A DNA stretch of 34,774 nt, from positions 1-34,774 of the forward strand of contig JAFAOW010000002.1 in the NCBI GenBank assembly GCA_019247455.1. Reading direction: 5' to 3'. This document shows, one piece after another, positions 1 through 34,774 of this stretch. Below the pieces are notes generated by a model, which did no database searches, was not told where the DNA came from, and saw only the letters and a program-made list of their open reading frames with translations. Both the position numbers and the translations under genes were made by a program. Numbering within the stretch: the first letter of the stretch is position 1; every line of letters starts with the position of its first letter. Source of the stretch: Acidobacteriota bacterium. GTDB taxonomy: Bacteria; Acidobacteriota; Blastocatellia; Pyrinomonadales; Pyrinomonadaceae.

Positions 1-348
1 GCCAAGGCAGGAAAGCAAAAAGACGATAGCAAGGTGAGCTCGATTTGTAAGCATTTCGAACAGCCGTCCGAAGCTGTAAAACGCATAGCTGTTGAAAAGA
101 ATGTGCAAAATGCCGCCGTGCAACGTTGTACCGGTCAGGATGCGCCAATATTCCCGGCTGTGAAGAAAGGCTGACTTATCAAACCCCGCCGTTTCGACCG
201 CGCGGTCGAGATTCGTGCCGATCTCGCATAGAAATACCGCCGAATAAAGTCCGATCAGAATGAACGAATAGATGGGTTGCGGAACTCGGGCCGGCGCAGG
301 CTGGGCGGCGTCGTGATCTGGGAGGTCTTCTTGATACTTTAGCGACAT
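1..348 (-). CDS. Rhomboid family intramembrane serine protease (N-terminal part, cut by the window edge)
   Basis: An open frame starts with ATG at 348 and runs off the left edge after 116 codons with no stop, so only the N-terminal part is seen. A polar N-terminus rich in Pro and Ala (about 25 residues) is followed by a membrane segment (IYSFILIGLYSAVFLC), an amphipathic stretch with RILTGTTLHG, and then HGGILHILFNSYAFYSFG. The last matches the rhomboid TM2 signature, in which a His and an Asn (H...H...N) help form the oxyanion hole. The catalytic Ser (GxSG) and His would lie beyond the edge, so activity cannot be judged. Rhomboids cleave substrates within the inner membrane. The start is 9 bases after the fabG stop on the same strand, so it is probably the last or a late gene of the murI-rph-fabG unit. 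The family call is firm; the substrate is unknown. Confidence 0.82.
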   Translation of the reverse strand, partial: MSLKYQEDLPDHDAAQPAPARVPQPIYSFILIGLYSAVFLCEIGTNLDRAVETAGFDKSAFLHSREYWRILTGTTLHGGILHILFNSYAFYSFGRLFEMLTNRAHLAIVFLLSCLG

Positions 349-357
349 TCGCCCCTA

Positions 358-1113
358 TTACATCGCCAAACCGCCGTCAGCCTGAATGACTTGGCCTGTT
401 ATGTAGGCTGCCGACGGCGACAAGAGGAAGCAGGCGATCTTCGCGACTTCGTCAACATTACCTAGCCGGCCGAGGGGGATCATGGAGAGGATCTTTTCGC
501 GGTATTCATCGTTCATCTCGGCGGCCATATCAGTTTCGACAAGGCCGAGAGCAAGGGCGTTGACGGTGATCTTTTTGGAAGCGATCTCTTTGGCGAGCGA
601 CTTCGTCAGGCCGATCATTCCGGCTTTGGACGCGGAGTAATTTGATTGCCCGAGCATGCCGACGACACCCGAGATAGACGTGATATTGAGTATCGAGCCG
701 CCATTCTCATTGCGCATCATCGGGCGAAGGACGTGTTTTGAAAAATTCCACGCACCTTTGAGATTGGTGTCGATCACCGCGTTCCAATCTTCCTCCTTCA
801 TTCGAAGGATGAGCTGATCACGGGTGATGCCGGCGTTGTTGATAAGAAAGTCGACCGTGCCAAATGCTTCCTTGATCTGCGAGACGAACTGGCCTGCTGC
901 CTCCGTGTCGGCGACGTCGCACTGAGCTGCAAGCGCCTTAATGCCAAGGCCCTCGACCTCAGCCGTCAGCTTGTCAGCTTCCTCGGCGCTCTTTGAATAG
1001 TTGAATGCAACATTTGCACCGTTACGCGCGAGCTCGAGCACAATAGCTTTGCCGATGCCTCGCGTGCCGCCGGTGACAATGGCAGACTTACCTTCGAATT
1101 GTTTTTCAGTCAT
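358..1113 (-). CDS. fabG: 3-oxoacyl-[ACP] reductase FabG (SDR family)
   Basis: This 251-residue short-chain dehydrogenase has the usual FabG length. The nucleotide-binding motif TGGTRGIG is at residues 14-21, NNAG at 92-95, and the catalytic triad is S146, Y159 and K163 (NYSASK). FabG reduces 3-oxoacyl-ACP with NADPH in the fatty acid elongation cycle in the cytoplasm. The C-terminal part (GLVETDM, then YITGQVIQADGG) is typical of FabG rather than of a sugar dehydrogenase. The ATG lies 2 bases after the rph stop, so translation is probably coupled within a murI-rph-fabG-rhomboid unit. No other fatty acid synthesis genes (fabD, acpP, fabF) are nearby, so a stand-alone SDR with another substrate cannot be excluded, but sequence features favour FabG. 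Confidence 0.88.
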   Translation of the reverse strand: MTEKQFEGKSAIVTGGTRGIGKAIVLELARNGANVAFNYSKSAEEADKLTAEVEGLGIKALAAQCDVADTEAAGQFVSQIKEAFGTVDFLINNAGITRDQLILRMKEEDWNAVIDTNLKGAWNFSKHVLRPMMRNENGGSILNITSISGVVGMLGQSNYSASKAGMIGLTKSLAKEIASKKITVNALALGLVETDMAAEMNDEYREKILSMIPLGRLGNVDEVAKIACFLLSPSAAYITGQVIQADGGLAM

Positions 1114-1115
1114 AG

Positions 1116-1835
1116 CTATGCGTTGAGTGCGTATCGCTGGATCGTAAAAAGCTGCTTAATTCCCTTATCAGCGAGTACCAGCATCTCATCCATCTGCTGG
1201 CGAGAGAAAGGCTCACGTTCAGCTGTTCCCTGCATCTCGATGAATTTTCCCTCGCCGGTACAAACGATATTCATATCGACCTCGGCGTTGGAATCCTCCT
1301 GGTACGCCAGATCGAGGATCGGTGTGTTCTCAATGATGCCCACGCTCACCGCGGCGACCTCGCTCAAGATCGGCGAAGTCTTGATCGTCCCTTGCTTGAC
1401 GAGCTTTCGGCAAGCAAGAGCAAGCGCTACGTAAGCTCCGGTGATCGACGCGCAGCGGGTACCGCCGTCCGCCTGGATCACATCGCAGTCACAATAGATC
1501 TGCCGCTCGCCGAGAAGCTTGGTATCGATGACCGCACGCAGGCTGCGGCCGATCAGGCGCTGTATCTCGGCAGTACGGCCTGATGGCCGCTGAGTCTCCC
1601 GCTGCGTACGGGTGTTGGTCGCGCGGGGGAGCATCGCGTATTCGGCCGTTACCCACCCGAGACCCTTGTTTCTTAGGAACATCGGCACGCGATCCTCTAC
1701 TGATGCGGTACAGATCACCTTCGTCCCGCCCATTTCGATGAGCGCGGAGCCCTCGGCGTACGGTGAAATATTAGGAGTGATCTTGACGCTTCGAAGCTGA
1801 TCTGCGGCCCGCTCGTCGTGTCGTGTGTAGGTCAT
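1116..1835 (-). CDS. rph: Ribonuclease PH
   Basis: This 239-residue protein is close to the length of the E. coli enzyme. The start [11 protein letters not shown], then [20 protein letters not shown], the conserved block [32 protein letters not shown] and [19 protein letters not shown] are all hallmarks of RNase PH. The enzyme is a phosphorolytic 3'-5' exoribonuclease that trims tRNA 3' ends, using phosphate and releasing nucleoside diphosphates. It acts as a ring hexamer in the cytoplasm. It lies 24 bases after murI and 2 bases before fabG, in the same direction. No Shine-Dalgarno is obvious before the ATG at 1835; the start is fixed by homology of the N-terminus. In many bacteria rph adjoins an ITPase gene (rdgB); here that gene is absent from the window. 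Confidence 0.95.
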
Positions 1836-1859
1836 AGAAAAAAGTGTGGAAGGGCCCCC

Positions 1860-2729
1860 CTACCGGTCGGGTTTCTGCCTTAGCTCATCGCCGCCGTAAA
1901 CCTCTATCGCCTCCAGCCGTTTCGGCGGAATGCCGAGGAACCGTTCCGCCACTCGCGAAAACCTCTCAGCAGCGTCCGTGACATAAAAATGGTCCATGTC
2001 GTCGCAAAGCCGCCGCGACGCGGTCACCGGCTCAAGATTCGCAAGCCCCTTATCAAACAAAAGGTCGGCGACCTCGTCGGCAGTCGCTTCGCCGGAATCT
2101 ACGAGTTTAACATCCGGTCCGATGGTCTGCTGAATGACGTCCTTCAGGATAGGGTAGTGGGTACAGCCAAGGACGAGAGCGTCGGGCCGAAATTCCTTAA
2201 GATCGGCGAGATATTTTGCCGCGATCGAGAATGTCTCAGGCTCGCGCGTCCAATTCTCTTCCGCAAGAGGGACAAAGAGGGGACAGCCCTTCTGCATGAC
2301 CTCCGCTGTTTCAGAGGCGCGGCGGATCGCTTCAAAATAGGCGTTTGAGATCACCGTCGCCTCAGTGGCGATAACACCTATCCGCGGTTTTTCTTTATTC
2401 TTGGTGATCTCGACCGCCTTTCGCCCGCCGGGGCCGATCACGCCGGCGACGTCGAGTCCTATCTTTTCCCGAATCGTTGGCAGCGCGAGTGCCGATGCCG
2501 TGTTGCATGCAACTACCAGCATCTTGATACCGCGAGAGGCAAGAAACTCGGAGTTCTCAAGTGCGTAACGCTCGACAGTCGCCATCGACTTGGTGCCGTA
2601 GGGCACGCGCGCCGTGTCGCCGAGATAGATAAATCGTTCGTTCGGCAAACGCTCGTGCAGCGCGCGATAGACCGTCAGGCCGCCCACTCCCGAGTCAAAT
2701 ATGCCGATGGGTCGCTTGTTGTCGGCCAT
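1860..2729 (-). CDS. murI: Glutamate racemase
   Basis: MurI makes D-glutamate from L-glutamate for the peptidoglycan stem peptide. With the ATG at 2729 it has 289 residues. The N-terminal IFDSGVGGLTV carries the catalytic Asp (D12). The two catalytic cysteines are C75 in VVACNTASA and C189 in LGCTHYPIL, and TxEATVISNAY is also conserved. An in-frame TTG at 2738 would add three residues (MLF); I prefer the ATG because MADNKRPIGIFDSG is a typical start for the family and neither start has a clear Shine-Dalgarno. It is the first gene of the minus-strand unit and is divergent from the permease, so its promoter must lie in 2730-2805. A TATAGT that could be a -10 box is visible there on the minus strand, without a clear -35. 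Confidence 0.94.
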   Translation of the reverse strand: MADNKRPIGIFDSGVGGLTVYRALHERLPNERFIYLGDTARVPYGTKSMATVERYALENSEFLASRGIKMLVVACNTASALALPTIREKIGLDVAGVIGPGGRKAVEITKNKEKPRIGVIATEATVISNAYFEAIRRASETAEVMQKGCPLFVPLAEENWTREPETFSIAAKYLADLKEFRPDALVLGCTHYPILKDVIQQTIGPDVKLVDSGEATADEVADLLFDKGLANLEPVTASRRLCDDMDHFYVTDAAERFSRVAERFLGIPPKRLEAIEVYGGDELRQKPDR

Positions 2730-2805
2730 AAACAGCAAGTGAAACTATAACCCAAAATATGGCTCGGGTCTTTTCCGCTTGGATCGGTTGTCGTTTTGCA
2801 CTAAG

Positions 2806-4269
2806 ATGACTCACCCAGCCGCGACAATGGAGATCAAGCCAACCGTAGAAGATGTGACGGGCTTCCGTGCCACGGAGCTGGAAGTCGAGGAACGCAGTGC
2901 AACGTTCAAGAAAGAGCTTGGGCTGACCGACCTCGTCCTGACGCAGATCCTCTTTATAGTGGGCCTGCCGTGGGTCGGCGTAGCCGCGAAACAGGGCCCG
3001 TCGCACGTCGTTCTTTGGCTGCTCGCAATTCTACTCTTCTATCTTCCGACCGCGGGGGTGGTCATTTACCTAAACAAACAGATGCCGCTTGAAGGGGGGA
3101 TCTACCAATGGGCAAAGCTCGGACTTAATGAGGCGATCGGCTTTCTGGTGGCCTGGAACCTTTGGCTCTTCGCGATACTCAACACGTCGGAGATCGGGAT
3201 CCAACTTACTCAATATCTCGAATACCTGGGAAGCGATAAGGCAAAGAGCCTGGCAGAGAATCCATGGTTCGTTGTCGGCACAAATGTCGTAGTAATAGGC
3301 TCGTTAATGTTAGTAACGGTTATTGGGCTGAGTGTCGGCAAGTGGGTGCACAAAGCAGGCGGGATCCTAATGATCGTGATCTTCGCGACGCTCATTCTGC
3401 TCCCGCTATTGCATCTAGCAAAAGGGACGATAACCGAATACCATCCGCTCACGCTCGAGATGCCGGCGATGACGCTGCTCACATTCAACCTGCTGGGCAA
3501 AATGGGCTTTGGCGCGATGGGCGGTTTCGAATATGTCGCGATACACGCGGGCGAGGCGAAAGATGCTGTCCGCAACATCGGCCGCTCGGTCATCGTGGCG
3601 GCGCCGATCATCGCTCTCATGTTCATTCTCGGCACGAGCTCGGTGCTAGCCCTTATCCCTGCCGATCAGATAGACCTTATCGCTCCGATCCCGCAGATCC
3701 TGAATGTCGGATTCGGACCTTTTGGCGCTGTGGCGAATATCATTTCGGCCGTGATCATCGCAATGGCGTCGATCAGGATCGCACAAGCGAGCGTAATGTT
3801 CGCGGGGAACACGCGTCTGCCGATGGTGGCGGGTTGGGACGACCTGCTGCCCGCCTGGTTCACAAAGCTCCATGAAAAGTATCGAACTCCCGTGAATTCG
3901 ATCATCTTCGTCGGGATCGCAACGTTGTTCATGGGCATTGTCGGGCTGATTGGCGTCGGCAAGCAGGAGGCATTTCAATTGCTTTGGAATGCTTCCGGAG
4001 TTTTTTATGCGCTGACTTACTTAGCGATGTTTGCGGTGCCGATCGTCGGGCTTCGTTTGGCCGGCCTTAAGACGCCTGTCTGGCTGAAACTCGCTGCCGC
4101 CAGCGGCTTCCTGATGACGCTATTGTACGTTGTTCTCTCGATAGTGCCGATCGTGAAGGTCGAAAGTCAGCTCTCGTTTGCGCTAAAGATCGGTGGATTG
4201 ATCGGCGCGACGAATCTAGTGGGCTTAGTGATCTATCTCCTTCGACGCAAAAGAGCTACGGAGTCTTGA
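2806..4269 (+). CDS. APC superfamily amino acid permease
   Basis: This 487-residue integral membrane protein has about 12 hydrophobic segments. A polar N-terminus of about 45 residues precedes TM1 (LVLTQILFIVGLPWVGVA), and PLEGGIYQWAKLGLNEAIGF resembles the conserved TM3 region of APC permeases, where an E/P-GG-Y pattern lies near the substrate site. FGAMGGFEYVAIHAGE is the TM6-type unwound region, and MFAGNTRLPMVAGWDDLLP is the loop typical of the family. It probably imports or exchanges amino acids or amines; the substrate cannot be told. Three in-frame starts exist: TTG 2779, ATG 2806 and ATG 2827. None has a clear ribosome site. I chose 2806 as the first ATG. Its 3' end overlaps the convergent gene at 4256 by 14 bases. 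Confidence 0.85.
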   Translation: MTHPAATMEIKPTVEDVTGFRATELEVEERSATFKKELGLTDLVLTQILFIVGLPWVGVAAKQGPSHVVLWLLAILLFYLPTAGVVIYLNKQMPLEGGIYQWAKLGLNEAIGFLVAWNLWLFAILNTSEIGIQLTQYLEYLGSDKAKSLAENPWFVVGTNVVVIGSLMLVTVIGLSVGKWVHKAGGILMIVIFATLILLPLLHLAKGTITEYHPLTLEMPAMTLLTFNLLGKMGFGAMGGFEYVAIHAGEAKDAVRNIGRSVIVAAPIIALMFILGTSSVLALIPADQIDLIAPIPQILNVGFGPFGAVANIISAVIIAMASIRIAQASVMFAGNTRLPMVAGWDDLLPAWFTKLHEKYRTPVNSIIFVGIATLFMGIVGLIGVGKQEAFQLLWNASGVFYALTYLAMFAVPIVGLRLAGLKTPVWLKLAAASGFLMTLLYVVLSIVPIVKVESQLSFALKIGGLIGATNLVGLVIYLLRRKRATES

Positions 4270-5677
4270 GCTGCTTGTCGTCGTGCAGGGGCATCCAGCG
4301 ATAATGCAAGACCTGATCTCGAACTTCCTTGGCCTGATCCGGAGACAGTTTTTCAGAACAGATGGTATCGCAGACCTTATATGGGCGGTTGCTCGAAAGG
4401 TCCCCACGATTCACGATCTGCCGGAGCTCGGGAAATCTCTGGCTGTTGGCAATATCCGATACTTTCCCGAAACCTGTGATGATCTTTAATGTTTGCTTGA
4501 GTTCGCTAGCCGGGATCGTCGCGTAGAATGCATCCAGGTCGGCTTTCGTTGCATTACCCAATGAATAACGTTGCATTAGCGCGGTGTACTTATCCCGGAG
4601 CCGGTCGTATTTCTGCGCATCTTTGATATAAGGAGCTACGATTTCAGCGTAGGCATATCCGACCTGGGTCATTGTTTGCTGATCACCAAAATCGGGCCCG
4701 GAAAAATTACGCAGGAACGCTAGTATTTCCTGCTGCTTGCTGTCTGCCCAATGTGAAGCACAGACGTTTTTCATCACCCCCCACATCACGTAATTGACAA
4801 CCTGCTGATCTTGGCAGGTTCCGAAAAACTCAACTGATTTTCCGCATGGGTACCGCGGAGTGCAGCAAGAGGAGTCCGTTAAGTCTTCCCAAAATGAAGG
4901 CCGGCCTTCCTTGTCGCCATCTTTGGGAAATGTACCGGAATGTTGAAACAACTCTATTATGTCCCATGCGTAGTTCGCCTTCATATTTCCTTTGTCGATC
5001 CCTACGAGCGGCACTTGGCCGATGATCGGAAACAGAAGGAACCCCTTTAGTGTTACCCCGTCACTGAATGAAACGCTCTGGTCACATGCCGCCGATTGTT
5101 CAGCTTCTGTGGCGCTCAGGAAGTCAGTGGCGATCCGCCGCAGGACATCCAGGGTCTGATCGGTCACATCAGGGCCGCAAATGCCGGGCGCGCGAAAGAA
5201 ACGCACCCTTTCGTTCTTATCCTTGGTCCCTAAATATTTCGCCGTCGATTTGATGAACGATACGTCGTAGCTCGTACGGTCGCCTTCGAGTTTTGACTGT
5301 TCCGAGGTGAAGGTTAGGCGAAACTTGGCGGGCACCAGTCCCGGGTGTTTGGGGTGCTCTGTTTCGAGAAGGACCGAATTCCAAACGGCCGCGGGTATGT
5401 CAGTGTCTCCACGCGGAATATATTCATAAAGCTCTACCTCGCCGCTCGGCAGGATCTTGCCCTCGACGTCGCGCACTGTACCGTTCTTTTTGGCGATCTT
5501 TCCTTTGAGAGCCGTTCCTTGCTGCGTCAGTTCCATCTTCCGGTCGCTGCCTTCGAGGCGCCATTTACCGCTGAGATCCGGTATGGGCGGCTGGGCATGG
5601 TCGGCGATGATGGACAGGGCAAGAAAGACATGTCCGATCAAAATGGTCCTAAGACGTTGTCTGACGGTGCCTTTCAA
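4256..5677 (-). CDS. Secreted protein of unknown function (TTG start), second gene of a two-gene cassette
   Basis: I do not recognise this 473-residue protein as a named family. Translation most likely starts at TTG 5677. This gives a basic N-terminus and hydrophobic stretch (TILIGHVFLALSIIA) followed by a probable signal peptidase site near DHAQ-PP. A GGAGGAG lies 10 bases upstream, and the preceding gene stops one base before the TTG. An open frame extends to 5782, but its extra 35 residues lie inside the upstream gene and would bury the signal peptide. The mature N-terminus (DLSGKWRLEGSDRKMELTQQG) looks like a small beta-rich domain with the G-x-W pattern seen in lipocalin-like modules. 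The middle is rich in cysteine (SSCCTPRYPCGKS, GTCQDQ), suggesting disulfides outside the cytoplasm. The C-terminal half is predicted helical. It could be a structural or adhesin-like secreted factor; no catalytic motif is visible. Confidence 0.7.
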   Translation of the reverse strand: MKGTVRQRLRTILIGHVFLALSIIADHAQPPIPDLSGKWRLEGSDRKMELTQQGTALKGKIAKKNGTVRDVEGKILPSGEVELYEYIPRGDTDIPAAVWNSVLLETEHPKHPGLVPAKFRLTFTSEQSKLEGDRTSYDVSFIKSTAKYLGTKDKNERVRFFRAPGICGPDVTDQTLDVLRRIATDFLSATEAEQSAACDQSVSFSDGVTLKGFLLFPIIGQVPLVGIDKGNMKANYAWDIIELFQHSGTFPKDGDKEGRPSFWEDLTDSSCCTPRYPCGKSVEFFGTCQDQQVVNYVMWGVMKNVCASHWADSKQQEILAFLRNFSGPDFGDQQTMTQVGYAYAEIVAPYIKDAQKYDRLRDKYTALMQRYSLGNATKADLDAFYATIPASELKQTLKIITGFGKVSDIANSQRFPELRQIVNRGDLSSNRPYKVCDTICSEKLSPDQAKEVRDQVLHYRWMPLHDDKQLKTP

Positions 5678-5678
5678 G

Positions 5679-6455
5679 CTATGTGATCTCCTCCGTGACG
5701 GCACCTTCGGTGATCGGGGTGAACAGGCGAATGCCCGCCCGCTCACCAATTCGTTCGGCCGCGAGCGCGAGCTCTGACACAATTACTTTGGCTTGGGCGT
5801 TGTACTGCGCCTGAATTTTGTCACGTTGCCGGCTCAGAGCATCGACCCTATCGGATGGATAAGGGTTCATATAAAACAGCCGGTGATATTCAACATCGTA
5901 ATCCTTCAAATATTTATCGAGCTGCTCATAAATGGCCTCTTCGTCGGCGCTTCGCTCTAAATGATATTCAAAGTACTCTGGAAATTCTGCTTCGACATCC
6001 CTCCAGCGGCGCATGCCGTCAGAAAGGTAATCGAGATCCTTTTTAGTTGCATATCCTTGGATCCGAATTGTTTTAAGGGATTCTTCCAGAGCGGTCCGGT
6101 GATATGTGTAGAATTTCTCCACGCTTTGTGACCACGTTAAGCCCATCCATTTCCCCCACGGGTCAGAGTATCCGGCGCTGAGCCCCCTGCTTTTGAACAC
6201 CGCCTTCATAGTGTCCGATCCCGCCTGATAGTAATATCGCGAACTCATTTGATCGATCCGGTAATCGATGTACCCGATCATCGGCTGCAGACAAAGCTCT
6301 GCCGCCTTGACCGTCGCTCGATCCGTTTTGGGATCAACAGTGCACGAAGGCGTCGTCTGCGCGGGAACACTCGCAAAAAGAAGCAGCAGGCAGAGAGCAG
6401 ACAGACCCGCATAAGATGTAACCACCGATCTCCGTAATTTCCGGACATCCATCAT
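5679..6455 (-). CDS. Secreted helical protein of unknown function, first gene of a two-gene cassette
   Basis: No family was recognised. Starting at ATG 6455 gives 258 residues. An open frame reaches back to 6566, but residues there do not look like coding sequence, and the signal peptide begins just after the double ATG (6455 and 6452). The N-terminus is basic (DVRKLRRSVV), followed by a hydrophobic core (LSALCLLLLFASVPAQ), so export with cleavage after the Ala near VPAQ is likely. The mature protein is rich in Tyr, Glu, Arg and Asp (for example YIDYRIDQMSSRYYYQAG, FPEYFEYHLE) and should be mostly alpha-helical. It contains only two cysteines in the mature region near the N-terminus. It stops one base before the TTG of the next gene, so the pair is surely co-transcribed and probably works together outside the cytoplasm. 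Confidence 0.65.
   Translation of the reverse strand: MMDVRKLRRSVVTSYAGLSALCLLLLFASVPAQTTPSCTVDPKTDRATVKAAELCLQPMIGYIDYRIDQMSSRYYYQAGSDTMKAVFKSRGLSAGYSDPWGKWMGLTWSQSVEKFYTYHRTALEESLKTIRIQGYATKKDLDYLSDGMRRWRDVEAEFPEYFEYHLERSADEEAIYEQLDKYLKDYDVEYHRLFYMNPYPSDRVDALSRQRDKIQAQYNAQAKVIVSELALAAERIGERAGIRLFTPITEGAVTEEIT
5688..5694 (-). promoter_or_regulatory. Ribosome binding site GGAGGAG deciding a TTG start
   Basis: On the minus strand GGAGGAG lies inside the last codons of the upstream gene, 10 bases before TTG 5677. It is the only strong Shine-Dalgarno in this junction. It supports TTG 5677 as the start of the 473-residue secreted protein rather than any longer frame. Confidence 0.6.
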
Positions 6456-6576
6456 CTGCTCGGTTCCGCCACTGTCGGCATGTGGCCCTATACAATTTAA
6501 TTCGTATTGGCCGCAGTATGAGCCAGCCCTTGAGAATTTGCAAGTAAGTTTCCGACGGGTTGTCAAAAGGCAATGC

Positions 6577-6635
6577 CCGATGAACTCAGGCCGTTAATTC
6601 GGTAGCTCTGCCGCGCCACAAACGGTCTTCATCGG
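6577..6635. repeat. Long inverted repeat at the 3' end of the GT39 gene
   Basis: CCGATGAA (6577-6584) pairs with TTCATCGG (6628-6635), and inside it CCGTT (6591-6595) pairs with AACGG (6621-6625). The outer arm reaches into the stop codon of the glycosyltransferase. No T-run follows, so it is not a classical intrinsic terminator; it may be a 3' stabilising structure or chance. Otherwise the gap 6456-6628 holds only the upstream region of the 258-residue secreted protein. Confidence 0.3.
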
Positions 6636-8290
6636 AGTGAGATGAGATATCTGCGATCTAGAACCGAATCCCGCGTCTGCGGGTTGAGGAAGGCTGAGGC
6701 AGGTCGGGTGATCGGATAATCGCTAAACTCCCGCACGGTGTCATAAGCCACCCCATTCGCATCAAGTTGGTCTTTGAAGTCCTCGTCCACGAAGAATAGG
6801 TAATTGTCGCCCTGATCGATCCGGTCCAGATCGGCGGTCGAGTTAACGCGCGTCATCGGCGTCGATAAATAGAATTCAAGCAAATGGTCGTTTACTGAGG
6901 CCGCTACTTTTCTGGATGCGACTTCCGCATTGATAAACTTCGCCGCCTCACGCCCCGATTCGAACGAAAGGAGGCGCGGGAAAAACACAAGGTTGCAATA
7001 GAGTGCAAAGAGGGTCATGACCCCCGCGCAAGTATACAAAAGGGTCATATCAAGCGCTTTCACCCTTCTATGCACAATGGCTAAACCAATGACCACTATG
7101 CCGGAAGTGAGCAGGACGGGAATAAGTATCCCTTGCCCGAACATGTACTCCATTCCTCCAACGCCGGCCGCTAGCACAAACAGAAAAAGGATCAGCGATG
7201 CGCGCATGACGAACACCCCAAGACTCTTCTCGCCGAGGCGTGTCATGACAAAAGCCGCACACATTATAGAGAGGGCCGGGAAGAGAATGTTCGTGTAGTA
7301 CGGCAGCTGAAAACGCGATGCTGAGAAGATTACGAACATTACAGAGAAACCGCCAAAGGTCAACATTTCCGGAACATACCGACGCCTGATCGAATTGCTG
7401 ATCCAACTCCCTGTCGCAACAAATCCGAGGATCGCCCACGGCGCGAAGGTCCAAAGCAGAGAGTGCAGAAAGAACAGTGGGCTGCCCGTACCCCTGAACG
7501 GCCCGGTGTTCAGAAATCGGCCGAACTGCGTTTCCCAAAAGAAGTAACGGATCCCCGATACATTTGTCTGACCGAAAACGACCTTCTCAGGATGCATGTC
7601 GAATTGGACGTATAGACAAACAAGCTCGGGCAGTGTGAACAGCGTTACCAGTAGCCCGGCCAATACCCATCTCCAGGAGAAAAGCATTGCGTGATCCTTC
7701 TTGTAGAGAAGATGCACCGCGATCGGCGCCGCAAAAACGATCAGTACGAAAGGGCCCTTCGTCATGATCGCCGCCGCGCAAAAAGCAGCACCAGCGACAA
7801 CGTGCCAAATGCTCCCTCCACTCGTTGACCGGTAGAAATGGTATACGCCCCCCATGATCAGGCCGATCAGCATCGCCTCCGCACGTATGTCGTTATTAGA
7901 AATGAAGAGATGAAGCGAAGTTACCAGTACGAGTACAGCGACAAGCGCAATATCCTCGTTGTACAGTTCCTTGGCGAGCCGATACGTGTACCAAAGCCCG
8001 ACGAGAAACAACAGCAGTGCCGGCAGCTTGTACGCGAAGGCAGAAATGCCGAAAACCTTCATCGACGCTGCTTCGAGCCAAAACGGAAAGTGAGGCTTAT
8101 CAAGCCAATCCGTGCCGTTCACATAGATATTCATCCAGTCACCGGTTGTCACGAAGGATTTCGCAATGACGGCGTAAAGAGCGGAATCGCCAGAGAAGAT
8201 CGGATCAAAAAGACCGGTCAAATGGACGGCAATGGCCGCAATTATCAGCGTCCAGATCAGTGGGCGGTCAATGGCGGCTGTTCGATCCAT
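6629..8290 (-). CDS. Glycosyltransferase family 39 protein (ArnT/PMT-like membrane sugar transferase)
   Basis: This 553-residue polytopic membrane protein has about 12-13 hydrophobic segments followed by a soluble C-terminal domain of about 115 residues. The first periplasmic loop carries an acidic residue in FSGDSALYAVIAKSF, and DKPHFPFWLEAASMKVFG matches the conserved (H/D)KPP-x-x-x-W-L region of ArnT-like GT39 enzymes. AAAIMTKGPF is also characteristic. These enzymes move a sugar from a polyprenyl-phosphate carrier to lipid A, a glycan or a protein on the outer face of the inner membrane. The donor and acceptor are not determinable; there is no arn or glycan gene cluster around it. ATG 8290 is preferred to the in-frame TTG 8308, which would add six residues. 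Neither start has a clear Shine-Dalgarno. Confidence 0.83.
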   Translation of the reverse strand: MDRTAAIDRPLIWTLIIAAIAVHLTGLFDPIFSGDSALYAVIAKSFVTTGDWMNIYVNGTDWLDKPHFPFWLEAASMKVFGISAFAYKLPALLLFLVGLWYTYRLAKELYNEDIALVAVLVLVTSLHLFISNNDIRAEAMLIGLIMGGVYHFYRSTSGGSIWHVVAGAAFCAAAIMTKGPFVLIVFAAPIAVHLLYKKDHAMLFSWRWVLAGLLVTLFTLPELVCLYVQFDMHPEKVVFGQTNVSGIRYFFWETQFGRFLNTGPFRGTGSPLFFLHSLLWTFAPWAILGFVATGSWISNSIRRRYVPEMLTFGGFSVMFVIFSASRFQLPYYTNILFPALSIMCAAFVMTRLGEKSLGVFVMRASLILFLFVLAAGVGGMEYMFGQGILIPVLLTSGIVVIGLAIVHRRVKALDMTLLYTCAGVMTLFALYCNLVFFPRLLSFESGREAAKFINAEVASRKVAASVNDHLLEFYLSTPMTRVNSTADLDRIDQGDNYLFFVDEDFKDQLDANGVAYDTVREFSDYPITRPASAFLNPQTRDSVLDRRYLISLR

Positions 8291-8321
8291 ATGAACGAGC
8301 AAATTCAATGGTAGCGAGCGA

Positions 8322-8352
8322 GCACGCTCGGCGCCAGACCTGGTGAGCGTGC
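8322..8352. repeat. Inverted repeat in the divergent gap between GT39 and the zinc-ribbon gene
   Basis: GCACGCTC (8322-8329) and GAGCGTGC (8345-8352) form a perfect 8-bp inverted repeat with 15 bases between the arms. It lies in the 112-base gap between two divergent genes. It could be an operator or a hairpin in the leader of the zinc-ribbon gene, but there is no direct support for either. Confidence 0.3.
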
Positions 8353-8402
8353 GAACTTACCTCCATTTGCCCACGTATTGGAAAAGGAGGAAACTGTACG
8401 AC

Positions 8403-8978
8403 ATGTTCTGTCCACAATGCGGGTCGAATCAACCCGATGAACTCAAATTCTGCAAACAATGTGGGACAAATCTGTCGGCCGTAAAGGCCGCCGTTACAAA
8501 GCCCGAAAGCTCAGGGGGTTTTGACTGGGAGAAAACATGGCTCGCGGAAGCGGTAATGACCCATGAGGAGAAAGACCGGCGACGCGGCCTGACCGCAGAA
8601 ATGAAGCGCCGGCGCGAGATCAAGGCCGGGATCATTACCGCCAGCAGCGGTCTGGGAATTGTACTAGTGCTTGCGGTGCTGATGGAAGCGATAGTGATCA
8701 ACGGACATTTAAGTCCGCTCGCAGCGGACATCCTGAGCAGGATCTGGATAGTGGGACTGATACCGATCCTGGTTGGGTTATCGCTTATATTTAACGGTGT
8801 CTTTATCAGTAAGCGTTCGCGGGAGGAGGGCCCGCAGTCCGGTGATCGGAACGAGACTCAGCGTCTCGATGCTTCAGCAGAAAACTATCTGCCGGCGGCG
8901 AACACGAATGAACTTATAAAGGACCAGCTGCACAGCGTTGTGGACGATACTACAAAGCATCTGCACGTAAAGCGGTAG
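8403..8978 (+). CDS. Zinc-ribbon membrane protein of unknown function
   Basis: The 191-residue protein starts MFCPQCGSN. Cysteines C3, C6, C17 and C20 form a treble-clef or zinc-ribbon (CPQC ... CKQC) as in the zinc_ribbon_2 type domain. A charged linker (residues 40-74, with EEKDRRRG and KRRRE) precedes two transmembrane segments at about 75-99 and 114-135, and a polar C-terminal tail of about 55 residues ends the protein. The start is decided by AGGAGG at 8385-8390, 12 bases before ATG 8403; the longer open frame from 8343 has no such site. This layout (N-terminal zinc ribbon, two TM helices) is common among uncharacterised bacterial proteins, and I infer no specific role. Its stop abuts the stop of the convergent gene at 8979 with no gap. 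Confidence 0.78.
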   Translation: MFCPQCGSNQPDELKFCKQCGTNLSAVKAAVTKPESSGGFDWEKTWLAEAVMTHEEKDRRRGLTAEMKRRREIKAGIITASSGLGIVLVLAVLMEAIVINGHLSPLAADILSRIWIVGLIPILVGLSLIFNGVFISKRSREEGPQSGDRNETQRLDASAENYLPAANTNELIKDQLHSVVDDTTKHLHVKR

Positions 8979-9356
8979 TCAATTAGCAAGCAGCCACTTT
9001 ATTGCTTCGTCGAGGTGGTGGAAGATCTGCATCTTTATCCCCTTGCTACGGAGAATTACTTTGCCCGCCTCCGGTATCTCGTAGTTCCCAAATCGATCGT
9101 AGAAGGCCAGCAGACGTCCTTTCAGCAGGTCGGCGACCGGGCCGATAACCTGCAGCATTTCCTGCATGCTGATCATCTCCTCAAAATCATGATCGAGCAG
9201 GATCCTTGGGCAATTATTGGCCTCGCACTTGTCGATGATCTCGCGCCAGTACGCGAGAGCGATATCGGAGGTCACGCGCTTTCCGCCCACCGTGACATGA
9301 AGATATCCATCTTCCTGATCCAGAAAGATGGTGTAATCCTTGGCGGCGTCATTCAC
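8979..9356 (-). CDS. Small protein of unknown function, possibly STAS/SpoIIAA-like
   Basis: The 125-residue frame starts with GTG 9356 (an ATG at 9352 is out of frame). It has no signal peptide or membrane segment. The pattern YTIFLDQEDGYLHVTVGGKRVTSDIALAYWREIIDKCEAN followed by PRILLDHDFEEMISMQEMLQV, then GRLLAFYDRF and a C-terminal helix with LDEAIKWLL, is an alternating beta-alpha layout like STAS/SpoIIAA-type domains. That fold call is an inference from the secondary-structure pattern, not from a signature motif. It is convergent with and directly abuts the zinc-ribbon gene, and lies just downstream of ssrA on the same strand. No Shine-Dalgarno is seen. Confidence 0.6.
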   Translation of the reverse strand: MNDAAKDYTIFLDQEDGYLHVTVGGKRVTSDIALAYWREIIDKCEANNCPRILLDHDFEEMISMQEMLQVIGPVADLLKGRLLAFYDRFGNYEIPEAGKVILRSKGIKMQIFHHLDEAIKWLLAN

Positions 9357-9410
9357 GGCAATTTATATATGCGAATACTCCGCGAATTTCAAGCTATTAA
9401 CGGAAAGTGG

Positions 9411-9783
9411 TGGTGGAGGCGGCGGGAATCGAACCCGCATCCAAAGGTTGCGACCAGTGAAATCTACACGTTTAGTTCATTCACTTTAGTTTCGCCGCGG
9501 ACGAGCAGATGAATGAACAAGACCTCATCTGCGGCTAACCCGACTGATATTTAAGGCGCGTTCGCAGGTGGTGAACGTGCCCGAGCCTCAACTGGGTTAT
9601 GCCTCGACCGGTCGCATGAGGCGAACTTCCGGCGAGACATCGCTTAACCTAAGGTTAATTAGGCAGCGAGAGCTAATTCTTGATTAGCATTTGTTTTTGA
9701 CAAGTTGTTTTAACGAGCTAACGAGTCAAGCCCGACGTGCATTCAAAGATCTATACAAGCCCCTGTCGAAGCCTGTCGCCCCC
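9411..9783 (-). ncRNA. ssrA: Transfer-messenger RNA (tmRNA), one-piece
   Basis: The 3' end (minus strand) reads GGGTTCGATTCCCGCC, a T-arm, then GCCTCCACCA with an encoded CCA. The 5' end GGGGGCG pairs with CGCCTCC near the 3' end to give a seven-pair acceptor stem with one G-U. The 5' part contains GACAGGCTTCGACAGGGGC, typical of tmRNA. The tag reading frame ends at a TAA (9659-9661) and codes for ...KTNANQELALAA (codons 9662-9697), with the usual hydrophobic ALAA end; the exact resume codon, AAA or the TCA before it, is not certain. The length of 373 nt fits one-piece tmRNA. It rescues ribosomes stalled on broken mRNA together with SmpB and tags the product for proteolysis. SmpB is not in the window. 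Confidence 0.96.
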
Positions 9784-9839
9784 ACATTGAGGAAGGCCAG
9801 TTTATGACATTTAGATGCACTTAGAAAGGCGGCGGTTAG

Positions 9840-10346
9840 CTATATCTTACGCGAGTCGTAAGCCCAGTGAAGCACCGCCTGGCGCTGCCTGGGCCGACAG
9901 TCAAGAGTTCGACGCGGGCAATTGGCTTTGATCTGGGCGACATGACGGCGGATCGCCCGCCAGCGCCTTATCTGGCGGTCGTCGTCCAGACAGCGGCGTC
10001 CTAAGTAGTACCGGCAATACCACTGGAACCAGCCTCGTGGATCCTCGTCATAGATCCAGCCGTTCTTTCGCCAGACATTGAGCGGCTGTGAGGCGTTCAC
10101 GCTGAAGTAGTTAAGTTTCGGGTCGTGTTTGTCGTGACAAAGCTTTGCTTTCTCAAACCAATCGGACGGAAATTCATCGGTGCAATCGGTCATGTACTTT
10201 CCGCCGAAAACGCCAAGCTCCAGCATCTGCTTTGGTGTTAACTCAGGTTCGAAATCCATATGAAAGTTGCGTCCCTCGGGCTCGGTGACCCGGTACGTGT
10301 AACCCTGCTGCATGAGGTCGTTGACCTCGACCCAATATGGCTTCAT
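9840..10346 (-). CDS. Conserved hypothetical protein, Trp/Arg-rich
   Basis: This 168-residue protein starts at ATG 10346 and has no signal peptide. Blocks that look strongly constrained include YWVEVNDLMQQGYTYRVTEP, LTPKQMLELGVFGGKYM, NASQPLNVWRKNGWIYDEDPRGWFQWYCRYYLGRR and the basic RQIRRWRAIRRHVAQIKANC. I recognise the pattern as a widespread uncharacterised family but know no function. Many aromatic and arginine residues and paired acidic residues (DDDR) would suit a nucleic-acid or ligand contact, which is only a guess. It lies upstream of ssrA on the same strand with 56 bases between, so ssrA may have its own promoter in 9784-9839 or be read through. Confidence 0.7.
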   Translation of the reverse strand: MKPYWVEVNDLMQQGYTYRVTEPEGRNFHMDFEPELTPKQMLELGVFGGKYMTDCTDEFPSDWFEKAKLCHDKHDPKLNYFSVNASQPLNVWRKNGWIYDEDPRGWFQWYCRYYLGRRCLDDDRQIRRWRAIRRHVAQIKANCPRRTLDCRPRQRQAVLHWAYDSRKI

Positions 10347-10483
10347 ATTTCAATTAAATTCTACGGCAATCACGTTCGCTTGACACCTATTTCAGGATTC
10401 GGCGATACTTTCCACGCCAAAACCCTAAAGCCCACCCTCCCAGCAATACGTTTTATCGTATCGCCCACGGGCGGCCTAAAATC

Positions 10484-10490
10484 AAAGGAG
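10484..10490 (+). promoter_or_regulatory. Ribosome binding site AAAGGAG
   Basis: AAAGGAG ends four bases before ATG 10495 and fixes the start of the peptidoglycan-binding protein. The gap 10347-10483 between the divergent genes must hold both promoters; I see no clear -35/-10 pair. Confidence 0.5.
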
Positions 10491-10494
10491 AACT

Positions 10495-11181
10495 ATGTAT
10501 TCGAAACTCTCAACTCTGTTCGGTATCATTCTGCTTGCAGCCACCGCAGCTTTCTCTCAAGGCGGAAATTCCGCAACACCCGCAACTACGCCTAAAACGC
10601 AACCGTCCAGCGGCTCCGACACCAAAGTAAAAACGCCTGCCTTCCGACCGTCCAAGAACCAGATCATGGAAGGACAGCAGGTCCTTATCAATGAAAAACT
10701 TTATAGCGGAAAAGCTACGGGAATCTACGGCGATTCGCGGGACGCGATCAAGGCTTATCAGAAAGCACATGGCCTGGAGGTCAACGGTAAATTCGACCGC
10801 GCGACCCTCGAGAAAATGGGGATCTCGTTAACTGAGACAAAAACGGCCGACAAGACGAAGAGCAAATCGACGGATTCGAAGACCGCATCCAAGGCCGACG
10901 GCCCGAAGCGTCCTGCTCCGTTTCAGGCGACGGATGAACAGATAATGGCGCTTCAAAAGGTCTTGAAAGATGCCAGGTTGTACGATGGTGCCACTGACGG
11001 CAAGAGAAGCGACGCCCTCAAGGCATCCATCAAGAAATACCAAGAAGCCAATAAGCTCAGTGCAACCGGCGGCATCAACGCTGCAACGCTCGAAAAAGCG
11101 GGTATCGCACTGACCGATGCGCAAAAAACCCAAGTCGCGGCACAAGCCGCGTATGACGCAGCGCACGCCAGATCAAACTGA
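10495..11181 (+). CDS. Secreted protein with two peptidoglycan-binding-like domains
   Basis: The 228-residue protein has a signal peptide (IILLAATAAFSQ, cleavage near residue 22), a low-complexity Thr/Pro/Ser region, and two repeats of the PG_binding_1 type. The first is at about residues 55-112 (QQVLINEKLYSGKATGIYG ... AIKAYQKAHGLEVNGKFD). The second is at about 142-202 (LQKVLKDARLYDGATDG ... SIKKYQEANKLSATGGI). A linker rich in Lys, Thr and Ser separates them. Each repeat has the usual helix-G-x-Y/D-G-helix-Q-G layout. Such domains anchor proteins to peptidoglycan in the periplasm. There is no catalytic domain, so it may be a structural or adaptor protein. It is followed by a strong intrinsic terminator, so it is probably a single-gene unit. 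Confidence 0.8.
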   Translation: MYSKLSTLFGIILLAATAAFSQGGNSATPATTPKTQPSSGSDTKVKTPAFRPSKNQIMEGQQVLINEKLYSGKATGIYGDSRDAIKAYQKAHGLEVNGKFDRATLEKMGISLTETKTADKTKSKSTDSKTASKADGPKRPAPFQATDEQIMALQKVLKDARLYDGATDGKRSDALKASIKKYQEANKLSATGGINAATLEKAGIALTDAQKTQVAAQAAYDAAHARSN

Positions 11182-11202
11182 CCCAGTTTATACGCGATGC
11201 AT

Positions 11203-11232
11203 AAGCCGGCTCTAAGCAGCCGGCTTCTTTTT
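11203..11232 (+). terminator. Intrinsic terminator after the peptidoglycan-binding gene
   Basis: A perfect 9-bp stem, AAGCCGGCT (11203-11211) with AGCCGGCTT (11218-11226), has a 6-base loop and is followed by CTTTTT. It lies 22 bases after the stop at 11181. Confidence 0.85.
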
Positions 11233-11248
11233 GTGCAAAAATGCAGAA

Positions 11249-11680
11249 ATGAAATACCTTCTTCTTACGTCCATCTGCTTACTCCTGACATCATCCGTGC
11301 TTGCACAAGCTCGATCGAAGGACGAAGCTGCGATCCGAAAGGTAATGGCCGATCAGGCCGCTGCATGGAATCGCGGTGATCTCGATGGTTTCATGGCGGG
11401 GTACTGGAAGTCCGACAAGCTCACCTTTCTCTCGGGAACAAATGTCACCCGCGGCTGGCAGCCGACACTCGACCGGTACAAGAAGAGCTACGATTCTCGA
11501 GCGAAGATGGGCACGCTAAAATTCTCAGATCTTGAAATAACCTTCTTGTCGAAAGATGCGGCGGTCGTCCTGGGCAGTTGGGAACTAACGCGAGATAAGG
11601 ACAGACCCGGCGGTAAATTCACCCTCACATGGCGCAAATTCAAGGAGGGCTGGCGGATCATTCTGGATCATACTTCGTAA
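11249..11680 (+). CDS. Secreted NTF2-like (SnoaL/DUF4440-type) protein
   Basis: This protein of 143 residues starts at ATG 11249 (MKYLLLTSICLLLTSSVLAQA), which is a complete signal peptide; a GTG at 11231 lies within the preceding terminator and is unlikely to be used. After cleavage, EAAIRKVMADQAAAWNRGDLDGFMAGYW is the first helix of the NTF2/DUF4440 cone fold. GWQPTLDRYKKSY, the beta strands LEITFLSKDAAVVLGSWELTR and the closing GKFTLTWRKFKEGWRIILDHTS complete it. Related domains bind small ligands or act as isomerases; nothing in this one shows a substrate. The protein probably acts in the periplasm. It sits between two other exported proteins on the same strand, 50 bases before the hydrolase gene. 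Confidence 0.8.
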   Translation: MKYLLLTSICLLLTSSVLAQARSKDEAAIRKVMADQAAAWNRGDLDGFMAGYWKSDKLTFLSGTNVTRGWQPTLDRYKKSYDSRAKMGTLKFSDLEITFLSKDAAVVLGSWELTRDKDRPGGKFTLTWRKFKEGWRIILDHTS

Positions 11681-11730
11681 CCGTAACTCCAATTGTCGCA
11701 ACTTTTACGTCCCAACCTCGTAAATGAGTC

Positions 11731-12681
11731 ATGTCTCGTTTCGCCGTTTTGATACTGCTGTGGTTTGTCGCAACTCTTGTCGCGGCGGCTCAAGCTCCGC
11801 TCCTTACTGAAAAAGACTACCAACGTATTTCTGCGGCGCCCGCAAACGGTTTTGCGTATCCTTATTACCTCTACGTGCCGCCTGAGCTAAAAAAAGCGGG
11901 AAAGGCGGAACAGACACTTCTCGTTTATCCAAACAATACCGGCAAGGTCAGCGACGATCTTGGCGTTCATGAGTCTGACGTAAAGGCGAATATGTCGCGA
12001 ATGGGCGGTATCGCGGCCGTTCTGGAAGTAGCGATACTAATGCCCGTTTTCCCGCGGCCGGAGAGTGATTGGCATACCTATACGCACGCTCTTGATCGCG
12101 ACACGATGCTTAGCGAAAAGGACTATGGACGTCCCGATCTGCAGTTGATCGCGATGATCGACGACGCGCGCAAGCGGTTGAAAAAGCAAGGGATCGCTAT
12201 CGACAAGCGCGTATTCATGAGCGGATTCTCCGCGCAGGCGATGTTTACAAATCGATTCACATTTCTTCATCCTGATCGGGTGAAAGCTGCTTGCATAGGA
12301 AGCCCAGGTGGATGGCCTATTGCGCCAGTTGAGAAATATAACGACAAAAGTTTACGCTATCCGATCGGCGTCGCGGACCTAAAAGCTGTCTCGGGAAAGA
12401 AGTTCGATCTAGAGGAACTAAAGCGCGTACCGCTGTTCATTTTCATCGGCGATCAAGATACGAACGACTCCGTTCCCTTTGACGACTCTTACGATCAAGA
12501 GGACCGGGACCTGATCAACCCTTTATTCGGCGAGACACCTGTTTCACGCTGGTCGGTCTCGCAGGAGTTGTACAAGAAGGCGGGTCTTGACGCGACCTTT
12601 CGCGTGTATCCGGGCGTGGCTCACACGATCACTCCGGAGATGAGGGACGACATTCGGGCGTTCTTTTTGAAACACAAATAG
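11731..12681 (+). CDS. Secreted alpha/beta hydrolase (esterase-like)
   Basis: This 316-residue protein has a signal peptide (LILLWFVATLVAAAQA) and an alpha/beta hydrolase layout. The nucleophile elbow is VFMSGFSAQA with S167, a variant in which Ala replaces the usual second Gly. The likely acid is in FIFIGDQDTNDS and the catalytic His in YPGVAHTITPEM near the C-terminus, so a complete Ser-Asp-His triad is present. The family resembles feruloyl-esterase or PHB-depolymerase-like predicted peptidases and esterases. The substrate is unknown. It ends two bases from the stop of the convergent Gfo/Idh gene, leaving no room for a separate terminator. Confidence 0.78.
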   Translation: MSRFAVLILLWFVATLVAAAQAPLLTEKDYQRISAAPANGFAYPYYLYVPPELKKAGKAEQTLLVYPNNTGKVSDDLGVHESDVKANMSRMGGIAAVLEVAILMPVFPRPESDWHTYTHALDRDTMLSEKDYGRPDLQLIAMIDDARKRLKKQGIAIDKRVFMSGFSAQAMFTNRFTFLHPDRVKAACIGSPGGWPIAPVEKYNDKSLRYPIGVADLKAVSGKKFDLEELKRVPLFIFIGDQDTNDSVPFDDSYDQEDRDLINPLFGETPVSRWSVSQELYKKAGLDATFRVYPGVAHTITPEMRDDIRAFFLKHK

Positions 12682-12683
12682 GA

Positions 12684-13766
12684 TCAAACGGTGATCTCGC
12701 GCCTTTCTGCATCGGACAAACGCGCGGCATCAAGCACTCGCTGGATGGCGACACCATCGGCGAAAGTAGCCGCGCCATCGACTGAATTTTCACCTGACCG
12801 AATGGCTTCAACGACAAGCGGTGCGAGTTGGACGAATCCGCGCGAAAAACCCGAATCCGGCATCCCCGGAAGAATGTGCCCAAGGTCCGTTTCGAGGGAG
12901 GTCCACTCGTTCTCGCCGTTCTTCGCTATCCAAACCTCGCCCATCGGCCCGATCCGGATAACGCCTTTCTCGCCGAAGAATTCCATCTGATTCTGGTACT
13001 CAGGTCCCTCCGACATGGATACCGAGATCAAGCCGGTGGCCGCCCGCGACAATTTTCCGTCGGCAAATCTGACGATCATGTTCGACTGGTCATCGCTGGT
13101 CACTTGCCGTACTTGGCCCGACGAGGCCTTGCGCTCTTTGACATGCCTCTCAAGCTGACAGTTTATTTCGGAAATTGTGGTCCCCATAAACCAGTGAAGC
13201 GAGTCGATCACGTGAGATGCAATGGCACCGAGGGCTCCGCCGCCGGATGTGATATCAGCCCACCAATTCCATGGGATATCAGGGTCGGCGCGATATGACG
13301 ACTGAAAATTCGTTTTCGCGTGATGGATCTTGCCTATCACGCCGTCGCGGATCATTTGATAGGCGACCCTTCGGCCGGGCAAGAACCGCAGCTCATGGTC
13401 GATGACATTTATGACGCCTGCCTTCTCCGCAGCTGCGGTCATTTCCTCAGCCTCCGCGACGCTCATCGCCATGGGCTTCTCGCAAAGGACATGCTTACCG
13501 TTTTCGAGAGCGGCTAGCGTCATCTCTCGATGATAGACCGGCGGGGTTGTCACGCAGACAAGGTCGACGTCATCTCTGCGAACGGTTTCGCGCCAATCGT
13601 CTGTAAAGTGCGGAGCACCGGTCTCAGACGCTACAGCTGAGGCATTCTCAATATGCCCACTCGCGACCGACGCTATGAATACACCCTTGCAAGCCAGAAA
13701 CGCCGGTATTTGCACCTTCCGAGCAAATCCGGTGCCGATGATCCCGATCCCCACCTTTCCATGCAT
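12684..13766 (-). CDS. Gfo/Idh/MocA family NAD(P)-dependent oxidoreductase
   Basis: With ATG 13766 the protein has 360 residues. The N-terminal Rossmann motif is GIGIIGTGFARKVQIPAF. VDLVCVTTPPVYHREMTLAALENGKHVLCEKPMAMS contains the family signature EKP, whose Lys contacts the nicotinamide and substrate. The C-terminal half has the GFO_IDH_MocA_C beta-sheet fold, with GGGALGAIASHVIDSLHWFMG giving the conserved G-x-x-D-x-x-x-H-like region. The enzyme oxidises or reduces a sugar or inositol hydroxyl, or could act on another polyol; no sugar pathway genes are nearby to narrow this. An in-frame GTG at 13781 would add five residues. It is convergent with the hydrolase and follows the PilZ gene, from which a terminator separates it. 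Confidence 0.87.
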   Translation of the reverse strand: MHGKVGIGIIGTGFARKVQIPAFLACKGVFIASVASGHIENASAVASETGAPHFTDDWRETVRRDDVDLVCVTTPPVYHREMTLAALENGKHVLCEKPMAMSVAEAEEMTAAAEKAGVINVIDHELRFLPGRRVAYQMIRDGVIGKIHHAKTNFQSSYRADPDIPWNWWADITSGGGALGAIASHVIDSLHWFMGTTISEINCQLERHVKERKASSGQVRQVTSDDQSNMIVRFADGKLSRAATGLISVSMSEGPEYQNQMEFFGEKGVIRIGPMGEVWIAKNGENEWTSLETDLGHILPGMPDSGFSRGFVQLAPLVVEAIRSGENSVDGAATFADGVAIQRVLDAARLSDAERREITV

Positions 13767-13792
13767 ATCTCGATTAGACACAAACCGGAGGC

Positions 13793-13825
13793 CAAAAACA
13801 AAAAAACGTGCCGTTTAGAGCACGT
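13793..13825 (-). terminator. Intrinsic terminator after the PilZ gene
   Basis: On the minus strand ACGTGC (complement of 13820-13825) pairs with GCACGT (complement of 13806-13811) around an 8-base loop, and is followed by TTTTTTTGTTTTTGG. It lies 25 bases after the PilZ stop and separates that gene from the oxidoreductase. Confidence 0.75.
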
Positions 13826-13850
13826 GGTCCGAAATCAAATCTGCGATAAT

Positions 13851-14321
13851 CTACTCGATCGTCACGCCGATACTCTGAGCAGCAGCTGCTCTCGGCCGTC
13901 TGTCGCCACCCGTCAGAAACGCTTCATAGAGGTCTTTGTCATGGCCCTCCAGATTGGAAATATGGACCCCGACAAGGAAACGCTCAGTTGAGACGTGAAG
14001 GCCGACTTTTTCGTACCTGCGGCCCATTGCGCGAAGGTAAACCTTGCCATTCGGCAGATCGATCTCAATGTTAAGTGGGCGCTCGTGGCCGACAAGATAC
14101 TTTTCTTTGACACGGATCGACGGAACAAGAAAGGCCAGGCCGGTACGGCTCATATCAACGGTTTCCCCAAGAATACAGGCTGCCCGCGCCAACTCGATCC
14201 CTCTCTCGGTCCTGACCTCGGGGTCGAACCAAACCTTCATCGGAGCTTTATGCCGCCGCCGCGCAGACACCAGCCGGTCAGACAGAGAGCGATTGAGTTT
14301 AGATATCAGCTCACGGATCAT
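13851..14321 (-). CDS. PilZ domain protein (probable c-di-GMP receptor)
   Basis: This 156-residue protein has a PilZ domain at about residues 20-140. The arginine motif (RRRHKAPMKVWF, RxxxR-like) precedes DMSRTGLAF, the D/N-x-S-x-x-G motif; together these bind c-di-GMP in PilZ proteins. The beta-strand region ending in RRYEKVGLHVSTERFLVGVHISNL fits the barrel. No other domain is present, so it is a stand-alone receptor or adaptor. It has its own near-consensus promoter and its own terminator, so it is a single-gene unit. The gene upstream on the same strand encodes a lipoprotein with a pilin-like domain, which suggests, but does not prove, a link to surface appendages. Confidence 0.86.
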   Translation of the reverse strand: MIRELISKLNRSLSDRLVSARRRHKAPMKVWFDPEVRTERGIELARAACILGETVDMSRTGLAFLVPSIRVKEKYLVGHERPLNIEIDLPNGKVYLRAMGRRYEKVGLHVSTERFLVGVHISNLEGHDKDLYEAFLTGGDRRPRAAAAQSIGVTIE

Positions 14322-14357
14322 CTAATTTTCTTAACAAACCTGAGGGATGAGTTTTTA

Positions 14358-14386
14358 TGTATAAACCTTTTTTGGAAAAATATCAA
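14358..14386 (-). promoter_or_regulatory. Sigma70-type promoter of the PilZ gene
   Basis: On the minus strand TTGATA (complement of 14381-14386) and TATACA (complement of 14358-14363) are separated by exactly 17 bases, matching the TTGACA/TATAAT consensus at 5 of 6 and 4 of 6 positions. The surrounding gap (14322-14414) is very AT-rich. The PilZ ATG is at 14321, giving a leader of about 30 bases. Confidence 0.5.
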
Positions 14387-14414
14387 CCGCGTTTTAAAAA
14401 AATTTACACTTAAT

Positions 14415-15290
14415 TCATTTCTTCAACGGCTTGCCCCCGTTGTCCTTGCCCGATATCCGCGAAGTCCCCGTTTTATCGGGGGTTAAGAGAAAAGATCGCT
14501 TTCCCGTTTTTCCGTACTGAGCGGGGGTCGCTCCCGCCGAGTACTGTTTTTTATCCCCGCTCAGATCGATCGAATAGTCATATCCGGTGGACGCACTTGT
14601 TTTAACGTCGTCGGCCAGCAAATTCGCATCGACAAGTGCGTTGATATCGGCGAAGGCACCGTTATTCGTCAAGGAATATGCCAATTCTGCCTTTGATATG
14701 CGCTCGAGCATCTTCTGGGCCTCGTCCTCGTGCGTCTCGATCCGGAGGTTGTAGAAATACTGCTTACCTTCCTTCTTAATGCGTGCCTCGGTCTCCTCGT
14801 CGACCGACTGAATGACCCAGGTATTTCCCTGTTTTTTGAGCTTTATCGGCTGGGTCTCGATCTTTCCCTCAGCGTTAGGCAGGTTCGCTGTGACGGTGGC
14901 CTCTTCACCCGTGATTATCTCGCCATTGATCTGCAATTGCTCGGGCACCTCACCGGCGATCGCTTCAAAATCGATAGAGAATTCCTTAAGCTCCGTATCC
15001 GTAAGGCCCTCGATCGCCGGGCGAAGGTTCGTTAAAAAGATCGCCTCACGAAAGCGCTTTGCCCGCAGGTGCTCGTAAAACGCACGGACAATTTCCGCCG
15101 GCCCGCCCTGTTCGATCTCGATGGAGGCCGCATTGGAAGAGGCCTGGCCAGCGTTCGCCTTCCGAGAATCCCCTGGGGTTTTTGATTCGGCAGCGGGTGA
15201 GCAGGAAACAACGAGGGTGAACATCGCCAGCATAGCGACCGTCGGAAGACGGTCGTCCAGCGATGAGCGGAGAACTTTTGAAAATGACAT
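14415..15290 (-). CDS. Lipoprotein with NTF2-like and C-terminal pilin-like domains
   Basis: This 291-residue protein has a lipoprotein signal: a hydrophobic stretch (VAMLAMFTLVVSC) ending at Cys30 (V-V-S-C lipobox). A low-complexity Ala/Ser linker follows. Residues about 60-170 (GGPAEIVRAFYEHLRAKRFREAIFL ... GNTWVIQSVDEE) resemble the DUF4878/NTF2-like fold found in lipoproteins. The C-terminal part (about 195-291; ISKAELAYSLTNNGAFADINALVDANLLADD ... GYDYSIDLSGDKKQYSAGATPAQYGKTGKRSFLL) looks like the globular head of type IV pilin-like or pseudopilin proteins, whose N-terminal hydrophobic helix is missing here. So the pilin-type head would be held by a lipid anchor. The assignments are from motif pattern only. 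It is probably outer-membrane or periplasmic. Confidence 0.65.
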   Translation of the reverse strand: MSFSKVLRSSLDDRLPTVAMLAMFTLVVSCSPAAESKTPGDSRKANAGQASSNAASIEIEQGGPAEIVRAFYEHLRAKRFREAIFLTNLRPAIEGLTDTELKEFSIDFEAIAGEVPEQLQINGEIITGEEATVTANLPNAEGKIETQPIKLKKQGNTWVIQSVDEETEARIKKEGKQYFYNLRIETHEDEAQKMLERISKAELAYSLTNNGAFADINALVDANLLADDVKTSASTGYDYSIDLSGDKKQYSAGATPAQYGKTGKRSFLLTPDKTGTSRISGKDNGGKPLKK

Positions 15291-15333
15291 CTTCTAGCGA
15301 ACTTGGGAACGGAACGAGTGGGAATGGAAGCCG

Positions 15334-15369
15334 AAAAACGGCACGCTATATTTGAATTATAGCGTGCCG
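15334..15369 (-). terminator. Intrinsic terminator after the OPT transporter gene
   Basis: A perfect 12-bp stem CGGCACGCTATA (15339-15350) with TATAGCGTGCCG (15358-15369) and a 7-base loop is followed, on the minus strand, by TTTTTCGGC. It lies 33 bases after the OPT stop at 15403. Confidence 0.85.
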
Positions 15370-15402
15370 CGCACAAACAAGTAAAACATTATTTTGAGCC
15401 GC

Positions 15403-17736
15403 TTATGCAGCCCTTTTCTTACCCGCGAGCCATACCTCCCGCCCGACCAAATACAGGATCAGAGCAAGGAGTAAGAACGGAAGCAGACCCAAAAGATCTG
15501 AATAGCTCCCCTCTACAAAGGGGTTGCTCTTGGAGAATCCCTCGAACTTATCCTGCGTGTTCTTAAGCCAAGGGATCACGGCGAATAGGGCGATCAAGAT
15601 GCCCGCGATCGCGCCCCCAGCGATATAGCCCGAGGCAAGCAAAACGCCATTCGATTTGTCGGTCTCGGCCATTACCTGCTCGTCGGTGAGGTTTTGCCCC
15701 GCGAGTTTCCTACGAAGATAAATATCTACTCCCCATCGAACGATACCGCCGATAAAGATAGGAGTGGATGTCGAGATCGGCAAATAAATGCCCACGGCGA
15801 AAGCCAATGCGGGAACGCCCGAAACCTCGAGAACTACGGCCATCATCGCTCCCAGAATTACGAGACCCCAAGGAAGGTTCTGACCGAGAACCCCCTTGAT
15901 GATGTAGCTCATCAACGTGGCCTTTGGCGCGTCGAAACGCTCGAGATCCTCGCCATCGTCACCCTTCTTGAGAATGCCGTTGATACCCGGGTCGACGAAG
16001 TAGACCGCGTGGCCCTGATCATTCACTAAATATTTGCCTACCTGCCCTGCGGAAGGATCGGTATTCTGCCAAACGCGGTAGGTAGCCGGGTCGGAGTCTT
16101 TATACTTTCCGCCGGCCTTTTCACTTTTGAGCTGGCCATTCTCGCGGAACAGTTTATCTTCGGTCACGGTCACACGGGCCTCAGGCGAATTCGCGTCAAC
16201 CTTTTGATAGTAGGTTCGCGAGCTGTTGAGAAAGATGAGCAGCGAACCGAGAACAAGCGCCGAGGCCAGGGCTCCCACGAGAATAGCGATCTGCTGACGC
16301 CATGGTGTACCGCCTACCCAGAATCCGGTCTTCAGGTCCTGCGAAGTGGTTCCGCCATTCGAAGCCGCGATGCAGACGATGCCGCCGATAGACAGGGCGG
16401 TCACGAAATATGGGTCCGGGTTCGTCCAGCCGAGTGCTAAAAACACGAGACACGTGATGAGCAAGGTTGCGACAGTCATGCCCGAGATCGGGTTCGACGA
16501 CGAACCTACCTCACCCGTCAACCTCGAGGAAACCGTCACGAACAGGAAGCCCAAAATGATGATAAGGAAAGCCCCGCCAATGGAAACTAACGGATGCGTG
16601 AAGATACTCAGGCCCAGTTGAGGCGAAAGAAGGATGGCGGCTATCAGGCCAATGACCCCAACGATCACCCATTTCATCGAGAGGTCTTGATCCGTCCGCG
16701 GAGTTTTCGAGCCATCGGCATTCGCCTGGCCTCCGCGAAGGTCGGCGAGGCCCCCCTTCAATCCATGCCAGATGGTCGGCAAGCTTCGGGCGAGCGAGAT
16801 CATTCCGGCCATCGCGACCGCGCCGGCACCGATGTACAGGATGTACGAGCTTCTCACCTGCGCCGGTGACATCTCGGCGATCGTTTTGGATAGCTCGGGA
16901 GCGACCGGGGTCGTCATTCCGCTGCCGAAGAACTTGATCATCGGGATGAGCACCAGATACGACAAAACACCGCCGCCCATCATTAGCCCGGCGATCTTTG
17001 GGCCGATGATATAACCAACGCCCAAAAGTGTCGGGTCGTTGTCGGAGTTTATCGATCCGCCCTTGAAGCCCTTGTTGCTAAAGTCGTATCCCGGTGACGT
17101 CTTCCAGAAGAAGAGGACGTTCATCAGCGTGTTGAACAGGAACCCGAAGACAAATCCGATCGAGATGATCTTGCCGCCGCGAAGGGCGGCGTCGTCATCA
17201 GCGTCCCCGCCAGCTTCGTGTGAGGCGTCGCGCGATTCTTTAGACGCACCGGCTTTAAGTACCTCGGCGCAGGCCGTGCCCTCCGGATATTTTAGGTAGC
17301 CGTGCTGATCCTTGATGAGTGCACGCCGGAGCGGGATCATCATCAAAATCCCGAGCAGGCCGCCCAACACGGCGACAAGCATCACCCGCCCCAGATCTAG
17401 GTCGAAACCCAGGATCATGATCGCCGGCATCGTAACGCCGATACCGAAAGCGATCGATTCGCCCGCGGACCCTGCCGTCTGCATCATGTTCGCCTCTAGG
17501 ATGGTCGCGTCGCGCATACCCACCTTCGACAGCAGGCGGAATACAGTAATGGCAATGACCGCGACGGGTATCGAAGCGGAAACGGTCAGCCCCGTTTTTA
17601 GAACAAGATACAGCGACGACGCACCGAAGATGATGCCGAGCAGCGTTCCGATGATCAGCGGAAACGGCGTAAGCTCACGCAGGTTTGCGGAGTCGGGAAT
17701 ATACGGCCGAAAATTCTCTAGAAAAGGATTCTTCAT
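15403..17736 (-). CDS. OPT family oligopeptide transporter
   Basis: This 777-residue integral membrane protein has about 14-16 hydrophobic segments. The start, NPFLENFRPYIPDS, then LKTGLTVSASIPVAVIA, YPEGTACAEVLKAG and the later NGGTTSQDLKTGFWVG are signatures of the bacterial OPT branch (TIGR00728/TIGR00733 type). OPT proteins take up oligopeptides or, in some, metal-chelating peptides, using a proton gradient. The long hydrophilic stretch in the middle (about residues 510-600; TYYQKVDANSPEARVTV...) would be a periplasmic or cytoplasmic loop. AAGGAGG lies ten bases before ATG 17736. It is divergent from the M14 peptidase, and a joint role in protein scavenging is plausible. It is transcribed as a single gene with a strong terminator. 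Confidence 0.92.
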   Translation of the reverse strand: MKNPFLENFRPYIPDSANLRELTPFPLIIGTLLGIIFGASSLYLVLKTGLTVSASIPVAVIAITVFRLLSKVGMRDATILEANMMQTAGSAGESIAFGIGVTMPAIMILGFDLDLGRVMLVAVLGGLLGILMMIPLRRALIKDQHGYLKYPEGTACAEVLKAGASKESRDASHEAGGDADDDAALRGGKIISIGFVFGFLFNTLMNVLFFWKTSPGYDFSNKGFKGGSINSDNDPTLLGVGYIIGPKIAGLMMGGGVLSYLVLIPMIKFFGSGMTTPVAPELSKTIAEMSPAQVRSSYILYIGAGAVAMAGMISLARSLPTIWHGLKGGLADLRGGQANADGSKTPRTDQDLSMKWVIVGVIGLIAAILLSPQLGLSIFTHPLVSIGGAFLIIILGFLFVTVSSRLTGEVGSSSNPISGMTVATLLITCLVFLALGWTNPDPYFVTALSIGGIVCIAASNGGTTSQDLKTGFWVGGTPWRQQIAILVGALASALVLGSLLIFLNSSRTYYQKVDANSPEARVTVTEDKLFRENGQLKSEKAGGKYKDSDPATYRVWQNTDPSAGQVGKYLVNDQGHAVYFVDPGINGILKKGDDGEDLERFDAPKATLMSYIIKGVLGQNLPWGLVILGAMMAVVLEVSGVPALAFAVGIYLPISTSTPIFIGGIVRWGVDIYLRRKLAGQNLTDEQVMAETDKSNGVLLASGYIAGGAIAGILIALFAVIPWLKNTQDKFEGFSKSNPFVEGSYSDLLGLLPFLLLALILYLVGREVWLAGKKRAA

Positions 17737-17746
17737 CCGAAAAAGG

Positions 17747-17753
17747 CCTCCTT
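17747..17753 (-). promoter_or_regulatory. Ribosome binding site AAGGAGG of the OPT transporter
   Basis: On the minus strand AAGGAGG lies 10 bases before ATG 17736. It is a near-perfect match to the anti-Shine-Dalgarno sequence and fixes the start of this 777-residue protein. Confidence 0.7.
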
Positions 17754-17888
17754 GAGGTCGAAATTTCAGCTAGCCCAAAACTGCGGGGCGTCAGATCAGA
17801 TTCAGGGGGAAAGGCTTAGTCAGGCTAAATGTAACACCCTAAAACACAAAAGCGCAACACTTTAGCCAGATAGATCAAAGGTTAGCAG

Positions 17889-17915
17889 GCTCCCCTCCTA
17901 AACAAGGAGGGGAGC
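17889..17915. repeat. Perfect 11-bp hairpin with a Shine-Dalgarno-like arm in the divergent gap
   Basis: GCTCCCCTCCT (17889-17899) and AGGAGGGGAGC (17905-17915) form a perfect 11-bp stem with an AAACA loop. It lies in the 215-base gap between the divergent OPT and M14 genes, 36 bases before ATG 17952, so it is not placed to terminate either gene. One arm is an extended Shine-Dalgarno-like sequence and the other its complement. It may be a leader hairpin of the M14 mRNA or a dispersed repeat. Confidence 0.55.
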
Positions 17916-17951
17916 TTTCGAGTATTATTTCCTTCTCAGGAGAAATCTACC

Positions 17952-20339
17952 ATGAAACTCTCGGTCGCTCTTCGCCTCTCTGTACTTATTCTCTGTCTCG
18001 CTGCATCGCTCTCGGCACAGACGATACCCGCTCCGAAGGACGTACTTGGCTGGACGCCGGGCGACGACCGGAAGCTCGCGAGTTGGGACCAGGGACTCGA
18101 GTATTTCAAGAAGCTCGACGCCGCGAGCGACAGAGTAGTGTTTCAGGAGATCGGCAAGACGACGATGGGAGCGCCGTTCGTCTATCTCACGATCTCGAGT
18201 CCCGAGAACATAAAGAATCTCGCGAAGCTTCAGCAGATCAATGCGAAGCTGGCCGATCCCCGGACGTTCAAGAGTAATGACAAAACTGCTCAATCGCTGA
18301 TCAAGCAGGGCAAGACGGTCGTCGCGATCACATGCAGCATTCACTCGACCGAGGTCGGAGGCTATTTATCGTCGATGTTGATCGCGTATCGACTCGCGTC
18401 ATCGAATGATCCCGACATCAAGAAGATCCTCGACAACACGATCATCCTACTGGTCCCAAGCTTGAATCCGGACGGCGTGGACATCGTCAACAACTGGTAC
18501 CAAAAAACGCTCGGAACAAAATTCGAGGGAACGGACCCGCCGGAGCTTTATCACAAGTACACGGGCCACGATAACAACCGCGACTGGTACGCGTTCACGC
18601 AGGTCGAGACGCAGTTGACCGTCGATAAGATCCTCAACCCGTGGCACCCGCAGATCGTCCACGACATCCACCAGCAGGGTGCGAATGGCTCGCGGCTATT
18701 CCTGCCGCCGTATATGGACCCGGTCGAGCCCAACGTCCCAAAGCAGATCGTCGAGGGTTACACCGAGCTCGGGAATTACATCACTAAAGATCTGCGCTCG
18801 AAAGGATTTGAGGGCATCACAAACAACTCGACCTATGACGCGTGGACCCCGTCGCGCGCGTATTCGCACTATCACGGCGGCGTGCGTATCTTGAGCGAAA
18901 CGGCTTCGGCACGGCTCGCAACGCCGGTCACGATAACATTCGATCAACTGCGTCCCGGCGAGCACTACGACCCGAGAAAGGAAGCTCCGAACTTCGGCCC
19001 CGTTTGGAAAGGCGGCGAATGGCATATCGGTGACATCACGCGATATATGACCACCGCGGCGTTCTCACTGCTGACCAACGCCGCCGCCGAGCGCGAAAAA
19101 TGGCTGAGTCGGTTTTATGAGATCGAGAAAGATGCGGTGCGGCCGAGGAAGGATGGTGAAACCTTTGCGTTTGCCATCCCTCCGAAACATCATGCAAAAC
19201 TCCCGGCAAATCCGAGCTCAGATCTGGGGACTACCGGCTTTCAGGCGATAGATGCCGAGTCCCGTCGGGATGAGCTGATATCGATTCTTGATCGAGCGGG
19301 TCTGGAAATTGAAGACACTGCTGGTTTTACCGCAGACGGCAGGAAATTTCCACGAGGAACCGCAGTGGTAAAAATAGCCCAACCTTACGGAAACTTTGCT
19401 CAGGCACTTCTGAAACCTCAGATCTATCCAGATCTAAGAGATGCACAGGGCAATCCAGTCCGGCCATATGACGTAACCGCACATGCGCTTGAGTTGCTTA
19501 TGGATGTCGATGTGGTGGAGATCAAGAGTCCTTTCAGCTATCGGCCCATTATCGAGGCGGGTAGCGGGAATATGGGTTGCGGCGTCGACCACGGGCCTCG
19601 GTATTCCGTTTATAAGTCTGCGCTGCCCAGTATGGACGAGGGCTGGACAAGGTGGGTCTTCGAGAAGAGTGGTCACAACGCTCTTTGCTGGGGATATTTC
19701 GACTCCGTTGACAATTCCGAAATACGGAGCGGTGTTCGTGAAGTCCCTTACCACGGTGCGAAGACCATCATCTTCCCTGATCAGCCTGCCAATCAGATCC
19801 TCAACGGGTATCCGAAGGGCTCGATGCCTGATGAATACACTGGCGGGCTTGGCAAGGAGGGCGTTGATAATCTGAAGAAATTCGTCGAGGCGGGCGGGAC
19901 GCTTGTGTTCCTCAACCGCTCGTCGAATTTTGCGATCCAGCAGTTCAACCTGCCGATCAAAGACGTCACGCAGGGCCTCGCGAACAAAGACTTTTACATT
20001 CCGGGCTCGATACTTCGCACGGAGATCGATACGACGAGCCCGATCGCAAAGGGAATGCCGGCCGAGTCGATCGCGTGGTTCGAGAGCGGCCCGGCGTTTG
20101 AGGTCACGGACGCGCAGGCGGCCAGCCTGCCGGTGAAGATCATCGCTCGATACCCGTCGGACCCATCAAAGGTGCTTCTATCAGGTTGGGCGCTCGGTGC
20201 TGAAAAGATCGCCGGCAAGGCTGCTCTCGTGGAGGTCACCATGGGCAAGGGCAAGATCATCCTTTTCGGCTTCCGACCGCAGTACCGCGGGCAAAGCCTG
20301 GCGACATTCCCGCTGTTGTTCAACGCGATTTCTAATTAG
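17952..20339 (+). CDS. Secreted M14 family zinc metallopeptidase
   Basis: This 795-residue protein has a signal peptide (SVLILCLAASLSAQ, cleavage near residue 22). The zinc-ligand motif is HSTE (H131, E134), the third ligand is His in VHDIHQQG (H237 or H240), and a catalytic Glu candidate is E316 in LSETASARLA. SLNPDGVD, typical of M14, is also present. The C-terminal part (from about residue 420) is a further soluble region with beta-rich character and GKGKIILFGFRPQYRG near the end. It would cleave residues from peptides outside the cytoplasm. The ribosome site AGGAGA lies 8 bases upstream of the ATG. It shares a divergent gap with the OPT transporter, suggesting they serve peptide use. The large C-terminal extension is typical of this M14 subgroup in several phyla. 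Confidence 0.85.
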   Translation: MKLSVALRLSVLILCLAASLSAQTIPAPKDVLGWTPGDDRKLASWDQGLEYFKKLDAASDRVVFQEIGKTTMGAPFVYLTISSPENIKNLAKLQQINAKLADPRTFKSNDKTAQSLIKQGKTVVAITCSIHSTEVGGYLSSMLIAYRLASSNDPDIKKILDNTIILLVPSLNPDGVDIVNNWYQKTLGTKFEGTDPPELYHKYTGHDNNRDWYAFTQVETQLTVDKILNPWHPQIVHDIHQQGANGSRLFLPPYMDPVEPNVPKQIVEGYTELGNYITKDLRSKGFEGITNNSTYDAWTPSRAYSHYHGGVRILSETASARLATPVTITFDQLRPGEHYDPRKEAPNFGPVWKGGEWHIGDITRYMTTAAFSLLTNAAAEREKWLSRFYEIEKDAVRPRKDGETFAFAIPPKHHAKLPANPSSDLGTTGFQAIDAESRRDELISILDRAGLEIEDTAGFTADGRKFPRGTAVVKIAQPYGNFAQALLKPQIYPDLRDAQGNPVRPYDVTAHALELLMDVDVVEIKSPFSYRPIIEAGSGNMGCGVDHGPRYSVYKSALPSMDEGWTRWVFEKSGHNALCWGYFDSVDNSEIRSGVREVPYHGAKTIIFPDQPANQILNGYPKGSMPDEYTGGLGKEGVDNLKKFVEAGGTLVFLNRSSNFAIQQFNLPIKDVTQGLANKDFYIPGSILRTEIDTTSPIAKGMPAESIAWFESGPAFEVTDAQAASLPVKIIARYPSDPSKVLLSGWALGAEKIAGKAALVEVTMGKGKIILFGFRPQYRGQSLATFPLLFNAISN

Positions 20340-20348
20340 CGCGTCTTC

Positions 20349-20448
20349 GAACGCGGATACGGCAGATAAGGCGGATTCACGCGGACAGAAATCTTACGAT
20401 TTCTCTGGATTCGGCTTTTGCCCGCTACCATCCGCTAGATCTGCGTTC
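20349..20448. repeat. Long imperfect palindrome (repeat element A) between the M14 and M16 genes
   Basis: The left arm (20349-20393, GAACGCGGATACGGCAGA...AGAAATC) and the complement of the right arm (20398-20448, GAACGCAGATCTAGCGGA...AGAAATC) share both ends and much of the middle. The inner stem AGAAATC/GATTTCT is perfect around a TTAC loop. The rest of the gap 20340-20494 holds no gene. The sequence style (repeated GCGGAT units) resembles short dispersed palindromes seen in several bacterial phyla; copy number here cannot be judged from one window. Confidence 0.6.
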
Positions 20449-20494
20449 AAAATTTCCTTTCGACCCGTCAAATGTTAGTCTCTACACTTTCTCG

Positions 20495-21802
20495 ATGAAG
20501 GAAGATATCAAAGAGACGCGCCTCGACAATGCCCTCGTGGTGCTCACTGACCGGATGCCCTCGGTGCGTTCTGTGACGCTGACGTTTCTTGTCCGCTCCG
20601 GAGCCAAGCACGAGCCGGACGACCTGCACGGAATAACGCACTTTATCGAACACGCGGTTTTTAAGGGCACCAAAAAGCGCTCTGCGCTGGATATCGCGAT
20701 CGAACAGGACCGGCTGGGCGGCAGCCTCGATGCTTTCACGACGCACGAGGAAACTGGCTTCGCGATCAAGGTTATCGATGAACAGCTTTCTGCGGCGTTT
20801 GACCTTGTCGCCGACATGCTGAGCGAACCGCTTTTCGACGAAAAAGAACTCGAGGCCGAGCAGCGAGTGATCATCGAGGAAATGAAGATGGTCGACGATT
20901 CGCCTGAGGACTCCCTTGGTGATCTTTTCAATGAAGTTTTCTTTCCCGAACATCCGCTGGGGCGGAATATCGCCGGCACGCCGGAAAGCGTCAGGACATT
21001 CGATCACGAAAAGACGCGGGCATATCACGAACACGCATTCACGTCGGGGAATCTCGTTATCGCGGCGGCGGGGAACGTGGAGCATGACGAACTGCTCAAG
21101 CTCGTGAGTGCGGTGTTCCAGTCGCCGCAAGCGGCGAGTGCGGACAAAGCCACCCCGCTCGCAGATGCTGGGGCGGGGGCCCCGGCGAGTGTCCGCGTCC
21201 CAAAAATGGCCGCGCCGCTCGTTATAAAGAACCGTGCTGACCTCGAACAGGCTCACCTCGTCATCGCAACGCCATTTGTTGCGGCCCCGGACCCGCGAAG
21301 GTACGCGGCCGATATTCTTGCTAACGTGATCGGCGGCGGAATGTCGAGTCGGTTGTGGCAGAAGATCCGCGAGGAGCGGGGCCTCGCGTACTCGGTCGGC
21401 GCCTCGACCACCATGTATCAGGATGCTGGGGTCTTTTCGATCTTCGCCGCGACGTCACCGGAACAGGTCAAAGAGGTCGTCGAGGTCTCTGTCGCAGAAC
21501 TGCGAAGCATCCTCATGGACGGCATCACTCAGGAAGAACTGGAATTGTCGAAGCAGACTTCGCGGGCATCGATCCTGTTGAGCCTTGAGGACTCCGCGTC
21601 GCGTTCGGCTTCATTGGCTCAGAGCGAAATGGTACACGGCCGTCAGATCGCTCTCGAAGAAACACTCGCCGGCGTTGACGCTGTAACGGTCGATGACTGT
21701 CACAAACTTGCCGCTGAATTCTTTACGACGGAAAAGATGTCCTTTGTCGCCCTTGGTGATCTTAGCGGTGTGACCATCGAACGCGAGCACCTCGTTTTGT
21801 GA
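20495..21802 (+). CDS. M16 family metallopeptidase (processing-peptidase-like)
   Basis: This 435-residue protein has the inverted zinc motif HFIEH (residues 49-53), followed 76 residues later by the third ligand Glu (E129 in QRVIIEEMKM). GSGAKHE...GITHFIEHAVFKGT closely follows the family pattern. The second half (GGGMSSRLWQKIREERGLAYSVGA) carries the R/Y motif of the M16 C-domain, so both halves of the one-chain, mitochondrial-processing-peptidase-like subfamily are present. It has no signal peptide and is probably cytoplasmic, unlike the M14 and M13 enzymes. It is preceded by palindrome A and no Shine-Dalgarno is seen at ATG 20495. It would degrade small peptides; a processing role is possible but unproven. 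Confidence 0.9.
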   Translation: MKEDIKETRLDNALVVLTDRMPSVRSVTLTFLVRSGAKHEPDDLHGITHFIEHAVFKGTKKRSALDIAIEQDRLGGSLDAFTTHEETGFAIKVIDEQLSAAFDLVADMLSEPLFDEKELEAEQRVIIEEMKMVDDSPEDSLGDLFNEVFFPEHPLGRNIAGTPESVRTFDHEKTRAYHEHAFTSGNLVIAAAGNVEHDELLKLVSAVFQSPQAASADKATPLADAGAGAPASVRVPKMAAPLVIKNRADLEQAHLVIATPFVAAPDPRRYAADILANVIGGGMSSRLWQKIREERGLAYSVGASTTMYQDAGVFSIFAATSPEQVKEVVEVSVAELRSILMDGITQEELELSKQTSRASILLSLEDSASRSASLAQSEMVHGRQIALEETLAGVDAVTVDDCHKLAAEFFTTEKMSFVALGDLSGVTIEREHLVL

Positions 21803-21858
21803 TCTCTGTCATTGCACTCAGGCAATAAATTCGTATCCTCTTTTGCGGGAGGACCAGG

Positions 21859-22518
21859 ATGAATCTTCGCCGCCTTTTCCTGTATACGTTTGTTGGGTCG
21901 GTTTGCGCGAGCGCTCTTATCGGTATCGGCATCCTTATCTTCGGCAGTTTTGGCGAACTCGAGGTGAAGGTGCTCCTGACCGCCTTGACCGTCACGGTCA
22001 CGAGCATTCTTGGCTTGGCATGCGGCGCCTATTTCGAGGCGCGCGGAGCGCGCATACTTCCGCTGATCGGGATCACGCTGGCAGCCATCGCTGCGGTCAT
22101 GTGGATGTTCGTCATTTGGGCGGACAGCAATCAAGGGGACTATTTTGTCCGGGGTCTGCTGTCGATCACCGTTATCGCAACCGCTTGTTCGCATATCTCG
22201 CTGCTGTCGCTCGCGCGGCTGGATCCTCGCTTTTTCTGGCTGCGGATCGCTGCACACGCAACCGTCTGGCCGCTTGCGGCTCTTATCGTATTTTTGATCT
22301 GGGATTCGAACCTGATAGGTGAGGAAATCACCGGGCGAGTTACCGGCGTGCTGGCGATCCTCGTCGGCGTCACGACGCTTCTCACTCCTCTGTTTCATTG
22401 GCTTAGCTCGCATGAGCCGACCGAGGCCGCGATCGATGCGGAGATCGACAAGCTCAAGATAAAGCTTGCCGAGCTTGAGCGCCTCAAGTCGTCGATGCAT
22501 AAGGGATCGGATCAGTGA
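21859..22518 (+). CDS. Membrane protein of unknown function with a C-terminal coiled coil
   Basis: This 219-residue protein has six predicted transmembrane segments (first [22 protein letters not shown]; last [21 protein letters not shown]) and then a soluble helical tail. The tail (about residues 190-215) has [20 protein letters not shown], a heptad-like coiled coil, so it probably oligomerises or binds a partner at the membrane. GGGAGGA lies shortly before ATG 21859. It follows the M16 gene by 56 bases on the same strand. Its last 35 bases overlap the queC 3' end on the other strand. No family was recognised. Confidence 0.7.
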
Positions 22519-23154
22519 CGCCTGCTCGTTCAAACCCACGTAATCTCAGCGCGCACGAGTCGCACGTCCCGCATGCGAGATCTTCATTGCGATAGCATGA
22601 CCACGTGAGGTGGAGCGGCGCGGTTAGTTGGAGCCCTTTTTTTACGATCTCAGCTTTTGATAGATGGATGATCGGCGTGCGGATCTCGATGTGCGTCTCA
22701 GGCCTCGTCCCAGTGTCGATGACGCTTTGAAACGCCTCATAAAACTCGGGACGGCAATCCGGGTAGCCGCTCGAATCTTCGGCTACCGCGCCTATGTAGA
22801 TAGCGTTCGCGACCACAACCTCCGCCCAACTGACGGCGATCGAGAGCATATTTGCATTGCGAAAGGGAACGTAGCTCGTCGGGATCCCTTTTGAGGCTAG
22901 ATCCGCCTCGGTGACCTCTATATTTTTGTCGGTCAACGAGGAGCCGCCTATCTTGGCGAGGTGCTCGATCGAAACATCAAGCCGATTCTCGATGCCGTAA
23001 TGGTCCGCGATGTCATTGAACGCTTTTCGCTCCCTCGTCTCGGTACCTGGCCGTAGGAGATATGCAGGAACGCCAGTTGCTCGCTCTCGCTCGCAGCGAT
23101 CGCGGCGGTCACGCACGAATCCATTCCGCCTGAGACAAGAACGATCGAACTCAT
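22484..23154 (-). pseudogene. queC: 7-cyano-7-deazaguanine synthase QueC, broken by a one-base frameshift
   Basis: QueC makes preQ0 from 7-carboxy-7-deazaguanine, ATP and ammonia. The N-terminus (ATG 23154; [16 protein letters not shown]) has the PP-loop motif SGGMDS at residues 8-13 and runs to about HISYGQ. The rest ([19 protein letters not shown] ... [24 protein letters not shown]), with the four zinc cysteines, is in another frame. Around 23045-23055 the minus strand reads CAG GT ACC GAG; one base is missing between the Q codon and the ACC GAG that QueC normally has (YGQ-x-TE-x-RE-x-KAF). Joined, the product would be about 223 residues, the family length, and every motif is kept. This is either a very recent inactivation or a sequencing error. 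The start overlaps the preceding stop as ATGA. Confidence 0.9.
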
Positions 23155-23528
23155 AGGTTGTTAACCACTCGGGTGATCCCATTCTTGATCAGGTCGACAT
23201 TAAAATTGATCAAGAGCCCGAGGCGGAGGTCCATGATCTTGAGGTAAGTGCGAACCTGCTTTGCGTGAACCGGCGCGATCGACTCGCCGGATTTGATCTC
23301 GACGATGACCTTTTGATTCACCACAAGATCCGCCCGGAAACCAATGTCGAGTCGCACTGCTTCCCAAACAACCGGCACACCCTGCTGCGTCGACACCTGA
23401 AGCCCGCGTTTGGCCAGCTCATGGGCTAAAACGGATTCGCAAACCGACTCAAGGAGGCCGGGTCCCCATCTTGTGTGAATCTTGAAAGCTGAATCTACTA
23501 TTTCCCGTGAGAGTTGGTTTTCATTCAT
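23151..23528 (-). CDS. GxxExxY family protein (PD-(D/E)XK nuclease-like)
   Basis: With ATG 23528 the protein has 125 residues. [29 protein letters not shown] holds the signature G-x-x-E-x-x-(Y/C); the usual Tyr is Cys here. [18 protein letters not shown] shows D-x(n)-E-x-K, the pattern of PD-(D/E)XK nuclease folds, and [21 protein letters not shown] completes the family. Members are small proteins of unknown function. A longer frame begins at ATG 23624, which overlaps the beta-lactamase stop as ATGA; its extra 32 residues come from palindrome B (RKDAKRHKN...FFATLRE) and look like repeat translation, so I prefer 23528. The stop overlaps the queC start by ATGA, so the two are translationally coupled. 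A nuclease role is an inference. Confidence 0.72.
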
Positions 23529-23539
23529 AGACTTTTTGA

Positions 23540-23611
23540 TTTCCCGCAAAGTCGCAAAGAAGCAAAGAATATCTCGTGCGTTCTTATGCCGCTTAGCGTC
23601 TTTGCGGGAAA
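23540..23611. repeat. Long imperfect palindrome (repeat element B) inside the queuosine-type cluster
   Basis: The outer arms TTTCCCGCAAAG (23540-23551) and CTTTGCGGGAAA (23600-23611) are a perfect 12-bp inverted repeat. The pairing continues imperfectly for about 30 bases on each side (CGC/AAG units). Translated, this sequence gives the RKDAK...FFATLRE pattern known from repeat-derived, probably spurious protein ends in many genomes. It sits between the beta-lactamase-like gene and the GxxExxY gene. Confidence 0.7.
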
Positions 23612-23620
23612 CATCCTTAT

Positions 23621-24508
23621 TCATCTGCCGAGTCCGTCCTGCAGGACTTGCGAGAGCTTCCAGAGCATGGCGAGGCCGGGGTTTTCCTCGTCGTATTCGA
23701 CGACCTTCATATCATCGAGGATGATGGCCATCCCGATGCGGCCGCGGCGTGTGTAGATGATGCCGACATCGGCGCGGAGGCGATCGAGCGCTCCGGATTT
23801 TGAGGCCACTGGGATCGTGTCGGGCATCCCGCGGCCGATGCCGTCCTTGTACTGCTGACGCTTGAGAATGTTGATCATTTCGGCCGACGCCTCCTTTGAA
23901 ACGAGCTGGCCGTTCTCCATCATTTCGATGAGCCGTACGAACTGCCGCGGGCTCGACCGCCCCAGACCGAAAAGCTTATTTTGCGGCTCTTGATACGCCT
24001 TTGACTCGCCTCCGCCGCCGATCTTTCGCATGAACTTAATGTCGGTAAGGCCAAGCGAATCCATGAAGTTGTTAACGTTGTCCGCACCGACCTTATCCGC
24101 TACGAGGTTAGTTCCCGTGTTGTCGGAAACTACGATCATCAGATGAAGAGCCGTCGCAAGATCGATCTTTGTATTGTCAGAGAATTCGCTAAGGACGCCA
24201 GAGCCGCCCTGCTTACTCTCTTTCGTCAAAACGATCTCATCATTCCAGCGCAGCTTTCCCTGCTCGACCTGGTGGAAGGTTTCGGCCATAACAGCCAGCT
24301 TTATCGTGCTCGCTGTACGCGTCTGTTCGTCGCAGCGAAGGCAGTAGTCCTTGCCCGTATCCAGATTCTTCGCGTAGATCCATGCCTTTCCCTGAAACCC
24401 GGCCAGCGCATCCTGTATGCGGTCATCAAGTGACGGCTTGGGCTTCTGAGCAACCAAGCATACCGTTGCTACCAGAATTAGAATCGGCGCCAATATGAAT
24501 TTATTCAT
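23621..24508 (-). CDS. Class A beta-lactamase-like serine hydrolase
   Basis: With ATG 24508 the protein has 295 residues. The signal peptide is ILAPILILVATVCLVAQ. The active-site motifs of class A enzymes are present: S67-T-I-K70 (SxxK), S128-D-N (SDN), and KSG (in VASKSGALDRLR). The Glu that activates water in class A lies in ExxLN; here EPQN (E174, N177) is one residue shorter, so deacylation may differ. It could be a periplasmic beta-lactamase or a penicillin-binding-like hydrolase; resistance is not shown. GAGAGGA precedes the start, which overlaps the preceding ORF by 8 bases. It sits inside the queuosine-type cluster, which is odd for its function and suggests co-transcription rather than a joint pathway. 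Confidence 0.78.
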   Translation of the reverse strand: MNKFILAPILILVATVCLVAQKPKPSLDDRIQDALAGFQGKAWIYAKNLDTGKDYCLRCDEQTRTASTIKLAVMAETFHQVEQGKLRWNDEIVLTKESKQGGSGVLSEFSDNTKIDLATALHLMIVVSDNTGTNLVADKVGADNVNNFMDSLGLTDIKFMRKIGGGGESKAYQEPQNKLFGLGRSSPRQFVRLIEMMENGQLVSKEASAEMINILKRQQYKDGIGRGMPDTIPVASKSGALDRLRADVGIIYTRRGRIGMAIILDDMKVVEYDEENPGLAMLWKLSQVLQDGLGR

Positions 24509-24794
24509 TTTCGTTATTCCTCTCGTCAGAGTCGTGACGGTACGTGTCTCTGTCGATCTGCGCAAGCCAGCGGTCGTTGTCCTTATCGAATTTTACAAAA
24601 CCGTCCACAAGAAGATTGTCCGGACTTCCGAATTCATCGACATCGCTATCCATGTAGAGTGTAAGCTGCATGCCCTCAGCCAGCACCAAGTTCATGTTTT
24701 CTAGATCGCGACGCGTCCCTACGCAGGACAAGATGACGTTGCCGTTAATGTCTATTTTCGAAAGGTCCGCGTAGATCCTTGGCCTGGTTCTCAC
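24501..24794 (-). CDS. Small conserved protein of unknown function between queE and the beta-lactamase gene
   Basis: This 97-residue frame starts at GTG 24794. It is tightly linked: GGAG in the end of queE lies 9 bases before the GTG, 4 bases separate the genes, and its stop overlaps the next ATG by 8 bases. The pattern PRIYADLSKIDINGNVILSC-x-GTRRDLENMNLVLAEGMQLTLYMDSDVDEFGSPDNLLVDGFVKFD... is beta-rich and ends in a charged tail with SDERNNENE. It has no signal peptide or membrane segment and no recognised motif. The tight spacing with queE suggests it is a real gene. I infer no function. Confidence 0.62.
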   Translation of the reverse strand: MRTRPRIYADLSKIDINGNVILSCVGTRRDLENMNLVLAEGMQLTLYMDSDVDEFGSPDNLLVDGFVKFDKDNDRWLAQIDRDTYRHDSDERNNENE

Positions 24795-24798
24795 GAGA

Positions 24799-25443
24799 TT
24801 AGACTCCGCGGGCTTCAGCGCCCCAGATATATTTGTGCAGCTGCAGGTTTAACCGCACCGGCAGCCGCGAACGTGCAACCGCGTCTGCGATCGCGGGGAG
24901 GTCTACGCCGTGGACAGGCGAGACAAGGATCTCTTTTGTTCGTTCGGTAAGGTCATATTTGGCTATCGTTTCTTGTGCGAATTCCCAGTCGTGCAGATCG
25001 GCGATAACGAATTTGACTTCATCTTTCTCGGACCGAAGCCGCTGAAGATTCGGCCAGTGATTTCGTTCCAACTCGCCTGAGGCCGGACATTTTACATCAA
25101 GGATCACGCACGCACGCGCATCGAGATCTTCGGTCGAGACAAAACCTCCTGTCTCGATGAGAACTTCATAACCGCGATCGCAAAGCTCGGTGACAAATGG
25201 GAATACGGCCTTCTGTGCGAGCGGCTCACCCCCGGTCACCTCAACGAGCCTGCAGCCAAATTCCTCGAGCTTTGCAAAGATCGACCCAAATTCTATTTTC
25301 TCGCCGCCATAGAACGTGTATTCGCTGTCGCACCAGACGCACCGCATTGGACATCCCGTCAGGCGCACAAACGAACACGGGCGGCCTGCGTGAGACGATT
25401 CGCCCTGAATTGAGAGGAAGATCTCTGTGACTCGAAGCTCCAC
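24799..25443 (-). CDS. queE: 7-carboxy-7-deazaguanine synthase QueE
   Basis: This radical SAM enzyme of 214 residues rearranges 6-carboxy-tetrahydropterin to 7-carboxy-7-deazaguanine, on the route to preQ0, queuosine and related bases. It starts with GTG 25443; MELRVTEIFLSIQGESSHAGRPCSFVRLTGC is the canonical opening. The iron-sulfur ligands are C31, C35 and C38 (CPMRCVWC). VEVTGGEPLAQ follows, and HKYIWG near the end is typical. A GTG at 25467 lies in repeat C and would add eight residues without support. QueD and QueF are not in the window, but the queC gene lies at the end of the same operon. No promoter was identified; repeat C occupies the gap upstream. Confidence 0.92.
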   Translation of the reverse strand: MELRVTEIFLSIQGESSHAGRPCSFVRLTGCPMRCVWCDSEYTFYGGEKIEFGSIFAKLEEFGCRLVEVTGGEPLAQKAVFPFVTELCDRGYEVLIETGGFVSTEDLDARACVILDVKCPASGELERNHWPNLQRLRSEKDEVKFVIADLHDWEFAQETIAKYDLTERTKEILVSPVHGVDLPAIADAVARSRLPVRLNLQLHKYIWGAEARGV

Positions 25444-25451
25444 AAAAAGCG

Positions 25452-25526
25452 AACCACAGATTAACACAGACGGAAACAGATAAAACCGACATTCCTATCC
25501 GTGTTTATCAGTGTCTATCTGCGGTT
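25452..25526. repeat. Long imperfect palindrome (repeat element C) upstream of queE
   Basis: The left arm AACCACAGATTAACACAGAC...AGATA (25452-25482) matches the complement of the right arm AACCGCAGATAGACACTGAT...GGATA (25496-25526) over about 31 positions. It occupies nearly all of the gap 25444-25533. Its ACAGATTAACACAGA style differs from elements A and B. The palindrome lies between queE and the gene to its right. Confidence 0.65.
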
Positions 25527-25533
25527 AATTCTC

Positions 25534-25974
25534 TCAGAAAAGTCCGAACCAGCCGTATGCATTAAGGATCTCTCCTGCGCCGAATGATGCGAGATTGGCG
25601 AGGACGATCGTGATCATTGCCTGGATCCACCCGCGGGTACCCAGATCGACATTCCTAAAAGCTAGCCAAAAAAGCGAGCATTCTGCGACCGGGGCGAATG
25701 TTTCCGCTATAAAAAGATAAAGGGCACGCGACTGGTCCAGGAAGACCGCGGGCAAAACAAGGACGACAATGGGATATGTACACGCTGTCAGCCAGGCACC
25801 GCATGCAAGACGCTGTTTGATCGTTACCGGCCTCGGAAGTCCAATGAGCAGAACCGGGGTCTCGATCATGATCGTGAACAAATATCCGATCGGAAGAAAC
25901 GCCCACAGTTCACGGATAGGAAGGCTTTGGGTCGGCTCCGGCGGGTTCACGACCATGTCGAATAACATGAACAT
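25534..25974 (-). CDS. Membrane protein of unknown function (4 TM)
   Basis: This 146-residue protein has about four hydrophobic segments (LWAFLPIGYLFTIMIETPVLLIG; TACTYPIVVLVLPAVFL; LFIAETFAPVAECSLFWLAF; WIQAMITIVLANLASFGAGEIL). Its start at ATG 25974 lies 3 bases after the stop of the preceding gene. An alternative ATG at 25968 would shorten it by two residues. No recognised family or catalytic motif is visible. Conserved-looking acidic residues lie within membrane segments (E in MIETP, E in AETF and AEC, E in GAGEI), which may bind metal or cations; this is speculation. It ends the four-gene membrane operon, next to repeat C. Confidence 0.65.
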   Translation of the reverse strand: MFMLFDMVVNPPEPTQSLPIRELWAFLPIGYLFTIMIETPVLLIGLPRPVTIKQRLACGAWLTACTYPIVVLVLPAVFLDQSRALYLFIAETFAPVAECSLFWLAFRNVDLGTRGWIQAMITIVLANLASFGAGEILNAYGWFGLF

Positions 25975-25977
25975 CGC

Positions 25978-26982
25978 TTAGAGCATCTTAATAAGAAAGG
26001 GAAATTCGGCGAGAACGTGACCTATCGCAAATGCAAAATATAGGTCGCGCGTACGAGTGTAGTCGGCCGCAAATCCGAGCCAAAGAACGATGACCAGCAA
26101 AAGACTGACCGCCATCGCGCCGATCACGAGCCGTGGGAAACCGCCCTTATTGACGAATAAGGGAACGCGCTCAAGCTTCCAGGGGATGGCTTTCCAGTCG
26201 ACAAGCGGGATGAGAAGGATCCAAACAAAGTAATGGATGGATTCGAGAAATACATGGGTCGCGACAAGCAAGCGGCTAGAGATCGCCGGAAGGATGTCGC
26301 TGCCCGCGTGTTGCGTGATACGCCAAAAGAGAGTTGTGTCCTCGGGTAAATTCGGCTGACCCGCTAATGCGGCCCAGATCCCGAGAAGGAATACCGGGAT
26401 CGATGCGAGACACCAGTGATAAGCTCGCAGCCACTCGGGCCGGGTCCTTCTGATCTGTCGATCGAGAAACCACATTGCGATAAATGGGTGAATGTAGACG
26501 AGTGCAAGACTCCAGTATTGGGGAACGATCCAAGCCAGAGCTGCCAGGCCGAAAGCGACAGGAAACGCCCAACTCCAATCACTCTTTGGACGTTGGCGTC
26601 CGCGTAGGTAAAAGATCGCGGCGAGCCAGATAACGAAACAGGTGTCCCAAACGGAGGTACCCGTCGCCCAGCTATCCACGCCCCATAACCAATTGTCATT
26701 AGCGAAGTAGAGCGTCAGATACCCGGCCGTGAGTACGGCAACGCCGCCAATTCCTGCCGTGTAATACAGCTTCGAGCGGCCCCAACGCACCGGCATGCGG
26801 GCCGCAAAGTAGCGGAATTCCATAAAGTTATGGATACCCGCAAACAGAAAGATCGTCGCAATGGATAGCTGCAAAGGAAAGGCGCCGATCACGGTCGCGC
26901 CGATAGCGCACGCGGCCAGGAACCCGCCTAATAGCAGATGCCCGCTGGTCAATTCGAACCGACGAACCCGCAGCTCTTGCAT
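25978..26982 (-). CDS. Multi-pass membrane protein of unknown function with intramembrane histidines
   Basis: This 334-residue protein has about eight or nine membrane segments. Several His residues lie in or next to them in conserved-looking settings: FAGIHNFMEFRYF (H51 with E55), ALVYIHPFIAMWFLDRQIRR, VATHVFLESIHYFVWIL and FAIGHVLAEFPFLIKML. Such a pattern can bind metal or heme, as in some membrane oxygenases; Brp/Blh-type carotene oxygenases also use intramembrane His, but the order of motifs here does not clearly match them. No name is given. Its ATG abuts the preceding stop (TAA ATG), so it is translated together with the paralogous pair and the 146-residue protein. Confidence 0.65.
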   Translation of the reverse strand: MQELRVRRFELTSGHLLLGGFLAACAIGATVIGAFPLQLSIATIFLFAGIHNFMEFRYFAARMPVRWGRSKLYYTAGIGGVAVLTAGYLTLYFANDNWLWGVDSWATGTSVWDTCFVIWLAAIFYLRGRQRPKSDWSWAFPVAFGLAALAWIVPQYWSLALVYIHPFIAMWFLDRQIRRTRPEWLRAYHWCLASIPVFLLGIWAALAGQPNLPEDTTLFWRITQHAGSDILPAISSRLLVATHVFLESIHYFVWILLIPLVDWKAIPWKLERVPLFVNKGGFPRLVIGAMAVSLLLVIVLWLGFAADYTRTRDLYFAFAIGHVLAEFPFLIKML

Positions 26983-27582
26983 TTATTCAGTGGTCTTGTC
27001 GTCCGCTTTGGGCACCTCGAGGATCACTTCCCGCTCGTCCATTCCGGTATACACACCCGGTTTCTCATCGACCACCTGGATCACCAGGCTGTCATTTATG
27101 TGCCCCCCGTAATTCTTAACCGACGGATCGAAAATCCGCGTTGTAACCTTAAAGAATCTCGGCGGCGGTGTGTTCGCGTACAGCGTAAGGGCTCCGAAGC
27201 CCACGGCCGCAATGATCGCCAAAGGTGCCGCGACCTTGGCGAATCTTCGACCGCCGCGGAAAGCGATAAAACCGGCGAATACCAACGCTACGGAGAGCAG
27301 GGCCCCGGCGATGATCGTATTTCCGCGTCCGGTTCCGAATCCTATCGCGGCCGCGGTCGTGTTCTCGGCATTTTGATCAAGCGACGCACGTAAGCTGTCG
27401 AGGAGCTCGCGGCGGATCTTCAAGGTCGGTACCTTGGCGTCGGAGCGTAGATCGATCGATATCTGGCCCGGAACGCCTTTTGCCTCGGCCGGCTTGGGTG
27501 CCGGAGTTGGACGCGGAATATCCGCAAGGCTGGAAACGCTAAACAGTGCAGTCAAGAGCAAACAAAAAAATATTTTTCGCAT
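26983..27582 (-). CDS. Secreted/membrane protein, second copy of a tandem paralogous pair
   Basis: With ATG 27582 this protein has 199 residues. It starts with a signal-like segment (MRKIFFCLLLTALFSVSSLADIPRP), then a soluble region (about residues 25-80), two membrane segments (NTIIAGALLSVALVFAGFIAFRGG and VAAPLAIIAAVGFGALTLYAN), and a C-terminal soluble beta-rich domain. GAGGAG (27590-27595) is 7 bases before the ATG. It is paralogous to the gene just upstream: both have an ADI-x-RP start, IDLRSDAK.../IRLDADAE..., LR-A-LD...NT-AA, an I-(A/F)-GA-(L/F)-(I/L)-S core, and YANxxPP. No family was recognised. Topology (signal cleaved or retained) is uncertain. It would present its two soluble domains on the same side of the membrane. 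Confidence 0.68.
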   Translation of the reverse strand: MRKIFFCLLLTALFSVSSLADIPRPTPAPKPAEAKGVPGQISIDLRSDAKVPTLKIRRELLDSLRASLDQNAENTTAAAIGFGTGRGNTIIAGALLSVALVFAGFIAFRGGRRFAKVAAPLAIIAAVGFGALTLYANTPPPRFFKVTTRIFDPSVKNYGGHINDSLVIQVVDEKPGVYTGMDEREVILEVPKADDKTTE

Positions 27583-27586
27583 TAGG

Positions 27587-28183
27587 TTACTCCTCGCCAT
27601 TCGGCTTATCGGGTGGGTTGGGGACGATCAAGGTGATCTTGTCATCCTCAGTTGTCGTTTCAAGCTTTACCCGTCCCCATCCGGTGTTATAGAAATGGAC
27701 GGCCTGTGAAAACATCTTACCGGTGATACTTCGCGCTTCGGCAGGCGGCCCGGCATTCGCATATACGTACGACGCCGCTGACGCAACGCCCAACACAACA
27801 AGCGACACGACAGCACCTTTACCGACGCCGCTCGACGCCTTGCCGGAACGGACAAGCCAGATCCCGCCGAAAACAATTGCGAGGCTAATAAAAGCTCCGC
27901 TGAAGATCGTGGAAAGGCGCGACGTCGCGCTTGATATGACCGCGGCGGTATTACCATTGTCAAGGTCGTCGAGTTGTGCACGCAGCTGTTTTATCTGCGA
28001 TCTGGGAATGATCAGTCGGGCGTCTTCAGCGTCAGCATCAAGACGAATATACATTTCCGTGTCGATGGACTTCGCCTGCTTGGCCGCCTTAGGTGTTTTC
28101 GTCGGATCGGGCCGGGCAATATCCGCCAATGCGACGAGCGAAAACGCCAGAATCAAACTCAATATCGTTGTGATCTTTTTCAT
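27587..28183 (-). CDS. Secreted/membrane protein, first copy of a tandem paralogous pair
   Basis: With ATG 28183 the protein has 198 residues. A signal-like start (KKITTILSLILAFSLVALADIARPDP) is followed by a soluble region, two membrane segments (STIFSGAFISLAIVFGGIWLV and AVVSLVVLGVASAASYVYANA) and a C-terminal domain that resembles its partner gene. AAGGAG (28191-28196) sits 7 bases before the ATG. The stop is four bases from the next ATG. An extended -10 promoter (TGTTATAAT on the minus strand) lies upstream. Function unknown. The duplication suggests a small family whose members may form a hetero-oligomer. Confidence 0.68.
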   Translation of the reverse strand: MKKITTILSLILAFSLVALADIARPDPTKTPKAAKQAKSIDTEMYIRLDADAEDARLIIPRSQIKQLRAQLDDLDNGNTAAVISSATSRLSTIFSGAFISLAIVFGGIWLVRSGKASSGVGKGAVVSLVVLGVASAASYVYANAGPPAEARSITGKMFSQAVHFYNTGWGRVKLETTTEDDKITLIVPNPPDKPNGEE

Positions 28184-28216
28184 CAAGCTTCTCCTTGTTG
28201 ACATCGGGATTTGCGA

Positions 28217-28225
28217 ATTATAACA
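28217..28225 (-). promoter_or_regulatory. Extended -10 promoter of the four-gene membrane operon
   Basis: On the minus strand TGTTATAAT matches the extended -10 consensus TGnTATAAT exactly; no good -35 is needed for such promoters and none is seen. It lies 34 bases before ATG 28183. On the plus strand the same gap has TTGACA (28198-28203) and TATAAC (28219-28224), 15 bases apart, which could drive pepP, so divergent promoters may overlap. Confidence 0.5.
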
Positions 28226-28265
28226 GCATTTGGGTTTTGAACGTTCTGCGATAAACTTTTTGCAT

Positions 28266-29585
28266 ATGCGATCTCATTTGAAGAAGTTCATCGAGGCGAT
28301 GGAACCCAATTCCGTTGCGGTGATCCCGGCCGCCCACGAGGCGACACGCAGCTACGACACGGAGTACAAATTCCGGCAGGATTCTGACTTTTGGTACCTG
28401 ACAGGATTCCCTGAACCGGACGCGATCGCGGTGATAGATCCGTCATCGAAGACGCCCTATTCGTTATACGTTCGCCCTCGCGATCTTGAGATGGAGACCT
28501 GGTTCGGCCGCCGTCAGGGTGTTGACGGAGCAGTAAAGAATTACGGTGCAGACCGAGCTTTCCCGATCGAGAGATTTTCGGGTGATATCGGCAAGCTGCT
28601 CGACGGACATGAGAGGCTTTATTATCGCTTTGCGGTCGATAAGGGTTTGGACCAGACGATCCTTGGCTACCTGACGGAGCAGCGTGTCCGGCGTATCAAG
28701 ACAGCCTATCCGCCGCACATCATCATCGATCCGACCCCGATCATCGGCGACATGCGGCTGCACAAGACCGAAAAAGAGATCGAGGCGATGCAGAGAGCGG
28801 CTGACATTGCCGCCGAAGCTCACGTGCTTGCAATGAAAAAGGTAAAGCCGGGCATGAATGAATCTCAGGTCGAGGCGTTGATGGAATCATACATGCGCGA
28901 CAAAGGCGCCAGCGGCGTAGCATATAACTCGATCATCGGCGGCGGCGATAACGCGACTATCCTCCATTATGTCGAGAACAACATGCCGCTAAAGGACGGT
29001 GACCTGATCCTGATCGATGCGGGGGCCGAATATCAGGGATACGCGTCCGACATTACGCGCACTTTCCCGATCAACGGAAAGTATTCAAAGGCCCAGCGTG
29101 AGGTATACGACATCGTTCTGGACGTCCAGGAAAAGTGCATCGAGTACACAAAGGTCGGCAACACCGTAAAGGCGAGGCAGGAGTATTCCATCGAACTTTT
29201 GACCGAGGGAATGAAGCAGCTTGGCCTTTTGAAAGGAAAGACAAAAGACCTAATAAAGAAAAAAGCGTACATGAAGTACTACATGCACGGGGTCGGACAT
29301 TATCTGGGCCTCGACGTGCATGACGCGGGACGCTATTTCACCGATCAGGGAGCCAAGAATTCGCGCCCCTTTGCCCCGGGCATGGTCCTGACGGTTGAAC
29401 CGGGCCTTTACATCCCGCCGGATGATAAGTCGGCACCCGCTAAGTACCGGGGGATCGGCATCCGGATAGAGGACGACGTGCTCGTTACAAAAGACGGAAA
29501 CCGCAACCTTACTTCAAAGGTGCCGAAAGATCCGGATGAGATCGAGGCTTTGATGGGTAAACGCCGCATGGCGAAAGCAGCATGA
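28266..29585 (+). CDS. pepP: Xaa-Pro aminopeptidase (M24, PepP-type)
   Basis: With ATG 28266 this protein has 439 residues, close to E. coli PepP (441). The N-terminal AMP_N domain (residues 1-130) contains YKFRQDSDFWYLTGFPEPD. The catalytic M24 domain has the five metal ligands: D251 (LIDAGAE), D262 (ASDITRTF), the His of HGVGHYLGLDVHD, the Glu of TVEPGLYI, and the Glu of GIRIEDDVLVT. It removes the first residue of peptides with Pro in position 2, in the cytoplasm. A TTG at 28230 opens a longer frame with no support. Its stop overlaps the start of the DoxX-like gene (ATGA), so they are coupled. The gene name follows the family; the exact aminopeptidase type is less certain than the fold. 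Confidence 0.88.
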   Translation: MRSHLKKFIEAMEPNSVAVIPAAHEATRSYDTEYKFRQDSDFWYLTGFPEPDAIAVIDPSSKTPYSLYVRPRDLEMETWFGRRQGVDGAVKNYGADRAFPIERFSGDIGKLLDGHERLYYRFAVDKGLDQTILGYLTEQRVRRIKTAYPPHIIIDPTPIIGDMRLHKTEKEIEAMQRAADIAAEAHVLAMKKVKPGMNESQVEALMESYMRDKGASGVAYNSIIGGGDNATILHYVENNMPLKDGDLILIDAGAEYQGYASDITRTFPINGKYSKAQREVYDIVLDVQEKCIEYTKVGNTVKARQEYSIELLTEGMKQLGLLKGKTKDLIKKKAYMKYYMHGVGHYLGLDVHDAGRYFTDQGAKNSRPFAPGMVLTVEPGLYIPPDDKSAPAKYRGIGIRIEDDVLVTKDGNRNLTSKVPKDPDEIEALMGKRRMAKAA

Positions 29586-29992
29586 CCTTCTCCGAACTCG
29601 TGAAGAGTTTACCCTTGGCATTCGCGGCACTATTTGTCGCGATACTCTTCATCCAGTCAGGGCTCGACAAAGTTTTCAACTACAAAGGGAATCTAGAGTG
29701 GCTGACCGGCCACTTTGAGAAGTCGGCCCTAGCCGGCACCGTCCCGATGATGCTGCCCGTGATCACGCTGTTGGAATTGGCGACCGGAATCCTTTGCGCC
29801 GTCGGGCTGATATACTTTCTTGTCGCGGGGGTCAGCTCGATCATCTTTTACGGGTCCGTGGCGGGTGCCGCTTCGCTGACTTCATTATTCTTTGGCCAAA
29901 GGGTCGCGCAAGACTATCCGGGCGCGGCGATCCTCGTTCCGTATTTCCTTCTTGACCTCGTGCTGATGTACCTATCGATGCCGACCCGTTGA
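29582..29992 (+). CDS. DoxX-like membrane protein
   Basis: This 136-residue protein has four transmembrane segments, with FVAILFIQSGLDKVFNYKGNLEWLTGHF near the N-terminus, similar to DoxX/DUF-type quinone-linked membrane proteins. LPVITLLELATGILCAVGLIYFLVAG is the second segment pair. The family is not firmly set; terminal oxidase-related or thiosulfate-linked roles are known for DoxX, but this cannot be assumed here. Its ATG lies in the last codons of pepP (4-base ATGA overlap), so it is co-translated. It ends one base before the stop of the convergent small secreted protein. Confidence 0.62.
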   Translation: MTFSELVKSLPLAFAALFVAILFIQSGLDKVFNYKGNLEWLTGHFEKSALAGTVPMMLPVITLLELATGILCAVGLIYFLVAGVSSIIFYGSVAGAASLTSLFFGQRVAQDYPGAAILVPYFLLDLVLMYLSMPTR

Positions 29993-30421
29993 TCAGACGT
30001 GTTTGCTGATCGAGAGCGTAAGACGAGGTGTTGCGTCGCTCAACTTCGATGGGCCTTTCAACTGAACACGACGATCATCCAAGGTAGATCTTTCCTCGCC
30101 GGGTTTTGGGGTGAGATCGACGAATGAAATGTCGTAGCCTTCAAACGTGACGACTTTCGGAGCGAGGTTAGAGTTAAGCTCCAGGTCGTTCGCGTGTCTC
30201 TTCCCTTTCCACACCGAGATCTTTACGCGAGCGTTGCCCGCCCAAACGCAGCTCACATTGATCGGACACCGCGAGTCGCTATCGACGGCGACGAATTTTA
30301 CCGTGATCTTGCCAACGGTCTTCTGCCGACCGACCTGCAGGGTTACTGAATCGTCGTGTTTCGCTAAAGCAGGCAGAGCCGCGAGAATTGTGAGCGAAGT
30401 TATTAGAATTAGCTTCTTCAT
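29993..30421 (-). CDS. Small secreted protein of unknown function
   Basis: From ATG 30421 the protein has 142 residues. The signal peptide is MKKLILITSLTILAALPALA. The mature part has VTLQVGRQKTVGKITVKFVAVDSDSRCPINVSCVWAGNARVKI, with two cysteines in a C-P-x(4)-C-V-W-A-G pattern that recurs in bacterial exported proteins of unknown role. A beta-rich fold is likely. A longer frame to 30481 would add a poly-Ala run from the GC-rich palindromic stretch around 30430 and is not plausible. The gene is convergent with the DoxX-like gene and divergent from the M13 peptidase gene. Its mature sequence suggests disulfide bonding outside the cytoplasm. Confidence 0.7.
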   Translation of the reverse strand: MKKLILITSLTILAALPALAKHDDSVTLQVGRQKTVGKITVKFVAVDSDSRCPINVSCVWAGNARVKISVWKGKRHANDLELNSNLAPKVVTFEGYDISFVDLTPKPGEERSTLDDRRVQLKGPSKLSDATPRLTLSISKHV

Positions 30422-30567
30422 ATTTTTGGCGGCGGCGGCCGCCCTACAAATTAGAACGAACGCATAATGAGCAAGTTGCAAGCAAATGGAAGCGAGGCAT
30501 GCTCATCGAAATAAGGAAACTGATGAGCCCTCTCCGGCGTATCAACCCAATCCGAGATCACAAGAAA

Positions 30568-32625
30568 ATGAATATTCGCACAGATCCTATCAGAAAAATC
30601 GCCGCCCTTGTCCTTTTGACGGGGCTATTTTACAGCGCCCCGGTCAGGGCGCTTTCGCAAACCGCGAACGTCGACATCGCGGGAATGGACCGTTCGGTCG
30701 ATCCCGGCGACGACTTCTTTTTGTACGCAAACGGGACTTGGTTCAATAAGACCGAGATCCCTGCCGACCGCACATCGCTGGGAATTTTCCAGGGAATTGC
30801 CAGTGAGGTCGGCCAGCGCAATGCCTTCATCATAACCGATGCAGCCAAAGCACATACGCCCGAGGCGAAAATGGTCGCCGATTATTACAGGGCCTACGTA
30901 GATGAGTCGGGCATCGAGGCGAAGGGAATCACGCCGATCCAGCCTGAGCTTGCTCAGATCGCAAGATTAAAGAACAAAGAAGACCTCTCGCGATTTATGG
31001 GCTCGCAGCTTCGCGCCGACGTCGATCCGCTGAACGCGACAAACTATTACACCGACCGGTTGTTCGGGCTCTTTGTTTCCCCCGATTTCAATGATCCAAA
31101 AACGAACGTCGCATACCTGCTGCAGGGCGGTCTTGGAATGCCCGACCGGGACTTTTACGTCAATACTGACGCGGACAGCGCCGCTGTTCAGGCGAAGTAC
31201 CGGACGCATATCGCGAATGTTCTGAATCTCGCAAAGATCCCGAACGCCGAAGCGAAGGCAAAAGAGATATACGATCTTGAGAGCAAGATCGCACAGTCGC
31301 ACGCTACCCGCGAAGATTCGGCCGACGTTTACAAGGCCAACAATCCGTGGAAAATGGCCGATTTCACAACGCAGGCGCCGGGCCTCGATTGGAAATCTTA
31401 TTTCGCCGCCGCCGGCCTCGCAAAACAGCCAATGATCATGGTTTGGCACCCAACGGCGGCGAAAGGCATCTCAGCGCTTGTCGCAAGCGAGTCAATGGAA
31501 ACGTGGCGTGACTACCTTACGTTCCACACGATCGAGCGCTCGTCGCCGCTGCTGCCGAAGGCGTTCGTAGATGAGAATTTCGACTTCAATGGCAAGACGC
31601 TTTTCGGTGCGCGAGCCCAGCGGTCGCGTGATAACCGTGCAGTGAACGCCACAAGTAACGCGCTCGGCGACATTGTCGGCAAGATGTACGTTGATAAGTA
31701 CTTTCCGCCCAAGGCAAAGGCTGCTATCCAGGACCTCGTTAAGAACATCCGTGATGCGTTTCGGCAGAGGATCGACCGCTTGGACTGGATGTCACCGGCG
31801 ACCCGCGAAAAGGCGAAAGCTAAGGTCGACACTCTTTACGTCGGCGTCGGTTACCCGGAAAAGTGGCGTTCCTACGCGGGGCTAGTCATAAAGGGTGATG
31901 ATGCCCTTGGCAATGCCAATAGCGTAAACGAATTCAATTACAAATACGCCCTGTCGAAGATCGGCCAGCCCGTCGATAAAAGCGAATGGTGGATGACGCC
32001 GCAGACCGTCAACGCTTTGAATGTACCGCTGCAAAACGCGCTTAACTTCCCCGCTGCTATACTCTTGCCGCCTTTCTTCGATCCGAATGCTGATCCGGTT
32101 GTGAATTATGGCTCGATCGGCTCCGTGATCGGCCATGAGATCAGCCATAGCTTCGACGCGACGGGCGCCCTATTCGACGCGGAGGGCAAACTCGCTAATT
32201 GGTGGACGCCAGAGGACAAAGCTCACTTCGACACTTCGTCAAAAATGCTTGCCGACCAATATGATGCGTATGAAGCGCTTCCCGGCCTGCACCTAAAGGG
32301 TCGTCAGGTGCTTGACGAGAACATTGCCGATCTCGCCGGCCTGTCAGCAGCGTACGACGGATATCGTGCGGCTTATGGCGGCCAAGAGGCTCCGACTCGG
32401 AACGGCCTCACCGGCGATCAGCAATTCTTTGTCGCATACGCCCAGGCCCACCGCGGCAAGATGCGTGACCAGACGCTTCGCGCGATCGTGATGACCGACG
32501 GCCATTCCCCCGACCGCTGGCGAGCCTATACCGTCCGCAACATCGACGCGTGGTACAACGCCTTTGGCGTCAAGCCGGGAACAAAGCTCTATCTCGCAGC
32601 GCCCGAGCGTGTGAAGGTTTGGTAG
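30568..32625 (+). CDS. Secreted M13 family metallopeptidase (neprilysin/PepO-like)
   Basis: With ATG 30568 this protein has 685 residues. The N-terminus has a signal peptide (RKIAALVLLTGLFYSAPVRALSQ). The M13 N-domain begins with MDRSVDPGDDFFLYANGTW. The zinc motif is HEISH (residues 523-527) and the third ligand is E584 in ENIADLAGL. ANVNALNVPLQNALNFPAAIL and the C-terminal NAFGVKPGTKLYL are typical of the family. An ATG at 30499 would add 23 residues before the signal peptide and has only a weak ribosome site; I prefer 30568. M13 enzymes cleave short peptides at hydrophobic residues in the periplasm or outside the cell. Together with the M14 enzyme it points to peptide scavenging. A strong terminator follows. 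Confidence 0.92.
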   Translation: MNIRTDPIRKIAALVLLTGLFYSAPVRALSQTANVDIAGMDRSVDPGDDFFLYANGTWFNKTEIPADRTSLGIFQGIASEVGQRNAFIITDAAKAHTPEAKMVADYYRAYVDESGIEAKGITPIQPELAQIARLKNKEDLSRFMGSQLRADVDPLNATNYYTDRLFGLFVSPDFNDPKTNVAYLLQGGLGMPDRDFYVNTDADSAAVQAKYRTHIANVLNLAKIPNAEAKAKEIYDLESKIAQSHATREDSADVYKANNPWKMADFTTQAPGLDWKSYFAAAGLAKQPMIMVWHPTAAKGISALVASESMETWRDYLTFHTIERSSPLLPKAFVDENFDFNGKTLFGARAQRSRDNRAVNATSNALGDIVGKMYVDKYFPPKAKAAIQDLVKNIRDAFRQRIDRLDWMSPATREKAKAKVDTLYVGVGYPEKWRSYAGLVIKGDDALGNANSVNEFNYKYALSKIGQPVDKSEWWMTPQTVNALNVPLQNALNFPAAILLPPFFDPNADPVVNYGSIGSVIGHEISHSFDATGALFDAEGKLANWWTPEDKAHFDTSSKMLADQYDAYEALPGLHLKGRQVLDENIADLAGLSAAYDGYRAAYGGQEAPTRNGLTGDQQFFVAYAQAHRGKMRDQTLRAIVMTDGHSPDRWRAYTVRNIDAWYNAFGVKPGTKLYLAAPERVKVW

Positions 32626-32667
32626 GTCAGGGGCCCTAATTTAGTAGGTTGCCCATACAATAAGAAT

Positions 32668-32700
32668 GCCGCGGTGTTACTCAACGACCGCGGCTTTTTT
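32668..32700 (+). terminator. Intrinsic terminator after the M13 peptidase gene
   Basis: A perfect 8-bp stem GCCGCGGT (32668-32675) with ACCGCGGC (32687-32694) and an 11-base loop is followed by TTTTTT. It is between the convergent M13 and isocitrate dehydrogenase genes; the minus-strand side has only a weak T-run, so it mainly serves the plus strand. Confidence 0.85.
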
Positions 32701-32713
32701 GTATCACATTTCG

Positions 32714-33736
32714 CTAAGCTGCAACCGAGGCTCCCGTCTTTATTTTCTCCTCAATAGCTCTCGCAAACTCATTCGTCTTCGCGGTGCCGCCCAGGTCGCG
32801 CGTGATCGATCTGCCCTCGGCGAATACGGCGAGGATCGCCCCGTGCATTCGCTTCGCGGCGTCATTTTCGCCGATGTGATTGAGCATTTGAACGGCCGAG
32901 AGCATCAGCGCTGTCGGGTTTGCGATGCCTTGCCCGGCGATATCTGGGGCAGAACCGTGAACTGCCTCGAACACCGCGCCTTGCTCACCAATATTTGCAC
33001 CAGGCGCAAGGCCGAGGCCGCCGATAAGGCCGGCGCAAAGGTCGGAGACTATGTCCCCATACAGATTTTCGAGGACCAGGACGTCAAACTGCTCGGGCCG
33101 CATTACTAACTGCATGCAGCAGTTGTCGATGATCTTGTCGTCGGCCTCGAGCTCGGGATAATCCTTGGCGACGTTGTAAAAGCACTCGAGAAAAAGGCCA
33201 TCCGACAGCTTCATGATGTTGGCCTTGTGAACAGCGGTTACCTTTTTGCGGCCATTCGAACGCGCATACTCGAACCCGTACCTCGCTATCCTAGTCGATG
33301 CCTTTTCGGTAATGATCTTCAAACTTTCGACAACGCCCGGGACGACGATATGTTCTAGGCCGGCATAGAGGTCCTCCGTGTTCTCGCGCATCACGACGAG
33401 GTCCAGTTCGGGGTATCGGCAGGGTACGTTGGGCAAAGCTCGCACGGGCCGGACATTGGCATAGAGGTCCAACGCTTTTCGCAGACCGACGTTCACTGAC
33501 GTGAAACCCTTGCCGATCGGAGTCATCTGAGGCCCTTTCAAGGCGACCTTGTTTCGACGAATGGACTCGATCGTGTCGTCAGGCAGCGTTGTGCCGTATT
33601 TTTCCTGTGCCTGGGCTCCAAGAATGTGAGTTTCCCACTCGATATCGACTCCCGTAGCCTCGATCACACGAACTGTTGCGGCTACGATCTCGGGCCCGAT
33701 CCCATCGCCGGGAATGAGGGTGATAGTGTGTTTCAT
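32714..33736 (-). CDS. NAD-dependent isocitrate dehydrogenase (isocitrate/isopropylmalate dehydrogenase family)
   Basis: This 340-residue protein opens with HTITLIPGDGIGPEIV. KGPQMTPIGKGFTSVNVGLRKALDLYANVRPVR contains the substrate-binding Ser-Asn and Arg residues of the isocitrate branch. VMRENTEDLYAGLEH is typical of the NAD-dependent (IDH3-like) isocitrate dehydrogenases, and ENLYGDIVSDLCAGLIGGLGLAPGANIG with EAVHGSAPDIAGQGIANPTA is the family signature. The alternative is 3-isopropylmalate dehydrogenase (LeuB), but the SVNVGLRK and ENTEDLYAG patterns fit the isocitrate type. It feeds 2-oxoglutarate into the TCA cycle. It is divergent from thiO and no regulator is nearby. It has no strong Shine-Dalgarno before ATG 33736. 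Confidence 0.85.
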   Translation of the reverse strand: MKHTITLIPGDGIGPEIVAATVRVIEATGVDIEWETHILGAQAQEKYGTTLPDDTIESIRRNKVALKGPQMTPIGKGFTSVNVGLRKALDLYANVRPVRALPNVPCRYPELDLVVMRENTEDLYAGLEHIVVPGVVESLKIITEKASTRIARYGFEYARSNGRKKVTAVHKANIMKLSDGLFLECFYNVAKDYPELEADDKIIDNCCMQLVMRPEQFDVLVLENLYGDIVSDLCAGLIGGLGLAPGANIGEQGAVFEAVHGSAPDIAGQGIANPTALMLSAVQMLNHIGENDAAKRMHGAILAVFAEGRSITRDLGGTAKTNEFARAIEEKIKTGASVAA

Positions 33737-33795
33737 AGACAGAACCTATAATAAAATCTACAACTGCGGCGAGATGAGAACAAATTGCTGACCAA

Positions 33796-34774
33796 ATGAG
33801 TTCTGATTTTTTGATCATTGGCGGCGGCGTGATCGGCTTGTCGATCGGGCGCGAGCTGCACCGGAAAGGTGCCGGTAAGATCACCGTCATCGACCGCGGC
33901 AGGTGCGGCGGAGAGGCCTCCTGGGCGGCGGCCGGAATGCTTAGCCCACAGGCGGAAGCAGATGAACTCGGCCCATTCTTTGAGCTATGCTCGGCGTCAC
34001 GCGACCTCTATCCGCTGCTCGCGGAAGAACTCTTGGACGAGACAGGTATAGACATCGAGCTCGATCGAACGGGCACGCTAGCGCTTGCCTTCACGGAGCA
34101 ACAGCAAAACGAACTCGATCGCCGTTATCATCTTCAAAGCGGGCTGGGACTTCCGGTAGATAGTCTCTCAGCTCACGACGTTCGGGCCTTGGAGCCAGGC
34201 ATAGCGTCCAATCTGGCTGGAGGTCTTTTTTTCGCCGGTGACTGGCAGGTTGAGAACCGCAAACTGGTAGATGCGTTGCGGAAATACTGCTCTCTTAATG
34301 GCATCGCCCTTGTTGAGCATACTGCCGTTGACGAGATCGTCCTTTCGGGCGATCGCGCTGTTGGCGTGCGATGCGCGGATAACGTACACGAGGCGGAGAC
34401 CATCATTCTGGCAGCTGGCGCATGGTCGTCACTCATCAAACATGGGCCGATGAATGCTCCATTTCACATCGAACCCGTCCGCGGGCAGATGATCTCGTTT
34501 GAGTCAGAGCTGCACACATGCCGTCATGTCGTGTATGGCGATCACTGTTATCTTGTGCCGCGACGTGGTGGAAGGATCCTCGCCGGTTCAACCATTGAGC
34601 GCGCCGGCTACGAAAAGCGCACGACCGGAGCGTCTACCCAAATTCTCGCGTCGGCTGCAAGATCTATCGTCCCAGCCCTGAGAGAAGTTGCGATAGCCGA
34701 ACGCTGGTCCGGCTTGAGGCCTCACGCGTTGGGGGACTGGCCTATTCTCGGGCCGTCGAATATCGAGGGTCTTT
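33796..34774 (+). CDS. thiO: Glycine oxidase ThiO (C-terminus cut by the window edge)
   Basis: An open frame from ATG 33796 runs off the right edge after 326 codons with no stop. SDFLIIGGGVIGLSIGRELHRKG carries the FAD-binding GGGVIG motif (residues 9-14). GRCGGEASWAAAGMLSPQAEAD is typical of ThiO, as are LVPRRGGRILAGSTIE and the C-terminal GLRPHALGDWPILGPSNIEGL. ThiO oxidises glycine to iminoglycine (dehydroglycine) for the thiazole ring of thiamine in some bacteria; a general D-amino acid oxidase of the DAO family is the main alternative. About 40 residues of a typical 370-residue protein would be missing. thiS and thiG may lie beyond the edge. Confidence 0.88.
   Translation, partial: MSSDFLIIGGGVIGLSIGRELHRKGAGKITVIDRGRCGGEASWAAAGMLSPQAEADELGPFFELCSASRDLYPLLAEELLDETGIDIELDRTGTLALAFTEQQQNELDRRYHLQSGLGLPVDSLSAHDVRALEPGIASNLAGGLFFAGDWQVENRKLVDALRKYCSLNGIALVEHTAVDEIVLSGDRAVGVRCADNVHEAETIILAAGAWSSLIKHGPMNAPFHIEPVRGQMISFESELHTCRHVVYGDHCYLVPRRGGRILAGSTIERAGYEKRTTGASTQILASAARSIVPALREVAIAERWSGLRPHALGDWPILGPSNIEGL

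Follow-up and report, generated by a model that had tools for sequence, protein, structure and literature searches.

The window analyzed here, a 34,774-nt stretch of a contig from an Acidobacteriota bacterium, carries a block of four abutting minus-strand genes at 28183-25534, in the order P1, P2, P3, and P4 (Table 1). The stop codon of one gene and the start of the next are separated by 4 bp (P1-P2), 0 bp (P2-P3), and 3 bp (P3-P4), and all four ORFs were found where a first-pass annotation of this DNA had placed a gapless operon. The extended -10 promoter claimed for this operon was likewise located, with TGTTATAAT at 28225-28217, and the motif TGNTATAAT recurs before P1 in relatives. Of 62 related loci, 18 have it 27 to 49 bp ahead of the start of the P1 ORF, compared to 0.4 expected from mononucleotide shuffles, and it was found in none of the planctomycete-titled loci among the 62. 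A scan of the region with the -35/-10 consensus returned no site.

Table 1. Genes and sequence features of the four-gene block in the window.
Feature	Position	Strand	Description
P1, 198 aa	27587..28183	minus	Signal peptide, mature N-terminus D-I-A-R-P, beta hairpin, two TM helices, C-terminal beta hairpin
P2, 199 aa	26983..27582	minus	Divergent P1 paralogue (long branch), mature N-terminus D-I-P-R-P
P3, 334 aa	25978..26982	minus	Ten predicted TM helices with conserved His/Glu/Arg
P4, 146 aa	25534..25974	minus	Small polytopic protein; invariant E38, E91, and E98; WLTACTYPIV motif
Extended -10 promoter element TGTTATAAT	28217..28225	minus	Upstream of P1; read from the sequence
Shine-Dalgarno AAGGAG of P1	28191..28196	minus	Read from the sequence

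P1 and P2 had been proposed to be paralogues, which was confirmed by 34% identity and a phmmer match from P1 to P2 with an E of 2.9e-21. For P1, the suggested layout of signal, soluble region, two TM helices, and second soluble region was backed by an AlphaFold model (mean pLDDT 79.9, pTM 0.57), comprising a signal helix (residues 2-20), a beta hairpin (44-60), a helix (61-75), two TM helices (83-112 and 119-142), and a second beta hairpin (173-188). A Foldseek search with this model gave no match at E<=0.001 and three matches at E 6-8. In a tree of P1-family copies, the branch of P1 is short and lies among copies most of which have no second copy in their locus, and that of P2 is long; P2 is a fast-evolving extra copy of P1. 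The tandem pair could not be upheld as a defining feature of the operon, as two strong P1 copies were present in only 6 of the 25 genomes with P1, and at least two copies per locus in 10 to 15 of 80 loci. Among the best-conserved parts of P1 is the mature N-terminus, D-[ILV] with a proline nearby. Its first residue, D21, is invariant in 40 rows, and the pattern D-[IV]-x-x-P is fitted by 76 of 85 P1 rows, a count that includes a few implausibly placed matches (L099, L101, L123, and one of L049). In a crude control limited to P1 rows for which a cleavage site was called, the pattern was found in 24 of 53, versus 1 of 238 other ORFs, many of the latter probably not being genes. Judging by its signal peptide and TM helices, P1 appears to be exported and membrane-anchored.

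The distribution of the genes was followed across 60 related genomes. P3 and P4 were present in the same 26 genomes, and P1 in 25 of these and in no other, the exception (G018) being a genome in which the contig ends inside P3. The possibility that the paralogues occur apart from the 334-residue gene, raised in the first-pass annotation, was not borne out in the 60 genomes, where the P1 family was encountered only in genomes with P3; in the carrier G024, one weak extra match (E 4e-4, with an internal stop) was found on a separate contig. P4 is present in G034 and G008 as well, though on a different contig from P3. Its match contains an internal stop in G018, G023, and G040 and is split into two pieces in G002, which may reflect a broken frame or a misassembly in these genomes. 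At the level of loci, a P4 profile match was found downstream of P3 in 73 of the 77 loci that were long enough, and 65 of 74 had a match to the P1 profile upstream, although many of the scored rows had built that P1 profile; the first neighborhood count, before the profile recount, was 62 of 77 and 61 of 74, respectively. ORF picking returned none for L026. Nine loci gave no match to the P1 profile; in L127, and less clearly in L124, the place of P1 is taken by a signal-peptide protein with a single TM helix, and L137 and L120 have no such protein there. P1, P3, and P4 make up a conserved module, and in the sampled relatives the three genes are mostly neighbors on the same strand.

Besides P1, P3, P4, and antisense ORFs, the commonest neighbor cluster was present in 10 of 57 loci, and no substrate could be assigned from the neighborhood genes. 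The next gene downstream in the window resembles queE by eye, and 28 of 80 loci, none of them planctomycete-titled, have a homologue of it. A link of the module to queuosine genes was rejected and this neighbor was taken as incidental, because the module is also kept in the remaining 52 loci (some of which are too short to tell). Searches for P3 and its remote kin on plasmids gave no match.

The core of the module appears to be P3. Its histidines had been described as lying in or near TM segments, and the named residues do fall into helices of the AlphaFold model; five of them are invariant, while H15 (21 of 78 rows) and H189 (50 of 81) vary. An alignment of 81 homologues, the check proposed at the time, showed that the membrane histidines are kept in all ungapped rows: H51 in 79/79, H165, H243, and H250 in 81/81 each, and H322 in 80/80. 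H225 is also present in 81/81 rows. Together with E55, E247, and E326, the five membrane histidines give eight essentially invariant membrane residues, and the same eight were conserved in a second alignment of 46 rows reaching down to 37% identity. H51, E55, and R57 are located in TM2, H165 in TM6, H243, E247, and H250 in TM8, and H322 and E326 in TM10, so that the eight residues are distributed over four predicted helices, mostly at mid-membrane depth in the model. Five AlphaFold models of P3 were obtained with mean pLDDT values of 87.8, 83.8, 77.4, 75.9, and 49.2, and the analysis of depth and charge was carried out on the first of these. With the membrane histidines conserved and P1 confined to genomes that have P3, neither of the refuting conditions named in the first-pass annotation was observed. 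A complex dedicated to the membrane and holding a polar site within it is well supported, and to this extent the earlier suggestion of a membrane complex stands.

From its residue pattern, the His/Glu cluster in the P3 membrane region is probably a metal site, and we infer metal binding by P3. A heme cytochrome-like complex, in which His pairs of TM2, TM6, TM8, and TM10 would hold one or two b-type hemes and pass electrons across the membrane, could draw on the five invariant histidines across four helices and on the invariant tryptophans W119, W151, W254, and W301. However, acids are found at i+4 of H51, H243, and H322, and E247 lies three residues before H250, all of them invariant or nearly so in the window's clade. 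An acid beside an axial heme ligand is unusual, and heme is judged less likely than a directly bound metal because these acids stand about one turn from the conserved histidines (H51/E55, H243/E247/H250, H322/E326). Neither heme-copper oxidase nor b-type cytochrome profiles were among the P3 Pfam matches, and the heme-based explanation is considered quite unlikely.

The remote planctomycete homologues of P3 narrow the set of residues further, with four histidines and two acids being kept. In five remote rows, H51, an Asp or Glu at position 55, R57, H165, H250, H322, and E326 were retained in 5/5, whereas H243 was lost and E247 replaced by Gln in all five; H225 was kept in three. A profile comparison in global mode clearly related these rows to P3, with 99.4% and an E of 1.5e-20. 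Inspection by eye, without profiles, revealed a P1-like gene before five of six remote genes (L164-L168) and a P4-like gene after L161, L164, L167, and L168 on the same strand and by L165 on the other strand; L161 lacked a visible P1-like gene ahead of it, and L166 a P4-like gene beside it. The remote P1-like neighbors have, by eye, a TM helix with a basic tail, and some consist solely of a signal peptide, a short D-[IV]..P region, the TM helix, and the basic tail. L171 contains three such reduced proteins in tandem.

P4, which had been described as a four-TM protein with intramembrane acids, has three glutamates (E38, E91, and E98) that are invariant in 14/14 rows, the number of TM helices and the burial of the acids being read by eye. 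These acids, along with the His and Glu residues inside the P3 helices, might also suit a proton or ion channel, in which protons or metal ions would pass along the P4 acids and the buried His, Glu, and Arg residues of P3, and P1 would gate or couple the flow from the periplasm. Nevertheless, this is rather improbable, as no transporter profile in Pfam matched P3 and no significant fold match was obtained, and the strict His/Glu identity that extends to the remote homologues is more suggestive of metal ligands than of a proton path.

Searches of curated libraries with the four window proteins yielded only sub-threshold matches to P1 and P2 in Pfam and NCBIfam, none in PADLOC, and one for P4 in PHROGs (E 0.091). 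With Pfam at E<=10, the P3 alignment (16 rows) gave three families with one member each (best E 1.4), and the P4 alignment five families, the best being DUF7942 (2 of 14 members, E 0.0085). The P1 alignment (18 members) gave 43 families; among the 25 listed, DUF4131 leads with 6 of 18 members, and the lowest E among the matches listed is 5e-4 for Wzy_C. These P1 matches (DUF4131, Wzy_C, and others) were set aside as an effect of TM composition. The wider P3 superfamily (8 rows) had no match in Pfam and two insignificant ones in NCBIfam. PDB sequence searches returned none for P3, Brp/Blh, P1, and the P3 superfamily and a single insignificant one for P4 (7qhm_J, E 0.52). Foldseek found no match for P3 at E<=0.001 in PDB or BFVD, several of the insignificant top rows being transporters, and in a second look with VIA-align, the best 50 rows reached a Z of at most 6.7, over 58-89 residues, which is within reach of unrelated helical proteins. 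Weak or missing fold matches of this kind leave the folds of P3 and P1 not shown to be new. Targeted literature searches for the module or its context returned nothing relevant. With this failure to find kin, the module may be categorically new, and a known function could still turn up.

The three-gene membrane module is very likely a real molecular machine, since it occurs as a unit in the sampled relatives, is found in more than one phylum, and has eight near-invariant membrane His/Glu residues. We tentatively propose, at slightly less than an even chance, that P1, P3, and P4 form one inner-membrane complex with P3 as metal-binding core. In such a complex, P4 would be the partner of P3, and P1 the exported, anchored component with a mature form starting with Asp-Ile/Val. 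If the N-terminus of P3 is cytoplasmic, TM2, TM6, TM8, and TM10 would all run from outside to inside, and H51/E55, H165, H250, and H322/E326 would come to lie at about one depth, where they could coordinate a single metal ion or a pair of them (iron, zinc, copper, or manganese); that they meet in one site is deduced solely from helix position and direction. H243 and E247 would be added ligands in the window's clade. P4 may place its buried acids beside this site or hold the complex together, and a small beta domain of P1 and P2 may cap the periplasmic face. As a guess, the complex could be a metalloenzyme by which a hydrophobic substrate of the envelope, either a lipid or a membrane-anchored surface protein, is modified or moved; P1, with its conserved mature D-[IV]-x-x-P N-terminus, would present this substrate or would itself be it. 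A more far-reaching and unlikely version would make P3 the founder of a new superfamily of membrane-embedded His/Glu metalloenzymes, sparse in Acidobacteriota, Planctomycetota, and a few other phyla, which together with the small acidic partner P4 would work on exported, anchored P1-type proteins recognized by their mature D-[IV]-x-x-P, an unfamiliar envelope protein or lipid modification. What makes the module matter is that such a unit recurs beyond a single phylum, although the searched libraries contain no curated family to which any of its proteins could be matched. The conserved P3 residues provide a short and concrete list of mutants, which in combination with metal analysis could be a quick test of a new class of membrane metalloenzymes.

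For comparison with known systems, the Brp/Blh beta-carotene 15,15'-dioxygenases (PF15461, BCD) are polytopic like P3, with four invariant histidines along the chain, nearby acids, and by eye a similar motif order (GxPHxxx[DE], HF/HN, (R)H/HY, PHxxxxD/HxxxE). P3 as a far relative that cleaves a carotenoid would also fit the first P3 motif standing opposite PHGxxD in three non-independent local profile alignments, as well as global-mode P-values of 7e-4 and 9e-4. However, the hhalign probabilities were low (0.3%; 1.0 and 1.9% in local and 10.9 and 9.3% in global mode) with thin profiles (6 Blh rows), the remote P3-like rows reaching 99.4% against P3 in the same comparison, and one of the two global alignments paired the P3-like start with the Blh end. 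PF15461 was not among the E<=10 matches of 16 P3 rows or 8 superfamily rows, and it exceeded its cut-off in 2 of 60 relatives (G028 and G053), in neither at the place of P3. No relative turned up when viral contigs were scanned with a Brp/Blh protein. The carotenoid role is further disfavored because a phytoene desaturase over the cut-off is missing from 15 of the 25 P3 carriers in the same genus, nine of these 15 being at least 95% complete. CrtI (TIGR02734) was not associated with P3 (10 of 25 carriers versus 8 of 12 non-carriers, p 0.17) and was not found over the cut-off in the window's own genome, although carriers without CrtI may have another desaturase type or take up carotenoids. PMC4110020 gives seven predicted TM regions for the Blh-type protein BrpA, in contrast to the ten predicted helices of P3, which moreover has P1 and P4 as partners. 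Homology to Brp/Blh had been the most appealing of the ideas, but given the low profile probabilities and the carriers without phytoene desaturase it is unsupported, and carotenoid cleavage by P3 is highly improbable.

The exosortases and myxosortases resemble the module in its arrangement, as they are polytopic inner-membrane proteins encoded beside genes for an exported, TM-anchored, variable partner, as is P3 next to P1. By analogy, P3 and P4 could be an intramembrane enzyme of surface-protein maturation (sorting, processing, or acylating) with the variable, often tandem P1-like proteins as its dedicated substrates. The remote P1-like proteins, reducible to a signal peptide, the D-[IV]..P region, a TM helix, and a basic tail, and the well-kept N-terminus of P1 would agree with this, as would a VIT/VWA surface protein whose gene separates P3 from P4 in three genomes (L052/L079, L083, and L086 by phmmer; Pfam VIT and VWA for the L052 copy). 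On the other hand, this VIT/VWA gene was seen in few loci, P3 has no invariant Cys or Ser (best S40 in 44/46 and S235 in 41/46 rows), and no protease or sortase profile in Pfam or NCBIfam, including exosortase, CPBP (myxosortase-type), and rhomboid, matched the window proteins or the superfamily. In the window's P1, two TM helices are followed by a C-terminal hairpin, not by a sorting tail. Dedicated surface-protein maturation is regarded as improbable.

Finally, the metal-binding core proposed for P3 can be set beside heme-copper oxidase subunit I and other multi-His membrane metalloproteins, in which ligand histidines are spread over several TM helices. P3 differs from these proteins in having no Pfam match, ten predicted TM helices, and HxxxE pairs, and is like them in its metal-ligand-like histidines in several TM helices.

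The four abutting genes P1, P2, P3 and P4 all lie on the minus strand with intergenic gaps of only 4, 0 and 3 bp, which confirms the four-gene membrane operon described in the first-pass annotation. Their source is a draft genome of approximately 3.28 Mb; the titles of its closest public relatives include Chloracidobacterium, Pyrinomonadaceae, Blastocatellia and Acidobacteria. The extended -10 element that had also been proposed was not picked up by a scan for the -35/-10 consensus, which returned no promoter site at the operon. However, of 62 related loci 18 have TGNTATAAT 27 to 49 bp ahead of P1, where shuffles would lead to an expectation of 0.4, and the promoter is therefore probably real. 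All coordinates are collected in the table.

Coordinates of the operon, its neighbours and the discussed features of related loci (L-numbers)
Feature	Location	Strand	Remark
P1	window 28183-27587	minus	
P2	window 27582-26983	minus	
P3	window 26982-25978	minus	
P4	window 25974-25534	minus	
Shine-Dalgarno AAGGAG	upstream of P1	minus	from sequence
Extended -10 TGTTATAAT	upstream of P1	minus	from sequence
queE-like gene	window 24799-25467		after P4; by eye
beta-lactamase-like serine hydrolase	window 23621-24565		by eye
GxxExxY-type protein (presumed)	window 23151-23624	minus	
queC-like frame	window 22484-23182	minus	by eye
Signal-peptide VIT/VWA protein, ~890 aa	L052:4947-7631		between P3 and P4
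Signal-peptide VIT/VWA protein, ~890 aa	L083:9189-11837		between P3 and P4
Signal-peptide VIT/VWA protein, ~890 aa	L086:9757-12423		between P3 and P4
Tandem P1-like genes, 148, 105 and 70 aa	L171:8749-9760		before remote P3
Remote P3-P4 pair with preceding genes	L175:4019-11490		planctomycete-phylum genome; by eye

The conserved unit is P1-P3-P4, a real but unnamed membrane module. When 60 related genomes were searched whole, P3 was found in 26, P4 in the identical 26, and P1 in 25 of these and in none of the remaining relatives; the sole P3 genome without a P1 match (G018) has a contig that stops inside P3. Of 37 genomes from the genus, 25 carry P3 and P4, among them the window's own, and all three genes are absent from the other 12, half of which are at least 97% complete. 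P3 and P4 lie on separate contigs in two genomes (G034 and G008), the P4 match contains an internal stop in three (G018, G023, G040) and is split into two pieces in G002, and each of six distant carrier genomes gave one P4 match. A pattern scan with the P3 alignment over a genome collection in which each GTDB species is represented once located 119 places encoding a relative, of which 80 were kept: by our own count of titles 52 acidobacterial, 24 planctomycete and one each from Opitutae, Melainabacteria, Actinomycetota (on a scaffold that carries the name Acidobacteria) and a plain 'bacterium'. P4 follows P3 in 73 of 77 loci of sufficient length, and a P1 profile match precedes it in 65 of 74. 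Carriage is sparse: a single-sequence query found P3 in 19 of 396 sampled genomes of the window's phylum, and the counts are 4 of 246 for the phylum of a planctomycete record (two strong, one being the record itself, and two weak) and 1 of 194 for that of the Melainabacteria-titled record, which is again the record itself. The queE-like neighbour has homologues in 28 of the 80 loci, none planctomycete, and is taken as incidental. Further along, the queC-like frame is split, its start (VLVSGGMDS...) lying in a different frame from the rest, which points to either a disrupted gene or an assembly error; the start of the queC-like ORF is overlapped by the ORF of a small protein, which we take to be of the GxxExxY type, located between the queC-like ORF and the serine hydrolase.

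Members of the P1 family share a signal peptide, a mature start of D-[ILV] with a proline soon after, and a TM region; over 40 rows D21 is invariant and P25 is kept in at least 90%. With a crude cleavage caller, the D-[ILV]..P pattern stands at the called site in 24 of 53 P1 rows, whereas among 238 other ORFs from these loci just 1 has it; many of those ORFs are probably not genes, which makes the control weak. The AlphaFold model of P1 places beta hairpins at 44-60 (block pLDDT 93-96) and 173-188 (95) on either side of two TM helices, and both hairpins would be periplasmic. In the 40-row tree, P1 sits on a short branch beside the single-copy relative L109, and no end branch is longer than that of P2 (1.2), which groups with a second copy in L079.

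For P3, AlphaFold predicted ten TM helices with a mean pLDDT of 87.8 (49.2 to 87.8 across the five models). Of 20 positive charges in loops and ends, loops 62-68, 127-139, 175-187 and 262-282 together contain 15 and the N- and C-terminal ends four; both termini are therefore predicted to be cytoplasmic, and TM2, TM6, TM8 and TM10 would run from outside to inside. H51, H165, H250 and H322 (15, 11, 14 and 14 residues into their predicted helices) would thus lie at about equal depth; E55, E247 and E326 follow at 19, 11 and 18 residues, and H243 is closer to the outside at 7. Across 81 sequences these eight positions are essentially invariant, with E55 kept in 78 of 79 and the other seven without exception. 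The histidines noted at first pass in or near the membrane (H51, H165, H243, H250 and H322) thus held up; H15 (21/78) and H189 (50/81) vary. H225, which precedes TM8, is found in all 81 sequences and in 44 of 46 rows of the P3 alignment A5. Since four helices carry strictly conserved His and Glu at comparable depth, the earlier suggestion of a metal site is plausible; its alternative, heme, is less so.

Searching the planctomycete phylum with a profile yielded a remote homologue, L161, which as query led to six further genomes, one with a fragment only. With hhalign in global mode, six remote rows matched the P3 clade at 99.4% (E 1.5e-20). When five remote rows are aligned with three clade members, all eight share H51, R57, Y58, R62, H165, H250, Y251, H322 and E326 and have Asp or Glu at position 55; the five remote rows lack H243 and have Gln in place of E247, and three of them retain H225. 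By eye, L164-L168 have P1-like genes ahead of them, with a signal peptide, a D-[IV] start, a TM and a basic tail; at L165/L171 there are three in tandem, and none was seen around L161. The smallest P1-like protein at L171 consists of a signal peptide, approximately 13 residues and a single TM. Downstream of L161, L164, L167 and L168 lie P4-like genes with the motif [NT]-L-x-[TS]-H-P; one is on the opposite strand at L165, and inspection of the L166 neighbourhood revealed none. At L161/L175 the remote P3-P4 pair comes after TolC-, HlyD- and M50-HlyD-like genes, which by eye look like an export system.

With regards to function, the module may have a role in surface-protein maturation, given the nature of P1 and the VIT/VWA protein that separates P3 from P4 in three genomes. 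Carotenoid dioxygenases of the Brp/Blh type were considered as well, since by eye the order of the P3 motifs resembles theirs. The P-values of the global-mode profile comparisons were 7e-4 and 9e-4, but the probabilities over all profile comparisons were only 0.3 to 10.9%. The phytoene desaturase CrtI, patchy in the genus (18 of 37 genomes above the cut-off), passes it in just 10 of 25 P3 carriers vs 8 of 12 non-carriers (p 0.17). The rare acidobacterial Brp/Blh genes (L140-L141) adjoin lycopene-cyclase-like genes, at L140 together with a rhodopsin-like gene (both by eye). That P3 is a dioxygenase of this kind is improbable.
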